From assembly GCF_014647155.1 (NCBI RefSeq), contig NZ_BMOQ01000008.1, positions 1-64,000 on the forward strand: 64,000 nt of DNA. Direction: 5' to 3'. Both the position numbers and the translations under genes were made by a program. The stretch is from Halarchaeum nitratireducens (GTDB taxonomy: Archaea; Halobacteriota; Halobacteria; Halobacteriales; Halobacteriaceae). The stretch's first letter is position 1; each line of letters starts with the position of its first letter. Positions 1 through 64,000 of this stretch are shown one piece after another. Under the pieces are notes generated by a model that was not told where the DNA came from, made no database searches, and was given only the letters and a program-made list of their open reading frames with translations.

Positions 1-761
1 AGCCGCTGTTTCGCCGTCAGCAGAATCTCCCGAGCGAACGCGTTGATCGCTTCGTGGCACTCGATGCGGCCGAGCCTCGCGTTGCTGAACCCCTGGTAGC
101 CGAAGCAGGCGACGAGGATCCATCTCAGGGCTCCCGACCGCCCCTCGAGTTCTGCTAGTCGGTCCTCGTCGGGATCGTCCCGTTCCTTCTCGCGACGGAT
201 GGCCGCCTTGATCTCGTCGCGGGCGTCGACGATCGGCTGGAGGACGTCGACGAGCCGGTGACGGTGTCGCCGGCGACGGACAGCTCCCTGTAGACCTCGT
301 TGCTCGTTTCGGTTACCGGGACGCTGAGCCGGAGCGTCGACAGCTCGCTCGTCGGCGTCGGATCGACGCCAGTCTCCAGACAGTACCGGAACTCGCGCGA
401 GAAGTCGACGTTGAAGCAGGCGAGCTCTCCGATCGGATAGTCGGGGAGCTGGCGCGTTTGCCGGGCGAGCGAAGTCACGCGGTCGATGTGAGTGACGCCG
501 ACGGCGAGGACTGGTTCCTCCTCCCGTCGGAAGCCGGGTCGTCGCGCAACCCGTTCAGTCGCGACGACGTCCGGATGCCGGTCGTACACCGACTGGAGTC
601 GCGAGAGGTCGAGATCGGCGTCTGGGTCGCGAGCGCCGACGTAGAAGCGTGGGCTGTGGTCATCGCGCTCGGTCGCGACGGCGCAGTGCCCGCCGGAACC
701 CCGCCCAGCTTTCTTCGATGGCCCGCAGCGCATCCCGATACGTCGGCTTCGTGCGCCCCAT
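1..761 (-). pseudogene. Type B DNA polymerase, remnant with internal deletion
   Basis: The minus strand begins with a PolB-like N-terminus (MGRTKPTYRDALRAIEESW). After a frameshift near 660 it continues in the frame holding PDYPIGELACFNVDFSREF. Near 258 it jumps, in another frame, to DEIKAAIRREKERDD and then ACFGYQGFSNARLGRIECHE, which resembles the family-B motif with YQGxxNARxGRIECHEAIN that binds the incoming nucleotide. It runs off the window edge. The exonuclease-like middle and the catalytic DxxSLYP region are missing between the two parts. I infer a dead replication polymerase of a plasmid or virus, next to a broken primase. Confidence 0.7.
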
Positions 762-763
762 CG

Positions 764-985
764 TTATCGCCCTCCGGTCCCGGTTGCCGTCCACGCATCG
801 AGCAAGGGATCCGGGGTAGCTGTTACCGTCTCACCGTCAGCGGTGATGCCCGTCCCGACGCCCTCCGAAGTCGGCGTCGAGGGCGACGGCGTCGTCGGTT
901 CAACGCCGACCTGCGTGGCGCGTGCCGCGAGCAGCTGCTGCCAGTACGCGAACGTCGTCTGGTAGTACGCGCCGTCGACGATGTC
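764..985 (-). pseudogene. C-terminal fragment of an unknown protein upstream of PolB
   Basis: The minus strand reads GAYYQTTFAYWQQLLAARAT, then a Thr/Pro/Gly-rich tail ending WTATGTGGR and a stop two bases before the polymerase start. The reading frame has no convincing start: upstream it runs into the opposite-strand primase fragment near 980. The tight spacing suggests it was the gene cotranscribed ahead of PolB and was cut when the two replication genes were joined head to head. I do not recognise the family. Confidence 0.4.
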
Positions 986-1878
986 GCGACCGACATCGTC
1001 GAGCGGTTGGACTCATACACGGAGGTGTCGCCGTCGGGAACGGGCTTTCACGTGCTCGTCGAAGGCGACCTTCCGGACGGCCGGAATCGTCGTGGGAGCG
1101 TCGAGTGCTACGAGACAGCGCGGTTCTTCACTGTTACCGGCGATTATGTGAGGGAACGCCGGAACGAATCGCGCGCCGACAGGACGCGCTGCGTGGCATT
1201 CACCAGGACTACGTCCAGCCGGACGAGGAGGCGAGCAACGATGCCGACGCCGGGGCGTCCGCGACGGCGGCCGCGGCGCCGGACGACGTCGACCTTGAGG
1301 ACGAAGAGCTCCTTGAGAAGGCGAGGAACGCGTCGAATGGCGAGAAGTTCGAGCGGTTGTGGAACGGTCGTCTCGGTGGGTACGAGAGTCAGTCGGAGGC
1401 GGATATGGCGTTCTGTTGTTTGCTTGCGTTCTGGACGGGCGGCGACGAGTCGCAGATGGACCGGCTGTTCCGCGAGTCGGGGTTGATGCGAGAGAAGTGG
1501 GACGAGGTCCACTACGCGGACGGTGCGACGTACGGCGAGAAGACCATCGAGCGCGCCGTCCAACGAACTTCGGAGTTCTACGATCCCGAGACGTCGCAGA
1601 CCGCGGATGACGTGGAAGCGGACGGGCAGAGCGCGACGTCGCGTGGTGAACAAGGGGAGGCGTATCTCGCGGAGAAAAATCGCGTATTAGCCGACCGTGT
1701 CGAAACACTCGAAGCGACACTCGAGGAGAAAGATGACCGGATCGCGGAGTTAGAAGCGATGATCGAACGCCTCGAGAACGAACTCGATGCCGCAGAGGCA
1801 GAGACGGATACAGAGACCGAGCGCGATGAAGAGTCGTCGGTGTGGGGTCGAACGAAGGGCTGGTTCGATCTGGAGTGA
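980..1878 (+). pseudogene. Primase-polymerase (NrS-1/Prim-Pol type), frameshifted and 5'-truncated
   Basis: From about 980 the plus strand encodes DIVERLDSYTEVSPSGTGFH and a FFTVTGDYV stretch typical of bifunctional Prim-Pol domains of plasmids and viruses. At about 1148 the frame shifts by one base and continues as EGTPERIARRQDALRGIH, then a helical domain with FERLWNGRLGGY and SEADMAFCCLLAFWTGG, as in NrS-1-like polymerases. A coiled coil (ETLEATLEEKDDRIAELEAM) and WGRTKGWFDLE tail end the protein. The N-terminal third is absent. It probably served primer synthesis for a replicon and is now inactive. Confidence 0.65.
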
Positions 1879-2115
1879 CGACGTCTGGGGTGACGACAAT
1901 CTACTTGGAGTTCTCATCGGAGACGGAGCCAGTACTACTCTGACTGCCACGGTTCCGCCAGTACGTCTCGGAGTCGTAGTCCTCGGGGTCACCGCCGAGA
2001 TCAGCCGCGAGGTCATGGCGGAGCTATGCACGTGGCTTCTGGATCTCCTCGTGGACCGATTCAACTTCGTCGCCAACCGTGGGTGCTCAAGAGGACGGGG
2101 GAGAAATGCCACGTA
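1879..2115. other. No gene seen
   Basis: Every frame here is short or interrupted between the primase remnant and the Fic remnant. Nothing recognisable. Confidence 0.4.
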
Positions 2116-2573
2116 ATGGGGTTTGCCGACTCGGCATCGCAACCACGGATCACCGAGCTTTCAGGCATCGATCCGATTGACTTCAAAATTCAGAATACAC
2201 AATTCCTTCAGGGCGACGCGGAGTACGAGCAGACTGGCGCAGAACAGTTCGATGTGCTCCGGCATCGGATCTGGGTGACGCGAAATGGGATGTTCAACGC
2301 GTACTCGACGAGTTCCCCCGAGATGCACCGTTGTACGAGCAGTGTGCTGGCTGGATGCATGCAATCGCTGGAAAGCACTTCTTTCCAGACGCGAACCATC
2401 GGACAGCACTCGTCCTCCTCCGTGAACTTCTGCGTCAGAACGAGTTCTCGCCGGGACGGTGGCCAGCGTCCGTCTCGCGAGAAACCGTCCTGCACTCCCA
2501 TCGAGTACGTCGACAGCTCCCACCAGTCCGGCTAGATACGCTCTATCGGCACGACCGACTCTTCCTGGTCTGA
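2116..2573 (+). pseudogene. Fic/Doc-like protein, frameshifted
   Basis: The first part reads MGFADSASQPRITELSGIDP up to RHRIWVTRNG. A one-base shift near 2290, beside a GGG run, restores DVQRVLDEFPRDAPLYEQC and the motif HAIAGKHFFPDANHRTALVL. This matches the Fic core HxFx(D/A)(G/A)N(K/H)R, which transfers AMP or phosphate to target proteins. The ATG at 2116 starts the sensible frame. The shift separates the N-terminus from the active site, so the toxin is probably dead. The same fold appears intact at 26228. Confidence 0.55.
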
Positions 2574-2636
2574 CTCCTCTACTTCAAAATCGTCCTGTGG
2601 AACCCAGCTCGATAATGTAGTCTCCGGCAGACGGAG

Positions 2637-2735
2637 TCACTCCTCGTCGTCATCGGGTGTCGCCGCGAACGCCTCGTATAGGTCATCATTGTCCGCCACA
2701 TCACGATTCATGCGGCGTTGGGCGTCTTCGTGCAT
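2637..2735 (-). CDS. Small acidic protein, 32 aa
   Basis: ATG at 2735 opens MHEDAQRRMNRDVADNDDLY and ends in an acidic PDDDEE tail before TGA, a composition typical of genuine haloarchaeal small proteins. A T/A-rich stretch lies about 35 nt upstream. No family recognised and no known partner. It could also be the 5' end of a truncated gene. Confidence 0.3.
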   Translation of the reverse strand: MHEDAQRRMNRDVADNDDLYEAFAATPDDDEE

Positions 2736-3017
2736 CGTACATTCCCCTACTCCGTTCGTGAATTTAGTCTTTCCGGAATCAATGGTGCGCGTGCACGTGT
2801 GGTCAGTTAGTGACTTCGACGGCTACGATGACGACGGGGAGGGGGCACGGCTGAGCATGGCATGTCGTCGCGACGGCGCCGACGACGCTACACTACCAAT
2901 CTGCTATGGAGTTGATGCCGGCGATTCGGATCAGATATTCACGGTGGGCGTCTCCGCTGGTCGTGTTTCTCGCCCCTGTGAGGGCTGGAGGGGCCGATAC
3001 AGTCCCTCTCAAACAGT
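2736..3017. other. No intact gene; possible coding remnant
   Basis: The plus frame at about 2782-2960 reads VRVHVWSVSDFDGYDDDGE and later LPICYGVDAGDSDQIFTVGV, which looks protein-like but has no clear start or end. Probably a remnant. Confidence 0.3.
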
Positions 3018-3440
3018 ATGTTCGACCACAACAAGCGATACAATCAACGACGTCCCGACACGGAACTGGAAACCGAACAGCACCCACGAACACCACTCCA
3101 ACTCCACGTGCCGAACGACGTCGGGGAGGTCGCGATCCAGCGGTTCGTCGAAGGCGTCATTTCGACGCTGAAGCGTGAACGAGTCGGCGTCGAGTATACG
3201 TCGACGACGCTTTTCGGCGTGAAGCGTACGCAGTACCTCGCGCAGGGAGATGGAACGACCGTCCAGAAGCGGATGTATGATCCACGGCTCGGGTGGCGGG
3301 AGACGTCCGTCCGCCAACTCACCGTTCAGGATGATCTCGTCGCTCGACTCACGCTCGATCAACCAGTCGAGGATGGACAGTGGGCGCGACGCCGCGACGT
3401 GTGTCGGGTTCGCCCCATCGATGTCCTCCGAACTCGCTAG
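3018..3440 (+). CDS. Hypothetical protein, 140 aa
   Basis: ATG at 3018 (MFDHNKRYNQRRPDTELETE). Codons are strongly C/G-ending (GTC, GAC, ACG, CTC), so this strand is chosen over the overlapping minus frame 3009-3461. The central part (LHVPNDVGEVAIQRFVEGVI, GVEYTSTTLFGVKRTQYL) looks folded; the C-terminus is Arg-rich. No motif tells its function. An inverted-repeat element begins 9 nt after its stop. Confidence 0.5.
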   Translation: MFDHNKRYNQRRPDTELETEQHPRTPLQLHVPNDVGEVAIQRFVEGVISTLKRERVGVEYTSTTLFGVKRTQYLAQGDGTTVQKRMYDPRLGWRETSVRQLTVQDDLVARLTLDQPVEDGQWARRRDVCRVRPIDVLRTR

Positions 3441-3448
3441 ACGGGTTA

Positions 3449-3489
3449 TTAACCAACACAAGAGGACTATTGGAAGGTTTGTTGGTTAA
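3449..3489. repeat. 41-bp phased inverted repeat, copy a
   Basis: TTAACCAACA and TGTTGGTTAA frame a 21-nt unique centre, with perfect 10-bp arms. It starts 9 nt after a stop codon; the next start (3578) is 88 nt beyond. One of eight dispersed copies. Confidence 0.85.
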
Positions 3490-3577
3490 ATCCGGATCTC
3501 CCGGAGAGGATGCAGTCGTTGGTGGGACGGTTCACAAGCGATACGGTCATACACTTGTTTACGACCTTCAAGCCTCA

Positions 3578-3838
3578 ATGACGCGATTCTCTGACCCATC
3601 CGACCCACGAGCACCACTCCCGGAGTGGGTGCAGGAGGCCTGCCAGATTCTTCGCGACACTCCCGATGTCTCACAGAGCGACTTCACCTACGAGGAAGCC
3701 TATGCACTCCCTGAGGAGGCCGACACGTTCTCCACCGAACACAGTGACAGCGAGTACGCCGTCGAGCGACTGCTGAATCGTGGCTATCTCTACGAAGCCA
3801 ACGGCACCTTCCGCGTCACCGAAACCACACTTGACTAG
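3578..3838 (+). CDS. Hypothetical protein, 86 aa
   Basis: ATG at 3578 gives MTRFSDPSDPRAPLPEWVQE, with DFTYEEAYALPEEADTFSTE and a C-terminal AVERLLNRGYLYEANGTFRV. The last part resembles the recognition helix and wing of a small winged helix (a tail of the form RGYLYEANGTFRVT). The open frame extends upstream through the inverted repeat, but the usual acidic composition begins at this ATG. It may be a small regulator; no family assigned. Confidence 0.5.
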   Translation: MTRFSDPSDPRAPLPEWVQEACQILRDTPDVSQSDFTYEEAYALPEEADTFSTEHSDSEYAVERLLNRGYLYEANGTFRVTETTLD

Positions 3839-4011
3839 GGGGACGCGATCCCACGGGGTTCTCGGAGACGGACAAGAGTTGGAACGGCACGATAGAGAGA
3901 CAACGTGTAGCGAAACGACAGGGCGCCCTGAGACGACCGTCCATAATGTATGAGGAGGCGTCCTATGTTTTTTACTACGGCGGGCTGAAGCAAATACACT
4001 TAGGACGGTTG

Positions 4012-5088
4012 ATGATGGCCCCCAATATCTCTCCCCGCTATGGGTTTTACGGGTTAGGTGGCCTTTGCATAGCACTTGGGTTACAGCATGCTGTGTTTGA
4101 GGGGGATGGCATAGGGACGCTGCTGGAGTCACTGATCATCTGGATCCTTGCAATCGTCGTATTACGCACAGCATACACCCTTTCAGAGAGTAATATTTCC
4201 CACTCTGGACAGTGGCGGTCATTCTATCTCTCAATCGGCGTCTCTCTCTCGTTTGCTCTCCTAGCAGTTATTGTCTGGTTGATCTGGCATCTTGAGGGGA
4301 GTCCCGCTGAGCTGTCCTTTCTAGTATCGTTTGCCAGCACTCTCGGAGTAGCAGTCGGTACTCGAGGCAGTCTATACGCAATCGAGACTCAAGAGACACT
4401 CAAAGAAGCCCAAGAACTCTCTAAGCTGCTGCAGATCAATCAACGGGTGATGCGGCACAACGTCAGAAACGAATTGTCGATCGTGTTGGGCTACCTGGAC
4501 GAGCTTGAACGCGACACCACTGCATCAGCGAGAGAGCAGAAGCTCACAATCATCCGCAAACGTCTAGAGTCCCTACTTGACAATGCCGAGCGGACCCGGC
4601 AGCTCGTCTCGATTTGGGAGGAAAAAGAGAAGCGGGAACTCGATCTGACGAAGGTGATCGAAGCACAACAAGCACGAGTCCAGGAGGAGTATCCGGACCG
4701 TACCCTTACTACGGACCTCCCGGAGTCCTGCCGTGTGCGGGTGAATTCAGCCTTCTCTCTAGCCATTGAGGAGGCGATCGAGAATGCATTCGAGCACAAT
4801 CCAGCTGACACCGCCGTCTCAGTAGTAGTGAAGGAGGACCGCGATAGTGAGGTTGTCATTGAGATCAAGGATACGGGCGAGGGAATACCGAGCGTTGATC
4901 AAGAAGCGATCAACACCTCTGAAGAAACCCCACTCATTCACACCCTCGGACTTGGGCTATGGGTCATTTACTGGGTGGCAGAGATGTCGGACGGCCGTGT
5001 TGAAATCAAAGATAAGGAGCCACAGGGGACAATCGTTCGGATCATACTCCCACAGAGCAGATCTGGACCCATCGACTCCTATTGGTAG
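4012..5088 (+). CDS. Membrane-bound sensor histidine kinase
   Basis: About 350 aa. Four hydrophobic segments fill the first 130 residues (GFYGLGGLCIALGLQHAVF, LLESLIIWILAIVVL, FYLSIGVSLSFALLAVIVWL, LSFLVSFASTLGVAV). Then comes the dimerisation H-box VMRHNVRNELSIVLGYLDEL with the phospho-acceptor His, and a HATPase_c domain with the N-box IEEAIENAFEHNP, G1 box DTGEGIPS and G2 box LGLGLWVIYW. It should autophosphorylate in response to a membrane signal and pass phosphate to a response regulator, but none lies nearby. ATG 4012 or 4015 fits the hydrophobic start; an upstream frame at 3946 is less likely. Confidence 0.85.
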   Translation: MMAPNISPRYGFYGLGGLCIALGLQHAVFEGDGIGTLLESLIIWILAIVVLRTAYTLSESNISHSGQWRSFYLSIGVSLSFALLAVIVWLIWHLEGSPAELSFLVSFASTLGVAVGTRGSLYAIETQETLKEAQELSKLLQINQRVMRHNVRNELSIVLGYLDELERDTTASAREQKLTIIRKRLESLLDNAERTRQLVSIWEEKEKRELDLTKVIEAQQARVQEEYPDRTLTTDLPESCRVRVNSAFSLAIEEAIENAFEHNPADTAVSVVVKEDRDSEVVIEIKDTGEGIPSVDQEAINTSEETPLIHTLGLGLWVIYWVAEMSDGRVEIKDKEPQGTIVRIILPQSRSGPIDSYW

Positions 5089-5540
5089 CCCCAAGGCACG
5101 TCGTAGCGCGGCTGAGGGTTACACGACAGGAGTGTGCTCGGTCAACAGGACTGTCCTCGGCGTGGTTCCGATGGCTATCTTCCCTCCGAAGAGGCCATCA
5201 GCCACTGAAGACAGTGGTATAACTCTCCGGATGAGGATATCCCGTTCGGCATTTCAGCCCTCAGTCGACTGTGTCCCCCCTAAACGAAAAGCAGCGTGAG
5301 TTCCCTCGTCTATCGGAACGCAACCCGATGCGCACGCTACAGTCGCGCGGCGTGACCGGCCGGTTAACCGACAGCTTATTACACGCAATCGCGTCACACG
5401 GTAGCAGTCATCAACGCGGTTCAGTCGTGCGATTAACTCGGATTAGATGGGATTAACACCGGGAGCGCACGCGAAAGTCACTCGAATTCGGCGATAGCGT
5501 CTGGACAGTTCATACGAGTGGCGGGGAATGTGGAGGTACG
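5089..5540. other. Intergenic region, no gene seen
   Basis: No convincing frame. The 3' half (5340-5460) holds several GTTAAC/ATTAAC-like words (ccGGTTAACcg at 5359, gATTAACtcgg at 5440, GATTAACacc near 5450), which could be protein sites. A Shine-Dalgarno-like GGAGGT lies at 5531-5536, 4 nt before the glycosyltransferase ATG. Confidence 0.4.
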
Positions 5541-6788
5541 ATGAACACCGAACGAATCGCCTTACTCGCAGTCACGGTCGCACTCCTCGTCGGTGGCGTG
5601 GCGACAGTGTTCGCACCGTCCATCGTCTCCGGGCCGGGAAGCGCCCCGAGTCAGGCCGCGGCGACGACCACCATCGTCGACAGCGGTGGGCTCGCGCCGC
5701 TACTCGGAATCGCGCTCTGGGGCGTGACGCTCCTCTTCGGGGCGACCGCGCTCAGCTGGCTCGTCCTCACGACCGTCATGGGGGCGGGCTACGAGACGCC
5801 GCCCACCGAGTACGGCCTCGACGAGATCCAGGTTCGCATCCTGACCGTCGACGCCGCCGACGTCGTCCAGGACACCGTCGACTCCCTCCCGGAGGGGCTC
5901 GACGACGTGCACGTGATCGCGGAGTCGCCCATCGACGTCTCCGAGGCCAGCGTTCACGTCGTCCCGGAGGAGTTCTCCTGTCGTGCCGTCCGGAAGGGAC
6001 GCGCTCAGGAGTGGGCGCGCCAGGCGCTGACCTGTGAGAGGGAGTTCGTGCTCTACCTCGACGAGGACAGCGTCGTTGAGTCATTCGAGGGGCTTCCGGA
6101 CGCCGATATCGTCCAGCTCCGTGAGAAGCCGCGCCGCACGGGGTCGAATCTGAGCTATCTGGCGGACATCTACCGGATGGGCGTCCAGTTCGAGCAGCGC
6201 GCGTTCGCGCGACTCTCGATTCCCCTCTTCGCGTGGGGTGGCGGCATCGCGGTTCGAACGGAGGTCGAGGAGCAGACGACGTGGGATCGGGAGACGCTCG
6301 TCGAGGACACTGCGTTCGTCTGGGCGGCCTTCCAAGAGTTCGACGTGACATTCGCGCTCTCGGACGCGGTCTGCCGGAACGAAGCCCCGCCGTCGCTGTA
6401 CGAGATCCTCCAGCAGCGCCGTCGCTGGGCGGCCGGGAACGTCCAGGCGTCGACGATGCTCCCCCGGCGGTACGAACTCCTCACTCGCGTGAGAAACTAC
6501 GCGTGGGCGCTCTCGCCGATTGTCACCCTGCTCGTCGTCCCGCTGTCGCTGTTGAGCGTGACGATCGTCTATCCCGGCCTGTTCTTCGTGGCGTCGATGG
6601 GACTGGGGCTGTGTACGCTCGGCTGGTTCCTCCTCGGCGTCTTCTACTACGGAGACGACTACCGGTATTGGGTGCTCGCACTCCCGCTGGCGCCGGTTAT
6701 CACCGTCATCCACTCGATGGGAACGGTCATGGGGATCCTCAAGCCGCCGGAGACGTTCCGAGTGACGACGAAGGTCGGGGGCAAGTAA
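5541..6788 (+). CDS. Family 2 membrane glycosyltransferase
   Basis: 415 aa with the GT2 processive-type layout. Two N-terminal membrane helices (LLAVTVALLVGGVATVF, PLLGIALWGVTLLFGATAL) precede a cytosolic GT-A domain with YLDEDS (DxD, metal/nucleotide sugar), VEDTAF (ED) and LQQRRRWAAGN (Q(Q/R)xRW, acceptor binding), then three or four C-terminal helices. It probably adds sugars to a surface polysaccharide or lipid. GGAGGT lies just upstream of the ATG, a leadered start unusual for haloarchaea. It stands alone on its strand. Confidence 0.85.
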   Translation: MNTERIALLAVTVALLVGGVATVFAPSIVSGPGSAPSQAAATTTIVDSGGLAPLLGIALWGVTLLFGATALSWLVLTTVMGAGYETPPTEYGLDEIQVRILTVDAADVVQDTVDSLPEGLDDVHVIAESPIDVSEASVHVVPEEFSCRAVRKGRAQEWARQALTCEREFVLYLDEDSVVESFEGLPDADIVQLREKPRRTGSNLSYLADIYRMGVQFEQRAFARLSIPLFAWGGGIAVRTEVEEQTTWDRETLVEDTAFVWAAFQEFDVTFALSDAVCRNEAPPSLYEILQQRRRWAAGNVQASTMLPRRYELLTRVRNYAWALSPIVTLLVVPLSLLSVTIVYPGLFFVASMGLGLCTLGWFLLGVFYYGDDYRYWVLALPLAPVITVIHSMGTVMGILKPPETFRVTTKVGGK

Positions 6789-6862
6789 CTCCTAGAGGAC
6801 GTCATAGAACCAGTCTCACACCGTCACAGTAGGTGGTCGAGTCGTTAACGGGAGACTCTCAG

Positions 6863-7231
6863 TTACGCGCCGACTTCGTGGCGGGCACGCGTTGCAAAGA
6901 GGATGAACACTACAGCACCGATGTACCACACAATTAGGGCGGCGGTCACCCCAGAGGGCACGTCGAGGTAGGCGATAAACGAGAGAAGCCCGAGGTTGAC
7001 GCCCATGATACCGATGAATTCGCCGACCGTGTCCGTGCGCTCGTTGAACTTCGTGCGATACCGGAAGACAGCGACGGGATACGCCTGCGCGAAGTACGCG
7101 ACGCCCGCATACGTCCCGCCAATACAGGCGGCAACGTACCAGTACGGGACGAGGAGCGCGTAGACGGCGGCAGCGGCAAGCACGCCGACACCGAGCGCGA
7201 CGGGGAGACTACGATTCATACGTGTCGTCAC
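6863..7231 (-). CDS. Four-helix membrane protein, 122 aa
   Basis: Hydrophobic segments LPVALGVGVLAAAAVYALLV, YVAACIGGTYAGVAYFAQAY, GEFIGIMGVNLGLLSFIAYL and ALIVWYIGAVVFILFA span nearly the whole chain, with a basic loop FRYRTKFNERTDT between the second and third. The start may be 7231 or the second Met at 7219. No family recognised. It ends convergent to the glycosyltransferase and is divergent from the HTH_10 regulator. Confidence 0.65.
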   Translation of the reverse strand: MTTRMNRSLPVALGVGVLAAAAVYALLVPYWYVAACIGGTYAGVAYFAQAYPVAVFRYRTKFNERTDTVGEFIGIMGVNLGLLSFIAYLDVPSGVTAALIVWYIGAVVFILFATRARHEVGA

Positions 7232-7272
7232 TCATACTTGTTGATAGTCTTTCCGTGCGCACAGCTACTAAA

Positions 7273-7396
7273 CGGGTGTTCCGGGAGAACACCCGCATAA
7301 TTAAGTCACGCAACAATTCCACCTCCGAGATTGTACACGGCTAGCCGAGGAATTCCCAAGGAAGCTATTGAGCAAGGTGTTCTCCGGGAATCACCC
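7273..7396. promoter_or_regulatory. Two related inverted repeats in a divergent promoter region
   Basis: CGGGTGTTC-CGGGA-GAACACCCG at 7273-7295 has perfect 9-bp arms. A looser copy GGTGTTCTCCGGGAATCACC lies at 7376-7395, about ten turns away. They sit between the membrane protein (minus) and the HTH_10 regulator (plus), where a regulator could bind both and loop the DNA. Confidence 0.5.
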
Positions 7397-7502
7397 GCTG
7401 GCGAGAGGAGTACCCTCGGGATAAATACATACTCAAGTCTTAGCCTACTATGATTGGATTCAAAACAGATGCTTTTTGACTAACCGTAGTAATGTTAACA
7501 GC

Positions 7503-8237
7503 ATGCCATCACCGAGACGCGAGCTTCTTAGCGTCAAATTGGAACTGTGGCATCCAGGCTGTTGGTCTTCCGAGGTTATGGACGAGACAGGTGCCGGCGT
7601 TCTCGGATATGGGTGCGTGATGGACGGCCGGCGGGCTTACGAGCGGTGTACTATCTATGGAGATACGCCGGATCACGTGGACGAAGCCGTCCAGACCGCG
7701 AAGGAATCCACTCGGATAAGCCACGTTCGAGAAGTGCAACCAACACCAACAGAGAGCATCGCCCCAGAGTCAGCTATTGGAACGTTTTCACAGGACGTAT
7801 TTATCGAGTATGAGTTTACTGAGGGCATCGGTCCGGCCTTCTTTTCCCGGGGGTTCGTACTCAATGGAACGTCCCAGATGGAAGGCGGACAGGAGACTTG
7901 GCCGCTCTTGGTCCAGATGGATCGCTGCAGCCTCGGCCGTCGAATGGACGAAATCCAGACGGAGTACGATGCGAAAATTACTATGGAGCACGTTACACCG
8001 GCTGACCAAGACCGATTCCAGTCCTCCTTCGAAGACCGGCTAAACGAACTTACACCACGTCAGCATCAAGCCTACGAGCTGGCACGGCAGAACGGATACT
8101 ATGAGTGGCCGCGAGAAACGAGTGTTCAGGAGCTCGCTGACGATCTCGGTGTCTCGAAAACGACATTCCTCGAACATCTACGCTCGGCTGAGAACCATCT
8201 TCTTGACCCACCTGAAGCGCAAGACTCGGTCGGATAG
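7503..8237 (+). CDS. HTH_10 (Bat-type) transcription regulator
   Basis: 244 aa. The C-terminal 55 residues, LTPRQHQAYELARQNGYYEW followed by VQELADDLGVSKTTFLEHLR, are the HTH_10 domain of haloarchaeal Bat-like regulators. The N-terminal 180 residues form the usual sensing part of this family (LWHPGCWSSEV, GYGCVMDGRRAYERCTIYGD). ATG 7503 is preferred over an upstream TTG. It lies just upstream of azlC/azlD on the same strand and may control them. Confidence 0.8.
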   Translation: MPSPRRELLSVKLELWHPGCWSSEVMDETGAGVLGYGCVMDGRRAYERCTIYGDTPDHVDEAVQTAKESTRISHVREVQPTPTESIAPESAIGTFSQDVFIEYEFTEGIGPAFFSRGFVLNGTSQMEGGQETWPLLVQMDRCSLGRRMDEIQTEYDAKITMEHVTPADQDRFQSSFEDRLNELTPRQHQAYELARQNGYYEWPRETSVQELADDLGVSKTTFLEHLRSAENHLLDPPEAQDSVG

Positions 8238-8350
8238 ACGGCTCACCCGAGTATAGTAAGGTGAAACTCTTCGTAGTTCTTCCGTTGTCTGCTACTACGG
8301 TCTGGAGCATTTCGCTCACTGAACTAACTAACAGACCGAGATCGTACTCA

Positions 8351-8472
8351 TGACAGAAGATATCGGGAAGCAGTGGACTGAGTTGTATCAGAAGAACACG
8401 AACCAGGAAAAGCCCCCGATGCCGTCGGAACCACTTCCGTTTGTGGACGAGAGAGACCATGAACTATGCTAG
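8351..8472 (+). CDS. Small protein upstream of AzlC, about 40 aa
   Basis: ATG 8351 opens MTEDIGKQWTELYQKNTNQE and ends VDERDHELC before TAG. The stop overlaps the azlC start (ATGCTAG), so the two are translationally coupled. It is hydrophilic and has no recognised domain. Its position suggests a leader or accessory peptide of the permease operon. Confidence 0.5.
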
Positions 8473-9176
8473 AGTACAACGAGCCAGAGAGGACAGAGTT
8501 TAGTAAAACGGGATTGGTCGCAGGAGTCCGACAAAGCATCCCAATTGCGCTCGGTGTATTCACCTACGGTATCGTCTTCGGGATTCTCGCACGGCAGTCG
8601 TCACTTGGACCGCTCGAAACAGTGTTGATGAGCATCTCGGTCTTTGGCGCGTCTGCGCAGTTCGTCGTCCTCGACCTCTGGACGTCACCCCTCCCAGTCA
8701 TCGCTATCGTAGTCACAACAGTCGCGGTAAATCTTCGCCTCCTTTTGATGGGTGCGTCGATTCAGCCATGGCTCAAACGGCTCACCCCCCGCAAAACCTA
8801 CGGGATACTCTATTTCTTGAACGACGAGTCGTGGGGACTGACGATGCGTGCCCGGTCGAATGGCGAGAACGACGCCGCATTTCTTCTCGGAAGTGGCCTC
8901 ATCGTATTCGCTGCATGGATCAGTGCAACTGCCCTCGGCGTCTCAATCGGCGGTCTCATCCAGAACCCTGCCAAATACGGCCTAGACATGGCGTTCATCG
9001 CTATCTACCTCACCCTCTTGGCCGGTGTGTGGAATGGACGCGAAGACGCCATTCCCGTCGGTATCGCAGCGTTGGCTGCGCTCGCTACGTCTGTCGTGAT
9101 TGCGGGGAACTGGTATATCATCATCGGCGGACTAACAGGAAGCATCGCTGGCGTCGTCCGAGATGAATATGTCTAA
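8466..9176 (+). CDS. azlC: AzlC-family branched-chain amino acid exporter, large subunit
   Basis: 236 aa with about six helices. Family hallmarks are GVRQSIPIALGVFTYGIVFG and FGASAQFVVLDLW near the N-terminus and NDESWGLTMRA in the middle. AzlC pairs with AzlD to export branched-chain amino acids or analogues across the membrane. It overlaps the small upstream gene and the downstream azlD (14 bp), a tight operon. Confidence 0.85.
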   Translation: MLEYNEPERTEFSKTGLVAGVRQSIPIALGVFTYGIVFGILARQSSLGPLETVLMSISVFGASAQFVVLDLWTSPLPVIAIVVTTVAVNLRLLLMGASIQPWLKRLTPRKTYGILYFLNDESWGLTMRARSNGENDAAFLLGSGLIVFAAWISATALGVSIGGLIQNPAKYGLDMAFIAIYLTLLAGVWNGREDAIPVGIAALAALATSVVIAGNWYIIIGGLTGSIAGVVRDEYV

Positions 9177-9489
9177 GATACAGATGAGTACAGTCTCACT
9201 CGCCGCTATCGCCGGGATGGCAGTCGGAACGTATCTTACTCGGGTCGGCGGGTATTGGTTAGTAAGCCAGTTTGAGCTGACTCCCCGGTTCCAAGCGTGG
9301 TTGAGCTACGTTCCGGGTGCAATCTTCGTGTCGCTCATCGTGCCTAAACTTGCACACGGAGGCCCCGCCAAGTGGATTGCTGGCCTCGCTGCGCTCATCG
9401 TCGCGTGGCGTTCCGGAAACATCCTCTACTCAATGCTTGCGGGAATCGGAGTCGTACTACTCCTCCGCCATCTGCCAGTGGTCGCGTGA
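9163..9489 (+). CDS. azlD: AzlD-family small transporter subunit
   Basis: 108 aa with three to four helices. The motif GMAVGTYLTRVGGYWLVSQF and the AWLSYVPGAIFVSLIVPKLA segment are those of AzlD, the partner of AzlC. The start ATG 9163 lies inside the end of azlC, showing coupled translation. Confidence 0.85.
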   Translation: MNMSKIQMSTVSLAAIAGMAVGTYLTRVGGYWLVSQFELTPRFQAWLSYVPGAIFVSLIVPKLAHGGPAKWIAGLAALIVAWRSGNILYSMLAGIGVVLLLRHLPVVA

Positions 9490-9724
9490 CGGTGGCTTCC
9501 CCGACTCTGACACCGGATGCTCCGCGAACGTAACGTATAGTCTCCCGGTCGGTATCGGCGTGATCACGCCTACATTAACGCGACACGCCCAATATTTACG
9601 TATTCCTGTGTCTACATAGTATTATATGAGACTTCGGACATTGCCGTCGCCGTCGACAACAACCTGAAGGCCCAGATGGACGACCACCCGGACGGTTTAG
9701 GGGCCTACCACCCGATCTCGACGT
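9490..9724. other. Intergenic region with a short coding remnant
   Basis: Near 9630-9720 one frame reads SDIAVAVDNNLKAQMDDHPD, resembling the start of haloarchaeal ribbon-helix-helix antitoxins (VRVDDELKxRMDEHPE), without a proper start or end. Otherwise no gene. Confidence 0.35.
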
Positions 9725-10075
9725 ATGGAGTGTCCGGACTGCGGCGGATCACAGATCTCCCGAGAGGTTGGCCCAGGGTGGTCGCCGTCAACACGGCTGG
9801 TCGACGTATTCGTCGATCTAGAGGAGGGCGACGGCATCACGCTCCACCGGCAGTGTTGGACGTGTGGGTGGCACGAAGACCGAGAGATTGCCGTGACGGA
9901 AATCGAGGCGGAGCACGGCGACCCGGAAACGGTCGCCCACCAGCAACGACTCACCGAACTCGTCAACGAACTCGAAGCAATCGAGGATACCGAGACACTC
10001 AAAGCGATTCACCGAGACGTCCGACAACGTCAATCGACGGACGTCGCGGCGACAGATACAGGAGACGGGGAATGA
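9725..10075 (+). CDS. Small zinc-ribbon protein, 116 aa
   Basis: The N-terminus MECPDCGGSQISREVGPGW provides CxxC and RQCWTCGWHEDREI a second CxxC, together one four-Cys zinc ribbon. A charged helical C-terminus (LTELVNELEAIEDTETLKAI) follows. It may bind DNA or protein. Its stop overlaps the next gene (ATGA). Confidence 0.6.
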   Translation: MECPDCGGSQISREVGPGWSPSTRLVDVFVDLEEGDGITLHRQCWTCGWHEDREIAVTEIEAEHGDPETVAHQQRLTELVNELEAIEDTETLKAIHRDVRQRQSTDVAATDTGDGE

Positions 10076-10395
10076 CCGAAGCGAACGCCACCTACCCGGT
10101 GGAAGATGCGACAGGGAATCCGGACGACCCGTCGTTCGAGGCGGTGTGGACGCTCCTATGTGAGCGCGGGCAGCATCCCCGCGTCGACCATCCGGATGCG
10201 CATTTCGACGAGATCATGGCTGACGTCCTCGAGCGCTACGATGAGGAGACTGTTCGCACGGTCACACATCGTATCCTCGTCGAGTTCCAGCCGTTTCGCA
10301 CGGCAACCGCTGACCTGGGTGTTCGACCCGTCGACGGCGTCCGGATCGGAACGACAGCCGTCGCGACGCTCCGCGAACTGCAGGCGGAAACGTAA
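10072..10395 (+). CDS. Hypothetical protein, 107 aa
   Basis: ATG 10072 lies in the ATGA overlap with the zinc-ribbon gene. The sequence (MTEANATYPVEDATGNPDDP, LERYDEETVRTVTHRILVEF, TTAVATLRELQAET) is acidic and helical with no known motif. Coupled expression implies it works with the zinc-ribbon protein. Confidence 0.55.
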   Translation: MTEANATYPVEDATGNPDDPSFEAVWTLLCERGQHPRVDHPDAHFDEIMADVLERYDEETVRTVTHRILVEFQPFRTATADLGVRPVDGVRIGTTAVATLRELQAET

Positions 10396-10463
10396 GCTGG
10401 GCGGTTCGTATCCCACGGGCGGTGATGTGCAATCTCTGTGCATCCGCCGAAACCGTTATGCAT

Positions 10464-10486
10464 CTATGTGCAGAACATGCACATAG
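10464..10486. promoter_or_regulatory. Operator-like palindrome before RHH antitoxin
   Basis: CTATGTGCA-GAACA-TGCACATAG, perfect 9-bp arms, ends one base before the antitoxin ATG (10488). Further TGTGCA words lie at 10434 and 10448. RHH antitoxins usually repress their own promoter at such sites. Confidence 0.65.
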
Positions 10487-10487
10487 A

Positions 10488-10856
10488 ATGAGTGCCAGCG
10501 ACGACCCCCGGCGAGTGCACTTCCAGTCGCCAGAGTACCTCGTCGACCGGCTGGACGCGATCGCCGACCTCTTCGACACGGACCGGACGGACCTCCTCGT
10601 CGAGGCGATTCGTGAGTACATCGAAGACACCGCCGACAGCGAAACGTTCCAGGAGCTGGTCGCGACGAAGTACTACGACGACCAGCTCGCGTTCGAAACG
10701 GTCAAGCAACTGGTCGGCGCCGAGACCGCCCAGCGGCTCCGCCTTCTCAAGGCGGACCTCGAGGATGAGCCGCTCGATCTCGCTGCGCCCGACGACGTCG
10801 ACGTCTACGAGGGGGACGTGACGACGGTCGACACTGCGGGCGATGACGACCGATGA
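10488..10856 (+). CDS. Ribbon-helix-helix antitoxin (VapB/CopG-like)
   Basis: 122 aa from ATG 10488; an earlier in-frame ATG would place the palindrome inside the gene, so this start is preferred. The N-terminal 45 residues, RRVHFQSPEYLVDRLDAIAD then TDRTDLLVEAIREYIEDTA, form an RHH fold (one strand, two helices). The acidic C-terminus (EDEPLDLAAPDDVDVYEGD) probably wraps and inhibits the toxin. It overlaps the PIN gene by ATGA, the standard antitoxin-toxin order. Confidence 0.75.
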   Translation: MSASDDPRRVHFQSPEYLVDRLDAIADLFDTDRTDLLVEAIREYIEDTADSETFQELVATKYYDDQLAFETVKQLVGAETAQRLRLLKADLEDEPLDLAAPDDVDVYEGDVTTVDTAGDDDR

Positions 10857-11422
10857 GCGGTCAGCAACTGCGAACCGCCGTCGCTGACACGAGCGCCCTC
10901 GTCAGTCTCGCCGTACCTCGTGCGGATGCAGCGGTCGGGCCCGATGTTCCGGATCCCTTCCAGTACCTGCTCACCTCCTGTGACGTCGTCGTCTCCTCAG
11001 AAGTGGTCGCAGAACTCCGCGATATCGCGCAGTATCAGGATATCCACGCCGCAGCTGCGAGCAACGTCCTCGCGGCCCGGAACCACTACAGCGTCGAAGA
11101 TCCGTACGAGCACGACGAGGCACCGGACGCCCGGCCGACGTTCGGCCTCGACGACGGCGAAACCGACGGGATCGTCCTTGCGAACGCGCTCGACGTCGAC
11201 GGGTTTCTCACCGACGAGTTCGGTGGGACGAACTTCCCGCTGATTCACGCCGTGCTACAAGGCCCACGGATCGTCCCGACGCCGCGGCTCATCGTGGAGT
11301 ACGCTCGAAACGGGTATCTGAGCCACGAGGCGGCTCGAACACTGATCACGATAATCAGCCCGCATCGGAGCTGGGAGAACAGCCCCTACGTCACGCAATT
11401 ACTCCAGCGCCTCGATGAATAA
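10853..11422 (+). CDS. PIN-domain toxin (VapC-like)
   Basis: 189 aa. PIN acidic residues are visible: VADTSALVSL (Asp 1), VVSSEVVAELRD (Glu), DDGETDGIVLANAL (Asp/Glu) and GFLTDEFGG (Asp). PIN toxins are metal-dependent RNases. Coupled to the RHH antitoxin upstream, with which it forms a toxin-antitoxin pair. It is longer than the 130-aa bacterial VapC, with an added C-terminal helical part. Confidence 0.75.
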   Translation: MSGQQLRTAVADTSALVSLAVPRADAAVGPDVPDPFQYLLTSCDVVVSSEVVAELRDIAQYQDIHAAAASNVLAARNHYSVEDPYEHDEAPDARPTFGLDDGETDGIVLANALDVDGFLTDEFGGTNFPLIHAVLQGPRIVPTPRLIVEYARNGYLSHEAARTLITIISPHRSWENSPYVTQLLQRLDE

Positions 11423-11893
11423 TCGGCCCCGAGTCGCCGCCATCGACGAACTGCTCGCCGAGCACCCAGTCCCTGCGACAGCTCCTGAACGGCCGAGGCC
11501 TTTCTGAGTCCACCAATTCTGTCAATTGCCCATCGAGCGACGTAACCAGCTGGACAGGTGTGTCCGTACCGGCCCGCCCCGCTCGCCGCTGCCGCCCTCC
11601 GCTTGCTCACGGCTCACTTTGTTCGCCGTTCGCGTCGAGCCGCTCCCTACGGTCGCGGCTCGTTTCGCTTGCGACCGACCATTCCGGGCGTGCGGGCGCT
11701 CTCCGCACCGCCCGCGCCCGTTCCGGGCTAAAGTGCATGTGCCCTCGGCGCCAGCGCTTCTCCCGTTCGGGTCCTACGGACCTCGGCGAAGCCGACCGCG
11801 ACGGACGTAGTTGCGTCGTGGCGAACGGGGAATGCGCTGGCCGCTCGCTCCGGGCGGGTCGGCGCGCGGTGCTAGATGAGTACTCCGTCGAGG

Positions 11894-11949
11894 GCGCGCT
11901 CTCGCTCGCGCCCCAAGGGGCGCTCGCGAAGGCGCGAGCGAGAGCGCGC
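11894..11949. repeat. 19-bp perfect inverted repeat
   Basis: GCGCGCTCTCGCTCGCGCC and its exact complement GGCGCGAGCGAGAGCGCGC are separated by 18 nt. The stem is very stable. Confidence 0.8.
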
Positions 11950-11979
11950 AGAGTCCTGTCGGTCGTCGTCAGTGAGGAA

Positions 11980-12003
11980 ACCGCGATGTTTGGGCATCGC
12001 GGT
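11980..12003. repeat. 9-bp inverted repeat before RPA-like gene
   Basis: ACCGCGATG-TTTGGG-CATCGCGGT, perfect arms, 38 nt before the next ATG. Could be a leader hairpin or an operator. Confidence 0.65.
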
Positions 12004-12040
12004 GTCAGCGCGTGAGCGCCTTCGGAGTATGTGAACTCCA

Positions 12041-12934
12041 ATGTCCAGTAACAACGCTAGCGGAAAGGTCGTTTCGGTGGATGAACAGGCATTCGAGGAC
12101 GTCGAGCGCGAGACGGTCGACGAAGACAGCTTCACGGTCGTGGCGGAGACGCCGGCGTTCCAGGCGACAGTCAACGAGGAGACGCAAGCGAAGGTGGATG
12201 CAAACCACCCGGAGGGAATCGCAGACGCGGATCAGGAGCGGATTCCCGGTGTGACGCTCGCACAAGAGGAACGCATTAAGGCGCGTGAGGCGGAGTTGGA
12301 TCGGATCAGTGCACAGGCGGAACTCGGCGAGCAGGATGGACGTGCTGAGCGGGCGCGTGACGTCGCGGCGGCGCGGAGCGCCGAGTGGAACAGGGAGTTC
12401 GATCGGCGGGCGGCGAGCGTGGATCGGTCGTGTAGTCCGGACCGAGATGCCCGGGAGGTGCTCTCCCGAGAGGAACTCGGGGCAGTGAACAAGCAGGCAG
12501 GCCGGCTGGCGGACGAACTCGGTGGGTGGTCGCGGGCGGCGATCAGTCGGCGGCTCGCACAGGCGGTGCTCGACGGCGCGGACATCACGCGTGCCGTCCT
12601 CGACGTGAAGGACGAACTCGAAGCGGCGCCTGGACAGGTCATCCCCATCAATCGGGTTGAAGACGTCGATCGTGGCGAGGTGAGCATCGACGGTCGTGTC
12701 CGCGAGTTGTGGGAGCCAAGTTCCGCAAAGATCGCTCAAGTTGGGTTGCTCGAGGACGAGACGGGGCGGATCAAGTTCACGAGTTGGGAGAAGAGCGGGA
12801 TGCGCGAGGTTGCAGAAGACGAGCGCGTGCGCGTTCGGGGCGCTTCAAAGAACTGGTACCAAGGTCGGGTGTCCATCGCGTTCACCGGCTGGACCCACCT
12901 CCACTTCCCTGAGCGCGGGCGGTACTGGGAGTAA
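12041..12934 (+). CDS. RPA-like OB-fold DNA-binding protein
   Basis: 297 aa. A charged N-terminal helical region (LAQEERIKAREAELDRISAQ, RRLAQAVLDGADITRAVLD) is followed by a C-terminal OB fold: EVSIDGRVRELWEPSSAKIA, QVGLLEDETGRIKFTSWEKS, VRVRGASKNWYQGRVSIAFT. This arrangement is that of plasmid-type replication protein A homologues in haloarchaea, which bind single-stranded DNA. ATG 12041 follows a long structured leader. Confidence 0.75.
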   Translation: MSSNNASGKVVSVDEQAFEDVERETVDEDSFTVVAETPAFQATVNEETQAKVDANHPEGIADADQERIPGVTLAQEERIKAREAELDRISAQAELGEQDGRAERARDVAAARSAEWNREFDRRAASVDRSCSPDRDAREVLSREELGAVNKQAGRLADELGGWSRAAISRRLAQAVLDGADITRAVLDVKDELEAAPGQVIPINRVEDVDRGEVSIDGRVRELWEPSSAKIAQVGLLEDETGRIKFTSWEKSGMREVAEDERVRVRGASKNWYQGRVSIAFTGWTHLHFPERGRYWE

Positions 12935-12950
12935 GACGACCATCGCGGGC

Positions 12951-12964
12951 TCTTTCTTTTTTGT
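12951..12964 (+). terminator. T-rich terminator
   Basis: TCTTTCTTTTTTGT lies 16 nt after the stop codon of the RPA-like gene; oligo-T runs terminate archaeal RNA polymerase. Confidence 0.6.
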
Positions 12965-13344
12965 CTGCCAGACCAGACCCAGGCCCCGCCGCCCCACCCT
13001 CCCCTCCGTGCTCGCCTCCACAGGGTCGCTGCGCGCGCAGCCACGACCTATCTATTATCTGATGACATCTGAGTGCAATGTATCCTGACTTGTCCGACCG
13101 TGCTGGTTGTCGTCGCCAAGAGTGACTGTGGGTGTTTGATGCCTGTAGATATCCCAAATGATCGTCAACAGTGGGGTCCGGTGTGAAACGTCCAACAGTA
13201 AATTCGCGATTGCAGAGCATGTCAAGCACATCAAAAAATTAGATACGGAAGAGGTTCGAGCAGAAAACGATTAGCCGAGGAGAAGGGCGGGCCCGATGCA
13301 GCCCGAAAATGAACAACGGTAGACTCCCGAAGTGTCTTCGAGGA
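12965..13344. other. Intergenic, no gene seen
   Basis: No frame with haloarchaeal composition. It lies between two convergent genes. Confidence 0.4.
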
Positions 13345-14160
13345 TTAGTGGGATATCGCAGACCCGGTGTGAGTCATCGCTGAGGACTCACCGCGAAAGA
13401 AGATTTCACTTGCATTGTCCTTCACGGATTGATATTGGTCGTTCGCCCACGCGACTGCCTGTGAAGTGGTACTTACGAGGAGGCCGGCGATGCCGTAGTC
13501 CGTGAACATAAGGACACCAGCACAGGCATCGTCAACGATCCAAACCGCAAACGAGAACGGAACCTCTCCCTGATAGAATCCAGTGGCATCGTCGTGAACA
13601 AGTGACCGGGTGAACTCTGGGAAAACCTCCATGGCCGGCTCGAAGAGTGACTTCGGAACGATGAGTTCGAAGTCGTACCCATCGCGCTCCCGGAGCTGGT
13701 CATAGAGTTCTCGAGTGTGTCCGAGTACATCGGAGGGCGTGGCGAAACGGAGAGTGTGACCATCGGTTGCGTGGTCGATGAACTGCGCCATCACCTTGCT
13801 TGGAGTTAGTGTCTCTGTTCTGTAGACGGTGGCTCCTCTGAAGAATTCGTCCGGTGGAAGGTCGCCTTGATCGAACTGTTCGAATAATGGGGCTGCTGCT
13901 TCGAACGTGCTAAGCTGGTCGAGATACTGGGTTCGGGTGCGAGCGATGTAGTGTCCGAGTGGGGTTGCTTGCCAACAGCCGTCGTTACGGGTGACGAGGT
14001 TCACATCTTGGAGTGTGCGTATCCCACGATTCACCGTCGACCGCGAGGTGTCGAGGATGTCTTCGAGGTCTGCCTTGGTGTGAGAGTTCGTACAGAGGGT
14101 AGTGAGCATGTCGTGCCGGGTTTGGAGGGCAGCAACGAGGTCTTTAGGTAGAGACTCCAT
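13345..14160 (-). CDS. FilR1-type transcription regulator
   Basis: 271 aa. The N-terminal winged helix (LTTLCTNSHTKADLEDILDT, STVNRGIRTLQDVNLVTRND, GCWQATPLGHYIAR) is followed by a FilR1/DUF1724 middle domain (DEFFRGATVYRTETLTPSKV, RFATPSDVLGHTRELYDQLR, VPFSFAVWIVDDACAGVLMF). It should bind DNA and sense a small ligand or stress. Two AACCTATCT words lie upstream at 14194 and 14321, possibly its own sites. Confidence 0.75.
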   Translation of the reverse strand: MESLPKDLVAALQTRHDMLTTLCTNSHTKADLEDILDTSRSTVNRGIRTLQDVNLVTRNDGCWQATPLGHYIARTRTQYLDQLSTFEAAAPLFEQFDQGDLPPDEFFRGATVYRTETLTPSKVMAQFIDHATDGHTLRFATPSDVLGHTRELYDQLRERDGYDFELIVPKSLFEPAMEVFPEFTRSLVHDDATGFYQGEVPFSFAVWIVDDACAGVLMFTDYGIAGLLVSTTSQAVAWANDQYQSVKDNASEIFFRGESSAMTHTGSAISH

Positions 14161-14379
14161 CGTGTCAATTAGGTATATTTTCCCGCATTGAAAAACCTAT
14201 CTGTAATTATCGAGTATGAGTGGAAATAAAGTCGATATTAGATGGGGGACGGCGCGTTTGTAGGCAGTAAAATTCCCAAACATATTTTCTGATATCAATT
14301 TAAAAACTTGTTGAGTAGATAACCTATCTATACTCCCGATCTGCCTAAGAATGGTTTAGACACGGGTTTAGAAGATTCT
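14161..14379. other. AT-rich intergenic with AACCTATCT direct repeats
   Basis: AACCTATCT occurs at 14194-14202 and 14321-14329; no gene. GC is clearly lower than in the flanking genes. Confidence 0.4.
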
Positions 14380-14831
14380 TGGGAGAATGAGCGGGCGGCG
14401 AACGCCTTGACCGGCACCGTGGCCCACCGCCACGAAGTCGGCTATTCGCGCCGTGAGACAACAACGACTCTTGACGTACTTGGCGTGGATCGGTCGCATA
14501 GCAGGGCTCACTCAGCAGTTGCGTTTCTCCGCCGACTCCAATAGAAGTACAATCTCGCAGATACCGAGTTCCTCGTTGACGGCTATAGCTATCTGACTGT
14601 CTTTCTCGAATAGACCGAGCGGTTATCCCGACTATCCCGACCGGAACCATATCGAAACGTGGTGCTACACCCTCAAAATGCACATTGGCCGCTTCTATCA
14701 CTCGTAGGTGGGCAGTCGGTCAAGCACACGCGATTGGCTTGATCAATTCGTGCATTACTACAACCGGCAGAGACCACGCTAAGCTCTCGATGGAAAGATG
14801 GCAGCACAAGAGGTGCAGAACTAGACAGTGC
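14380..14831 (+). mobile_element. IS6-family remnant
   Basis: Broken plus-strand pieces VAHRHEVGYSRRETTTTLDV, LGVDRSH, NLADTEFLVDGY and a final stretch match the transposase at 60664-61270 (RETTTTLDALGVDRSHG, AGTEFLVDGYRTALSRLGL). The 3' end carries the terminal repeat CTAGACAGT also seen at 17793. There are many stops and frameshifts, so it is dead. Confidence 0.65.
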
Positions 14832-14899
14832 TAATAATCCCGAATTATAATAGAGGTGAACTAGTTTTCCCTCCTATTATACAGCCGAGATCTACATAT

Positions 14900-15451
14900 T
14901 CAGAATATCAAATCAGATCCCATATTGTATATGTTTGTTGCAGCATCAGCTGCGTCCTCAGCAGTATTTGCAATTTCGTCGACAACATCAGACCCTACCT
15001 TAACGGAAACGTCATATGCATCACTAATATCTGACTCAAGCGTATCCGCAATATCATCTGCGATCTGTTCTGCGTCATCAGACAGATCTGTGCCCGAACA
15101 ATGTACGCTCAGCATTACTGCCCCGGGAGAAGACAGGTTATCAGAGTTTTTAGTTATATATACATCCACATATTGATCATCGCAAGAGGTGTTCTCGCGA
15201 ATAGCATCATTTGCAGCACATCCGATTACTTGAGAACCACAGATAACTCCACCAACCACCAGACCTCCACCACCAGCACCTAGGCCACCAGCGACGGAGA
15301 GAGTAGCACAACCAACATCGGTTGCAGAATAGTCCACTCCTCTGTTATTTAACCACTGGTTCAGTTGGCTATTTGGGTCGTCGAAAAGACCACATAGCTC
15401 ATCGATTTGTACGGAGCCTACATAGTTGTAACCGGGAATAGTGCTAGGCAT
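14900..15451 (-). CDS. Gly-rich hydrophobic-core protein, 183 aa
   Basis: No known family. It has an N-terminal IDELCGLFDDPNSQLNQWLN, then a Cys/Gly-rich hydrophobic middle (VGCATLSVAGGLGAGGGGLV, GGVICGSQVIGCAANDA), then an acidic Asp/Ala-rich tail. It starts one base after the stop of the Tat-signal gene, so the two are translated together. Codons are AT-richer than the surroundings, a sign of transfer. The Cys/Gly hydrophobic centre recalls peptide antibiotics such as halocins, but I cannot show homology. Confidence 0.5.
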   Translation of the reverse strand: MPSTIPGYNYVGSVQIDELCGLFDDPNSQLNQWLNNRGVDYSATDVGCATLSVAGGLGAGGGGLVVGGVICGSQVIGCAANDAIRENTSCDDQYVDVYITKNSDNLSSPGAVMLSVHCSGTDLSDDAEQIADDIADTLESDISDAYDVSVKVGSDVVDEIANTAEDAADAATNIYNMGSDLIF

Positions 15452-15452
15452 A

Positions 15453-16034
15453 TTATTTTTCCTCGCTGTTAACTGCGATGGAGTATGTAACTAGCTGATC
15501 CTCATTCGCAGCACCATTCTGCGCAGCTGGGGCACTACAGTCGATCATTTTGATTGGGTCAGATTCTCGTTGATATATTCCTCTAACATATATATCACCG
15601 AATTTTTTCTTTGCGTAGAGAATGGCATTTTGGTTGGATTTTGGAGGGTCATTCGGGGTGCACTCAACCTTGAAAACTGACCATGATGTGCTAGTCTTCT
15701 CATTTGTCACCTTTTTTCCAATAACACTTTCGCCAAGCTGTGGGGAGTACCCGCGGTCGCGGATCTCTTGGCGGACAGCTTTGAATGCTGCTGAAGACAT
15801 AACCTCTCCCCGTAGCTGCCCCATCTTTCTATTTGAGAGAGGATTTGTAGTAATTTTATCTGGATCTTGTCTACTTTCTGCAGTCGCTGACGCTGAAAAT
15901 TGAGAGATGCCGACACCTAGAACTGCACTGCTGCCGACCGCTTGGAGTATTTTTCGCCGCGACAGGTTACTATTCATACTGTCTCTTTTTTCCCCACCGT
16001 CTTCAAGTTGGGAATCTCGATCGCTTTTGGTCAT
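15453..16034 (-). CDS. Tat-exported protein of unknown function
   Basis: From ATG 16034 (MTKSDRDSQLEDGGE) the protein carries a twin-Arg signal NSNLSRRKILQAVGSSAVLG followed by GISQFSASATAES. The mature part includes MSSAAFKAVRQEIRDRGYSP, TSTSWSVFKVECTPNDPPKS and VRGIYQRESDPIKMIDCSAP. A TAATTATT box lies about 30 nt upstream, fitting a leaderless transcript from this ATG. Coupled to the downstream Gly-rich protein. Low GC. Possibly the exported or protective partner of a secreted system; function unknown. Confidence 0.55.
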   Translation of the reverse strand: MTKSDRDSQLEDGGEKRDSMNSNLSRRKILQAVGSSAVLGVGISQFSASATAESRQDPDKITTNPLSNRKMGQLRGEVMSSAAFKAVRQEIRDRGYSPQLGESVIGKKVTNEKTSTSWSVFKVECTPNDPPKSNQNAILYAKKKFGDIYVRGIYQRESDPIKMIDCSAPAAQNGAANEDQLVTYSIAVNSEEK

Positions 16035-16527
16035 GGTGTCAACCAGGTAGATCAACATTCAGGAGAATAATTACATCATCGGATGATTATATCTGCCTAG
16101 CTAACTAACGAGTGAATTATCTGCTGCGCAAAATCAGAGTGTGGACTAAATCAATAAATCGGAGTCAAAACCTGACTCCGGTAGCAAATACTAACGTATT
16201 ATTAAATCAAGACAATTGTAGCACATGTTTATACGTCGTGGGGTGAATAATGTAGGGATGTCATGGACAGACATTTGTGAGTCATATAGGTACTTCTAGC
16301 GGCAGTAAACGTATCTCAACGGATCTTCACCGAGTACGACTAGGATTGGTAACGGGTTCAACCATGAACGCCTTGACGAGCCTCAGAAAAACACACGGGT
16401 CGGGCTAGTGTTTATTTAGACATATTCAGTCGACTCAGACGACGATGTCGGGATTTTCGAAAATTCCTCGCTTCGTGGCCTGCATCTCGCCGCGCGCGAT
16501 TTCCGGCCGTGCTTGCGTCAGTTCGGC
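16035..16527. other. AT-rich intergenic, no gene seen
   Basis: Only short frames. A stretch near 16360 (aacgccttgacgag) resembles part of the IS6 remnant at 14400, so this may be old IS debris. Confidence 0.35.
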
Positions 16528-16710
16528 TCACGACCGCTTGATCCCTTTCGATTTCGGACCCGTGAGCGACTGATCAACTAGCTTTTGCTTAACTAAACAC
16601 CGCCTGTCTTGTCGATTCTGCATCGTGGCTACAAACAGCACTATCGGCATGGCCCCAATTACCGATACGAGAAACACGGCAATCAGAACAGCGTCAACTG
16701 TGTCTTCCAA
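16528..16710 (-). CDS. Small membrane protein, 60 aa
   Basis: One strong helix (AVLIAVFLVSVIGAMPIVLF) followed by a basic tail with NRQDRRCLVKQK. Too short for family assignment. Confidence 0.4.
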   Translation of the reverse strand: MEDTVDAVLIAVFLVSVIGAMPIVLFVATMQNRQDRRCLVKQKLVDQSLTGPKSKGIKRS

Positions 16711-16876
16711 GAATTAAAATGATGAATAATCTAGTTCTCAAACTGTTTCAGCCACGCTGACGTAGAAACCTCGAAATTGTCTTCAAGCGTTCGACTTTGC
16801 ATGGAACCAGCTTATCTGAACACTACCGAAGCGTGGCACCCGAACTATTTTTAATATGCAGAATGAAACTTGAATT

Positions 16877-17089
16877 ATGAGCGAAAATAAACACCGACGA
16901 TTCTTTGGAGGTCGAGTTGGACCTGTAGGTGAAAGTTTTATTGTGGGTATACTTGTCCTGTTATTTCTCACAATGGTTTTTCTGTGGGACGGGCATTCAT
17001 TTTGGGAGAGTCTACTTACAGCTACTGCTTTAGGGTCTATTACCATTTTTCTACGCTATCTTGTCCACAATATAAAAGGAAGAACGTGA
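16877..17089 (+). CDS. Small two-helix membrane protein, 70 aa
   Basis: MSENKHRRFFGGRVGPVGES precedes helices FIVGILVLLFLTMVFLW and LLTATALGSITIFLRYLV. A TATA-like CTATTTTTAAT about 25 nt before ATG 16877 supports a leaderless gene. The IS6 element begins 5 nt after its stop, so the insertion spared it. Confidence 0.5.
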   Translation: MSENKHRRFFGGRVGPVGESFIVGILVLLFLTMVFLWDGHSFWESLLTATALGSITIFLRYLVHNIKGRT

Positions 17090-17093
17090 TGGT

Positions 17094-17801
17094 ACTGTCT
17101 AGTTTAGCACCTTCTCGGCTGGCGTATTTCCGTCGAGAAATTGATGCGGCCTCTGATGGTTGTAGTAATGCACGAAGTGCCCAAACCACTCGCGTGCGCT
17201 CGACTGACTGTCCATCTAGAATTCTGGAAACGATCGATGCGCATCGTGAGCGTGTGGTACCACGTTTCGATGAGATTCCGGTTGGTATAGTCCACCCGAC
17301 CGCTCACCCCTAATCGAGAAAGGGCAGTCCGATAGCCGAACTGATCGACGAGAAACACCGTGTCGAAGAGATCGTGTTTCTCGCGGAGACCATGCAGAAG
17401 CGTAATCGTCGGATCGGTGCCTTGCCGCCCAACAAGGCGATGCCGAAAATCAGCTTCGTGTCAAGATTGATCGCGGCGTACAATCAAGACCACTCGCGGT
17501 TGATCCTGATAGCGATTTCGTCAACCGCGACCCGCTTCGGTTGCGCCTCAGACGGGTCGTCAACGCTATCAGAGACTCAAGGTACCCACTGAATGATCAC
17601 ATGATGAGAACGTTCTACGCCGAATAGCCGAAGAATCTCTTTCATCTCCCTAAGTGAACAACTGGTCGCGTAGAGCCGGACGGTGAACGCTCCCAACCTC
17701 TTTCTAAATCACCGTCATAGACCTCCCTAATCAGGTATGCGAGTATCTGAGCTAATTACTCAACGGCTTGCTCGTTCCTCAAACTGGCTTAACTAGACAG
17801 T
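17094..17801 (-). mobile_element. Decayed IS6-family insertion sequence, 708 bp
   Basis: ACTGTCTAGTT at 17094 and its complement ending CTAGACAGT at 17801 are the terminal repeats. The minus strand holds transposase pieces (FLVDQFGYRTALSRLGVSGR, VDYTNRNLIETWYHTLTMRI) broken by several stops and frameshifts, including the N-terminal DNA-binding part. Length and ends match the IS6 family, whose copies move by replicative cointegration. Confidence 0.7.
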
Positions 17802-17868
17802 GGTTTGGAGAGGAAAATAGACAACGGGAGAATACGTAGCAGATCTATAGCCCATTCCCCCCAGTATA

Positions 17869-18039
17869 ATGTTTCACTATTTATTCGGCCTAGCACTTGT
17901 GTTCCTCGGCGTCCTCAGAGTCGGAGCTATTCTTGCGTTTGTACTTACTCAGACGCTAACTATCATCGTTCTCTACGCTCTCATATACGCGGTTTTCACC
18001 TTCGCGTCTGACGTATACATCGTCACCGGCACAGGGTAG
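17869..18039 (+). CDS. Small membrane protein, 56 aa
   Basis: ATG 17869 opens MFHYLFGLALVFLGVLRVGA, then LAFVLTQTLTIIVLYALIYA, ending VYIVTGTG. Two helices, no other motif. The sequence is inside the AT-rich island next to the IS6 copy. Confidence 0.45.
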   Translation: MFHYLFGLALVFLGVLRVGAILAFVLTQTLTIIVLYALIYAVFTFASDVYIVTGTG

Positions 18040-18244
18040 TTATTAAACGAAAACCAGCGAGTTGCAGGAGTTCTCGGTCTTCGGTAAGGTAGTCGTTATC
18101 TGAAATGAACGACGCTAGTGCCGCTTCAACTGTGGCTCTGTAGAATTATGCAATACAGGACCTCTTGATTGGTTATAGCAGTTTAGATCTGAAGCCACAC
18201 TAATCAAGATATACAGACACGGTAGTATCCTTCCCAACCCACGC

Positions 18245-18352
18245 TCAGAACCCACAGTAAGAGGAGGGTGTCGGAGCGTTTGGGGTGCGGCGGCGCCGAC
18301 GGTGTTCGTGGAGCGTCTCGCGTTCGCCGACGGTGACTTTGCGCGTTGGCAT
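18245..18352 (-). pseudogene. TumA-like antitoxin, truncated
   Basis: It opens MPTRKVTVGERETLHEHRRR, the beginning of HVO_A0114-type DNA-binding antitoxins (VTVGER), but after 35 aa hits a stop where the HTH should be. It lies 23 nt after the TumE-like toxin, the usual toxin-first order. The loss of the antitoxin body is notable if the toxin is still made. Confidence 0.5.
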
Positions 18353-18375
18353 GGTGGTTCCCCTTGGGTGGCGTC

Positions 18376-18633
18376 CTACTCAAGCGACCAGTCCCACGAC
18401 GTCGACGACTGTTCGTCGACTTCGCGCGCGAAGCGCTCGTAGAGTTCGAGCATCCCGGGGAAGTCGATGTACTCGACGTCGTCGCGGATGTGACGCTCGT
18501 GGCCCTTCGTGCGTTCGTGGGCGTTGTCGTAGCGGAGGATGGTGTCGCCTCCGACCTCGCCGAAGTGGAGGCTGTAGTCCCGTCTACTTGGGTATTCGTC
18601 GTGCTCGGTCTGCTGGGTGGTGATGGACACCAC
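18376..18633 (-). CDS. TumE-like toxin (DUF6516)
   Basis: 85 aa with DYSLHFGEVGGDTILRYDNA and HERTKGHERHIRDDVEYIDF, the ILRYDNAH...GHHRH core of DUF6516/TumE proteins, toxins paired with HVO_A0114-type TumA antitoxins. The toxin reads intact from MVSITTQQTEHDEYPSRRD. Its antitoxin downstream is cut short. Confidence 0.7.
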   Translation of the reverse strand: MVSITTQQTEHDEYPSRRDYSLHFGEVGGDTILRYDNAHERTKGHERHIRDDVEYIDFPGMLELYERFAREVDEQSSTSWDWSLE

Positions 18634-18970
18634 ATCGCCGTTTCTGACGTCGCGTCAATCTGCGACCGTGGTGTCGGACGCCATCCGTCACCCTATGGAC
18701 CCCCCTCCCTAGTCAAAAGCCTATGGATGAAACCACATAGCCTAGAGGGCGCACATCGGTTAACCAACACTACACACTGGGGACGCCAAACGTTGGTCAA
18801 TACTCGAGATCACTCTGGACGACGGGTTTGTCTCCCCCAGAGGGGTAAGGGAGTTGGTAGAACGGCTTCGATGAAGGTGTACAGACTGACGAGACAACGT
18901 CCAGATGCCCGGAGTACGGCGGCCGTGTCACGATGAGCACAATGAAGACGATCTGCGAGGACAGTACTTT
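18634..18970. other. Intergenic between TumE and TnpB remnant
   Basis: No gene apart from the inverted repeat at 18760. Confidence 0.35.
18760..18800. repeat. 41-bp phased inverted repeat, copy h
   Basis: TTAACCAACA ... CGTTGGTCAA, 21-nt centre, arms imperfect at two positions. It lies upstream of the TumE gene rather than after a stop codon. Confidence 0.6.
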
Positions 18971-19019
18971 GACATCCTCCCACCCTGAGGGAGTGGGATT
19001 CCTCCGGAGGGGATGTTGG
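18971..19019 (-). mobile_element. Right end / omega-RNA 3' hairpin of IS1341-type element
   Basis: TCCCAC-CCTGAGGGA-GTGGGA (18978-18998) forms a stem-loop, followed by palindrome CCTCCGGAGG (19001-19010), directly after the tnpB stop on the minus strand. IS200/IS605 elements end in such hairpins, which are also the scaffold of the guide RNA used by TnpB. Confidence 0.6.
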
Positions 19020-20383
19020 CTATGCCGTACCCATGGAGACAAGTTTCCCGTCGCCGGTACTCCAGTTTGTGCGCTCCTCATTGGGACTGGCCCTCTCGGG
19101 AGAGCTTGGTAACTCCGACCAATTGTGGTCGTCCCACTTGAGGCGCACGGGCCGTGCCATCGACCCGACTTCCAGATTCGTGCCGGCCTGTCGTTCGAGG
19201 AACGTCCGCGAAGCGTCGAGGTCGGCATGGCCTTCGTAGCCACACGAACACCGGAACACATCGCCGTCTCGCTCTGTATCGTCTCGCTCACCGCATACAG
19301 GGCACTCCGCGGTCGTGTACGCTTCTGACTCGACTTCGACTGCAATGCCGTATTCCTTGGCCGTCGTCGCGAGACGGTCGATGAACGATCGATACGCCCA
19401 GAACTGGTGCGTCTTCTCGTTCACTCGCGCCGACCAGTGTACCGACAGCACGTCGGTGAGGTCGCCTACGTACACCGTCGCTACGCCCTCCTCGTACAAC
19501 CGTTCGATTAAGTCGTGGACGAGCGCGTCTTGTGCGTGGTCGCGTCGCCGTGTTCGCTTGCGGTACAGGCGCTGAATCCGTTGGCTACTGTACCGTCCCT
19601 CGCGGAGTTTAGACTGCAAGCGGGCGATCTCCTCGGTGGTTTCGCGGAAGCGGGCGAACAGGTCACGACCTTCGTAGAGGCACTGCTGGCCGGTCGTGGT
19701 GGTACAGGCGACGAGGTTGTTCGCGCCGACGTCCAAGGCAGCTGATTCCTCGTGAATCCCGTCGAGAATCAGGCACGGTAACGGGTTGAATGGCCCTGAA
19801 CGTGTCGTCCACCTCGTCGTAGTACAGTTCCAACCGGCCCTGTTCGCCCTCCCATTTGGGGTCGCCAGCGACTTCGAGGCGCAGGCGGTCGTGGTAGCCA
19901 AGTCCGTACTCGTCTTTGAGGTCTTAGCCGACAGGGATTTCGAGGCGACTCCGTTCGCCGGTTTCGAGGGTGTACTGGTCGTTCCGGATATACGTCCGCA
20001 ATTCCCTGCCGTCGTCCTCGTTGCCCCAGTAGCCGGGTGGGGCGGTGTCCCCGCCGTCCTCTCGGGCAGCGAAGAACGATCGCCACGCTTCGCTGTTCTT
20101 GCGGATGACCTGTTGGGCGGTGGCGGAGCCGAGGACGCCGACGTACTGCTTGCGGTAGTCAGCGGTCTTCCACACCGACTCGCCGTCGAAGAAGTTCTGG
20201 CGACGTTAACGAGACCTACGGTCTCGTTCGCACACAAAATCGCTACGCGATTTTGGGACGTTCGTAGGTGAGTTCGTTCCACAGGCTGGCGGAGGTGTCC
20301 AACAGCTCACGGAGCAGTTGCTCGTCCTGCGTGGAGAACGGCCTGACCGCGAACGTATTGGTTCGCCTCACGACAACAGACAT
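19020..20383 (-). pseudogene. tnpB: TnpB (IS1341 type), frameshifted, with inserted palindromes
   Basis: The start [20 protein letters not shown] and [17 protein letters not shown] are followed by a 55-bp insertion (20208-20262) that brings stops. The frame resumes as NFFDGES and [20 protein letters not shown], meets a TAA at LEIPVG*DLKDEYG, and shifts again before the RuvC part: [43 protein letters not shown] with [14 protein letters not shown]. The RuvC-II position reads VYVGDL rather than a Glu-containing VxxEDL. Dead as a protein. Confidence 0.75.
20208..20254. repeat. Two tandem palindromes inserted in tnpB
   Basis: AACGAGACC-TAC-GGTCTCGTT (20208-20228) and AAAATCGC-TAC-GCGATTTT (20236-20254), both with a TAC loop, sit 7 nt apart. 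Reading across them, LTYER and [10 protein letters not shown] of TnpB would be adjacent, so about 55 bp were inserted. Confidence 0.7.
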
Positions 20384-20421
20384 TTGTAGATCTACGTCTA
20401 AATGTCTTTTAGACACAGACG

Positions 20422-20565
20422 ATGCGACCGAATATCGACATTTCGCACACGGTGAATGGGCGCGTGAAAGACTACGCTGAACGGGAAGGCAAGAGTCTCG
20501 AAGAAGCCTATCAGGAGATTATTGAGGCGGGTCTTGAGGCGGTAGAACATCCAGACAAGTCGTAG
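20422..20565 (+). CDS. Small ribbon-helix-helix protein beside TnpB, 47 aa
   Basis: [20 protein letters not shown] then [18 protein letters not shown] fits a short RHH fold. It is divergent from tnpB, separated by an inverted repeat (GACATTT ... AAATGTC, 20379-20406). Small genes of this kind often accompany IS1341-type tnpB in haloarchaea and may repress the element. Confidence 0.5.
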
Positions 20566-20703
20566 CGAGTGGACTGCTGGGCTGTATTGTCGTTTACACC
20601 CCCTAAAGGGTGGACTTCCGCTCGCCACGTGTCAACCCACAACTATGGGGGTGATATTCCACTTTAAGGAAGATTTATTCCGTCTGCGTGCGTGAAATCG
20701 TGT

Positions 20704-21279
20704 ATGAAGGAGCCACGTGACGAGTTGAAAGCCGACTCGGTGGAGCGGCGGGACGCTCCTGATTTCGACGCGCTCACCCCTCCCGAAGACGTGGTTCGTG
20801 GGGGGCGAACGCGAGACAACTTCTTCGACGCGATCCTGACGCTCGGGAGTCCGACGACCGTCGAGGAGGTTGCGGAGCGCGCCGGGCATGGCGTGGATGC
20901 CGCGCGTGAGTATCTCAAGTGGTTCGAGCGAATGGGTGTCGTTACGCGGGTGACGGAGTCGCCGGCGACGTACGAGCGCAACGAGGCATATCTCCAGTGG
21001 CGGCGCGTGCAGCGCCTCCAAGCGGAGTACTCGCAGGACGAACTGCTCGAATTCCTCCAGGCTGCGGCGGAACGCGACGACGCATACACAACCACGTTCG
21101 ACGTTGAGGCACCCGAGGACGTCTCGATCGCGGCGTATGCACGCGAGCACGACGAACCCGTGGAAGACGTCTGGGAGGACGTCTCACGCTGGATGACGAC
21201 GCAACGTCGGATTACGCTCCTCGAACGAGCGCTCACCGGCGCAGACGACGGTCTCGCTGGCCAGCAGTCCCCGGCATGA
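20704..21279 (+). CDS. Winged-helix protein, module partner A1
   Basis: 191 aa. It has the winged helix ILTLGSPTTVEEVAERAGHG, AAREYLKWFERMGVVTRVTE, SPATYERNEAYLQWRRVQRL, then a coiled helical region (EYSQDELLEFLQAAAERDDA) and a C-terminal helix RITLLERALTGAD. The same layout (wHTH, WRR/ERN beta part, long helix) occurs in the genes at 26986 and 37366. ATG 20704 lies about 28 nt after TTTATT, fitting a leaderless start. It overlaps the next gene by 4 bp, so probably an antitoxin-type regulator of its partner. Confidence 0.65.
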   Translation: MKEPRDELKADSVERRDAPDFDALTPPEDVVRGGRTRDNFFDAILTLGSPTTVEEVAERAGHGVDAAREYLKWFERMGVVTRVTESPATYERNEAYLQWRRVQRLQAEYSQDELLEFLQAAAERDDAYTTTFDVEAPEDVSIAAYAREHDEPVEDVWEDVSRWMTTQRRITLLERALTGADDGLAGQQSPA

Positions 21280-21722
21280 GCAGCGGTGACGAGACGCCCG
21301 ACCTCGACGTGGGTGATGGCGCACCAGTCGACTTCGAACGGCTCTCGCTCATCGCCGAGCGTCTCGGCAACGACACTCGCTTCCTTCGAATTAAGGAGTC
21401 GCCGCCCACTGCACCAGACCGACTCGTCTGTGTGTTCGACCCTGCGCTCTATCCGGCGAGCGTCGAAGAAGCACGCCTCGACGTCGTCTGGTTCGAGAAT
21501 GAGACGTTCTCGATCCACTACCACGAGAGCCATGCCGAGAGCGAGTTCGACTATCGCTGGGACCGGCATCCCTCGACACACAACGCGCTCGATCATATTC
21601 ATCCAGGGCCGGACGCGCCGACGCCGGGGGAGGATGCGCACCATCCCACTGACTGGCGGGACGTCCTCTCAACGGTGTTGAACGAAATCGAGGACCGCCA
21701 GTGCGGCTTCTGGACCGACTAG
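21276..21722 (+). CDS. His-rich partner protein B1, 148 aa
   Basis: The core reads ARLDVVWFENETFSIHYHES, FDYRWDRHPSTHNALDHIHP, PGPDAPTPGED. The pattern V-W-F-x-HY ... RWDxHP ... xHPxPDA recurs in the partner at 37896 and resembles the LRYDNAH...GHHRH core of TumE toxins. It is translationally coupled to the wHTH gene. I infer a toxin or effector of a two-gene system; the biochemical role is unknown. Confidence 0.5.
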   Translation: MSSGDETPDLDVGDGAPVDFERLSLIAERLGNDTRFLRIKESPPTAPDRLVCVFDPALYPASVEEARLDVVWFENETFSIHYHESHAESEFDYRWDRHPSTHNALDHIHPGPDAPTPGEDAHHPTDWRDVLSTVLNEIEDRQCGFWTD

Positions 21723-21746
21723 CCACCTCCACACTCACAGTTCGTT

Positions 21747-21774
21747 TTTCACCCCTAGATGGGTGAGGGGTCCA
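21747..21774 (+). promoter_or_regulatory. C/G hairpin leader before TFB
   Basis: TTTTTCACCCCTAGATGGGT followed by GAGGGG resembles the leader hairpins at 32582 and 36770 (CCCC-tAGaa-GGGG). It ends 38 nt before the TFB start. Confidence 0.45.
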
Positions 21775-21811
21775 GTGAGACGGCGCATTCGACGGACGCC
21801 TCGTGATTCAG

Positions 21812-22756
21812 ATGGCAACCAGAGACATCTACAAGAGCGGTTTCGACGAAGTCGTACAGACCGACGAGACCACGTCCGGATGCCCGGAGTGCGGGGGTCG
21901 AGTCGAGATGAACGCAGTGGAGACGGTCTGCGAGGAGTGTGGGCTCGTGATCGACGAACACGCGATCGACCACGGCGGCGAGCCCGTCTACGACGACGAA
22001 GACGAACGGACGGGCGCACCGCTCACGGCGTCGCGGCACGACCGGAGGCTCTCGACGACGATTGGACGGAAGACAGACGCAAAGGGAAACACACTCTCGA
22101 CGGCGAAGCGTCGGCAGCTCGGTCGGCTTCGGCGTGAACAGCGCCGCGGGCGGTTCCGCTCGAAAGCGGAGCGTAACCTCGGACATGGTCTCGGCGAGGT
22201 CCAGCGAGTGGTGAGTGTGCTCGAGCTCTCGGAGACACATCGGGAGCGAGCATGTCGGCTGTTCCGGAGCGCGCAAAACGAAGGCCCGCTGTGCGGGCGG
22301 TCGATCGAGGCGATGGCGGCAGCGAGCGTCTACGCGGCCTGTCGCTGTACCGGTCACCTGCTCCCCCAAGGGGACATCGTCGACGCCGCCCGCGTCGAGA
22401 AGAGTCGCGTGATGAACGCCTACTCGGTCCTGAACGAGGAACTCGGGTTGCCGGCGCAGCCGATGCGGCCGCGGGCGTTCCTCGCGCGCTTCAGTTCCAA
22501 CCTCGATTTGCCTGGACGAATCCGGCGTCGTGCTGAGAGTCTCGCAGAGCGCGCTCAAGAGCGTGGCGTCATTGGTGGGGTCACCACAGGATTCGCCGCC
22601 GCGTGCCTGTACGTCGCCGCAGGGGAAGCTGACTGGCCGCTCACCAAGTTGCAGGTCGCTGAAACTGCTGGCGTCTCGGCGAACACGGTTCGAACTCATC
22701 GGGACACTCTCAGTGAGATGGTGGACAACCGAAGCGCAATCCCGAGCGGTCGCTAG
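21812..22756 (+). CDS. tfb: Transcription initiation factor B (TFB)
   Basis: 314 aa. A zinc ribbon CPECGGRVEMNAVETVCEEC, the B-finger/reader region (DDEDERTGAPLTASRHDRRL, IGRKTDAKGN) and two cyclin folds (EAMAAASVYAACRCTGHLL, TGFAAACLYVAAGEADWPLT with VAETAGVSANTVRTHRDTL) make a full-length TFB. It bridges TBP-bound promoters and RNA polymerase. Haloarchaea use several TFBs; this plasmid-type copy may drive a subset of promoters. ATG 21812 chosen over GTG 21803. Confidence 0.9.
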   Translation: MATRDIYKSGFDEVVQTDETTSGCPECGGRVEMNAVETVCEECGLVIDEHAIDHGGEPVYDDEDERTGAPLTASRHDRRLSTTIGRKTDAKGNTLSTAKRRQLGRLRREQRRGRFRSKAERNLGHGLGEVQRVVSVLELSETHRERACRLFRSAQNEGPLCGRSIEAMAAASVYAACRCTGHLLPQGDIVDAARVEKSRVMNAYSVLNEELGLPAQPMRPRAFLARFSSNLDLPGRIRRRAESLAERAQERGVIGGVTTGFAAACLYVAAGEADWPLTKLQVAETAGVSANTVRTHRDTLSEMVDNRSAIPSGR

Positions 22757-22983
22757 TCGAAGGCCTTAACGAGGTATTCGCCGCTCTGCGTGAGCCGGTA
22801 AATCTTCTTCCCGTCTTGCCGGTCTGCGATTTCGATCATACCTGCGTCTTCGAGTTCTCCGAGATGTGTGTAGATGTATCCGTGGCTCAAACCGAGTTCA
22901 GCGGCGAGCGCGTAGCCGTGGAGGGGTTCTTCGCGGAGTTCTCGGAGAATTCGGAGTTTCGTATCGCTGATGAGGCCACCCAT
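22753..22983 (-). CDS. PadR/ArsR-like winged-helix regulator, 76 aa
   Basis: From ATG 22983: MGGLISDTKLRILRELREEP, LHGYALAAELGLSHGYIYTH, LGELEDAGMIEIADRQDGKK, IYRLTQSGEYLVKAFD. The G-Y-x-L and Y-x-H-L-x-x-L pattern is that of PadR winged helices. A longer frame upstream crosses the promoter palindromes, so the internal ATG is preferred. Its end overlaps the TFB end; it is divergent from the HalOD1 gene. Confidence 0.75.
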   Translation of the reverse strand: MGGLISDTKLRILRELREEPLHGYALAAELGLSHGYIYTHLGELEDAGMIEIADRQDGKKIYRLTQSGEYLVKAFD

Positions 22984-22999
22984 TAGCACTGGGACTTCT

Positions 23000-23043
23000 G
23001 ACCGGTCGGATGAAACGTATATAATAGAATATCCAGACCGGTC
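23000..23043. promoter_or_regulatory. Twin GACCGGTC palindromes around a TATA box
   Basis: GACCGGTC at 23000-23007 and at 23036-23043 flank TATATAAT (23018-23025) in the divergent promoter between the PadR-like gene and the HalOD1 gene. Likely operators of the PadR-like protein. Confidence 0.6.
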
Positions 23044-23157
23044 AGGGAAAACAAACAAGTCAAAAAGACTATCAGAGTGTCGGGAGTAGCACTGCTATCG
23101 AACCAGTATCCGGCCCTCCTAACGGACACCTCACAGACAACTCACCAGCCACTACCC

Positions 23158-24024
23158 ATGAATATCGAACCCGAATCGAGAGTACAGTTCGTCACCTACG
23201 ATAAACAGCCGAGTATTCGCGTCGTGGAAGCAGTTGCAGCACTCGAAGGCGTCGAGCAAGAAGAATTGCCCCCACTACAGGAGACGGTAGATGTCGATGC
23301 ACTCGATACGGTATACAGTACGGAAACAGAAGCACCGCTCTCAACGAGCGTTCTCTACAACGGATACCAGATCCTGATTCGGAGTACCGGTACGATATGG
23401 CTCCAGAAGATCACCGCGTCACGGCCGGAACGGACGCCATCACCGAGGAGCACACTCGTCCTGGCACCAACTGGAAGCACAGCGGACACAACGACCTGTC
23501 GAGATCTTTCAGTGACAGCCCACCACGAGCATGCACCGCTGCTCAGAGTACTGCTCTCAACTGGTGACGACCGGACTCATAGCTGTGAAACCGCCGATGC
23601 ACACCATCCATCTCGGATCGACATCATCAGTTGTGTCGACGACTTTACGGTAGAAACCCCAAGCACCGATGTTAGAGGGTCCCCTCAAGAGGAGGTTCAT
23701 ATCGAATCGATCACTGGGAAGCCTGATCTCAGCACGCTCGGAATTCGAATCAGCGAACGACTATCGGTACTCTGCTCTGTAGAGTCTCCTCCAATAGTGT
23801 GCTTCCAGTCGCTCACTGATCTTCTAGACCTCGCCAATTGTGAACGCGTATTTCGGTTTCTTCACCTCCTCATGCACCAGCTCTCGGAGGCCGGAGCATA
23901 CGCGCACGTTCATTTCGATCCGCGTGACTACGATGAGCGGACGATCAGGACGCTGAGTCCACTCTTCGATGTAACCCTCGATACCCGGACTACGAGCGCA
24001 GAGGCATACGCTGAGAGCAATTAG
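23158..24024 (+). CDS. HalOD1-domain protein with RecA-like C-terminus
   Basis: 288 aa from ATG 23158. The N-terminal 85 residues SIRVVEAVAALEGVEQEELP, PPLQETVDVDALDTVY and LYNGYQILIRSTGTIWL form a HalOD1 output domain, common in haloarchaeal signalling. The C-terminus (LSVLCSVESPPIVCFQSLTD, LLMHQLSEAGAYAHVHFDPR) resembles DUF7504-type RecA-like folds without a visible Walker A. Divergent from the PadR-like regulator, whose operators lie upstream. Confidence 0.6.
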   Translation: MNIEPESRVQFVTYDKQPSIRVVEAVAALEGVEQEELPPLQETVDVDALDTVYSTETEAPLSTSVLYNGYQILIRSTGTIWLQKITASRPERTPSPRSTLVLAPTGSTADTTTCRDLSVTAHHEHAPLLRVLLSTGDDRTHSCETADAHHPSRIDIISCVDDFTVETPSTDVRGSPQEEVHIESITGKPDLSTLGIRISERLSVLCSVESPPIVCFQSLTDLLDLANCERVFRFLHLLMHQLSEAGAYAHVHFDPRDYDERTIRTLSPLFDVTLDTRTTSAEAYAESN

Positions 24025-24148
24025 GACCCAAAGAAGTACGGACCGATCGACGTGATTGCACTTGCTCGCCGGCCAAATCCTCAAAGTAAACACCGCCCGT
24101 GGCTGCGTGGCGCGGAACCGTTAATCGGCAGTAGACTCAATGTCGCGT

Positions 24149-24577
24149 ATGCGCCTCTACTTCGCCGCGCCGCTGTTCAACCCGATGGAGCGCTCGTTCA
24201 ACGCCGACCTCACCGCGCGCCTTGAAGACGCCGGCCACGACGTCTTCCTCCCACAACGCAACGGGATCGAGACGCTCGAGGACCCCGACTTCGACTCGGA
24301 GGCCGAACGCATGGAGATGATCTTCGAGCTCGACCGCGACGGCGTCGTCGAGTCGGACGCCGTCGTCGCTGTCCTCGACGGTCGCGTTCCCGACGAGGGG
24401 GTGATGATCGAGATCGGTATCGCGCACGAGAACGACATTCCCGTCCTCGGGCTGAAGACGGACGACCGCGTCTTCGCGTCCGGCGAGTCGCTCAACGCGA
24501 TGATTCACGGCGCGCTCACGACGCTCGATGACTCCGTCGAGGCCCTCCTCGACACCGTCGACGTGCACGCGGAGTGA
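24149..24577 (+). CDS. Nucleoside 2-deoxyribosyltransferase family protein
   Basis: 142 aa. MRLYFAAPLFNPMERSFNAD, GHDVFLPQRNG, ESDAVVAVLDGRVPDEGVMI and IEIGIAHENDIPVLGLKTDD match the Rossmann-like core of deoxyribosyltransferases: substrate loop YFAAPLF, D(G)R, and the catalytic Glu in EIGIA. It would exchange bases on deoxynucleosides or cleave dNMPs in salvage. ATG 24149 chosen because the core starts there; ATG 24140 is possible. Confidence 0.8.
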   Translation: MRLYFAAPLFNPMERSFNADLTARLEDAGHDVFLPQRNGIETLEDPDFDSEAERMEMIFELDRDGVVESDAVVAVLDGRVPDEGVMIEIGIAHENDIPVLGLKTDDRVFASGESLNAMIHGALTTLDDSVEALLDTVDVHAE

Positions 24578-24750
24578 CGGCGAGCCGCCACCGCTAAGCC
24601 GCCCCTCAAGACGTCTCCTCACACGAGCCTACTTGATGTACCTGACGCACCGTGAGGTGGCCCTACAGTAAATACAACATCATCGGGAAGGAAGATCGAT
24701 GATAAGAGCTAGCAGAACCGAACCCAGAGTTTTATTCGCTCATCCAGCAC
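24578..24750. other. Intergenic, no gene seen
   Basis: Short region with a C/A-rich stretch; nothing recognisable. Confidence 0.3.
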
Positions 24751-25626
24751 ATGGTTTGTTCACAAGTGACTCTCCAGAGGCGTATCAGAACAGAGTTTAT
24801 GCGTCTCCCGGTAGCGGCTTTCGCTGTCGTTTCAACGGCGTATATGTTCGTGGTCTCGCAGACACGAGGACCAGCCGTACCAGACCAGGTGGTGGGGGTT
24901 GTCGGTTCGGATATCGCCGTACTGTACGCGGTAAGGGATCTCGCACTGGTGATTTTCATCGGCGGATTTTTGCTCGGCTGGTGGCGGACAACTACAGCCC
25001 AAGACGACGCCACAGCACAGACTACTCGCGAGATGTATGCCGACGTAGCCCTTGCAGTGATCGTAATCTCTGGCTGGCTTATTGCGCTAGCGATAGGGAC
25101 ACAAGTACCCGCACGCGGTGTTCCGTCGCTACTACCCACAATCGCGTTCCTGCTCGTGACACCAGTCTACGCCGCCACCAGCGTCGGAGTTGGCGTAGTC
25201 ACAGGAATCGTTACCTCTCGATCGATGCGGGGGAGAGTCGGGGCACTGCTCGTTCTGGGCTCAATACTGTTCTTTCAGGCAATCATAGATATCGGATACG
25301 GTACTGTCACCGGAACACCAGTAAATACGTTCCAACCGCCATCGGATCCGTTGTACTTTTTGTTACATCGGCTGAGTCCCTTTCGACTGTTTATCGCCGG
25401 TGTGAACTGGATTTACGGGATCGGTAGCTCAAGCAGTGGGGTAGTTATCACAACTCAACAGCTTGAGCCTGCTACAGAACTGAATGCATTCATCACAAAT
25501 GCTTTCGTCGCCGAACACACCTTTGAGACCGTACCTTGGTTCCTCACGGGTTGGGCTGCACTACTTGGTCTGTGTCTTTGGTTCGGTGCCACCTTGATCG
25601 TGATCGTATCAGAGACCGATGGATGA
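24751..25626 (+). CDS. Multi-pass membrane protein, possible ABC-2 type permease
   Basis: 291 aa with six helices: LPVAAFAVVSTAYMFVV, DLALVIFIGGFLLGWW, VALAVIVISGWLIALAIG, TSVGVGVVTGIVTS, GALLVLGSILFFQAIID, and FLTGWAALLGLCLWFGATL at the end. A short cytosolic RRIRTEF start and the LLHRLSPFRLFIAGVNWIYG loop recall ABC-2 permeases of the NosY kind. There is no ATPase gene beside it, so the assignment is tentative. Confidence 0.5.
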   Translation: MVCSQVTLQRRIRTEFMRLPVAAFAVVSTAYMFVVSQTRGPAVPDQVVGVVGSDIAVLYAVRDLALVIFIGGFLLGWWRTTTAQDDATAQTTREMYADVALAVIVISGWLIALAIGTQVPARGVPSLLPTIAFLLVTPVYAATSVGVGVVTGIVTSRSMRGRVGALLVLGSILFFQAIIDIGYGTVTGTPVNTFQPPSDPLYFLLHRLSPFRLFIAGVNWIYGIGSSSSGVVITTQQLEPATELNAFITNAFVAEHTFETVPWFLTGWAALLGLCLWFGATLIVIVSETDG

Positions 25627-25675
25627 CCTGTCCCCCCTGGAGGTGATCTCCGAATTCGCGCGGGACTGAACAGAA

Positions 25676-26203
25676 ACAGGCGTGCCGTCTCTTCCGAAGC
25701 GCCCAAAACGAGGATCTGCTTTGTGGCAGATCCATCGAGGTCATCGCCGCGGCCAGCGTGTACGGGGCTTGCCGGTGTAACAGCCTCTCGCGGTTGGTGG
25801 ACGATGTCAGCGAGATTCCCCGCGTCGCGGAGTCTCGAGTCAGGAACGCGTACAAAACGCTGAACCCGTCTCCCCCAAGATGTTCGTGCCGCGCCTCGCC
25901 TCGGATCTCGGGTGTCCGGACGAAATCCGACAGCGGGTCCGAGCTCTCGCGGAGCAGGCCGAGGCGCGCGGCGTTACAACAGGTGTCCATCCAGCCGGAT
26001 TCGCCGCGGCCTGCCTCTACAAGGCCGGTCGCGAAGAGGGGCGATGGCTGACGCAATCCGAGGTTGCAGGGGCCGCTAACAGCTCACTGACAACGATTCG
26101 GAACCATCGAGACACACTACAACAGCTGGACGAAGAGTACAGGGTGGGCACCAAGGGCAATACAGAGAAGCGAGAAGCATCTACACAAGCAGAGGTTAGA
26201 TAA
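25676..26203 (+). pseudogene. TFB fragment, frameshifted
   Basis: CRLFRSAQNEDLLCGRSIEV, IAAASVYGACRCNSLSRLVD and RVRNAYKTLNP match cyclin fold 1 of the TFB at 21812. After a frameshift near 25875 the second fold follows (FVPRLASDLGCPDEIRQRVR, GFAAACLYKAGREEGRWLTQ, SLTTIRNHRDTLQQLDEEY). The zinc ribbon is missing. A decayed paralogue. Confidence 0.75.
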
Positions 26204-26227
26204 GCGTTGTAACAGAGGGTATCGATA

Positions 26228-26773
26228 ATGGACGAGGACCTGGAGTCAACCAGCTATTTGTCGGCTGAGGATATCCGTGACATCCACGAGTTGATCGTGG
26301 AGTCAAATGCGGAGACAACCGCTGGGGTCGCCTCACCAGGCGATATTGAGTACACTGTTGAACATATTCAGGAAGGCCATTTCGGTCAGGTTCCCGAGTC
26401 GCTCCACGAGAAGGCATTTCAGCTGTTGCGGCTCATTGCGGCGAATCATCCATTCGTCGATGGCAACAAGCGAACGGCCCTCATGTCGACCCGAATTTTC
26501 TACGCGCTGAACGGCCGCCGCTTTGACTATGATCGGGAGGTCAAAGAGATTCTGAAGGCGCTCGCGACAGATGAGGACAGTGTCGATGAGGACGACGTGA
26601 TCGAGTATCTACGGGAGCACACAGAGCCGCTGGCGCCGGAATACGGGGCGACGATCAACCTGTGGCTGGCACGAATTGAAGGCACAGACCAGCTACCGGC
26701 GGACCACGGCACAGTCAATCGGGAATCCCACGAACCGAACGATTATGACGACGACCCCCATAGTGAGGAGTAA
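26228..26773 (+). CDS. Fic/Doc-family protein
   Basis: 181 aa. IRDIHELIVESN, GDIEYTVEHIQEGHFGQVPE and AANHPFVDGNKRTALMSTRI give the Fic motif HPFxDGNKRT; IFYALNGRRFD follows as in Doc. Doc-type proteins phosphorylate EF-Tu/EF1A and Fic proteins AMPylate targets. No inhibitory (S/T)xxxE(G/N) helix is seen inside, so the regulator is probably the small gene just downstream. Confidence 0.8.
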   Translation: MDEDLESTSYLSAEDIRDIHELIVESNAETTAGVASPGDIEYTVEHIQEGHFGQVPESLHEKAFQLLRLIAANHPFVDGNKRTALMSTRIFYALNGRRFDYDREVKEILKALATDEDSVDEDDVIEYLREHTEPLAPEYGATINLWLARIEGTDQLPADHGTVNRESHEPNDYDDDPHSEE

Positions 26774-26775
26774 GG

Positions 26776-26913
26776 ATGGCCGCTGAAAGTGAGCAGCCCG
26801 AGATTCCCGATGAGATGTCCCCCGAGGAGGCACGGCAGTATCTCATCCGGTTCCTCGGCCGCCAAGACCTCGATGAACACGAGGAAATCTACGACGAACT
26901 CGCGACTGAGTAG
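26776..26913 (+). CDS. Small acidic partner of Fic/Doc, 45 aa
   Basis: ATG 26776 is two bases after the Fic stop. MAAESEQPEIPDEMSPEEAR, YLIRFLGRQDLDEHEEIYDE. Short, acidic and helical as expected for an antitoxin that masks a Doc-type toxin, though toxin-first order is less usual. No family recognised. Confidence 0.5.
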   Translation: MAAESEQPEIPDEMSPEEARQYLIRFLGRQDLDEHEEIYDELATE

Positions 26914-26985
26914 GACTATCTCTTAGCTGCGGGTTCTACCAGTACGCCGGCCAGTCAAGCGATATCGGTCTTCCAGCGATCGCCG

Positions 26986-27537
26986 CTACCGCCGCCGGGA
27001 ACTGCTGTAGTCAGTCATCGGTTCACGAGCGGCTTCGACATCCGAGTAGAGTACCAACGCGTGCTTGATGAGACGGCGATCTTCCAGGGTCTCTTCCCAG
27101 CGCGTAATCACGTCGCGGCGGTCGCGGAGCTCGTCACTTGTGAGGTCGCCGTCGGCGAGCGACTGTTCGAGCTCCTCCCACGTCTCGACGTCGTAGGTCG
27201 CCTGCCACTCCTCGATCTCCTCGGTGATCGCGGCCAATTCGTCGCGAAGCTCTTCCCGTGAGTTCTCCTCGATGAGTCTGCGAATCTCCTCGAAGAGCAA
27301 TCGCGTGTAGTCCGGCTGGTAGCGCGTCGTCTCACCGGCCACGACGCGACGCAGCTGGCCTTGGTCGACGAGATCCCGAAGTTCCTCGTTAGTCGTACTC
27401 CAGGCGGCCTCGGCCTGCTCACTGATCCAGTTGACCGACCGCGGCTCGCGGAGCGTCTCGGCGACCGCCCGAATGCGGTCACGGGCACTCATCGACTCAG
27501 CCCACGACCGGACACCATCTTGCGAGGGTCCGGACAT
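26986..27537 (-). CDS. Winged-helix protein, paralogue of module A genes
   Basis: 183 aa from ATG 27537. RIRAVAETLREPRSVNWISE, AWSTTNEELRDLVDQGQLRR, VVAGETTRYQPDYTRLLFEE form the wHTH; a coiled helix (IRRLIEENSREELRDELAAI, EIEEWQATYDVETWEELEQS) and WEETLEDRRLIKHALVLY close it. The layout matches the genes at 20704 and 37366, but here there is no His-rich partner. It is an orphan, divergent from the zinc protein at 27662 across a TATA-spanning palindrome. Confidence 0.6.
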   Translation of the reverse strand: MSGPSQDGVRSWAESMSARDRIRAVAETLREPRSVNWISEQAEAAWSTTNEELRDLVDQGQLRRVVAGETTRYQPDYTRLLFEEIRRLIEENSREELRDELAAITEEIEEWQATYDVETWEELEQSLADGDLTSDELRDRRDVITRWEETLEDRRLIKHALVLYSDVEAAREPMTDYSSSRRR

Positions 27538-27591
27538 GTTTGGCACCTCTTACGACAGTGTTGGCGCCTAACCCCCATATATGTTTGTACC

Positions 27592-27609
27592 TTCTCGTAT
27601 AATCGAGAA
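27592..27609. promoter_or_regulatory. Palindrome overlapping a TATA box
   Basis: TTCTCG-TATAAT-CGAGAA, perfect 6-bp arms around TATAAT, in the divergent promoter region between the orphan wHTH gene and the gene at 27662. A likely operator for the wHTH. Confidence 0.6.
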
Positions 27610-27661
27610 TTTGTTCCGAGCATAGGCGTCCGGACATTCAAATGCGAAACCGACAGAAGCT

Positions 27662-28571
27662 ATGAGCCAACCGATGCACGACAGATATTCTGACTTTGAG
27701 GAACTGCGGCCGACCGGCGAGGCGTCCCACATTCCGGACACGAGGCTGGACGACGGGTGTGAAGGTGACCCCCGGCGGCAACGCGTCGCGACGAGCTCTG
27801 GTGGCTACCCTGATGCGCCGACGGTACCCGACGGCGAGTGCCGTTCCTGTGGGGCGTCAGTCCCAGACGGCCAGACGAAATGCCGGTTCTGTCTCACCAA
27901 CCATCTCGAGAGTGGCGCCACAAGCACGAACGGGACAGCGTCGACGACGTTCCTCGGTATCGTCCACCTGATCGTCGAGTCGACCATGTTCTACGGCGCC
28001 GTGTCGAAGGGCGGCGCCGCGGCGAACCTCCTCTCCGCCAACGAGGCGGAGCCGGCCGTCGACGACTACACCCTCATCTACGATCTCGACGAGGCGCCGG
28101 CGTGCCAGTTGGCCGAGCAATGGCCCTCACTCCCCGACACGGTACAGGTGGCCTCAGAGGAGGGAGAGCGGCTTCTCAGTGCCGCCCGTGACCGGGCTGA
28201 GTGGCACGGGCAGGGAGCGTCGGAGCGTCAGGAGCAGGCCCCGACGCGGCTCTACGACCAGCGGGGGGGACGGCATCCGCGACGCGTCGCGTCTCGACGC
28301 GGCCCTCGACGACGCCGACGACGCGGTGTGGCTGGTTCCAGCGATGGCGCTGACCGAATCCACTGGCGAGGCTGCGGCTGATCGCCAGGTGTCGTCGGTA
28401 CCGACGACGCAGGAACTCGACTGTCAAACCTGTGGACGGGCGACCGACCATCGGTTCAAGACCCACGAGTCGATCCCGGATGCGGCGTGGACGGGCCAAC
28501 CGATCTGGGAGTGCCGGGTGTGTGGCTCGGCTCGCTACGGGCCGAATCCATCGACGCACCGTTCGTCTTAA
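27662..28571 (+). pseudogene. Two-zinc-ribbon plasmid protein with G-run frameshift
   Basis: The first frame MSQPMHDRYSDFEELRPTGE, CRSCGASVPDGQTKCRFCLT and STMFYGAVSKGGAAANLLSA reaches TRLYDQRGG at 28260. There, seven Gs shift it out of frame. With one G fewer it would continue as DGIRDASRLDAALDDADDAV, ALTESTGEAA, CQTCGRATDHRFKTHES and IWECRVCGSARYGP to the stop at 28571. The family occurs on haloarchaeal plasmids (some copies are annotated as biosurfactant protein, a name without mechanistic support here). The stop is overlapped by an inverted-repeat element. Confidence 0.6.
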
Positions 28572-28609
28572 CCAACAAAATGGCTATATGATCCTCAATG
28601 TTGGTTAAT
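28569..28609. repeat. 41-bp phased inverted repeat, copy b
   Basis: TTAACCAACA and TGTTGGTTAA, perfect arms, 21-nt centre. It begins within the preceding stop codon; the next ATG (28683) lies 73 nt after it. Confidence 0.85.
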
Positions 28610-28682
28610 AGACGCACTCAGTTCCACAGCTACCCGCAGCCGGAGAGGTTTCTCTGCGCCGTGAATCGGCGAGGCGCTTCAA

Positions 28683-28871
28683 ATGGACCCACGCAACACA
28701 CCGGGATATCGACTGCATCGCTCACTCACCAATCTCAAGCGCATCGAGACGGCCGGACTCGACGACGCAGATCAGGAGCGGATCGAGGCAGCGAGAGCCC
28801 TCCTGCAGGACGTGAGTCTGCTCACCCAACCGCAACACAGCGGAGACGCCGATACACAGATCAAGTCCTGA
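28683..28871 (+). CDS. Small helical protein, 62 aa
   Basis: MDPRNTPGYRLHRSLTNLKR, IETAGLDDADQERIEAARAL, LQDVSLLTQPQHS. Helical, charged, no named family that I can place. It follows copy b of the inverted repeat at the same 72-73 nt distance as the genes after copies c and d. Confidence 0.5.
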   Translation: MDPRNTPGYRLHRSLTNLKRIETAGLDDADQERIEAARALLQDVSLLTQPQHSGDADTQIKS

Positions 28872-28915
28872 TCGACGTCGCAGGCCGGAATTCGGGTATC
28901 TCGTTCCAGAGTCTG

Positions 28916-28944
28916 TTTATTGCCCCCCAGAAGGGGTGCGGGGG
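28916..28944 (+). promoter_or_regulatory. C/G hairpin leader
   Basis: TTTATTGCCCCCCAGAAGGG followed by GTGCGGGGG: the CCCC-(C)AGAA-GGGG-TGCGGGG leader motif, 21 nt before the ATG of the TnpB-interrupted gene. Confidence 0.6.
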
Positions 28945-29026
28945 AGAGAACCCCGAGGCCAACAGATGACCCACCTCACTGAACAATTCCATATTACCGA
29001 AAAGTAACAACGAAGGTGAATCACAA

Positions 29027-30298
29027 ATGGACAACACGCTACGACGTACGGTACGAATCAAACTCGACGTACCCAGAGAACGTCGTGGCGATCTCCATCA
29101 GACCAAGACTCAATTCCCCCACTGCGCTAACCGAACGAGCGAGTGGGCGTGGCGGTACGACGACGACTGTATCACCAGCAAGAGCAGGGCCGAAGAGGCC
29201 CTGTATGACGAGTTACAGGAGGAAACCGAGCTCACCGCTAACCTCGTTCAGAAAGGTATTCGTCGCGCTATCACAGCCGTCAGGGCCGGCGTCGAGAAAT
29301 TGACGCAGGGCAAGAAGACCAGCCAACCAAAGTTCGACTCGTGGAGCATCGTGTACGACAAACGCTCCGCGACGTTCAACGACGACCACGCTACCCTCTC
29401 GACGCCGAACGGAAGAGTCACCGCCGAATACGTTCTCCCACCTGAAAATCAGCGAGAGAACACGCCGTTCGGACGGTACTACGAGAGTGACAACTGGAAT
29501 ACGTCAAGTGCCACGCTCCAATATGACGAGAACGAGGACACGTTCTACCTGCACGTTACGCTGAAAAATCCCGATTATGGGAGTGACGGACCGGAACGCC
29601 AAGAAAGCGAGTCATGTGATGATCTCCCCGAGAACGGAGTGGTTCTCGGCGTGGACTTGAACGTGACTGGCGCGTTCGTCGTCACCTCCACAGGCGAGTT
29701 CATTGGCAGTGCAGACTTCCTCACCCACAAACGCGACCAATACGAGCAACGCCGCGGCTGCCTACAACAGACGGATACTCGATCGGCCCACCTCACGATT
29801 CAATCTATTGGTAGTCAGTTCAGCGAGTGGTCATTAAACTGGCTCCACAACCGGGCCAACGACCTCATCGAGGAAGCCGGTGATGCGGATGTAGACGGGA
29901 TTATTTTCGAGAACCTCACTCACATCCGCGAGAACATTGCGAACGGGAGCAAGTTCCAGCAGTGGGCCTACGCAAAGTTCGTGGAACTCGTTGAGTACAA
30001 GGTTGAGTCCACTGGGTTGTTCGTAGACTTCGTGAACCCAGCGTACACGAGTCAACGTTGCTCATATTGTGGGTGTACCCACGATGATAATCGCGACGAC
30101 AAGCAGTTCGAGTGCCGGTCATGTGGGTATGAGGTGAACGCCGATTATAACGCGGCGAAGAATATTGCAAACCGATACTGCGGGTATATCCATCGCGGGC
30201 AGAAGTCTCGCGGTGGATGGGCCACCAGTCAACTGGCCCTCAAGTCAGGGACGCTGAACGTGAACGGCGAGTACACGCCTTCCGCCTTGCGCGGATAG
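29027..30298 (+). CDS. tnpB: TnpB RNA-guided nuclease, IS1341 type, intact
   Basis: 423 aa. RuvC-I VVLGVDLNVTGAFVVTS (Asp), RuvC-II GIIFENLTHIREN (Glu), zinc finger CSYCGCTHDDNRDDKQFECR with CxxC pairs, and Ruv[17 protein letters not shown] (Asp). All catalytic residues are present, unlike the two other TnpB loci here. No tnpA is present. TnpB cuts DNA at a TAM next to the guide carried by the omega RNA from its own 3' end. It sits inside a small plasmid gene. Confidence 0.9.
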   Translation: MDNTLRRTVRIKLDVPRERRGDLHQTKTQFPHCANRTSEWAWRYDDDCITSKSRAEEALYDELQEETELTANLVQKGIRRAITAVRAGVEKLTQGKKTSQPKFDSWSIVYDKRSATFNDDHATLSTPNGRVTAEYVLPPENQRENTPFGRYYESDNWNTSSATLQYDENEDTFYLHVTLKNPDYGSDGPERQESESCDDLPENGVVLGVDLNVTGAFVVTSTGEFIGSADFLTHKRDQYEQRRGCLQQTDTRSAHLTIQSIGSQFSEWSLNWLHNRANDLIEEAGDADVDGIIFENLTHIRENIANGSKFQQWAYAKFVELVEYKVESTGLFVDFVNPAYTSQRCSYCGCTHDDNRDDKQFECRSCGYEVNADYNAAKNIANRYCGYIHRGQKSRGGWATSQLALKSGTLNVNGEYTPSALRG

Positions 30299-30317
30299 AG
30301 CGGAAGTCCACTGACAA

Positions 30318-30340
30318 GTCTCAGGGCTTGACCCAGAGAC
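30318..30340 (+). mobile_element. Right-end hairpin of the TnpB element
   Basis: GTCTCAGGG-CTTGA-CCCAGAGAC (30318-30340; arms pair apart from one A.A) follows the tnpB stop. The expected guide part of the omega RNA would start just downstream, around GGTTGAC. Confidence 0.55.
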
Positions 30341-30447
30341 GGTTGACCAAGTGCCGCTTTCCCATACTCAAAAAACAGTACCTCGTTCGCGACGGCGAAG
30401 TCCTCCACGCGGACCTCAGTTCCCCCGACCCGATCGACGAGTAGCGT

Positions 30448-30475
30448 TGTTCGTCCCCTGGGAGGGGTGCGGGGC
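30448..30475 (+). promoter_or_regulatory. C/G hairpin leader before DUF6735 gene
   Basis: TTGTTCGTCCCCTGGGAGGG then GTGCGGGG: same leader motif, 36 nt before ATG 30512. Confidence 0.6.
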
Positions 30476-30511
30476 GATCCAGTCGTGGTCACCCCGTGAG
30501 GTGATTGCTCG

Positions 30512-31174
30512 ATGGGGCACCGCGCACTCGTTGCGTACGAACGTACAGACGGACAGTACACGCTCCACTACAGCCATTGGGGCGCATCGAACCTGAAGCT
30601 CAAGCACCGAATCTCGGCTGAGTCGCCGTTCGGTGGCGACGACACCGACTCCACGTGGGCGAAACAACTCCTCGCAGAGCTGGCCGATGGCCTCAAGGCA
30701 GATGCGGTCGACGGCTACCTCGCCGACGAGGATCGACCGTCGACGGTCGTCGAGCCGAAGCCCCGCGCCACCGGGCTCACCCTCGACGAGATCGTCGCGG
30801 ACCATCTCGACTACCTCCACCACGAGGCGTTCTTCGTAGTGTCGACGACGTTCGAGGTGACCGCCTATCGGACGCTGTGGTTCGGCCTGCAGTACGACTC
30901 GGAGACAGTCGAACAGGGGGAGACGATCGGGAATGGCGCGCTCGCGACGGTGCGTTGGTACGACGGCGAGCCGGTCGGTGATGGCCACCTGCAGGGACAG
31001 TTCGCGGCCCTCAAAGACGTCGTCGGCGATATGCTCGACAAAGGCGTCTTCACGCCGTCGACGGCGAGGCAGTACCTGAAACGGAAGCTGGCCGAGCGAG
31101 TCGGAGACCGACAGGAGCTGCTGATTCCGACCGGGGAATCACCCTTCGAGAAGGCGAGTCTGAACCACTCCTAG
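30512..31174 (+). CDS. DUF6735 family protein
   Basis: 220 aa. MGHRALVAYERTDGQYTLHY SHWGASNLKLKHRI is the hallmark N-terminus of DUF6735, followed by TLDEIVADHLDYLHHEAFFV and FGLQYDSETVEQGETIGNGA. It is a common haloarchaeal plasmid gene of unknown function. It is preceded by a hairpin leader. Confidence 0.7.
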   Translation: MGHRALVAYERTDGQYTLHYSHWGASNLKLKHRISAESPFGGDDTDSTWAKQLLAELADGLKADAVDGYLADEDRPSTVVEPKPRATGLTLDEIVADHLDYLHHEAFFVVSTTFEVTAYRTLWFGLQYDSETVEQGETIGNGALATVRWYDGEPVGDGHLQGQFAALKDVVGDMLDKGVFTPSTARQYLKRKLAERVGDRQELLIPTGESPFEKASLNHS

Positions 31175-31247
31175 GTCGATCTGCTTCGTGGCAGCTGCTG
31201 TTTTTCAGGGGCCGGAATGGGTGAGCCCCGCCATAGGCTCGGATTCG

Positions 31248-31664
31248 ATGACCACAGAGGACGACCCGTTTCACGACTGCGAGTTGGATCCCGAGGCGAT
31301 CCTCGGGACACACACCTTCGAAGACGTCCTGTTCACCGACGAGACGGAAACTCCGGTGAACGTGCTCACCGGCGAGACGCCCGCACATTCGCAAGCAACC
31401 GTCGAGGAAGCGAAGGAGTTCGCTGCGAGTATCGACACGGAGACGCCCCAAATCGCGCTCCCCGCATCCGTCGAGTCGCAGGTCGAAACACAGAGCAAGC
31501 CCTACACGGCGGCCGCATTCTTCCACTTCAAGGCGACTGGCTCGCTCGAACGGCACCGCGCCTACCACGCCGCCTACGAGTCGGACGCGTTCGCGGTCGA
31601 CTTCGAGGCCGACTACGAATCGGGCGATCTGACCATCACTGTCGAACGAACGGACGAAGACTGA
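31248..31664 (+). CDS. Hypothetical acidic protein, 138 aa
   Basis: ATG 31248: MTTEDDPFHDCELDPEAILG, THTFEDVLFTDETETPVNVL, AAAFFHFKATGSLERHRAYH. No known motif. It lies in a row of small same-strand accessory genes with gaps of about 70-100 nt. Confidence 0.5.
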   Translation: MTTEDDPFHDCELDPEAILGTHTFEDVLFTDETETPVNVLTGETPAHSQATVEEAKEFAASIDTETPQIALPASVESQVETQSKPYTAAAFFHFKATGSLERHRAYHAAYESDAFAVDFEADYESGDLTITVERTDED

Positions 31665-31767
31665 GAATCCGCCGTCACGAGCAGGTTTTTCGAGCGCCGG
31701 CGATGGGTGCCGGCGCAGCTGGAGCGAGCAACGACACCCGGTGCGTCGGCGTTTCGAGGTGTTCGAG

Positions 31768-32259
31768 ATGCACATGATCATCTACGCGCTGGTAGAGGCA
31801 TCGACGCACGACGACGCGCTGGCCACCGGAAAGACAGCGTTCGATAGGTTGGTGGGTGCAGACCCACATTCCGCTGGCGTGTTCGATTACTACGCCACAT
31901 TCGACGAGGAGGACACCACCGTTGCGGGGAAAGCGCGATGGGGAGAACTCCCGACCGCGGCCCCCGTCGACTCCGATGACGGCCAAGATCTCCTCGAGCG
32001 TGGCTGGGAGGCGACGAAGGAAGAGTTCGAGCGGAATCTCGACCGCGTGAAGGACGCGCTCGACGAACTCGACGATGAGGCGATCATGCGTGACGAGAAC
32101 CTCGCGCGCCACGCCTTCCACAACGTCGGCGCGTATCGAGGCTCGTCGGTCTTCTTCTACGACGAGTACGGGAACGGCATTCGCCATCGTGAACGACTCG
32201 ACCAAGTGTGCGAGCAATACGAGGCACCGTGGATCATCCCGGCCGATGTCCACTTCTAG
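31768..32259 (+). CDS. Hypothetical plasmid protein, 163 aa
   Basis: MHMIIYALVEASTHDDALAT, TAFDRLVGADPHSAGVFDYY, WEATKEEFERNLDRVKDALD and ARHAFHNVGAYRGSSVFFYD, ending DVHF. It contains a ferredoxin-like beta start and a long helix; no family function is known to me. ATG 31768 or 31774. Confidence 0.55.
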   Translation: MHMIIYALVEASTHDDALATGKTAFDRLVGADPHSAGVFDYYATFDEEDTTVAGKARWGELPTAAPVDSDDGQDLLERGWEATKEEFERNLDRVKDALDELDDEAIMRDENLARHAFHNVGAYRGSSVFFYDEYGNGIRHRERLDQVCEQYEAPWIIPADVHF

Positions 32260-32316
32260 CGGGTCGATGAACGAGATTCGACTTCACTGGCGGCTTGCAC
32301 CGGACGGGGCAGCGCG

Positions 32317-32487
32317 ATGAGCCATCGGCGACCGCCGTGGGAGAAGCCAATCCCGAGGACGGCCGTCGGGTACTGTGTCAGCTGTACGGACGTGCCGGCG
32401 GACCCAGTCTACGCCGCACGCGGTGACCAGTACTGTGCCGCCTGCTACTTCGAGGAGGTGCTCGCGAACACGGCCGACGAGGGGTAG
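32317..32487 (+). CDS. Small four-Cys zinc-finger protein, 56 aa
   Basis: GYCVSCTDVPADPVYAARGD then QYCAACYFEEVLANTADEG: two CxxC knuckles about 16 residues apart, as in haloarchaeal small zinc-finger proteins. A decayed second copy lies at 36490. After the stop comes ACACCCCGTGTGCAAAGTG, also found after the decayed copy, then an inverted repeat. Confidence 0.6.
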   Translation: MSHRRPPWEKPIPRTAVGYCVSCTDVPADPVYAARGDQYCAACYFEEVLANTADEG

Positions 32488-32512
32488 ACACCCCGTGTGC
32501 AAAGTGAGGTTC

Positions 32513-32553
32513 TTAACCAACAGTAGCAGGGATGTAGGGAAGTTGTTGGTTAA
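32513..32553. repeat. 41-bp phased inverted repeat, copy c
   Basis: TTAACCAACA and TGTTGGTTAA, perfect arms, 21-nt centre, 25 nt after a stop. The next ATG (32626) is 72 nt further and carries the hairpin leader. Confidence 0.85.
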
Positions 32554-32579
32554 TCCGGGCGGCGAGACCGACGTCGTTT

Positions 32580-32604
32580 CTCACCCCTAGAAGGGGTGCG
32601 GGGG
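32580..32604 (+). promoter_or_regulatory. C/G hairpin leader
   Basis: CACCCCTAGAAGGGGTGCGG GGG: the clearest example of CCCC-TAGAA-GGGG plus GCGGGG. Located 27 nt after inverted repeat c and 21 nt before ATG 32626. Confidence 0.65.
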
Positions 32605-32625
32605 CGGTGATCCCACGTTCTGACC

Positions 32626-32700
32626 ATGGACCGAAACTCGTCGAGACGGACGGCGAGACGTAACGAGAAAGCGAAGAGGACGGCACGGGAATGCGTGTAG
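32626..32700 (+). CDS. Micro-ORF, 24 aa, basic
   Basis: MDRNSSRRTARRNEKAKRTA RECV. It follows the inverted repeat and leader at the standard distance, so it probably marks a real gene start. Basic composition is odd for haloarchaea; the body of the gene may have been lost by rearrangement. Confidence 0.35.
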   Translation: MDRNSSRRTARRNEKAKRTARECV

Positions 32701-33047
32701 ACGGCCGTGCAGTCGTGCTGAATTTCACGGAGCTCACCGTCTCGATCTGGTCACCAACAATCTAAACGGCAAACAATGAAAACTTACGCAAGACGTGGTG
32801 ATAATGAATTTCCGTGATGAAGTAGGTAGATTGGTCAATATTGAAGAGCGCTGGGACAGTTTGGAGGCGTATTTTGGTCTTTATCTGTCAGAAGGGGGTT
32901 GCTGAATATAGAGGAGTAGTCAACAGCATTCTGTGTTTAGTTCGCTTCTCGGAAATTGAAATCCGTCGTTAAGTTGCTGTGCGTATGTAGCATAGACCCA
33001 TCACTGTACTACCAGAGACAACAAGGAATATTTGGAGTGCAAAATAC
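32701..33047. other. Low-GC intergenic, no gene seen
   Basis: Base composition drops sharply here, marking the left border of the 33-35.7 kb island. No intact frame. Confidence 0.4.
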
Positions 33048-33773
33048 ATGAGTTGTATGGACGACGACGTGAGCAAGGGCATGGAGACCGCGTATGATGA
33101 GATGAGTAGTTTTGTTGAACGTCAGATGGATGTCACAGAAAACCTAGACAAAGAACTGCTTACCTTAATGAAATACACTATTCTAATGATTGGTTCAATA
33201 TACCCTGTTTTCAATATTATAGTTGCTCCCAATAATCAGATGGCGTTCGTGCTATTTCAGCCATGGCTTTTGCTTTCGGTGGCAGTACTAATCTATTCAA
33301 CATGGTTCTCTGCTCAAGGCTACCGAAATGGCATCTATTATGGAGGGTTCGAAGATTCACCCTTCTTCAACTTTAAATCGGTCACAAATCAGACACCAAT
33401 AAAAGGATCATGGGATGTTGATGAGTATGAGATCAGGTTCCCTAGTGATGATGAATTCTATCTACGACTGTTAAACGACTACTCAGTCGGTATAGCACAT
33501 AATAATTGGGAAATTAACTTTAAGTCCCAACTCGTACACCATGTTTTCAAGCTCATTACGTTGGGTGTCGTGATCTTTGTTGTCGGTATCATCATGAGCC
33601 TCTTTCCGAATTCGGGATACATCGGTGGTATGAATATTAACACGGGAACATTTCTTGGGATTCTAGCGATTGTTCTCTATCAAATGCGTGATTCCTACTG
33701 CACATACAGAGAATTTAACAACAGACAGAAAATTGAAGAACGTCTAACAATAAAGGACTTCAGTGAATCCTAA
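33048..33773 (+). CDS. Four-helix membrane protein of the methyltransferase/ATP-grasp locus
   Basis: 241 aa, AT-rich codons. Two hairpins of helices, TLMKYTILMIGSIYPVFNII plus PWLLLSVAVLIYSTWFS, and LITLGVVIFVVGIIMSLF plus GTFLGILAIVLYQM, flank a 100-residue loop. The N-terminus is a helix with VERQMDVTENLDKELL. No known family. One base pair separates its stop from the methyltransferase start (33775), so they are coexpressed. Confidence 0.6.
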   Translation: MSCMDDDVSKGMETAYDEMSSFVERQMDVTENLDKELLTLMKYTILMIGSIYPVFNIIVAPNNQMAFVLFQPWLLLSVAVLIYSTWFSAQGYRNGIYYGGFEDSPFFNFKSVTNQTPIKGSWDVDEYEIRFPSDDEFYLRLLNDYSVGIAHNNWEINFKSQLVHHVFKLITLGVVIFVVGIIMSLFPNSGYIGGMNINTGTFLGILAIVLYQMRDSYCTYREFNNRQKIEERLTIKDFSES

Positions 33774-33774
33774 T

Positions 33775-34473
33775 ATGGCGAACCTAGAAATATTAGACTT
33801 GAAATCAGTATTTGAACGGTGGGCCTTGGAAGGCCTAGAGCAAGAAATGGCAAGTGTACATCGGCGCACTGCAAACGATGTACTTTCTCGGATTCCCCTT
33901 TCACCCGGCGATCGAATTCTTGATGTCGGAACCGGGAATGGGTTCGCTGCTAGAACGCTTGCCTCACAAGAACCTCATGCACAGGTCTATGGACTAGATC
34001 TCTCACCAAATATGGTGCGAAGCGCCAATTCACACGAGTCTGAATCCAGAATTGAATATATTATAGGTGAGATGCATTCGTATCCGTTTAAGGATAATAG
34101 TTTTGGTTATGTCTTCATGATGGATGTGATTGAGTATAGTCCTGATCCAGAACAAGCGCTCCGGGAGATTCATCGTGTGCTCAGGCCAGAGGGACAACTA
34201 TACTGTGCTAATCTTTTTTATAAAGAGGTGGTTAATATCCAACCCGAACTCGCTGACCGGGATGGTATCCAACTCTGTTGGGGGAAAGACGAGTTTCGCA
34301 AAGCGTTTCGAACCTCCGGCTTCACTTCAATTCAACAGACACATATTCCAGATACAGAAGTAACTATCCCGTCTGAAGAGTCTTGTAAACAGATGGGTTG
34401 GGACTCTCGTACCCAAGCAGAAACGGTCTATCGAGATCTTGGAGCACTATTGACAACTGGGGTTGTTGACTAA
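33775..34473 (+). CDS. Class I SAM-dependent methyltransferase
   Basis: 232 aa. Motif I ILDVGTGNGFAARTLA, motif II VYGLDLSPNMVRSA, post-I FMMDVIEYSPDPEQALREIH and RVLRPEGQLYCANLFYKEVV fit the Methyltransf_11 fold. It would methylate a small molecule, lipid or peptide. AT-rich, coupled with the membrane protein upstream. ATG 33775 is preferred over GTG 33763. Confidence 0.85.
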   Translation: MANLEILDLKSVFERWALEGLEQEMASVHRRTANDVLSRIPLSPGDRILDVGTGNGFAARTLASQEPHAQVYGLDLSPNMVRSANSHESESRIEYIIGEMHSYPFKDNSFGYVFMMDVIEYSPDPEQALREIHRVLRPEGQLYCANLFYKEVVNIQPELADRDGIQLCWGKDEFRKAFRTSGFTSIQQTHIPDTEVTIPSEESCKQMGWDSRTQAETVYRDLGALLTTGVVD

Positions 34474-34475
34474 AT

Positions 34476-34586
34476 CTATGGGATCTTCGGTACCATCTTG
34501 GTAATAGCCTTCTCCCGCTTGTCAGTGGCAGCTTCTGTAATCGCGGCCTCGACGTACAGAGGCTGATTGTCTGTGTCAGGCATCAT
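34476..34586 (-). CDS. Leaderless 36-aa peptide gene
   Basis: On the minus strand ATG 34586 opens MMPDTDNQPLYVEAAITEAA and ends KMVPKIP. A TATA box (TATTTATA, complement of 34611-34618) lies 25-32 nt upstream, the exact distance for a leaderless haloarchaeal transcript. It is wedged between the methyltransferase (convergent) and the ATP-grasp gene (divergent). It could be the precursor of a modified peptide, an antitoxin-like peptide, or simply a small protein. Confidence 0.45.
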   Translation of the reverse strand: MMPDTDNQPLYVEAAITEAATDKREKAITKMVPKIP

Positions 34587-34608
34587 TTGAGATATTATCA
34601 AGGCAGAA

Positions 34609-34619
34609 CTTATAAATAT
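34609..34619 (-). promoter_or_regulatory. TATA box of the 36-aa peptide gene
   Basis: Plus-strand CTTATAAATAT reads ATATTTATAAG on the minus strand, centred about 28 nt before ATG 34586. Confidence 0.55.
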
Positions 34620-34689
34620 TATGCCTAATTGATTAGTTGTTCAAAGGTGCTTAACCCAATTTTGGGGTCCTCAAACGCCAATAGTAATT

Positions 34690-35649
34690 ATGTTCCAATG
34701 GATAAATCTGCCCATGATCGCTCTCTTAGGAGCCAGCGATAGTCAAATTAACAGGCTAAAACAGTTCCTTCCGGAATCTATCTACATTCATATCAATACA
34801 GAGGCCTTTCCTGAATCTCCAAAGATCTCTATCACATCCAACGGTATTGAATATCAAAAATCTGATGATAAACTCACGGCGTATTATGTCGATGCATATC
34901 ATTCCAGTGTGAAACGACCGGTGAATAAGAAGAACGATACTGACATTGAAGTGAACCGCCAGTTCGTATTTGCAACCTCCGAAAAAGATTCATTTCTTCG
35001 AAGTCTCCTCAAAATTGAGAAGGAGCGCGGAAAATTAGTAATTAATGGCCCCGAGATCAAGAACTTCCATTACCTGAAGCCGTACCAGCTATTTAAGCTC
35101 CGACGCGCTGGCCTCCCACTTCCCGATTCTATTCATACAAATGATCCGGCAGCGGTCCACAAGCTGTTTAACCATCACGATGAACTCGTCTACAAACCGG
35201 TGGGAGGTCTTGGTCGTGCGGGATTACACAATTTGGAGGAATTCGAATCTCGAAAAAACACTCTGACACGTGCGCCAGTAACATTCCAAGAATTCTGTGA
35301 GGGTGAAAACCTTCGAGTGTACGTTTTAGATGGTGAAATAATTGGGTGCTACCGGATTCTAACTGAAGCTGATGTAGTGGACTACCGCGGATTTGAACAA
35401 GGTGTCGAATCTGTTTCAATATCCGATCGCCTCGCCCAAATTTCGATCAAGGCAACCGAGATATTAGGGATGCGATTTTCCGGAGTTGACCTCATCCAGA
35501 ACGACAACCGAACCGTGCTGTTAGAATGTAATTCTGGCCCTCACTTCGCTGGCATTGAAGCCCACTTAGATTCGAATGAGATCTCGCGAGCACTTGCTGG
35601 TTTCCTTCGTCGCTATCATAAACAGAGAGGCGAGACTGATTCAGACTGA
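34690..35649 (+). CDS. RimK-like ATP-grasp ligase
   Basis: 319 aa. Nucleotide-binding residues: DELVYKPVGGLGRAGLHN (Lys and glycine loop) and FQEFCEGENLRVYVLDGEII; metal site RFSGVDLIQNDNRTVLLECN SGP (Asp...ExN). This family joins a carboxylate to an amine, as in RimK, MvdD-type peptide ligases and small-molecule ligases. The start may be 34714 (MIALLGASDSQ). AT-rich codons match its two neighbours, so the locus was acquired together. Confidence 0.8.
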   Translation: MFQWINLPMIALLGASDSQINRLKQFLPESIYIHINTEAFPESPKISITSNGIEYQKSDDKLTAYYVDAYHSSVKRPVNKKNDTDIEVNRQFVFATSEKDSFLRSLLKIEKERGKLVINGPEIKNFHYLKPYQLFKLRRAGLPLPDSIHTNDPAAVHKLFNHHDELVYKPVGGLGRAGLHNLEEFESRKNTLTRAPVTFQEFCEGENLRVYVLDGEIIGCYRILTEADVVDYRGFEQGVESVSISDRLAQISIKATEILGMRFSGVDLIQNDNRTVLLECNSGPHFAGIEAHLDSNEISRALAGFLRRYHKQRGETDSD

Positions 35650-35659
35650 GGGGGCACTG

Positions 35660-36345
35660 TTCAGATTAGCTGATTTTGGTAGAAGGCTTGTGCGAGCAGC
35701 TATATTTCGACGGTTGTGGGATCGACGTGACGAACGCCGTCACCAGTACGGGGTCGTTCTGGACGGGCGACGAATTCGACCATTGGCGACGCGAGTACGA
35801 GAAACGCCGTGGATCACTCCAGTAGTGCGGGACGCGTTGGGCGCACGAGAACATCCAGTCTATCGGGCGGAAAGAAGACGGCCGGTTCAAACTGATGCTG
35901 CACCACATCAGCAACGAACTCGTGGCAGAGGCTCGTGAGAACGAGTGTACGGTTATCGCATTTGAGGACTTGACCAACATCCGTGAGCGAACCGGGGGTC
36001 GTGGGGGCATAAGTGGGCGTTCAAACGGGTGTACGACTACGTCGAGTACAAGGCGGAAGCACACGGTATCAGTGTGGAGCAGGTTGATCCTGAGAACACG
36101 AGTCGGCAGTGCTCACACTGTGGGGTCACGCATCCAGACAATCGCGAGGATGAGTATTTCAAGTGTCTGAAATGCGGGTGCGAAAATCACGCGGATTACA
36201 ACGCCGCGAAGAACATCGGGTTACAGTATCTCCGTCGCAACCAAACCGGGGGCGACGGAGGCGCACCCATGGGCGTGCGCTTGAACAGCGGAACAATGAA
36301 CGTGAACGGAGGCTATTCTCCTGCCTCACCTGAGGCCAGAACGGG
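35660..36345 (+). pseudogene. TnpB remnant (IS1341 type)
   Basis: N-terminal half missing. Pieces [20 protein letters not shown] and [20 protein letters not shown] (RuvC-II Glu) precede [40 protein letters not shown] and [14 protein letters not shown] (RuvC-III Asp) in shifting frames. The end [13 protein letters not shown] and the GGGAGTCCAC tail match those of the intact element at 29027. Dead. Confidence 0.75.
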
Positions 36346-36489
36346 AGTCCACGCTGAATCCGCCCCTCATCGCAATAGTCCCTCCCACGTTCGAACACCG
36401 CTTCCGTACTCCGATTCCGGATCGTCTTCTCGTCGACTTCCATGCCGCACCCTTCGACTTAGCGGGTGTATCTGATTTGGGTCTGGGAC

Positions 36490-36610
36490 AACCTGTGTTC
36501 GGTTACTGCATGGCTGTGAAGAGGTTCCGGCGGAGCAGGTCTACGCGAGGTGACTCTCGACGTGCTGATTGCTACTTCGAGGAGGTCCCGCGGGAGGGAG
36601 GAATGATGCC
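36490..36610 (+). pseudogene. Decayed copy of the small zinc-finger gene
   Basis: VFGYCMAVKRFRRSRSTRGD, ADCYFEEVPREGG, then ACACCCCGTGTGCAAAGTG, parallel to GYCVSC...CYFEEV and the trailer of the gene at 32317. Frameshifted; one Cys pair lost. Confidence 0.5.
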
Positions 36611-36698
36611 TATACACCCCGTGTGCAAAGTGTAAATCACCCCGTAATAACCGATTCAGACCTCGATACACGAGAATAGAGATGCGTTCATTGGCGTC

Positions 36699-36739
36699 TT
36701 AACCAACAGTGGCAAGTGAATCAGGTGAATGTTGGTTAA
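36699..36739. repeat. 41-bp phased inverted repeat, copy d
   Basis: TTAACCAACA and TGTTGGTTAA, perfect arms, 21-nt centre; the centre also aligns with that of copy c. The next ATG (36813) is 73 nt after it. Confidence 0.85.
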
Positions 36740-36764
36740 ACTGGTCGAACCGCGACCGCGGAAG

Positions 36765-36796
36765 AGTTTGTCGCCCCAAGAGAGGCGCGGGGGTTT
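36765..36796 (+). promoter_or_regulatory. C/G hairpin leader
   Basis: AGTTTGTCGCCCCAAGAGAG GCGCGGGGG, then an oligo-T. Lies between inverted repeat d and ATG 36813, as at the loci of copies c and g. Confidence 0.6.
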
Positions 36797-36812
36797 TTCC
36801 CTCTCAAATACC

Positions 36813-37084
36813 ATGAGCGAACGCGAACCAGCCACTGAGAACGACAGGGAAGCGACGACTGACCAGCACACAACGACCGAGTGCATCGAGCGCACGGACG
36901 TCGGCGTCTCGATCAGCTGAAACTCAAACGCGGGAGCGGAACGAGAGACGAGGACCAGCTCAAAGCGAAGGTCAAGACAGAAACGCTGGACGAGGCGCGG
37001 GAAGACATGAACGAACTTCATGAATACCTGCACGGACTCGCCAAGGAGACGCGGCGCATCCAGCCAGACGGCGACGGCACCTAA
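36813..37084 (+). pseudogene. DUF7389-like small protein, frameshifted
   Basis: The first frame MSEREPATENDREATTDQHT, ECIERTDVGVSI meets a stop at 36918. The other frame continues LKLKRGSGTRDEDQLKAKVK, TETLDEAREDMNELHEYLHG and LAKETRRIQPDG. Intact relatives read ...VGVSL-x-VKLKRGTGTRDQD without a break, so a single indel near 36912 split the gene. Function unknown. Confidence 0.55.
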
Positions 37085-37344
37085 CGATTCCGAGACGGTT
37101 GCTCATCGATAGCGAGACAGGGGTAGTAATGGATAGACAGCTTTGACGCCGCTAAACTGGCGAACCCCCGTTTAAATAACTACGTTGGACACCCAAGATG
37201 GGCTCACAATCCAGATGGAAGCTGAAAGAGCAGCCCTCGACTCGTCGATACCGAATAGCCAAACCCGTTCGTTGGCTTTCGAGCGTGTCGAGACGTACCC
37301 ACAATCCAGTGAAGTTAAAATAGTATTCCAAAGAATGATATACT
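37085..37344. other. Intergenic, no gene seen
   Basis: No protein-like frame. The end holds the promoter of the next wHTH gene (ATGATATACTAACG). Confidence 0.35.
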
Positions 37345-37359
37345 AACGTATCGTACGTT
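37345..37359. promoter_or_regulatory. Palindrome before wHTH A2
   Basis: AACGTA-TCG-TACGTT, perfect, ends 6 nt before ATG 37366 and follows the TATA-like GATATACTA. Likely autoregulatory operator. Confidence 0.6.
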
Positions 37360-37365
37360 GATTCG

Positions 37366-37896
37366 ATGCCAGACCCCGCCCCAACGTTCGAGGACGTGAA
37401 CGAGCGTGCCAAAGAGGACTGGAAACGTGATACCACGCCATTCGACCGCGTGCAGTCCGTGATACGCACGGCGTACGAGCCCATGAGCGCGGCGACCGTC
37501 GCCGAGAACGCCCTCACGTCGGAGCAGACAGCCCGCAAGCACCTCCGCTCGCTGGTCGACCACGGCTACGTGGCAGAGACCGCGTCCCCGGAGTCGAAGG
37601 GCACGCTCTATCAGCGAGCCAACGACTCGCTCGCCCTCGAGCAGGCACGGCGGATCCTCAACGAGACGGACACCGAGACGCTCTCGACGCGCGTCCTAGA
37701 AATGCGCGAGGAGCTTCGAGAGTACGCCGACCGATTCGGCGCAAACTCACCCGACGAAGCCGTTCGAGCCCACACGGATATCGACACTGAGACGCTCCTG
37801 GAGTGGCGAACGACGCGGCGGAACCTCGCCTTCGCCGAAGTCGCGCTCGCCCTCAGTGGGGTCGACGACGCCACTGGGGCCGCAAAAGCACTCTAA
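37366..37896 (+). CDS. Winged-helix protein, module partner A2
   Basis: 176 aa. SVIRTAYEPMSAATVAENAL, SEQTARKHLRSLVDHGYVAE, KGTLYQRANDSLALEQARRI give the wHTH and wing. The long helix ETLSTRVLEMREELREYADR and EWRTTRRNLAFAEVALALSG end it. This is the same architecture as 20704 and 26986. TAATG overlap with the His-rich partner shows translational coupling; the upstream palindrome suggests self-repression. Confidence 0.65.
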   Translation: MPDPAPTFEDVNERAKEDWKRDTTPFDRVQSVIRTAYEPMSAATVAENALTSEQTARKHLRSLVDHGYVAETASPESKGTLYQRANDSLALEQARRILNETDTETLSTRVLEMREELREYADRFGANSPDEAVRAHTDIDTETLLEWRTTRRNLAFAEVALALSGVDDATGAAKAL

Positions 37897-38372
37897 TGGC
37901 CGACAACGACGGAATCCGGGATTCACACACGCTTCGAGGCGCTATCGACGTGACGAAGCTCGATGCGTTCCGAGACGCGTTCGTTGCCATCGAGCCTGCG
38001 GCGTCGGGCGAAATCGATGACCGGCTCGATCCCCGAGAGCTCCGGCTCACGATACCGTACGGCGTCGCCGAGGCAGAGAAAACCAGATTCACAGTTCGAT
38101 GGACGACGGTGGACGACTACAACGTCCACTACTCAGATACGTCCGAACGAAACCTCCGGTGGGATCTTCACCCTCACGACTTCCCAGCACCGCCCGACGA
38201 ACGACACTTCCACCCACCGCCGGATGCGTCGAGTACGGATACCGACGTCGAGGCGTCATGCCTCGGAGATCCCTCAGTTGATCTTGTTGCCCGGGCAGTT
38301 CACCTCTTGTGGCGACAGGCACTCGGCGAGGCGTCGATGACCAACATCAACGCCGGAACGAACCAGACTTAA
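37896..38372 (+). CDS. His-rich partner protein B2, 158 aa
   Basis: The core KTRFTVRWTTVDDYNVHYSD, RNLRWDLHPHDFPAPPDE and RHFHPPPDASSTD parallels B1 at 21276 (VVWFENETFSIHYHES, RWDRHP, IHPGPDA). Both are coupled to a paralogous wHTH gene and end in a helix with LARAVHLLW or STVLNEIED. Probably the effector of a two-gene module. Confidence 0.5.
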   Translation: MADNDGIRDSHTLRGAIDVTKLDAFRDAFVAIEPAASGEIDDRLDPRELRLTIPYGVAEAEKTRFTVRWTTVDDYNVHYSDTSERNLRWDLHPHDFPAPPDERHFHPPPDASSTDTDVEASCLGDPSVDLVARAVHLLWRQALGEASMTNINAGTNQT

Positions 38373-38482
38373 CCGTACTCAGTACAGGATGTCGTCCATC
38401 TATCTCGAGTTCAGCCCGTGTCCAGTGACTCAGCGGTACGAAAATCGGCCTGATTGCCGAGGTGGTTTATCGTCGCCGCTGA

Positions 38483-38713
38483 GTGGCGAGGCGACTGATC
38501 GTGACCGAGCACGCCGAACCTACCGAGTCGAGCGAACTTACTCCTGAACAACGTCTCTCGCCGACGAACACCCACGTACTCAGAGCGAGTATCGTGACGA
38601 TCGACGACACGGAGACGCTTCGGGAGTGCGTCGCCTACGAGAATACACACCAGAATCGTGAACCGGTGCTTCGCTGGATCTCACAGCAGGCGGCGGAACT
38701 TCGATCGAAATGA
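38483..38713 (+). CDS. Hypothetical protein, 76 aa
   Basis: HVLRASIVTIDDTETLRECV, AYENTHQNREPVLRWISQQA is a conserved-looking core (VDDxETLxxYVxYENxHQNR). The start at 38483 may be GTG. It overlaps the beginning of the next open frame by a TGAATG. Function unknown. Confidence 0.5.
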   Translation: MARRLIVTEHAEPTESSELTPEQRLSPTNTHVLRASIVTIDDTETLRECVAYENTHQNREPVLRWISQQAAELRSK

Positions 38714-38811
38714 ATGAACGTCGTTGGAGGATACATGCGTCGAAATCGGGAGGGGGGACCTCCGAATTTATACGGATGGCTCGCCAAGGGAGCGTACGGA
38801 GTGTTCACGAT

Positions 38812-39102
38812 ATGATCGACGTTGAAGACAACATTGAACTCCTCCAGCAGTCGGGGCGATTTTCCTCCGAGGAGGAGTTCCTCGAGGAAGCGTTCCGCGC
38901 CCTTCTGGAGAAGCGCCCTGAGCTACGCGTCGATCTCGCCGTCGAGCAGTACAAAACCGGAAGCGTATCGCTCAACCGCGCTGCCGAGCTCGCCGGCTAC
39001 AGTCCAGAAGAATTCAAAGAGATTCTCCGCGACCGCGGCGTTAGCCGCGATATCGCAATTCTTAGCGATGAGGAGCGGTCCGCCCGCCTCGAAAACCTCT
39101 AG
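38812..39102 (+). CDS. UPF0175-family antitoxin
   Basis: 96 aa. NIELLQQSGRFSSEEEFLEE, AFRALLEKRPELRVDLAVEQ, YKTGSVSLNRAAELAGYSPE, EFKEILRDRGV is a complete UPF0175 domain. The TATA-like TTTATACG at 38766 points to a start at 38776 or later; ATG 38812 begins where the family begins. The PIN toxin follows after 12 nt. Confidence 0.8.
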   Translation: MIDVEDNIELLQQSGRFSSEEEFLEEAFRALLEKRPELRVDLAVEQYKTGSVSLNRAAELAGYSPEEFKEILRDRGVSRDIAILSDEERSARLENL

Positions 39103-39114
39103 CGGGGAGGGAGT

Positions 39115-39621
39115 GTGCTCGTCGACAACAATATCTTGAGTCCGCTCGCGAAAATCGAGCGGCTTGAGCTCCTGCCTGCGCTTTTCGATCAGGTCGGGAC
39201 GGTTCCCTCTGTTCTGGATGAACTCCATCGCGACGAAGTAGCCGGCTACCAGTTCGTCGAGCGGATAGATGCGGTCAAATCCTATCGTGGCGGCTGGTTG
39301 CAGGTATACTCGCCAACAGAGTCTGAGGTTCAGCTCGCCGACGACATCATCAATGCATCGCTTTCGTTCACTGATGCGGAGTGCGTTGCCGTCGCAGCAG
39401 CTCGCGATGAGCGACTGCTGACCGACGACGGCCATGCTGCCGAGATGGCGTCCCAGCGAGATGTCGAAGTCTGGGACCTAAAGCTGTTACTTGAGGCAGC
39501 CCTTGTCAAAGGACACATCGAGACCGAGAGCGAACTCGAAACCGTAATCGATGCACTTCGAGAACGGGACGGATATCGGTTCTCCAACCAAGACCGGACC
39601 GACCTATTCGACCACCTCTGA
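39115..39621 (+). CDS. PIN-domain (DUF3368-like) toxin
   Basis: GTG 39115. MLVDNNILSPLAKIERLELL (Asp), VPSVLDELHRDEVAGY (Glu), SLSFTDAECVAVAAARDERL (Asp/Glu) and LLTDDGHAAEMA (Asp) are PIN acidic residues. UPF0175-PIN pairs are known toxin-antitoxin modules in archaea, where the PIN protein cleaves RNA. Confidence 0.75.
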   Translation: MLVDNNILSPLAKIERLELLPALFDQVGTVPSVLDELHRDEVAGYQFVERIDAVKSYRGGWLQVYSPTESEVQLADDIINASLSFTDAECVAVAAARDERLLTDDGHAAEMASQRDVEVWDLKLLLEAALVKGHIETESELETVIDALRERDGYRFSNQDRTDLFDHL

Positions 39622-39634
39622 TTCAGCATCGAAT

Positions 39635-39868
39635 ATGAGCGACTCAAACGTGCGTAAGGCTCTCGACGAGAAGCACGAGCGGAACCGTGAGCAACGCATC
39701 GAGGCCGTCAAGCGCTGGGTGGCGTACATTAAATCCGAACCACCCGAGGTCTGGGGGCCCCAGCAGAACGCGGTCGTCGACGACCAGCTTGAGGCGGCGC
39801 AGAGTGTTGGCACATCGGCGCAGCACCAACAGCACGTCAAGGAGTCGCGGCGGACATCGCGGCCGTGA
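39635..39868 (+). CDS. Hypothetical protein, 77 aa, possibly truncated by frameshift
   Basis: MSDSNVRKALDEKHERNREQ, RIEAVKRWVAYIKSEPPEVW, GPQQNAVVDDQLEAAQSVGT. The next frame continues IAAVKDDDTAENEWLVG and another ends ERPDDFLDDLVKE, so the original protein may have been about 115 aa and is now interrupted. Function unknown. Confidence 0.45.
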   Translation: MSDSNVRKALDEKHERNREQRIEAVKRWVAYIKSEPPEVWGPQQNAVVDDQLEAAQSVGTSAQHQQHVKESRRTSRP

Positions 39869-39932
39869 AAGACGACGACACGGCCGAGAACGAGTGGCTG
39901 GTCGGTCATCGTCCGACGCTACAGGGACGAGT

Positions 39933-40310
39933 TCACCGCCGGAGCGTCCAGACGATTTCCTCGATGATCTGGTCAAGGAGTGAATCGGTGAGCCGACCCT
40001 GCCACGGGTCGCCAATCACGTCGTAGTCGGGTGGTGGTTGGATGTTCGCAGCACGTGGTGTATGGAGTGAGAGCGGGAGGATGTAGGATTGCTCAGGTGT
40101 GCCACCCAGCTCTCAGTAGTGGTCGTAGAGTGGATGCGCGACAGCGTGATCCGTCGTCGTGAGCGTACACCTGACGAACTGTTCATCTTCGAACGGATGT
40201 GTTCGGGTACTAACGATGCAGAATATCCGGGCGACGTTCGCCCCGCTCTTGAACGGATCAACTGTCCAGACGACATCCCCCGGCTGGTAGTCGCGGCCAG
40301 CGACCTGCAT
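39933..40310 (-). pseudogene. MazF/PemK-like protein with internal stop
   Basis: MQVAGRDYQPGDVVWTVDPF, RIFCIVSTRTHPFEDEQFVR, CTLTTTDHAVAHPLYDHY is followed by TGA where a Trp would be expected, then in frame ELGGTPEQSYILPLSLHTPR and LDQIIEEIVWTLRR. PGDVVW and the small beta barrel recall PemK/MazF toxins. It overlaps its wHTH partner by TGATG. The nonsense codon probably silenced the toxin. Confidence 0.6.
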
Positions 40311-40732
40311 CAGTGATCCGACGACTGGTGGGCAGCGCGGCCCCCACTGGACTGCTCCTCGTTGTCCGTCTCAGAGGGGTGTGGCTGGTTCGGTTGCGCA
40401 TCCGCCCACGCCTGCGCTTCCTCCTCGCTCGTGATGAATGGGCCGTGTTCGAGCGTGAGTTTCGAGAAGACATCGGAAAATCGGATCGCCTCCGCGACGC
40501 GGCTCAGGTCGCGAGTGAGCGCCCAATGGTGCTTCCGATGCCGAACGAGCCCCCGCTCCTTGAGCCGTGAGAGGTTCGACCCGACCGTGTTCGGACTGCG
40601 GTCGATCGCGTTCGCGATTTCACCCCGAGTGAATGCGGCATCACGGTTCTCGAGGAGAAACTCGATGACGAGCTCGGAGGTCGTCCGCTCCGTCTCCTCA
40701 CCGTCTTCGAACTCGTCGATGTCGATCGGCAT
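40310..40732 (-). CDS. MarR-like winged-helix antitoxin candidate
   Basis: 140 aa. ERTTSELVIEFLLENRDAAF, TRGEIANAIDRSPNTVGSNL, SRLKERGLVRHRKHHWALTR is a wHTH; the rest (FITSEEEAQAWADAQPNQPH) is acidic. It overlaps the MazF-like gene (TGATG). The toxin gene carries a stop, but this regulator is intact. Confidence 0.7.
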   Translation of the reverse strand: MPIDIDEFEDGEETERTTSELVIEFLLENRDAAFTRGEIANAIDRSPNTVGSNLSRLKERGLVRHRKHHWALTRDLSRVAEAIRFSDVFSKLTLEHGPFITSEEEAQAWADAQPNQPHPSETDNEEQSSGGRAAHQSSDH

Positions 40733-40836
40733 ACGCGGTAATATGGTGTGCTGGTGAATAAGTGTACGGGTGAATGGGTGTGCTGTCCGCTCGGATCAGT
40801 TTGTCGAGCCCCCGGAGCGGGCGGAGGCTCTCAGTG

Positions 40837-41139
40837 ATGAGCGATACACCAGACCTAGATGTCCACCATCAAGCAGCGTTCAGTGACGACGGCGAGCTCG
40901 AAGTAACAGAGTCGAGCGTCGAGACATCCCTCGAGGACTTCGGCGCCGACGTCGACCACCGCGACCGTGAAACGCGACGTGAGCAACCCGCAGCCAGTGA
41001 GTTCGGCGTCGACGACCGCCCCGAAGTGCAGGACGCGGTCGAAGACGACGAGCAGGCCGCACTCTTCCCCGATACCGACGAGGACCAGAACATACTCCCT
41101 GGCGAGCGCGCGGCGACACGCTATCTCTTCGAGGACTAA
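40837..41139 (+). CDS. Hypothetical very acidic protein, 100 aa
   Basis: ATG 40837: MSDTPDLDVHHQAAFSDDGE, LEVTESSVETSLEDFGADVD, QAALFPDTDEDQNILPGERA. Mostly disordered by composition. Several family members occur on haloarchaeal plasmids; role unknown. An inverted repeat lies 33 nt after the stop. Confidence 0.5.
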   Translation: MSDTPDLDVHHQAAFSDDGELEVTESSVETSLEDFGADVDHRDRETRREQPAASEFGVDDRPEVQDAVEDDEQAALFPDTDEDQNILPGERAATRYLFED

Positions 41140-41172
41140 CCGTACAATAGAGAAACAGCAGCTATCAGGATG

Positions 41173-41213
41173 TTAACCAACGTTGGCGGCGCGGATGAGA
41201 GAGTGTTGGTTAA
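41173..41213. repeat. 41-bp phased inverted repeat, copy e
   Basis: TTAACCAACG and TGTTGGTTAA, 21-nt centre, between the ends of two convergent genes (33 and 9 nt away). No downstream start on either strand. Confidence 0.75.
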
Positions 41214-41222
41214 TTCGCGATT

Positions 41223-41765
41223 CTAGCCATCTTCCTCGACACTCTCCAGAACGTCCCAGATAGTGAGGACCGAGAGATAGTTCTCGTAGTAGGTGTTGGA
41301 GAGTACGGCCCGGATCGTTGCTTCCGCGTTCCGGTCGTCCATGGCGATCCCGATGGAGTCGTGGTCAGTCGAGGCGAGGAGCATGATCGCAGTGCCAGCG
41401 AGACCAGCGTCGGTCTTTCGGAGTTCGTCTGGCGGAACATGCTCGATGTCCGCGAGGCGCTGCTGGATCCGGTCCATCACGATTGCCGCCGTGGGACCGT
41501 TGTAGACACTCACACCCTCTTGGACAGGCTGAGAAACACTAATCCACGACTCAGTCCGTGCTTTGTGCAGCCAGTCAGTACTGATCCATCCCTGCTGTTC
41601 CTCGATTTCTTCGCGACCACGCTGACTCAGGTACAGCTGAATGCCTTCGTGTTTCACGTAGTCGACGAACGCTTGATAGCGGTCGTGTCCTGGACCGCCG
41701 AGAGTCCGCAGGAAACTCGTGTCCAGAACGAGCGCGCTTGGCAACGGAGACATCACCGGACTCAC
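41223..41765 (-). CDS. PIN-like toxin candidate
   Basis: 180 aa. ALVLDTSFLRTLGGPGHDRY (Asp), LYLSQRGREEIEEQQGWIST (Glu), KTDAGLAGTAIMLLASTD (Asp) and IGIAMDDRNAEATIRAVLSN (Asp) match PIN-domain positions. It overlaps the wHTH gene by 4 bp. A wHTH-PIN pair of this layout is widespread in haloarchaea. Confidence 0.65.
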   Translation of the reverse strand: MSPVMSPLPSALVLDTSFLRTLGGPGHDRYQAFVDYVKHEGIQLYLSQRGREEIEEQQGWISTDWLHKARTESWISVSQPVQEGVSVYNGPTAAIVMDRIQQRLADIEHVPPDELRKTDAGLAGTAIMLLASTDHDSIGIAMDDRNAEATIRAVLSNTYYENYLSVLTIWDVLESVEEDG

Positions 41766-42382
41766 GCGTCGACGGTGTAGGGAGCGTCGTCAATGGCTCG
41801 CACGTGGACGTCTCCAGAGTAATCAGGAAATGCGGGGTCGACCGGACTGACACGACCGATGATCGCTTCGATGGCCTGTGAGACTGCGATGCCCGCAGCG
41901 GACGGAACATCGAGCGCAGTCGCGAGACCACGGCGAGTCTGCTCGCCCTGTAGGTATGCGTCCGTTTCGACGATTGCGTGGAGTAGCGTCGCTTCCCCAT
42001 AGCGCTCGAGGAAATACTCGAGATCATCGTCGACGGTGCTCGCGCCATAAACTGCGATAACGACCGGTGAGACGACGATTTCGGCGGCCTCCGTCTCCCA
42101 GGTCCCAACAACTGGCTCGGCCGTCCAGAGCGCGGCGCCGTCTTCGTACTCATCGAGCTCTTCGGCGACGCCAAGTTCAGCCAGTTCGTTCGCATACTTG
42201 TACGCAGTACTCTTCACGATGCCTTGACGATCCATCGCTCGTTTAACCGTCGTTGGCGAGTTGAGGAGGAGGTCGGTATAGAAGTAAGCGAGATCGGCGT
42301 CCGTCAGGAGTCGCTGAACGGCGAAGAACATAGAGACACCCGACTCCTCACACCCACGTTTTCCGATTGGTGCCCCAGCCAT
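41762..42382 (-). CDS. Winged-helix antitoxin candidate (DUF7437-like)
   Basis: 206 aa. SMFFAVQRLLTDADLAYFYT, DLLLNSPTTVKRAMDRQGIV, KSTAYKYANELAELGVAEEL gives the wHTH, then a Trp-containing wing (ALWTAEPVVGTWE) and a C-terminal sensor-like part (ERYGEATLLHAIVETDAYLQ, GIAVSQAIEAIIGRVSP). The palindrome ATAGTTC...GAACTAT adjoins its start. It is coupled to the PIN gene. Confidence 0.7.
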   Translation of the reverse strand: MAGAPIGKRGCEESGVSMFFAVQRLLTDADLAYFYTDLLLNSPTTVKRAMDRQGIVKSTAYKYANELAELGVAEELDEYEDGAALWTAEPVVGTWETEAAEIVVSPVVIAVYGASTVDDDLEYFLERYGEATLLHAIVETDAYLQGEQTRRGLATALDVPSAAGIAVSQAIEAIIGRVSPVDPAFPDYSGDVHVRAIDDAPYTVDA

Positions 42383-42383
42383 G

Positions 42384-42406
42384 ATAGTTCATAGTACGCG
42401 AACTAT
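42384..42406. promoter_or_regulatory. Palindrome at start of the wHTH-PIN operon
   Basis: ATAGTTC-ATAGTACGC-GAACTAT, perfect 7-bp arms, starting one base upstream of the gene on the minus strand. Likely operator. Confidence 0.6.
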
Positions 42407-42433
42407 AGACTAAAAGATTGCGCTGTCACGAGG

Positions 42434-42462
42434 CCGTTTGTCGGCCCCGGGAGGGGTGCGGT
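42434..42462 (+). promoter_or_regulatory. C/G hairpin leader
   Basis: CGTTTGTCGGCCCCGGGAGG GGTGCGG: the leader motif without an upstream inverted repeat, 36 nt before ATG 42498. Confidence 0.55.
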
Positions 42463-42497
42463 GCGCGCCCGAGTGGCGCGTCGTCGCGAGAGAGTCC

Positions 42498-42635
42498 ATG
42501 AACGACACAGAAATAGAGTCAGCGGTCTCGTTCGAGGAATCGGAGTCGCGAAACGAGGCGATGACCGAGACGATCGAGACATGGATTGACGACCTCATCG
42601 CCCACGTCGAGGACGCACGCGGGAGTGAGGCGTAG
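42498..42635 (+). CDS. Small acidic protein, 45 aa
   Basis: MNDTEIESAVSFEESESRNE, AMTETIETWIDDLIAHVEDA. Helical, acidic, intact from a leader-associated ATG. The 37-bp direct repeat begins at its stop codon. Family unknown. Confidence 0.5.
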   Translation: MNDTEIESAVSFEESESRNEAMTETIETWIDDLIAHVEDARGSEA

Positions 42636-42670
42636 TGGGGTAACGGCGCTCGAAGAAGAGGAGAAAGACC
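42634..42670 (+). repeat. 37-bp perfect direct repeat, left copy
   Basis: AGTGGGGTAACGGCGCTCGA ... GAAAGACC is identical at 44112-44148. The pair encloses transporter fragments and is a possible recombination or slippage boundary. Confidence 0.8.
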
Positions 42671-42918
42671 CGACGAGCGACCGCGAGCGCGTCCTCCTCG
42701 ACGGCGAGCCACCGGATCCGGTCGATATCCCGAGCGGCTGCGCGTTCGCCCCGCGCTGTCCGAAGGCGACCGCGGAGTGCCGAGAGGTAGAGCCGGGTCT
42801 CGACGAAGCCGGCGACGGCGCGCACAGCGCCGCCTGCTACTTCCCAGTCGACGGTGAGTCGCACGACAGTGACCGAACGGAGAGCAACTCGATGTCGAGT
42901 ACGACGGCCGACGACTGA
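42640..42918 (+). pseudogene. C-terminal fragment of an oligopeptide ABC ATPase
   Basis: VLLDGEPPDPVDIPSGCAFA, PRCPKATAECREVEPGLDEA and GDGAHSAACYFPVDGE is the oligo_HPY tail of Dpp/OppD/F ATPases (CxPRCPxA...ExPxL). The ATPase domain is absent. It begins directly in the direct repeat, so it was joined there by rearrangement. Confidence 0.75.
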
Positions 42919-43049
42919 GACACACGCTCGCCACCACCCACTCCCGATGTGCCCGCCCGCTCACCCCGACCCACTGCCGTCCGCTTCCACGCCCAGCAGC
43001 GGCGCGATAGTCGCCGTCGATACCGCCCTATCCCCCGGAGCACCGGACG

Positions 43050-43765
43050 ATGAGTGACGGGGATACATCGGCACGTCCGTCACGTGCCGCCATTCCACGG
43101 ACCGTCGGAATCTGCGTCGCGGCCGCGGCCGCCGCGTGGGGGGCGTTCGTTCCCGCCGTCGCCGTCCCGCCACCCATACAGGACGCCGTCGCCGTCTTCG
43201 CGTTCGCGCTCGCACTCTGGCTCACCGACGCGCTCCCGTACGTCGTCACGAGCGTCCTCACGATCGTCCTGTCCTCTCGAGCGCCGATCTCGCAGAAGTG
43301 AACTGGGGGATCCTCTTCCTCGTCGGAACGATGTTCTCTCTCCTCGATCGACTGGAAGCGACCGGTGCGTTCGGCTACGTGGTCGATACACTCACCGCGA
43401 TCGTCCCCTTTCACGCGCTCTCGCAGTGGGAGGGAGTCGTCGTTTTGCTCGCATTCGCGGTCGGCATGCGCGTCGTCTTCTCGACCGGCTCGGCCGCGCT
43501 GCTAGTCGTGCTCCCGGTCGTCCTCCGCGTCGGCACGAGCGTCGGTATCGCCCCTGTTCCGCTCGCACTCGCCACCGTCCTCGTGGTCGGAGCGACGACC
43601 GTTTTCCCGTTTAACACGACTGCAGTACTCGTCGCGATGACGCACGGCCCCATCGATTCGATGGATGTCCTCCGATTCGGGCTCGTCACCGCGATTTCGG
43701 CGCTCGTCGTCGTCGCTCTCTCTTGGCTCCTCTACTGGCCGTTCGCTCTCGGCGTGATCCGGTAA
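43050..43765 (+). pseudogene. SLC13/DASS-type transporter, internally deleted
   Basis: MSDGDTSARPSRAAIPRTVG, AVFAFALALWLTDALPYVVT are the N-terminal helices. At about 43275 the frame changes and the C-terminal part follows: LAEVNWGILFLVGTMFSLLD, MRVVFSTGSAALLVVLPVVL, VVGATTVFPFNTTAVLVAMT. The family has about 450-500 residues; half is missing. Inactive divalent anion:Na+ symporter. Confidence 0.7.
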
Positions 43766-43950
43766 CGGACTACCTCCGGCACAGCGGCACCGAACTCGGT
43801 ACCGGTCGGGAGGGACGTGTGGTGGCGTACTATCCTTACGCGAGTCGCGCTTCTCACACCGAGCGTGCTCTTCGCCGTCGCGTATCGACGCGGCAGCCGC
43901 CACGACGCCGCCCTCGAGACCGCGACTGACCTCTCCCAGCTCGCATAGCT

Positions 43951-44064
43951 ATGGAAGCCACCTACGTCCGCTTCGATGATCTTGAGGAGTGGGCCGCGTT
44001 CTACAAGGCGGGGATTGTGCCCGCGCTCCGCGACGTCGTGGCAGGTTTAACCAACGGGATGTGA
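43951..44064 (+). CDS. Small protein, 37 aa
   Basis: MEATYVRFDDLEEWAAFYKA GIVPALRDVVAGLTNGM. Its 3' end runs into the left arm of inverted repeat f, so the last codons (GLTN) are made by the repeat. It may be a truncated gene onto which the repeat was joined. Confidence 0.4.
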   Translation: MEATYVRFDDLEEWAAFYKAGIVPALRDVVAGLTNGM

Positions 44065-44088
44065 TAGTTCGATGCGGGTGTTGATTAA
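44047..44088. repeat. Phased inverted repeat, copy f (42 bp)
   Basis: TTAACCAACG and TGTTGATTAA, 22-nt centre, one arm mismatch. Next ATG (44152) 63 nt away. Confidence 0.65.
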
Positions 44089-44111
44089 ATAGTTTTCCAG
44101 TGCCGACGAAG

Positions 44112-44148
44112 AGTGGGGTAACGGCGCTCGAAGAAGAGGAGAAAGACC
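44112..44148 (+). repeat. 37-bp perfect direct repeat, right copy
   Basis: Identical to 42634-42670. It ends 3 nt before an ATG (44152) that opens MFVVCDETATATLVRRAAGH, probably the start of a lost gene. Confidence 0.8.
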
Positions 44149-44207
44149 GACATGTTTGTCGTCTGCGATGAGACCGCGACCGCCACATTGGTTCGTCGGG
44201 CTGCGGG

Positions 44208-44591
44208 TCACGCCTCGCGGGGGTCGAAGACGTCACGGCGGAGGCCCTCACGAACCGGTTCGTGCTCGGCGTCTGAAGGCGGTGGCGCGGTCACGAGCGT
44301 CGCTTCCAGACGTGTCTCCTCGTCCGCGCGTACCCCGCGCGCTGCGCCGGCCTCGACGACGACCACGTCACCGGGTTCAACCCGACGCGTCTCCCCGGCG
44401 TCGCGGACGATGCCGCGTCCGGACTGCACCGTAATCGCGACGTCGCTCGCAGGGGCGTGCACCGGGATGAACTGTCCGGGGTCGAAGAACCCGAGGACGA
44501 CCTTCTGTCGCTCGCTCTCGAAGACTGTCTCCGCGTTGAACGCCTCGTCGTCGTACGCCCGCTCTGCGTCAAAGCTTGTCGCGACCATCAC
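44208..44591 (-). CDS. Cupin-domain protein
   Basis: 127 aa. KVVLGFFDPGQFIPVHAPAS, DVAITVQSGRGIVRDAGETR, RVEPGDVVVVEAGAARGVRA gives cupin motif 1 (G-x5-H-x-H-like, here VHAP) and motif 2 (PGDVVxVxAGxxHG). Only one metal His is obvious. Cupins of this kind often bind ligand or oxidise small molecules. Start 44591 or 44588. Confidence 0.75.
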   Translation of the reverse strand: MMVATSFDAERAYDDEAFNAETVFESERQKVVLGFFDPGQFIPVHAPASDVAITVQSGRGIVRDAGETRRVEPGDVVVVEAGAARGVRADEETRLEATLVTAPPPSDAEHEPVREGLRRDVFDPREA

Positions 44592-44851
44592 GTGGAAACT
44601 CGCACGTCCCGATCGTCACATTTCTCCCGAATCTGTTCGGCCACTCTCAGGCCGAAGCGGTCGGGCACGCCGGCGACGCTAGCTCTGGGAGCCAGCCCGG
44701 ACTGCAGCGGTCGTCGGGGCATCGCCATACATCCGGCAGAGCATGTTGGAAACGGACGCAATCGACGAGCCCTCGAACTGCGACACGTTCACACGAGGGG
44801 GCGGCGTGAACTCGAGCCTCGACGCGAGTGGGAGCCCCGATGTGTCGATGA
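44592..44851. other. No intact gene
   Basis: Interrupted frames between the cupin gene and inverted repeat g. Confidence 0.35.
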
Positions 44852-44891
44852 TTAACTAACGGTCTGGAAAGAGAGCGAGTATGTTGGTTAG
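44852..44891. repeat. Phased inverted repeat, copy g (40 bp)
   Basis: TTAACTAACG and TGTTGGTTAG, 20-nt centre, two arm mismatches. Followed at once by a hairpin leader and ATG 44943 (51 nt). Confidence 0.65.
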
Positions 44892-44892
44892 G

Positions 44893-44924
44893 GTTTGTCG
44901 GCGCCCACGAAGGGCGGGGCGCAC
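44893..44924 (+). promoter_or_regulatory. C/G hairpin leader
   Basis: GTTTGTCGGCGCCCACGAAG GGCGGGGCGC, the leader motif directly after inverted repeat g. Confidence 0.55.
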
Positions 44925-44942
44925 AGACCCCGTTTTCGAACG

Positions 44943-45419
44943 ATGACCGAACACGACCTCGAAAGAGTCCTCGGCGAAGCGGTGCACGTCGCGAACGAAT
45001 TTCCAGCGATCACGAACGACGTCGACGACGCGCTCCACGAATACCTGCGGTACGCCGTTCTCCGACTCCTTGAAGGAGACACCACCAGTCGCCTTGAACC
45101 GGCGGTCGATGTGACTGTCGGATACGGGATGGACGCAGCGATGGCGGACAGCTGGCGCTCAACGGTCTCTTGGTGGCACGAGTTGCCCGTTCAGGACGAC
45201 TGCACGCGCTTCCGTGTCTTCTACCCCGACGACATCGCACGTGTCCCGCGAGCGGTCAGTGACGTGATGAATGTGCGCGGTGCGTGGCGCGTCTGGTCGG
45301 GTGATGCCCGCGACGTCGGCGCCTACAACAGCCAGGGTCGACACGAAGTCCATTACTGCTGGCCGATCGGCCACCCCATCGAGAGTCAACTCGACGCCCG
45401 TCTCGACCGCGACGACTAG
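44943..45419 (+). CDS. Hypothetical protein, 158 aa
   Basis: MTEHDLERVLGEAVHVANEF, TVGYGMDAAMADSWRSTVSW, TRFRVFYPDDIARVPRAVSD and YCWPIGHPIESQLDARLD. Folded-looking, no recognised family. Start at the ATG after the leader. Confidence 0.55.
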   Translation: MTEHDLERVLGEAVHVANEFPAITNDVDDALHEYLRYAVLRLLEGDTTSRLEPAVDVTVGYGMDAAMADSWRSTVSWWHELPVQDDCTRFRVFYPDDIARVPRAVSDVMNVRGAWRVWSGDARDVGAYNSQGRHEVHYCWPIGHPIESQLDARLDRDD

Positions 45420-45470
45420 CGGGCCACGCCCGACGGGGGTTGTACGGGCGACCTCCGAGTGCGCGAGATC

Positions 45471-45740
45471 GTGAGTGACCAAACACATTCGGCAGGTCTC
45501 GAAGCGCGGACGCAGCGCGCACTCAACGAAGAGATGGTTGTCTCTCTCCTCGCAAAAGGTGGTCAGTACGAGGTCCGCTCATTCGGACGCGTCTACGACG
45601 TCGACATCATCACCGAGACGTGCACCTGTTCCGACTGGCAGCAGCGCAAACCTGATGGCGGCTGCAAGCACCTCCGTCGCGTCGACCACGAGATCAAACA
45701 GGGGCATGTCCCCCGTCCAGATGGCCGCCTTCCGATGTAG
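45471..45740 (+). CDS. SWIM zinc-finger protein
   Basis: About 89 aa from GTG 45471. ARTQRALNEEMVVSLLAKGG, GQYEVRSFGRVYDVDIITET, CTCSDWQQRKPDGGCKHLRR shows the SWIM signature CxCx(n)CxH. SWIM proteins bind DNA or partner proteins; small stand-alone copies are common on haloarchaeal plasmids. GTG 45459 is an alternative start. Confidence 0.7.
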   Translation: MSDQTHSAGLEARTQRALNEEMVVSLLAKGGQYEVRSFGRVYDVDIITETCTCSDWQQRKPDGGCKHLRRVDHEIKQGHVPRPDGRLPM

Positions 45741-45993
45741 ACGTAGGTAAGTGATACTCGCTTCCCACCCCCCCATTTGCAAAGTGAGCTAGCGGGAGGG
45801 AACCCACCCCGAATCCCCACAGCATCGCTTGATTCTGGAGAATTAGACCATCAATTAAGGATCGTCAGCGAAACCAACACTAGAACATTGTGTTCATTGG
45901 TTGTGTTCACTACATTCATTATGTGTGTTCATGGAGTTCAAAAATGAATGTGTGTGACGTAGATTGATAATGAATGAACTCCATGTCGAGAGT
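45741..45993. promoter_or_regulatory. ParA upstream region with GTGTTCA repeats
   Basis: TGTGTTCA occurs at about 45891, 45903 and 45927, next to further TTCATT/ATGAAT words; AACCAACAC ... TTGGTT at 45872-45902 is an inverted repeat. Such clusters before parA are typical of partition sites or ParA autoregulation. No gene otherwise. Confidence 0.45.
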
Positions 45994-46869
45994 ATGTTAG
46001 CGTACTCGACGTACAGTGAGGCTGGCGGTGTTGGTAAGACCACGACTGCCGCAAACCTCGCTGTCGCGCACGCCCGCGCTGGCCTGAAACCACTCGTCGT
46101 CCCCCTCGACCCTCAAGACGGCGATCTCTCGCGGCTCTTCGGCGTCGACGACCAGCGCACCGAGTCCGTCGATAACCTCGTCCGGCACATGATTCGCCGC
46201 CCAAAGGGCGAGTTCGACGACCTCGTTCGTACCGTTGAAGGAGTCGACATTATCCCCGAGCACAACATGCTCTCGGACCTCTCCGAATACCTCCAACGCG
46301 AGAAGGACCAAGCCGAAGCGATGGGCGAAGCATTCGGGATGCACGCCCAACTCCTCCGCGTCCTCCAAGAAGCCAACGTCCCTGAGGACTACGATGTCCT
46401 CATCTGCGACCCCCCTGCAACTGAAGGACCCCATCTCTACAATGCCATTCACGCTACTCGCTCTCTTGTTATCCCTGTCGAACCCAGTGCGAAAGGCCGT
46501 GCCGCCGTCGAGGGGCTTGAATCCCTCGTCGCCGGCTTTGAAGACCAACTCGATATCGAAGTTGGTGTCCTTGCTGCGCTTCCAATTGGTTTCAAAGATA
46601 CGCGCGATCAGCGCGCCATCATGAACGAAATCGACTACCCGATTCCCGAAGTCATCGGCGAGCGTGCCTCCCTCATGGAGGGGTGCTGGATGGAACAATG
46701 CTCGGCGTTCACCTACGTTCGGAAGCACCGTGACCGGCGACGTGACTACGAACTTGAGACGCTCGCCCAGTTCGACCGGGTTGCCCGGCATCTCGAGGAA
46801 CAGGTTGGCTTGGAAGCACCGAACCCACCGCAGCCCGGTGACGTCGAGCACGAGGTGCTACAAGCATGA
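45994..46869 (+). CDS. parA: ParA-family partition ATPase
   Basis: 291 aa from ATG 45994. AYSTYSEAGGVGKTTTAANL is the deviant Walker A (GGVGKTT), VVPLDPQDGDLSRLFGVDD the Walker A' Asp, DYDVLICDPPATEGPHLYNA the Walker B, and RSLVIPVEPSAKGRAAVEGL the downstream region. ParA moves plasmid copies by ATP-dependent DNA binding. It overlaps the next gene by ATGA. ATG 45994 places the Walker motif at the right distance. Confidence 0.9.
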   Translation: MLAYSTYSEAGGVGKTTTAANLAVAHARAGLKPLVVPLDPQDGDLSRLFGVDDQRTESVDNLVRHMIRRPKGEFDDLVRTVEGVDIIPEHNMLSDLSEYLQREKDQAEAMGEAFGMHAQLLRVLQEANVPEDYDVLICDPPATEGPHLYNAIHATRSLVIPVEPSAKGRAAVEGLESLVAGFEDQLDIEVGVLAALPIGFKDTRDQRAIMNEIDYPIPEVIGERASLMEGCWMEQCSAFTYVRKHRDRRRDYELETLAQFDRVARHLEEQVGLEAPNPPQPGDVEHEVLQA

Positions 46870-47261
46870 CCGGGATGAAAGAAGGTGCTGGGGATGATCC
46901 GTTCGCCGATGATCCTACACCCGACACCGATTCTAACTCCGACGCAGCCGAACCCGTAGAGGCCGATAACGCGAGCGCCGAAAGTGCGGCGTCTTCAGCG
47001 AGTGAGTCAGGACAGCCGATGCAGATTCCATACAAGTTCCGGCGAGACGGGGTGCAAGACGGCCGTGACCGTGTGCCGCTCTTCCTCCAGCCAGAAACCA
47101 AGAACGCTGAACGGGATGCCCTCCGAGAACTCGAAGGCCGTTTCAATGGTAATGTCTCACTCACAGACCTCCGGGAAGCGCTCATGATTGTCGGCCTCGA
47201 CCATCTCAACGAAGTCGAAACCGAACTCGAGGAGTGGGGCTATGGGATGACCTTCGATTGA
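46866..47261 (+). CDS. ParA partner (ParB-like adaptor)
   Basis: 131 aa. A long acidic disordered start (DPTPDTDSNSDAAEPVEADN) precedes MQIPYKFRRDGVQDGRDRVP, LFLQPETKNAERDALRELEG and a C-terminal helical domain LTDLREALMIVGLDHLNEVE. It is coupled to parA; haloarchaeal plasmids often carry such a small adaptor instead of a classical ParB. Confidence 0.65.
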   Translation: MTGMKEGAGDDPFADDPTPDTDSNSDAAEPVEADNASAESAASSASESGQPMQIPYKFRRDGVQDGRDRVPLFLQPETKNAERDALRELEGRFNGNVSLTDLREALMIVGLDHLNEVETELEEWGYGMTFD

Positions 47262-47324
47262 ACTCATTAGTAAGACGAACTTCCGCTCTTAGAAGGGTCG
47301 CCGCGCTCGCAAGTGAACGGTGGG

Positions 47325-48350
47325 TCACGACTGGAGCTGAGATTGGAGAGAAGACCAACCACCTCTGACAATCCGACCGGTAGTGAAGCCGATGAAGCCG
47401 AACATGATTCCTCCTACGATAGAACCGAGGACTAGGTAGCCGACCCAGACGGCAAACCCGGACGGATTTGCGTATCCCAGTGGCAAGAGACTCAACTCGT
47501 GACCGAGAGTTCCAGCGAATCCGGCTGTGGAGATAAACCAACACATCTGAAGACGAGCACGGCGGTATGAAACAGCTGCCGTGATCACTATTGAGATCGT
47601 GAATAGATACGGCAACAAATCGAACAAGAAGAGAGATTGAGTGAGTCCGAGTGCCTGCCGTGCAAACCAGAAAATGAGCGAGACGGTGAAGAACGTACTT
47701 CCTATTATGAGTGCTTTCTCGTCAGACATTCCTTGTCTCTCCGAGAACCATCCCTGAGTTGTCCAACTGTCAGAACGCGGTCGCCCCTGACGTATTAGAT
47801 ACCTCACAGCCGAGTACACGAAGAGTGAGAGGAGACTGCCGATAAAAGCAGCAGATACGTACTCTGGTGCTGCTTCTCCGCCACCCCCAGCGTAGTCTAA
47901 GAAAGGAAGGGAGTCTGTGAGAGCAGCATGGACGAGGACGCTCACTCCACTTGCAACACTGATTGCGCCAACAGCCTGCTTGAACACACGGAGCAACCCT
48001 GGCTTCCTGGATTCTTGCCCAATGAAGAAGACGAACGGGTTCTCTTCTGGGGCGTAGATCTTCATCTCCCTCCCTCGATTTGAGTACTGTGTTCCAGCGA
48101 CTCGGATTAATTCTGCCTCCTGCAGTTTATCCAGATGGTATGATGTGTTTTGTATCGAGGTTTCGGCGCGTTCTGCAAGATCAGATGCCGTCCCCGGTTC
48201 TCTGTATACCTCTTCTAATAGCAACCGAGCTTTCTCCGCAGTTAGTGCCTTAAATACGTCTCCCGCTTTCTCGTCGGTGAACTCTCGAATCTCGATTGCT
48301 CCTTCTTGTGATCCCGTAATATCGGGGCGAGGTGATGGGAGGAGCGACAT
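47325..48350 (-). CDS. Membrane-anchored ArsR-like winged-helix protein
   Basis: 341 aa. FKALTAEKARLLLEEVYREP, GTASDLAERAETSIQNTSYH, LDKLQEAELIRVAGTQYSNR, GREMKIYAPEENPFVFF is an ArsR-type wHTH. Six to seven helices follow (FKQAVGAISVASGVSVLVHA, AFIGSLLSLFVYSAVRYLI, ITAAVSYRRARLQMCWFIST, VGYLVLGSIVGGIMFGFIGF). A membrane-bound transcription sensor. It stands alone after the ParA operon. Confidence 0.7.
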   Translation of the reverse strand: MSLLPSPRPDITGSQEGAIEIREFTDEKAGDVFKALTAEKARLLLEEVYREPGTASDLAERAETSIQNTSYHLDKLQEAELIRVAGTQYSNRGREMKIYAPEENPFVFFIGQESRKPGLLRVFKQAVGAISVASGVSVLVHAALTDSLPFLDYAGGGGEAAPEYVSAAFIGSLLSLFVYSAVRYLIRQGRPRSDSWTTQGWFSERQGMSDEKALIIGSTFFTVSLIFWFARQALGLTQSLFLFDLLPYLFTISIVITAAVSYRRARLQMCWFISTAGFAGTLGHELSLLPLGYANPSGFAVWVGYLVLGSIVGGIMFGFIGFTTGRIVRGGWSSLQSQLQS

Positions 48351-48812
48351 TACAGGAGATTCAGAGTTTTACCACTTACAAGTTCGGTCATTATCTGAAA
48401 TCCTACCAACCGTATCCATACTGGTTGTGAATATAGTAGGCACTCGTGCCGAAAACATATCCGCCAGATAGACCGAATGAACTGGATGAGTAACATGCGA
48501 GGGTACGGAAAACATCCGTCGGGAATTAGACCACGCAGAAAAGGAACTTTAAGTCCCTTTGTGGATCATAGTATCAGGTATGTGTCACGTACGGTAGTCG
48601 ACCTGTTCTGCCGTGGAGAGTACGACTCGAGCTGTGGGCAGGGGCTGTTCGCTCAGCCGACCATCTGCAAACCATAACTTCCCAACCCGGAACGGGCGGC
48701 CTCTCCGTGAGCGGCGGGGAGGGTACCACTGAGCCGTGTAGGAGGCGTATTCGGTCGTTGCGGTGGTCTCGGTGTTGTCGGGGCGATCTATGCTGTGACG
48801 AGCGCTGTGCGT
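48351..48812. other. Intergenic, no confident gene
   Basis: A TATA-like CTTTAAGTCC lies at 48548 followed by an ATG with a short, stop-broken frame; a fragment VVDLFCRGEYDSSCGQGLFA appears in another frame. Nothing definite. Confidence 0.3.
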
Positions 48813-49571
48813 TCAGTCGTCTCGGAGGCTCGGATGTGTCTCCTGTGCGTCCGGGTGCGGGTCGGCGAAGCGCTCGCGCATCGTCTCGCGCGAGTGCGCT
48901 TCGCGGCGCTCTCGCTCGGCCGCGTCGAGCTCCTCACAGCCGGGCGGGAGGTCGCGGCCGCGATCGGTGAAGTAGCCGTCGGGCGTGACCCAGTCGTGGT
49001 AGAACGGCCGATCGTCGTCCTCGAGGATCGTCGCGCCCACCTCCGCACCGTGGCCGGCGCAGACGACCGCCTGATGGGGCTTCCCGGCGAGGCGGCCGGC
49101 CGCGTAGAGGCCCGGGACGCCCGTGCGGCCGCGCTCGTCGACGTCGACGTACGTCTTCCCGCGCTCGACGAGCGAGACGCCGTCGACCGCATCGAGGTAG
49201 CCCGTCTCGCCCTTCGTCGCGGCGACGACGTAGTCGGCCGCGTAGGCGTCGCCGTTCGTTCGGACCGTGAAGCCGTCGTCGTCGCGCTCTGCGTCGGTGA
49301 CGTGCGCCGTGCGGCGGGTACAGCCGGCGGTGTCCGCCTGTTCGCCGAGGAGGCCGAGAAGCCGTCGGGGATTCACGCCGGCGGGGAAGCCGGGGAAGTT
49401 CTCGAGGTGGGCGTTCCGGCGGAGGATGGAGTCGCCCGCGTCGAGGACGAGTGTCGTGAGATCGTTCCGGCCGGTGAACGTCGCGGCGGAGAGTCCCGCG
49501 ACGCCGCCGCCGACCACGACAACATCATATCGTTCCTGCGTCGAACCGTCCTGATCCGCTGTCCCGTCCAT
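48813..49571 (-). CDS. FAD/NAD(P) oxidoreductase, thioredoxin-reductase-like
   Basis: 252 aa. YDVVVVGGGVAGLSAATFTG is the FAD dinucleotide fold; VLDAGDSILRRNAHLENFPG and VPGLYAAGRLAGKPHQAVVC the second FAD motif. The CxxC active site of thioredoxin reductases is missing, so a different electron acceptor is likely, for example an Fe(III)-siderophore. An iron box lies 5 nt upstream of its ATG, facing the siderophore operon. Confidence 0.7.
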   Translation of the reverse strand: MDGTADQDGSTQERYDVVVVGGGVAGLSAATFTGRNDLTTLVLDAGDSILRRNAHLENFPGFPAGVNPRRLLGLLGEQADTAGCTRRTAHVTDAERDDDGFTVRTNGDAYAADYVVAATKGETGYLDAVDGVSLVERGKTYVDVDERGRTGVPGLYAAGRLAGKPHQAVVCAGHGAEVGATILEDDDRPFYHDWVTPDGYFTDRGRDLPPGCEELDAAERERREAHSRETMRERFADPHPDAQETHPSLRDD

Positions 49572-49575
49572 ACTT

Positions 49576-49589
49576 TTAGGCTAGCCTAA
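49576..49589. promoter_or_regulatory. Iron box 1 (DtxR/Idr type)
   Basis: TTAGGCTAGCCTAA, a perfect palindrome 5 nt upstream of the oxidoreductase ATG (minus). It matches the TTAGG...CCTAA consensus of iron-dependent repressors. Confidence 0.8.
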
Positions 49590-49727
49590 ATAGTAATAGT
49601 GGTGTCGGTTCCAACGCCAAGCGTACCGCAAGTACCTATCGAGGCGTTTGATGCAGCTATTGTGTCTATTCGAATCGAGTACGGCTACTCACCGGGGTAC
49701 GACTAGCGGGCACGCTCTCTCACGTTA

Positions 49728-49741
49728 TTAGGCTCGCCTAA
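49728..49741. promoter_or_regulatory. Iron box 2
   Basis: TTAGGCTCGCCTAA, near-perfect palindrome 36 bp from box 3, upstream of the binding protein. Confidence 0.75.
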
Positions 49742-49763
49742 AGTTCGAAGAGGTTATGTGTTT

Positions 49764-49777
49764 TTAGGCGAGCCTAA
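49764..49777. promoter_or_regulatory. Iron box 3
   Basis: TTAGGCGAGCCTAA ends 5 nt before ATG 49783, so a bound repressor would sit on the transcription start. Confidence 0.8.
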
Positions 49778-49782
49778 CATTT

Positions 49783-50958
49783 ATGGCACGAAGACGCCAG
49801 GTACTCGCAGGTAGCGCCGGACTCATCGCAACCGCCCTCGCCGGCTGTAGCAGCAGCGGCGGCGACGAGACGAACGCGGCCACCACGTCGAGCGCCGACT
49901 CGACCACGTCGACGACCGAGAGCGGGCCGACACCGTACACGGTCGAAATCGAGCCGAACGATCCCTACACGTTCGAGGCGGTGCCCGAGACGTACGGGGT
50001 CGGCACCAGCCCCTTCATCGACATGGGGATGGCGCTCGGCATCCACCCGAGCGCGACGACCGGCCTCGAACGTGCCCCGCTGAAGTTCTACGACCTCCTC
50101 GATCTCGGGTTCGACGAGAGCGAGGTCGTCAAGCTCGCCAGCGGCGCCGAGTCCGGCTACGACAAGGAGAACTTCTACGCCGCCGACGCCGACGTCTGGC
50201 TCATCTCCCGAGAGAGCATCAGTAGCTTCGTCGACTGGGACGACTCCGACTTCGAGGAGATCGAGTCCCAGACCGGTCCCTTCCTCGGCACGACACTCCG
50301 ATTCGCCCCCCAGATCGCGTTCAAGGACGAACCGAACCCGTACACGATGTACGAGGCCTTCGAGAAGGTCGCGAAGATCTTCCAGCGCCAAGAGCGGTTT
50401 GCGGCGTGGCAGTCGATGCACGACGACCTCATGAGCACCATCGAGGAGGGCCTCCCCCCTGAGGACGAACGCCCTACAGTCGCCGCCATCTGGCGCGGCG
50501 TCAGCCCCGACTCCGGACAGTTCCGCATCGCTCCCCTCCACCGGCTCGCGAACAACACGAAGTCCTACTACCGCCTCGGCATGCAGGACGCCTTCGAGGG
50601 CCACTACCCCGACGGCCCCATCGGCTACGAGGAACTCCTCGACGTCGATCCCGACTACATCGGTGCCGTCGGCGCGCTCACCTCCTCCACGCACGAGGAG
50701 TTCGTGAACACCGTCGTCGAGCCCTTCGAGAACAACGGGAACGGACAGCAGCTCAGCGCCGTCCAGAACGGCAACGTCATCCGGAGCGCCGGCCAGTACA
50801 TGGGCCCGATCGTCGATATGTTCTCGACGGAAGCCGTCGCGAAGCAGGTCTACCCCGAGACCTTCGGCGAGTGGCCTGGCCCCGTCGGCGAGCTCGCCGA
50901 GGACGAACGGCTCTTCGACCGCCAGCGCCTCCTCGACATCGTCAACCGAGACTTCTAA
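49783..50958 (+). CDS. Siderophore/vitamin B12-type ABC substrate-binding lipoprotein
   Basis: 391 aa. MARRRQVLAGSAGLIATALA GCSSSGG is a Tat/lipobox signal (ALAGC). The mature part has a PF01497-like layout: VPETYGVGTSPFIDMGMALG, FYDLLDLGFDESEVVKLASG, ADADVWLISRESISSFVDWD, and a C-terminal GEWPGPVGELAEDERLFDRQ RLLDIVNRDF. It would deliver Fe(III)-siderophore to the permease 6 nt downstream. Controlled by two iron boxes. Confidence 0.8.
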   Translation: MARRRQVLAGSAGLIATALAGCSSSGGDETNAATTSSADSTTSTTESGPTPYTVEIEPNDPYTFEAVPETYGVGTSPFIDMGMALGIHPSATTGLERAPLKFYDLLDLGFDESEVVKLASGAESGYDKENFYAADADVWLISRESISSFVDWDDSDFEEIESQTGPFLGTTLRFAPQIAFKDEPNPYTMYEAFEKVAKIFQRQERFAAWQSMHDDLMSTIEEGLPPEDERPTVAAIWRGVSPDSGQFRIAPLHRLANNTKSYYRLGMQDAFEGHYPDGPIGYEELLDVDPDYIGAVGALTSSTHEEFVNTVVEPFENNGNGQQLSAVQNGNVIRSAGQYMGPIVDMFSTEAVAKQVYPETFGEWPGPVGELAEDERLFDRQRLLDIVNRDF

Positions 50959-50964
50959 CCCTCG

Positions 50965-52077
50965 ATGAGCAAGGTCTCTGACATCCTCGCACAGCGCCGC
51001 TCGGAGTGGGGCGAGTGGTACGCGAACTCGAAACTCGCCGGCGTCGCGCTCGGGAGCCTCGGGATCCTCCTCGGCGCGACCCTGTTACAGGTGAGCTTCG
51101 GCGCCTATCCGCTCACGCTCGCCGAGGCGTGGCACACCGTCTTCGACCCCGAGATCGTCCTCAGCCTCAGCGCGTGGCGCGCGTTCCTCCTCGGCGGCGG
51201 CATCCCCGAGTGGTTCACGCGCCAACAGCTCATCGTCTGGAACATCCGCCTGCCGCGCATCCTCGTCGGCGTCCTCGTCGGCGCGAACCTCGCGGTCTCC
51301 GGCGCGATCTTCCAAGTCGTCACGCGGAACGAGCTCGCGAGCCCGTACGTGCTCGGCATCAGCGACGGCGCCGGCCTCGTCGTCCTCGTCACGCTCACCT
51401 TCATGTCGAGCTACCTGCCGCTGCTACCGATGCTCGCCGCCATCGGCGGGACGATCGCGTTCCTCATCGTCTACCTGATCGCGTGGAAGAACGGCACGTC
51501 GCCCGTTCGACTCGTCCTCGCGGGCGTCGTCGTCGGGACCGTGTTCAGCTCCGTCCAGCGTGCGCTGTTCTTCTTCATCGACGACCTCAGCGTCGTCATG
51601 TCCGCCCAAGCGTGGCTCTCCGGGTCGCTCCTCGGGACGGACTGGGGGCAGGTGCGCATCGCGCTCCCGTTCACCGTCCTCTCGATGGCGCTTGCGCTCG
51701 CCGTCACCCGCGAACTCGACGTCCTCCTCCTCGGCGAGGAGACAGCCTCCTCGCTCGGGATGCCGGTCGAGAAGATCCGCTTCGCCGTCGCGGGCATCGC
51801 CATCCTCTCGACGGCCGCCGCCATCGCCGTCGCGGGACTGGTGGGGTTCGTCGGCCTCATCGTCCCGCACATGGTGCGCAACATCGTCGGCAGCGACTCC
51901 AAGCGCCTCTTACTGGGGTGTCTCTTCCTCGGGCCGGCGCTCCTCGTCGGCGCCGACGTCGGCGCGCGCCTCGCGCTCAGCCCCATCCAACTCCCGGTCG
52001 GCATCATCACGGGCCTCGTCGGCGGCCCCTACTTCCTCTACCTCATGCGCAAAAAGGAGGACTTGGGGTCGGTCTGA
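50965..52077 (+). CDS. FecCD-family siderophore permease
   Basis: 370 aa with about ten helices. NIRLPRILVGVLVGANLAVS GAIFQ is the FecCD signature; ASPYVLGISDGAGL and AGLVGFVGLIVPHMVRNIVG are conserved loops that contact the ATPase. Functions as a dimer in the inner membrane with a FecE-type ATPase, whose gene should follow but is degraded. Confidence 0.9.
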   Translation: MSKVSDILAQRRSEWGEWYANSKLAGVALGSLGILLGATLLQVSFGAYPLTLAEAWHTVFDPEIVLSLSAWRAFLLGGGIPEWFTRQQLIVWNIRLPRILVGVLVGANLAVSGAIFQVVTRNELASPYVLGISDGAGLVVLVTLTFMSSYLPLLPMLAAIGGTIAFLIVYLIAWKNGTSPVRLVLAGVVVGTVFSSVQRALFFFIDDLSVVMSAQAWLSGSLLGTDWGQVRIALPFTVLSMALALAVTRELDVLLLGEETASSLGMPVEKIRFAVAGIAILSTAAAIAVAGLVGFVGLIVPHMVRNIVGSDSKRLLLGCLFLGPALLVGADVGARLALSPIQLPVGIITGLVGGPYFLYLMRKKEDLGSV

Positions 52078-52112
52078 CGGGGGACACGTTCCAGACATCA
52101 TTCATACGATAC

Positions 52113-52439
52113 ATGCACACCAAGGTTGACGAACGCACTCGACCGTCCGAAACGACACCAGACCCAGCTTTCAGCGTTACCGACCTCGACATCGGCTGTC
52201 TTGGGCTGACCGATCCGGTCATCGACGGCGAACCCGTCCGGGTTCCACCGACTGTTCTCACCACGTTCATCGGACCGAACAAGCTCAGGAAGCGCACGCT
52301 CCTGCGGGGGATCGCCCACCAGCTCACGTCCGAGGGAGCGATCGGCTCGCTCCACTTGATCGAGGACGACGAGACCACCGGTTCCGAAACACTGGTGGAC
52401 CGCGACCGCTCGGCCGACGACTCGGGTGTGGGTGCGTGA
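52113..52439 (+). pseudogene. Degraded FecE-like ATPase N-terminus
   Basis: MHTKVDERTRPSETTPDPAF, SVTDLDIGCLGLTDPVIDGE, TTFIGPNKLRKRTLLRGIAH. The GPNxxGKST Walker A appears as GPNKLRKRTLL, without the phosphate-binding loop, and the signature and Walker B parts are missing. It starts where the FecE gene would start. So the uptake system lacks its own ATPase in this window. Confidence 0.55.
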
Positions 52440-52444
52440 CCACG

Positions 52445-53152
52445 ATGGCCCGCTCCGATGACGCGTCCGATCGCCCGCCCGTCCTCGAGACGGACGCTCT
52501 CACGTATCGGCTCGGGGACCGGACCGTGCTCGACGCCGTCTCCGTCGCGGTGGCGGACGGCGAAACGCTCGCGGTCGTCGGACCGTCCGGCGCCGGGAAG
52601 TCGACGTTGCTCCGCTTGCTCGTCCGACTGGACGAACCGGACGCCGGCACCGTTCGCTTCGAGGGCCGCGACTATCGGACGCTCGACCCGCGGACACTCC
52701 GCGAGCGGGTGGGACTCGTCCCGCAGCAGTCAGCACTCGTTGACGGCACCGTCCGCGAGAACATCACGCTCGGCCCGCGGCTCCGCGATGAGCCGGTCGA
52801 CGACGCGGCGGCGGAGCGACTGCTCGTGCGGCTCGGCCTCTCGGGCACGATGGAGCGCGACGTCAATGCGCTCTCCGGTGGCGAAGCACAGCGGGTGGCG
52901 CTCGCGCGAACGCTCGTGAACGACCCGGACGTGCTCCTCCTCGACGAACCGACCGCGAGCCTTGATGCAGACACCGAGGCGACCGTCGAGACCGTTCTGT
53001 CCGACCTCGTGGACGAGCATTCGCTTACGGCTGTCGTCGTGACGCACGATATCGCGCAGGCGGCGCGGCTCGCTTCGGACGCGCTCGTCTTCGACGGTGA
53101 TGGCGGCGTTGAGCGCGAATCGACCGCTCGTCTCGCGGAGGTCGACGAGTGA
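52445..53152 (+). CDS. fetA: ABC ATPase of FetA type
   Basis: 235 aa from ATG 52445. Walker A VVGPSGAGKSTLLRLL, Q-loop VGLVPQQSALVDGTV, signature LSGGEAQRVALARTL, Walker B PDVLLLDEPTASLD and switch His VVVTHDIAQAA are all intact. It overlaps the FetB-like permease by 4 bp. FetAB exports iron in Escherichia coli and helps against iron stress. Weak possibility that it also drives the upstream permease, whose own ATPase is broken. Confidence 0.85.
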   Translation: MARSDDASDRPPVLETDALTYRLGDRTVLDAVSVAVADGETLAVVGPSGAGKSTLLRLLVRLDEPDAGTVRFEGRDYRTLDPRTLRERVGLVPQQSALVDGTVRENITLGPRLRDEPVDDAAAERLLVRLGLSGTMERDVNALSGGEAQRVALARTLVNDPDVLLLDEPTASLDADTEATVETVLSDLVDEHSLTAVVVTHDIAQAARLASDALVFDGDGGVERESTARLAEVDE

Positions 53153-53943
53153 TCGACTCCCCACTCTTTGATCCGGCACTTATGCGTGGACTGGAGCAGG
53201 TCGCCGCGGCGCTCGTGCTCGCGGCCGTCGTCGTCGGGATCGTCTCGCTGCGCGGTCTCGCGCTCGAACGCGAGTGGGGACTCGCGATTGGGCGCGGCTT
53301 CGTCCAGATCATGCTCATGGGCTCGGTGATCGCGCTTCTCCTCTCGGTTCCGGTCGCCGCGAGTGCGTTCGTCATCCTCGGGATGATGCTCGGTGGCGCA
53401 TGGATCGCTCACTCTCGCGCGGGTGAAATCCCGGGTGCGTTCCGAATCGCGACGGCCGGCATTGTTCTCGGCGCCGGCGTGGTGATCGTCGTGATGACGG
53501 CTGTCGGCGCCATCGAAGCGAGAGTCCGCGACCTCGTGCCCGTCGGGAGCATGATCGTCGCGAACGGGATGAAGGCGAGTTCGCTCGCGCTCGATCGCTT
53601 CGGCGACGAGGTTGAGACCCACCGTGAGGAGATTGAGGCGACGCTCGCGCTCGGCGTCACGCCCTCGCGGGCGATCGCTCGGCACGTCGAGCGTGGCGTT
53701 CGGGCAGCGCTTATCCCGACGGTTGATTCGATGCGCAGCCTCGGCTGGGTGTGGATCCCCGGACTGATGACCGGGATGATCCTCTCCGGCGAAGACCCGA
53801 TCTACGCGGCCGAGTACCAGTTCGTCGTGATGGCGATGATCTTCGCCGCTGCCGGCCTCGCCAGTCTTACCTGTGGTGCCCTCGTCGAGCGCTACGCGTT
53901 CACCGACGCCCACCAGCTCCGCTCGTTCCATGGTGAGTCGTGA
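53149..53943 (+). CDS. fetB: FetB-family (UPF0014) permease
   Basis: 264 aa with seven helices. RGFVQIMLMGSVIALLL, GMMLGGAWIAHSRAGEIPG, VPVGSMIVANGMKASSLALD, EATLALGVTPSRAIARHVER, WVWIPGLMTGMILSGEDPIY are UPF0014 hallmarks. GTG 53149 or ATG 53182 start. With the ATPase upstream it forms an iron exporter opposite in direction to the uptake system, a sensible pair in one iron cluster. Confidence 0.85.
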   Translation: MIDSPLFDPALMRGLEQVAAALVLAAVVVGIVSLRGLALEREWGLAIGRGFVQIMLMGSVIALLLSVPVAASAFVILGMMLGGAWIAHSRAGEIPGAFRIATAGIVLGAGVVIVVMTAVGAIEARVRDLVPVGSMIVANGMKASSLALDRFGDEVETHREEIEATLALGVTPSRAIARHVERGVRAALIPTVDSMRSLGWVWIPGLMTGMILSGEDPIYAAEYQFVVMAMIFAAAGLASLTCGALVERYAFTDAHQLRSFHGES

Positions 53944-54153
53944 GGCACGCCGAACGCTCGTGGCGATCGGGACGCGGTCCGACGTGGCTTTGACGCGTGA
54001 CGCGACCGCAGGTGTGAACGGTGCTGAGGTCATCTGTCAGAACGTATCTCCCAGCCCTTCCGAGGATAGGAGCAACGGCTGGTTGGCACAACCATTGACG
54101 GACCTGTTTGTTGACATCCCACCTGCGCTGAAGCGCGGAGAGAATGTCAATCG
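53944..54153. other. No intact gene
   Basis: A frame from 53930 reads MVSREARRTLVAIGTRSDVA and ends ALKRGENVNR but partly overlaps fetB and has no recognised family. Probably not a gene. Confidence 0.35.
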
Positions 54154-54747
54154 CTAGTCGGTCGCCACCGACTCGGGCTCCGTCGACCCGCCCGCGCCGG
54201 ACGTGACGGTCTCGTCGACCTGCGTGTAGACGAGGACGAACCCGACGACGGCGAGCGCCGCTCCGAGCGCGAACGGCGCGGCGTACGTCGTGCCGAACGG
54301 CACGTGGATCTCGACGAGGTAGCCGGCCGAGAGCGGGCCGACCGCGGTTCCGAGACCGAACGCCATCGTGAGCACGGAGAGCGTCGTCCCCGAGTTCCGG
54401 CCGCGGGCCAGGTCGCCCGCCAGCGCCATCGCTGGCGCGAACACCGCCGCCGCGGCGATTCCCTGTACGAAGCGCGCGAGGGCGAGGCCGAGCGGCGTCG
54501 TGACGATTCCCTGCGCGAGCACCGACGGGACGAGCACGACGAGCGCCCCGAGGATGAACGGCTTGCGGCCGTACCGGTCGCTCATCGATCCGATGACGGC
54601 CTGGAAGAGGACTTGGGCGAGAACGAACGCGGAGAACTCGATACCGAACAGGAACGCCGTCTGGTCGAGCGTCGCGTTGATCTGCGTCTCCAGCGGTTCG
54701 ATCATCGCCATCCCGATGGACTTCGCGACGGCGGTCCCTCTTCCCAT
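54154..54747 (-). pseudogene. MFS transporter, C-terminal half only
   Basis: 197 aa. FLFGIEFSAFVLAQVLFQAV, IGSMSDRYGRKPFILGALVV (the motif A of the second half), LARFVQGIAAAAVFAPAMAL, FGLGTAVGPLSAGYLVEIHV, YAAPFALGAALAVVGFVLVY: six helices and a tail. MFS proteins need twelve. The upstream half is absent, so this is a truncated gene. Confidence 0.65.
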
Positions 54748-54759
54748 GGGGGACTTCTC

Positions 54760-55206
54760 GACGATCCCCTCACTGATGTAGCCGTAGACGCTGCTATCTG
54801 GACCTCTGACGTAGAGTAGGCGACACGGTCATCTTCAGCGAGTTCAGAGGCCACCACACCGGGTTCGGTATACTTCGACGAGGGCGTACTCGGAGCCCCT
54901 GACTCACCTAGTTCCGAATCTGTCTCGACGAGTCCTCCTCGTCGACAGTCGATTTGCTCAAGGACCTCGTAGGATTCGAGCACGACACTCTCAGATCTGT
55001 GGTTGAACCACTCACGGAGAGCAGTTTCAATTCGATCCTGGGTCGCGTCCTGTCGCCGCTCGATATCGAGTTAGTGGCGTTTGGTTTCTCGTTACTTCGA
55101 TGGAGAGGGGCGGAACTCAATTTCGAGCAGGTATCGATGTTGTGCGTCAGATTGAGCAATCTGCTCATAAGAGAGTGTCTGGTCTCCAATTGCGAACTCG
55201 CCCATA
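54760..55206 (-). pseudogene. Broken gene of unknown function
   Basis: MGEFAIGDQTLSYEQIAQSD, AQHRYLLEIEFRPSPSK ends in a stop; a second frame continues LDIERRQDATQDRIETALRE, WFNHRSESVVLESYEVLEQI. Together they resemble one protein split by an indel. Not recognised. Confidence 0.4.
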
Positions 55207-55390
55207 TACGTACTTATCTGAACAGACAACGTTGATTAACGTTACTAATACCTGATAAAATTATGGATTTAACCGAATACCGGATACTGGGTCGGGATGT
55301 CTCTCCGGCGCTCTATACGTTGGAATTTGGCTCCTCAGAGGCTCTAGTCGGCTCTTTTGGCCCACTACGGTAATTCTCTGACACACTCGA

Positions 55391-56026
55391 TCAGCTCTTC
55401 TTCGGTAGTCCAGCTGTAGAGCGGTCCACGTCCCAGAGCATGTCGAAAATCGCAGTTTGCATTCCGCTGTATAGTTTTTCGAGATTGACGCCGGTGTCGA
55501 CCTCGTCGGAGCTGACGGACTCATACTCACGCTTGAGGACGTACGTTTTCGCGAAGTACTCCTTGAGCACCGTGAAGTAGCCCTGTTCGATCAGGAACCC
55601 ACCTTGGTCGTGTTCGGTGACGCCTACGATGTAGTCGGTGTAGTCCGCTAAGATTCGGAACTTGAGGTAGGTATTCACCCATTCGCTTCGGATATCGACT
55701 ATCAGGAAGGCGTAGGTGTCTGCGCGGCGATTGAGGCGGTCCTTGACGAGTTGGAGTCGGTGAATCTCTGGTCGACCGTAGCTTCCGAGGACGAAGTAGG
55801 CGCGTTCAGTCGTGAAGATCGGGGTGAGTTCTGCGATACTCTGTTTGAGGGCCTCGTATTCGCTGGGAGTGAGGGATGTTTCGTGGAGATACTCCTCGGC
55901 TTTCTCCGCGAGTTCCTCGGCGAGGTAGTCAACCGTCTCTTCGAGACTCCTACTGGAAAGAAGTCCGTCTAGCGGGATGAATCTAGTGCTGGCGCAGCAC
56001 TGTAGCCTATCAGCGGAAAAGCCCAT
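55391..56026 (-). CDS. Hypothetical protein with Rossmann-like core, 211 aa
   Basis: ETVDYLAEELAEKAEEYLHE, TERAYFVLGSYGRPEIHRLQ, LVKDRLNRRADTYAFLIVDI, DYTDYIVGVTEHDQGGFLIE, YFTVLKEYFAKTYVLKREYE. The series FVLGSYG ... AFLIVDI ... YIVGVTEH-GG---E resembles nucleotide-binding Rossmann (TIR/SLOG/deoxyribosyltransferase-like) folds of defence effectors, but there is no proof. The 5' end may begin at an internal Met. Confidence 0.4.
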   Translation of the reverse strand: MGFSADRLQCCASTRFIPLDGLLSSRSLEETVDYLAEELAEKAEEYLHETSLTPSEYEALKQSIAELTPIFTTERAYFVLGSYGRPEIHRLQLVKDRLNRRADTYAFLIVDIRSEWVNTYLKFRILADYTDYIVGVTEHDQGGFLIEQGYFTVLKEYFAKTYVLKREYESVSSDEVDTGVNLEKLYSGMQTAIFDMLWDVDRSTAGLPKKS

Positions 56027-56362
56027 GTAGCGGACAGTCTCAATCTCGTCTAGTGCGTCAGTTGCGACGTGACCAGTTCACTAGACATCTCGCCCATCCC
56101 GCGCCGTCCGTCGTAATCGACGGCGGCCGAATATCCTCATTGAGTGCCACCAGTAGATCGCGAGCGTATTCTCACTACGCGCACCGCAGTAGTTGAGGCT
56201 GGGCCACTCAATGCATATGATCCCAATCCTTGAGTACCTCAAGTTTAGTTGTATTACATCAATCGAGTTGGGAAGGATTTATGTGGCAGCTCCTACCACC
56301 AGATATTGCGGTCAAAATCGAGAGACACCACATATGGGGTTAAGACCCTGGAGGATTAAGCA
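56027..56362. promoter_or_regulatory. nrd promoter region with two NrdR-box-like sites
   Basis: CCACCAGATATTGCGG (56296-56311) and ACACCACATATGGGGT (56325-56340) each fit the consensus acaCwAtATaTwGtgt at most positions and lie 29 bp apart, close to the 31 bp usual for NrdR pairs. TTTATG at 56279 is a TATA-like box. GGAGG at 56349 fits the GTG 56363 start. Confidence 0.5.
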
Positions 56363-56860
56363 GTGGCAACTATGAACTGTCCGGACTGCGGGAACGAGCG
56401 AACACGCGTCATCGATACAGGGGCTAGTGCCGACGGAACCTCTGTCCGACGGCGCCGCGAGTGTCAACGCTGTTCGTTCCGCTTTACGACCTACGAACGT
56501 CCGGAGTGGGAGTCCCTCCAAGTGAAAAAACGCGACGGAACCATCGAATCTTTTGACCGACAGAAACTCCGCGCAGGCATCGAGCGAGCCGTTGAGAAGC
56601 GGGATGTGACCGAGACAACAGTGACTGCTCTCGTTGACGATATCGAGAGCGAACTGCAAGGTCGAGAGGCACGTATCGTCTCTTCGAGTCTCATCGGTGA
56701 ACTCGTCTCCGAGAACCTCCGCACGCTCGATAAGATAGCCTACATTCGATTCGTCTCCGTTTACAAAGCATTCTCTGAGCCGGAGGAGTTCCTGAGAGAA
56801 CTTGATGCAGTCCTAGATGCAGAACTCGATGACTTCGAAGCCTCGAACGGTTCACTATGA
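56363..56860 (+). CDS. nrdR: Ribonucleotide reductase regulator NrdR
   Basis: 165 aa. MNCPDCGNERTRVIDTGASA, RRRRECQRCSFRFTTYERPE is the Cys4 zinc ribbon; FDRQKLRAGIERAVEKRDVT, KIAYIRFVSVYKAFSEPEEF the ATP-cone. NrdR binds dATP/ATP and represses nrd promoters. GTG 56363 sits 9 nt after GGAGG; ATG 56372 is the family start, so either is possible. First gene of the nrd cluster, 133 bp from nrdB. Confidence 0.85.
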   Translation: MATMNCPDCGNERTRVIDTGASADGTSVRRRRECQRCSFRFTTYERPEWESLQVKKRDGTIESFDRQKLRAGIERAVEKRDVTETTVTALVDDIESELQGREARIVSSSLIGELVSENLRTLDKIAYIRFVSVYKAFSEPEEFLRELDAVLDAELDDFEASNGSL

Positions 56861-56993
56861 CACAAACACACGCAAATCAAACGAATGTTCGGTCGATTCT
56901 CGACCGGGCGAGCATGGCCCACGTCCAGACGTACAGCGAACGGCGGAAACAGAAACCAACCAACAGAGGACGACTCCTCCGGAGTACGTGCCA

Positions 56994-58004
56994 ATGACTG
57001 AAAACGAGACCACAGGTGGGGATCCAGAGCCCGACATCTTCTCCGAACGAACGCATCTCAAACCGTACGAATACCCCGACGTCCTCGAATACAAAGACGC
57101 GATACGGAACAGCTACTGGGTTCACACGGAGTTCAACTTCTCAGGAGACGTTCAAGACTTCAAGGTCAACACGACTCCCGCCGAGAAGACCGTCATCAAG
57201 CGGACGATGCTGGCCATCGCGCAGATCGAGGTCCAGGTCAAGACGTTCTGGGCAGACATCTACGACGAGATGCCCAAAGCAGAGATCGGGAATGTCGGCA
57301 TGACCTTCGCCGAGAGTGAGGTCAGACACATGGACGCGTACAGCCACCTCCTCGACATCCTCGGAATTGCGGAGGACTTCGAGGAGGTGACCGACGTCCC
57401 CGCGATCGAGGAGCGGATCGGCTACCTCGACGAATACCTCGAGAAGACCGAGAGCGACGACACACAGGAGTACGTGATGAGTCTCCTCCTGTTCTCCACG
57501 TTCGTTGAGCACGTCTCGCTGTTCTCGCAGTTCCTCATCATGACGAGCTTCGACAAACACGAGAAGAAGTTCAAGGGGATCGCGAACGCCGTCGAAGCGA
57601 CCAGCAAGGAGGAGCAGATTCACGGCCTCTTCGGTGTTGAACTCGTGGAGATGATCCGCGAGGAGAATCCGGAGCTCTTCGACGAGGACTTCGAAGCAGA
57701 GATCCAAGCGGCCTGTCAGCAGGCGTTCGAGGCGGAGATGAAGATCCTCGACTGGATCTTCGGTGAGGGCGAACTCGAGTTTCTTCCCCGGGCGCACGTC
57801 AATGCGTTCCTGCGGGATCGGTTCAACCAGAGCCTCGAGAACGTCGGTGTCGAGCCGATATTCGACCCGGACGACGACCTGCTCGAGGAGACGCGGTGGT
57901 TCGACGAGGACATCATGATGACGAAGGACAACGACTTCTTCAGCAAGCGATCGACCACGTACAATAAGCACGCGCAGAGCGTCACCGCGGAGGACATGTT
58001 CTAA
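56994..58004 (+). CDS. nrdB: Ribonucleotide reductase small subunit (class I)
   Basis: 336 aa from ATG 56994. Metal ligands and radical site: IAQIEVQVKTFWADIYDEM (Glu), FAESEVRHMDAY with E-x-x-H-x-x-x-Y (Glu, His, Tyr radical), TFVEHVSLFSQF (Glu), SKEEQIHGLFGVE (Glu, His). The C-terminal FFSKRSTTYNKHAQSVTAED docks to the large subunit. With the large subunit it makes dNTPs aerobically. The start 2 nt before nrdA's neighbour shows an operon. Confidence 0.9.
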   Translation: MTENETTGGDPEPDIFSERTHLKPYEYPDVLEYKDAIRNSYWVHTEFNFSGDVQDFKVNTTPAEKTVIKRTMLAIAQIEVQVKTFWADIYDEMPKAEIGNVGMTFAESEVRHMDAYSHLLDILGIAEDFEEVTDVPAIEERIGYLDEYLEKTESDDTQEYVMSLLLFSTFVEHVSLFSQFLIMTSFDKHEKKFKGIANAVEATSKEEQIHGLFGVELVEMIREENPELFDEDFEAEIQAACQQAFEAEMKILDWIFGEGELEFLPRAHVNAFLRDRFNQSLENVGVEPIFDPDDDLLEETRWFDEDIMMTKDNDFFSKRSTTYNKHAQSVTAEDMF

Positions 58005-58006
58005 CG

Positions 58007-59701
58007 ATGGCACAAGCAGACACAGCACTCGACGACGTACACGAACAGCACGACGAACCGTTCTACTGGCTGAACGAGGATAGCAGGGCGTTCCTCGACG
58101 AGGGGTACCTGCTCGAGGGCGTCACCGCCGAGGAACGGGTCAGGGAGATCGGCGAGCGAGCGGAAGAAATCCTCGACGACGACGGCTTCGCGGACAAGTT
58201 CTACGACTACATGAGTCGGGGCTTCTACAGCCTCGCGAGTCCGATCTGGTCGAACTTCGGTCTGGACCGCGGCCTGCCCATCAGCTGCTTCGGGAGCTAC
58301 ATGGAGGACAACATGGAGAGCATCCTCTACACGCAGGCCGAAGTGGGCGAGATGACCAAGCTGGGCGGCGGGACCAGCGGCTACCTCGGCGAGATCCGGC
58401 CCCGAGGCAGTCCGATCACGAACAACGGCAAGAGCAACGGGAGCTACAGCTTCACCGAGCTGTTCGACACGATCATCAACGTCGTCAGCCAGGGGGAGAC
58501 GCGACGCGGCCAGTTCGCGGGGTACATCGACGTCGAACACGACGACCTGGACGAGTGGCTCAACATCAAGACTGAAGGCGACCCCATACAGGACATCTAC
58601 TACGGCGTCATCATCGGTGACGACTGGTTCCAGGCGATGGTCGACGGTGACGAGGAGAAGCGAGAGACGTGGGCAGAAATCATCGAGACGCGGATCAACA
58701 TCGGTGTCCCGTACATCATCTTCCGCGACAACATGAACGACGGGAAGCCGCAGGTCTACAAGGACAAGGGCTACGAGATCAACGCCTCCAACCTGTGTAC
58801 CGAGATCGCGCTGCCGGCCACACCAGACGAGAGTTTCGTCTGTTGTCTCTCGTCGATGAACGCGCTCCACTACGACGAGTGGAAGGACACCGACGCAGTC
58901 GAGACGCTGACGCGGTTCCTCGACGCCGTCATGGAGGAGTTCATCCAAGAGGCGGAGGGGACGCAGTTCATGGAACGCCCAGTGCGGTTTGCGAAACGGC
59001 ACAGGGCGATCGGTATCGGCGTCCTCGGCTGGCACAGCTACCTCCAGAGCGAGATGATTCCGTTCGACAGCATGGAGGCGATGGAGAAAAACGAGGCGAT
59101 CTTCCGCACCATCAAGGAGCGAAGTTACGAGGAGAGTCGTCGGCTCGCCGAGGAGTTCGGTGAGCCGGAGGTGCTTGAGGGCTACGGTCGCCGGAACGCG
59201 ACGACGATGAGCGTGGCCCCGACGAAATCCAGCAGTGTCATCCTCGGGCAGGTCAGTCCGAGCATCGAACCGCTCAAATCGAACTACTTCGTCCGCGACG
59301 GTGCGAAGTTGAAATCGACGCAGAAGAACCGGTTCCTCGAGGCGATACTGAAGCAGCGAGGAAGAGATGAGCGCGAGGTCTGGGACAGCATCGCACAGAA
59401 CGACGGGAGCGTGCAACACCTCGACTGCCTGACCGACGAGGAGAAGGAGGTGTTCAAGACCTTCGCTGAGATTCCACAGATGGCGATCATCAACCAGGCA
59501 GCGCAGCGGCAGAAACACATCGATCAGTCACAGAGCCTGAATATCTCGATTGATCCGAGCGAAGTGAGCGTCAAGGAGATCAACCAGCTCTACATCGAGG
59601 CCTGGAAGAAGGGGGTGAAGAGTCTCTACTACCAACACAGCGTGAACGCCGCACAGAAGTTCAGCCGAGACATCCTCGAATGCAAGGCCTGTGAGAGCTG
59701 A
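58007..59701 (+). CDS. nrdA: Ribonucleotide reductase large subunit (class I)
   Basis: 564 aa, short because the N-terminal ATP cone is missing. Active site: GLPISCFGSYMED (Cys 1), INASNLCTEIALP (N-x-C-x-E), ESFVCCLSSMNAL (Cys), and the redox tail ECKACES (CxxC). QGETRRGQFAGYIDV and PRGSPI bind effector and phosphates. It reduces ribonucleotides using the radical from NrdB. nrdB ends 2 nt upstream. Confidence 0.9.
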   Translation: MAQADTALDDVHEQHDEPFYWLNEDSRAFLDEGYLLEGVTAEERVREIGERAEEILDDDGFADKFYDYMSRGFYSLASPIWSNFGLDRGLPISCFGSYMEDNMESILYTQAEVGEMTKLGGGTSGYLGEIRPRGSPITNNGKSNGSYSFTELFDTIINVVSQGETRRGQFAGYIDVEHDDLDEWLNIKTEGDPIQDIYYGVIIGDDWFQAMVDGDEEKRETWAEIIETRINIGVPYIIFRDNMNDGKPQVYKDKGYEINASNLCTEIALPATPDESFVCCLSSMNALHYDEWKDTDAVETLTRFLDAVMEEFIQEAEGTQFMERPVRFAKRHRAIGIGVLGWHSYLQSEMIPFDSMEAMEKNEAIFRTIKERSYEESRRLAEEFGEPEVLEGYGRRNATTMSVAPTKSSSVILGQVSPSIEPLKSNYFVRDGAKLKSTQKNRFLEAILKQRGRDEREVWDSIAQNDGSVQHLDCLTDEEKEVFKTFAEIPQMAIINQAAQRQKHIDQSQSLNISIDPSEVSVKEINQLYIEAWKKGVKSLYYQHSVNAAQKFSRDILECKACES

Positions 59702-59909
59702 TCTCCCATTGATCGGTATGATAGAGTAGTCCATGTAAACTACGCCACCCTGTTTGTACTGCTCTGTCGAATAGCGATCTCTGAGGTGGGTAGAGGCGAG
59801 ATCGGTGTTGAAACAACCAGTCTCTGCTATCCATACGGCGACTCAATCTCAGACCTCGTATTCAATCACCGCTATTCAACAGAGCAGTTTGTACCGTATT
59901 CTGCTTGAG
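59702..59909. other. Intergenic, no gene seen
   Basis: AT-rich trailer after nrdA; nothing recognisable. Confidence 0.35.
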
Positions 59910-60170
59910 CTAGCTATCGCCGTCGAGATACCGGGCGTATTCCCAAATGCGTTCGTCGAAATCGTCGCAGGTCGGCTCTCGGTCGACGTCGTCGGGGCCG
60001 ATCCCGGTCCAGTCGTCACAGCGGTCGTCGTCGGACCACTCGGCGAACCGCTTGAGCTCGCGCGCGACGTTGCATCGATGGTTCTCGCCGTCACCACGTT
60101 CTCCGTATCCTGAAATAGCGTTTGAAAGAACTCGCGAGAGATCGCTCAGTGGGTATAATCGGGGGTTCAT
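59910..60170 (-). CDS. Hypothetical protein, 86 aa
   Basis: MNPRLYPLSDLSRVLSNAIS, GYGERGDGENHRCNVARELK, RFAEWSDDDRCDDWTGIGPD. Acidic, no recognised family. The ATG overlaps the preceding gene's stop (CATGA), so they formed an operon. Confidence 0.45.
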   Translation of the reverse strand: MNPRLYPLSDLSRVLSNAISGYGERGDGENHRCNVARELKRFAEWSDDDRCDDWTGIGPDDVDREPTCDDFDERIWEYARYLDGDS

Positions 60171-60540
60171 GTGCCCTCCTGCATATACTGGTAAGTCAGG
60201 CCAACGTCCTCGAGGAGCTCTTCGATAATCTCCCAGAGAATCAGAGAGGGGGTCTCGTGTTCAAAGGTAATGCCCTAGCAGTCCTAATGCCCCAGCGGTC
60301 CTCTTCGTCGGCGGCCGAGTACTGGAAGTGCGTTCGCCCGAGATTGGGGTAGTCCTGATCCTGGTGCCAGCCAGCGTGAAAGCCGGTGTTCGGGTCGGTG
60401 TAGTTGATTAGGAACCAATCGTGTCGATCCTGACGGTACCACCTGACCGCCAGCACCAATAGTTCAGGCCCCGTTGATGGGCCAAGGCGGGTTAGTAGAT
60501 GGGATCGCTCCCGTAGAGCGCGTACGCCGAGCTGGTCTGT
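60167..60540 (-). pseudogene. DUF7718-like gene with 17-bp insertion
   Basis: LAVRWYRQDRHDWFLINYTD, PNTGFHAGWHQDQDYPNLGR, THFQYSAADEEDRWG is followed by a 17-bp insertion flanked by TAATGCCC repeats (60268, 60285). Without it the frame would read GITFEHETPSLILWEIIEEL LEDVGLTYQYMQEGT to the stop that overlaps the next ATG. The N-terminus is missing. Confidence 0.55.
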
Positions 60541-60663
60541 GCTATAGTAAAATCCAGAACCCTTTGCAGTGGCGGCCGCTAGAGACTGGTGTATGCGCTG
60601 GTTCTCGAAGATCCAGCGAGGGAAGTGTGTAGATACTTCTGGTGATTACTATAGCTAACTGGC

Positions 60664-61270
60664 ACTGTCTAGGTCTGCACCTCCTGCGCTGGCGTCTTTC
60701 CATTGGGAGCTTGATGCGGTCTTTGGCGGTTGTAATAATGTATGAATTGTTCAAGTCACTCGCGTGCGCTCGATCGACTGCCCACCCACGAGTGGTGGAA
60801 GCGGTCGATACGCATCTTGAGGGTGTGGACCCACGTTTCGATATGGTTCCAGTCGGTATAGTCGAGATGACCGCTCAACCCTAATCGAGAGAGGGCAGTC
60901 CGATAGCCATCAACGAGGAACTCGGTACCCGCGAGATCGTGTTTTTGCTGGAGCCGGTGAAGAAACGCAGCTGCTGGATCAGTGCTATGCCGTCCAAATA
61001 ACGTGACGTCAAGAATCAACATAGAATCAAGATCAATTGCAGCGTACAAGCAAGACTGTTCGCCGTTAATTCGGACAGCGGTTTCGTCGACAGCGACCCG
61101 CGACGGCGACGCCGTCGGCGGGTCGCGTTCGTTGTCAGCCAGCCGATGTACCCAGTTCCAGACCGCTCCATGCGATCGATCAACGCCGAGTGCGTCCAGA
61201 GTCGTTGTTGTCTCGCGGAGCGAACACCCAGCTTTATGGAGGCGGACGGCGACGACCTCGGCCCACCCGG
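60664..61270 (-). mobile_element. IS6-family element, truncated by the CRISPR array
   Basis: ACTGTCTAG at 60664 is one terminal repeat. The transposase reads WAEVVAVRLHKAGCSLRETT, DALGVDRSHGAVWNWVHRLA, VAVDETAVRINGEQSCLYAA (first Asp), LDVTLFGRHSTDPAAAFL, GTEFLVDGYRTALSRLGL (second Asp), IETWVHTLKMRIDRF (Glu). At 60755 a TGA replaces a Trp, after which LEQFIHYYNRQRPHQ continues. The N-terminus and other end are missing: the leader-distal CRISPR repeat begins where they should be. Confidence 0.75.
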
Positions 61271-63212
61271 CCTTCAACCGCACTAGCGTTCGTCTGAAAC
61301 CGCGAGTACCAGCCCGTCTGGCGCGACGACGCGGTGCTTCAACCGCACTAGCGTTCGTCTGAAACCAGCGGGTCGGGTGGACGGCAGATCGCGGAGGTCT
61401 ACGGGCTTCAACCGCACTAGCGTTCGTCTGAAACCCTCCCTCCGGTCGGGACTGACGCGGCGGGTGGTCGCTTCAACCGCACTAGCGTTCGTCTGAAACG
61501 ACCTCGGCGTCGTCTTCATCCCGTCACTCTCACTCACGCTTCAACCGCACTAGCGTTCGTCTGAAACCACGCCGATCCCCTCACTGTTCCAGCGTGGATG
61601 CAGCTTCAACCGCACTAGCGTTCGTCTGAAACCTGGCCCCACGTCCGACGGAGATCGTGCGGCGTCACGCTTCAACCGCACTAGCGTTCGTCTGAAACAC
61701 GGCGCGACGTGGCAGCTCCTCCCAGTGCAGGACGCTTCAACCGCACTAGCGTTCGTCTGAAACTCGACCCACTGCTTGGGGTGACCGTCTCTGTTGTTTC
61801 GCTTCAACCGCACTAGCGTTCGTCTGAAACGATCCGGTCGCAGACGAGCGGACCAACGCGTTTCCGGGCGCTTCAACCGCACTAGCGTTCGTCTGAAACG
61901 CTCATCGACGTGACGACGCGGACCCTCCGGCGGTGGGTCGCTTCAACCGCACTAGCGTTCGTCTGAAACTGGGGGTTATCTTCGCACTTATCTACGGTGC
62001 GATAGCTTCAACCGCACTAGCGTTCGTCTGAAACCACGCTTTCGGACACTTCAGGTCCATCGACGCCGGCTTCAACCGCACTAGCGTTCGTCTGAAACCA
62101 TCGACCGGTCACCGATCCGGCCGAGGAGGATGTAGGCTTCAACCGCACTAGCGTTCGTCTGAAACAGTGTGACGCGACTCCGACGTAGTGCGGCTCGACG
62201 TCGCTTCAACCGCACTAGCGTTCGTCTGAAACCTCGCGCTCCAGGTAGTGATCCTCGCGGTCGGGGCCGGGCTTCAACCGCACTAGCGTTCGTCTGAAAC
62301 CCGAATCTCGGGCTCGTAGCCGCTCACGTCCTTATGGCTTCAACCGCACTAGCGTTCGTCTGAAACTCGCTCGACGGGACCAACTGCGCGCTCGCACGCA
62401 GGCTTCAACCGCACTAGCGTTCGTCTGAAACTCCTCTGGGTCGCGGCACGCCTTCACGCCCCGGTTCGCTTCAACCGCACTAGCGTTCGTCTGAAACACT
62501 CCTCGGCCGTAGTCGCAGGGGGGTGGGCTGGAGCTTCAACCGCACTAGCGTTCGTCTGAAACCCGTCGTCGCCGGAGCCCACGCCAATGCCGATCGTGCT
62601 TCAACCGCACTAGCGTTCGTCTGAAACCCTGTCTCGGCGGCTTCGAGCTTATCGTCGGTCGAGCTTCAACCGCACTAGCGTTCGTCTGAAACTAGTGAGG
62701 TCGCTCGCGCCGTCGACACCTTTCAGTCCGCTTCAACCGCACTAGCGTTCGTCTGAAACGGTGGAGCCGCCGCCTATCGCGTCGGAAAGAGGGTGCTTCA
62801 ACCGCACTAGCGTTCGTCTGAAACCCTTTGACGATGCCGGCGACGGAGTCGGTGACGAGCTTCAACCGCACTAGCGTTCGTCTGAAACTATCTCGCCCGA
62901 TATGGACCATCGCCCCCAAGAAGCTTCAACCGCACTAGCGTTCGTCTGAAACACTCGACCCCCCGCGATCCGGTCGCGGACGAGCGGCTTCAACCGCACT
63001 AGCGTTCGTCTGAAACCGGTATCCTCGCTCGGTGATTCGATGACCGAAACTGCTTCAACCGCACTAGCGTTCGTCTGAAACCGCGTCTATTCGACGACCG
63101 CCGACGCGGACGGAGAGCTTCAACCGCACTAGCGTTCGTCTGAAACGAGATGGTTCGGTTCGTCCCGGCGCGAGAGCTAGACGCTTCAACCGCACTAGCG
63201 TTCGTCTGAAAC
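61271..63212 (-). CRISPR. CRISPR array, 30 repeats, type I-B-like
   Basis: A 30-bp repeat (transcribed strand begins GTTTCAGACGAACG and ends GGTTGAAGC) occurs 30 times with 29 spacers of 34-40 bp. The repeats are identical except the leader-distal one (61271-61300), whose last base differs (ends GAAGG rather than GAAGC). The orientation follows from cas1-cas2 and the leader on the 63213+ side. The ending TTGAAGC is the 5' handle of haloarchaeal type I-B crRNAs. Two spacers overlap in sequence (see findings). Confidence 0.97.
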
Positions 63213-63313
63213 CATCCCCTATTTGCCGTAGGCATCCTATCTTTTGCCCGTTGTCGTAAAGAAGCTACCATCGCTCCTTAATCCACCTCAGAACCCCGGG
63301 GGGTCGATGGATA
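63213..63313 (-). promoter_or_regulatory. CRISPR leader
   Basis: 101 bp between cas2 and the first repeat, AT-richer than the spacers (CTTCTTTACGAC, AAAAGATAGG on the transcribed strand). New spacers would be added here. Confidence 0.7.
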
Positions 63314-63574
63314 CTATAGGAATTTCGCGTCCGCTGCGGGGTCGTCGCCAAACGTGGATCGATTGACGTACGTCTCAGAGGCGAATTTATAGATGATCGC
63401 GGATTCCCCGGGTTCGAGCAGCGCGTCGACTTCGGCTTCAAACTGCGCTAAATCTCCTTCCGTGATCTCGCCTTCGAGCACCGAGTTTTGGACGTGGATG
63501 AGGTAGCGGCGGCCCAGTTTGAGGAGCTTACGGGTGCGATCGGCAGCGACGTCGTAGACGAACACGACGTACAT
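63314..63574 (-). CDS. cas2: CRISPR-associated endonuclease Cas2
   Basis: 86 aa. MYVVFVYDVAADRTRKLLKL has the family Asp (YDV), LIHVQNSVLEGEITEGDLAQ the ferredoxin-fold NSVxEGE motif of Cas2, ending RSTFGDDPAADAKFL. It forms the spacer-integration complex with Cas1, whose gene ends at the base next to this start. Confidence 0.95.
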   Translation of the reverse strand: MYVVFVYDVAADRTRKLLKLGRRYLIHVQNSVLEGEITEGDLAQFEAEVDALLEPGESAIIYKFASETYVNRSTFGDDPAADAKFL

Positions 63575-64000
63575 TTACCACCACCTCTCGAACGGATCGT
63601 AGTTCTCACCAGTCAGGAGGTGTTTCTTCAGTTTGTACGCCTCAATCTGGAGTAGATACTGGTAGCTAACGGATCGGCCGAGTTTCTCGTGGTCTTTGGT
63701 TCGAGCGAGCGTATCCTCAAACGCACGTGTGTACGTCTCTCGTCCGTCGTCGGTGAGGAGGACGGCGCCGACGTCCTCTCGGAAGTCGTCGCTGGAGAGC
63801 TGTCGTTGATTGAGTAACCGGAAGGTGACGCGGTCGGAGATGACGGGCTTGAACAGGTCGGCGATGTCGTACGCGAGCGAGAACCGACGCTCCCCGGGCT
63901 CGTGGAGATAGCTCACGGTCGGATCGAGTGCGGTCTTGCGTATCGCCGAGATGCAACTGGTGTAAACGAGTGAGTTGCCGTAGGAGAGAAGACTGTTCAC
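63575..64000 (-). CDS. cas1: CRISPR-associated Cas1, C-terminal part
   Basis: The window holds the last 141 codons: MNSLLSYGNSLVYTSCISAI, DPTVSYLHEPGERRFSLAYD (catalytic His and a metal Asp/Glu), IADLFKPVISDRVTFRLLNQ, YQYLLQIEAYKLKKHLLTGE. The frame runs off the edge, so the N-terminal beta domain and the first catalytic Glu are outside. The interference genes, if any, must lie beyond 64000. Confidence 0.95.
   Translation of the reverse strand: MNSLLSYGNSLVYTSCISAIRKTALDPTVSYLHEPGERRFSLAYDIADLFKPVISDRVTFRLLNQRQLSSDDFREDVGAVLLTDDGRETYTRAFEDTLARTKDHEKLGRSVSYQYLLQIEAYKLKKHLLTGENYDPFERWW

Follow-up and report, generated by a model that had tools for sequence, protein, structure and literature searches.

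The contig NZ_BMOQ01000008.1 of the haloarchaeon Halarchaeum nitratireducens (assembly GCF_014647155.1) carries an island of low GC content in which genes for a membrane protein, a methyltransferase and an ATP-grasp ligase are accompanied by a 36-codon open reading frame (ORF) on the opposite strand (Table 1). The question raised by this locus is whether its enzymes modify a short ribosomal peptide, as proposed in a first-pass annotation of the DNA sequence, and whether the 36-aa product is that peptide. The stretch of DNA analyzed here, referred to as the window, comprises the first 64,000 nucleotides of the contig.

Table 1. Coordinates of the features in and around the island
Feature	Coordinates	Strand	Remarks
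Left copy of the repeat block bounding the island	32435..32562	+	Gene 3' end and TTAACCAACA...TGTTGGTTAA palindrome
33-aa ORF MNFRDEVGRLVNIEERWDSLEAYFGLYLSEGGC, weaker precursor candidate	32804..32905	+	Precedes the membrane protein gene; contains IEER
Four-helix membrane protein gene	33048..33773	+	241 aa; four hydrophobic segments; no Pfam family
Class I SAM methyltransferase gene	33775..34473	+	232 aa; Methyltransf_11, E 1e-26
36-aa ORF MMPDTDNQPLYVEAAITEAATDKREKAITKMVPKIP, candidate precursor	34476..34586	-	Short; on the opposite strand, ahead of the ATP-grasp gene
TATA-like box TTTATAA	34610..34616	-	Begins 30 nt ahead of the start codon of the 36-aa ORF
PsnB-like ATP-grasp ligase, predicted graspetide-synthetase type	34714..35649	+	311 aa; may start earlier, at 34690
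Right copy of the repeat block	36562..36745	+	Matches the left block

Layout and surroundings of the island

All the annotated ORFs were present in their places, and the low GC content was borne out, with 43% at positions 32760-35650 versus 62% and 59% in the flanks. The 36-aa ORF, at 52% GC, lies above all three large genes that had been described as AT-rich. The island is bounded by two diverged copies of a repeat block, each comprising the 3' end of a small Cys-rich gene and the TTAACCAACA...TGTTGGTTAA palindrome; the left part of this block has two further copies in the genome. A TTCTTAACCAACA-like motif, possibly an operator or a recombination site, is found four times in the window (at positions 3446, 28565, 32510, and 36696) with at most one mismatch, compared with 0.02 expected occurrences. 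A full-length TnpB-like gene (29027-30298) is located to the left of the island, and a TnpB-like C-terminal fragment (Cas12f1-like_TNB) to the right of it, at 36029-36475. In the segment from 37366 to 39621, there are a winged-helix gene of the DUF7342 family and, ahead of a putative PIN-like gene, a UPF0175 gene, possibly a toxin-antitoxin pair.

A phage or virus origin of the island was considered and discarded, as viral relatives were absent for the ATP-grasp enzyme, the methyltransferase and the membrane protein. The same applies to a defence system, for which PADLOC returned just a generic methyltransferase match. A scan for bacterial-type promoters gave a chance-level result.

Family identity of the ATP-grasp enzyme

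Alignment with its relatives points to the ATG at 34714 as the likelier start of the ATP-grasp gene, because the resulting MIALLGAS lines up with the N termini of those proteins. Pfam and NCBIfam place the product in the RimK-type ATP-grasp class. It falls below all NCBIfam equivalog cut-offs and far under those of MptN, rimK, and TIGR04187 ("ATP-grasp ribosomal peptide maturase"), the last with 55.7 bits versus a cut-off of 350; MptN and rimK score higher than the ribosomal-peptide maturase model.

Comparison with solved proteins gave a different and decisive ranking. A phmmer search with the window enzyme alone retrieved PsnB (7drm) with 123 bits (E 8e-35), followed by ArgX with 35 bits (E 6e-8) and RimK with 22-26 bits. 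The profile of the ATP-grasp family likewise matched PsnB best (E 9e-76), then PruB, MdnB, MdnC, and CdnC, with RimK after those. In a Foldseek search with an AlphaFold2 model of the enzyme (pLDDT 85), the 15 best matches were all PsnB (E 2e-24 to 8e-21), which came before MdnB/MdnC and RimK. In the phylogenetic tree, the window enzyme groups with PsnB (87/85), and the RimK-like haloarchaeal outgroup is set apart from the rest (87/85); the branch of the window enzyme measures 1.3 changes per site, and its exact position is unsure because the branches are long. Every residue invariant in the family is present, including R201, D259, E271, and N273.

Clustering with RimK, LysX, or MptN was thus found neither by direct comparison nor in the fold or the tree. 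The assignment to the graspetide-synthetase lineage, and not to generic RimK/LysX ligases, is well supported by sequence, modeled fold and tree, and the enzyme would be expected to act as a macrocyclase. Of the earlier description as a RimK-like ATP-grasp ligase, the ATP-grasp part stands, and the generic RimK part gives way to PsnB as the best match by sequence and fold.

Haloarchaeal relatives and their peptide genes

Relatives of the enzyme were sought in 392 genomes of the order with a family cut-off of E ≤ 1e-14. Members of the family were detected in 20 genomes, the window's own included; they are 30-39% identical to the window enzyme, at E 1e-38 and weaker. In 18 of these 20 genomes, the ATP-grasp gene is adjoined by a gene for a peptide of 28-49 aa. 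Inspection of the small ORFs revealed a leader motif common to these peptides, H[FY][IV]E..L...EER.N. A precursor profile made from 14 peptides recovered 8 more, outside the seed set, and a precursor-like gene is present in 22 of the 23 haloarchaeal relatives' loci, lying on the strand opposite to the ATP-grasp gene in 20 of the 22 (binomial p 6e-5). Genome-wide, the completed profile had matches in 18 of the 20 genomes with the enzyme, and the remaining 372 gave none (Fisher 4e-29). This association is in part circular, as the same loci had supplied the profile; its informative half is the absence from the 372 genomes.

Eighteen loci also encode an ∼300-aa partner protein, mostly overlapping the ATP-grasp gene by a few bases. 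Its HExxH motif is invariant and its Pfam M50 match is weak; it clearly matches the intramembrane metalloprotease of daptides (daptide_HExxH, E 1e-19) and LiaK, the epipeptide protease, and is most like such maturation proteases. Loci combining an EER-leader peptide with this M50 protein occur in 18 genomes besides the window's own and that of the L119 locus (G033), the sole relative with neither a precursor nor an M50 partner detected. The graspetide-like loci span at least four families of Halobacteriales.

Plesiocin has the core motif TTxxxxEE. Three of the haloarchaeal peptides (in loci L103, L111, and L105) contain a similar TTLAVGEE or TTMAMGEE, and four further ones contain TT[LM]ATGEC. 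A search with the relatives' precursors among solved structures gave no match. Many of the peptide genes are unannotated, for example in the plasmid loci of Halocatena salina (L128) and Halorussus salilacus (L129). Three loci (L117, L120, and L122) have a tandem pair of ATP-grasp genes, recalling the microviridin MdnB/MdnC pair, with one precursor and one protease on the other strand.

Taken together, the haloarchaeal relatives look like a coherent graspetide-like group. The placement of the window enzyme in a RiPP pathway is well supported by these data: PsnB is its best solved relative, and next to its haloarchaeal relatives there are conserved peptide genes and proteases of the RiPP type. 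The check for a small ORF conserved beside homologous ATP-grasp genes gave a split result: there is one, mostly in the opposite orientation, but it belongs to a sequence family different from the 36-aa one. As a set, the four genes of the window are not conserved in other haloarchaea. No second occurrence of the set and no close relative of the locus were found in the genomes searched; tblastn detected neither the membrane protein nor the 36-aa peptide beside the relatives' ATP-grasp genes, and the methyltransferase was likewise absent there, with one weak match in L107 (28% identity, E 1e-7). The island is most likely a horizontally acquired, orphan locus of the graspetide type.

Candidate precursors

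The 36-aa ORF lies 127 bp upstream of the ATP-grasp start, and its geometry (small, opposite strand, upstream) is shared with several of the relatives' precursors. The arrangement TTTATAA-N17..24-ATG has a single occurrence in the window, before this ORF, with 0.09 expected by shuffling. The TATA box claimed at a leaderless distance is there, 30 nt before the ATG, but its direction is uncertain: the element is nearly self-complementary and might just as well belong to the promoter of the oppositely oriented ATP-grasp gene. The coding signal is mild (GC3 0.65, codon-usage p 0.022), and 19% of dinucleotide shuffles of the intergenic stretch contain, by chance, an ATG-initiated minus-strand ORF of at least 36 codons.

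A search for conservation of the 36-aa peptide gave a negative result: no homologue was detected in the 392 genomes (best E 0.28) or among plasmids or phages. Against the precursor profile, it scored 0.4 bits, ranking 95 among the scored ORFs of the window, and its pairwise scores against the precursors were reached by 24% of its own shuffles (p 0.24). The residues T, K, D, and E are present without a known core pattern. The leader motif Phhx(1,2)h (Makarova, PMC8939145), which the 36-mer fits loosely via PLYVEA, was set aside as support; it is uninformative because 72 of the 413 window ORFs have it and hardly any of the relatives' precursors do (1 of 22).

The 33-aa ORF that precedes the membrane protein gene contains an attractive IEER, a tetrad typical of the leaders in the relatives' precursors. 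It was tried as the true precursor and set aside, with a score of -1.2 bits against the precursor profile and a shuffle p of 0.25, no better than chance. A TTxxxxEE-like or TxKxPxD core is absent from both island candidates. The ORFs of the window compared with the HF[IV]E..L...EER.N leader family scored at noise level, and a search for an EER-leader precursor elsewhere in the genome yielded no match at E 10. The M50 protease of the family is absent from the island, and the genome has just a weak generic M50 match (E 0.002). The 36-aa product is the likeliest substrate for the ATP-grasp enzyme within the island, a plausible, unproven precursor; that it is the actual substrate is a tentative assignment, rated well below even chances.

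Methyltransferase and membrane protein

The methyltransferase gene overlaps or abuts the membrane protein gene, a GTG at 33763 being a possible alternative start. Its product is 36-41% identical over the full length to a methyltransferase present in 341 of the 352 haloarchaeal genomes; the paralogue in the same genome (G000:C13:17796) is chromosomal. A RiPP-specific, PIMT-type enzyme was considered and dropped: the Pfam PCMT match (E 0.0016) lies under the cut-off, and the protein is a paralogue that goes back to duplication of a core enzyme of haloarchaea. UbiE-like methyltransferases have been noted in some graspetide loci (PMC8939145). By analogy, the enzyme might speculatively be cast as a peptide methylase.

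The four-helix description of the membrane protein was confirmed by four hydrophobic segments of 19 residues each. The protein is encoded in a single copy in the genome, and its relatives constitute a broad, weak, and divergent haloarchaeal family, in which L126:7877-8662 is the best match at 31% identity (E 2e-18 when searched across genomes and 2e-20 locally). The L120 ATP-grasp locus holds two small proteins that cluster with these relatives, which may be due to chance. A role in export or immunity is conceivable, again by analogy.

Proposed mechanism and alternative explanations

The locus as a whole is best explained as an acquired, orphan graspetide-type locus in which the 36-aa product is the likeliest island substrate and the other genes serve in tailoring or export, and this explanation is judged fairly probable. 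The ATP-grasp enzyme would phosphorylate a short ribosomal peptide on its Asp/Glu side chains; within the island, the likeliest such peptide is the one encoded just upstream on the opposite strand. The activated residues would be closed onto Thr/Ser/Lys side chains to form ester or amide rings, as in the case of PsnB. Methylation of the ring-bearing product by the methyltransferase may follow, and the membrane protein may act in its export or in protection of the cell. Points against this explanation are the missing precursor and protease of the family, the lack of significant leader similarity and of a TTxxxxEE-like core in the 36-aa ORF, the low TIGR04187 score, the single occurrence of the four-gene set, and the long branch of the enzyme, which may have changed its substrate. 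A bolder form of this explanation, viewed as unlikely, would make the locus a divergent lineage of archaeal graspetides. Its 36-residue peptide, with a leader unlike those described, would be cyclized by the PsnB-like enzyme and then methylated by a recruited core methyltransferase, and the four-helix membrane protein would be the exporter or immunity factor; the lineage would belong to a wider haloarchaeal graspetide group, characterized by EER-leader precursors on the opposite strand and a daptide-type protease.

Alternatively, the graspetide-type enzyme could act on another peptide, either the 33-aa product or a precursor encoded elsewhere, leaving the 36-aa ORF as a frame that is open by chance or as a small gene unconnected with the enzyme. 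The 33-aa ORF, with its IEER, is located at the head of the cluster on the same strand as the enzyme gene, and the chance frequency of ORFs as long as the 36-mer given above (19%) agrees with such a reading. However, the 36-mer is not outscored by the 33-aa ORF, the precursors of the relatives lie opposite the enzyme gene in 20 of 22 loci, and the known leader type was not found in the rest of the genome; this alternative appears rather doubtful. It is improbable that the enzyme has moved to a RimK-like role, attaching amino acids to a protein, a small molecule or a cofactor, with the methyltransferase and membrane protein belonging to a pathway that does not involve peptides, for instance one modifying lipids or the cell surface. 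Its long branch, the missing family partners, the MptN and rimK models that outscore the ribosomal-peptide maturase model, and the origin of the methyltransferase as a paralogue of a core enzyme would all suit that role, but PsnB is ahead of RimK/LysX by at least 88 bits, and ahead by fold as well. The island could also be the decaying, nonfunctional cargo remnant of a graspetide cluster from which the precursor and protease genes have disappeared, as its single occurrence, the absence of the family precursor, and the broken TnpB copy and repeat blocks at its flanks might suggest. The three reading frames are, however, intact, with codon-usage scores even along their length, and the ATP-grasp enzyme retains all the invariant residues; decay likewise has a low probability.

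Significance

The strongest result lies outside the window: it is the coherent haloarchaeal graspetide-like family, which renders the question testable. Graspetides are known mainly from bacteria. In the text of a 2026 survey, an archaeal graspetide group is listed just from Thermoprotea (PMC13097080), and the text of a large 2025 survey of archaeal RiPPs does not mention graspetides (PMC12144867). The haloarchaeal combination of a graspetide-type ligase, EER-leader precursors on the opposite strand and a daptide-type protease appears to be undescribed; no report uniting graspetides and haloarchaea was found in the article texts searched, and priority is uncertain. The haloarchaeal loci, whose hosts can be cultured and engineered, provide a collection of ring-forming peptides from archaea that is ready for testing. 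The window locus would enlarge it by a methyltransferase and a membrane protein, provided that its peptide is identified.

Comparison with known systems

The amino acid ligases RimK, LysX, ArgX, and MptN share the superfamily and the overall fold with the window ATP-grasp enzyme, but match it much more weakly than PsnB and form the outgroup in the tree (87/85). PsnB itself (group 2, plesiocin type; PDB 7drm-7drp) aligns with nearly the whole enzyme at about 28% identity and has the same ATP-grasp active-site signatures; PsnB systems, however, include a precursor with TTxxxxEE repeats and an NHLM-type transporter, both lacking in the window locus. In the actinobacterial graspimides, as in the window, an ATP-grasp gene (TIGR04187) adjoins a methyltransferase gene, and TIGR04187, the graspimide ATP-grasp model, is also the best NCBIfam model for the haloarchaeal relatives. 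The graspimide methyltransferase is, however, of the PIMT type (TIGR04188), whereas the one in the window is Methyltransf_11/UbiE-like. The haloarchaeal loci L103-L125 do not contain the methyltransferase and membrane protein of the window, which in turn lacks their M50 protease and a recognizable EER-leader precursor. Nevertheless, these loci encode the closest haloarchaeal ATP-grasp enzymes (up to 35-39% identity) and, as in the window, have a small opposite-strand ORF adjoining the enzyme gene.
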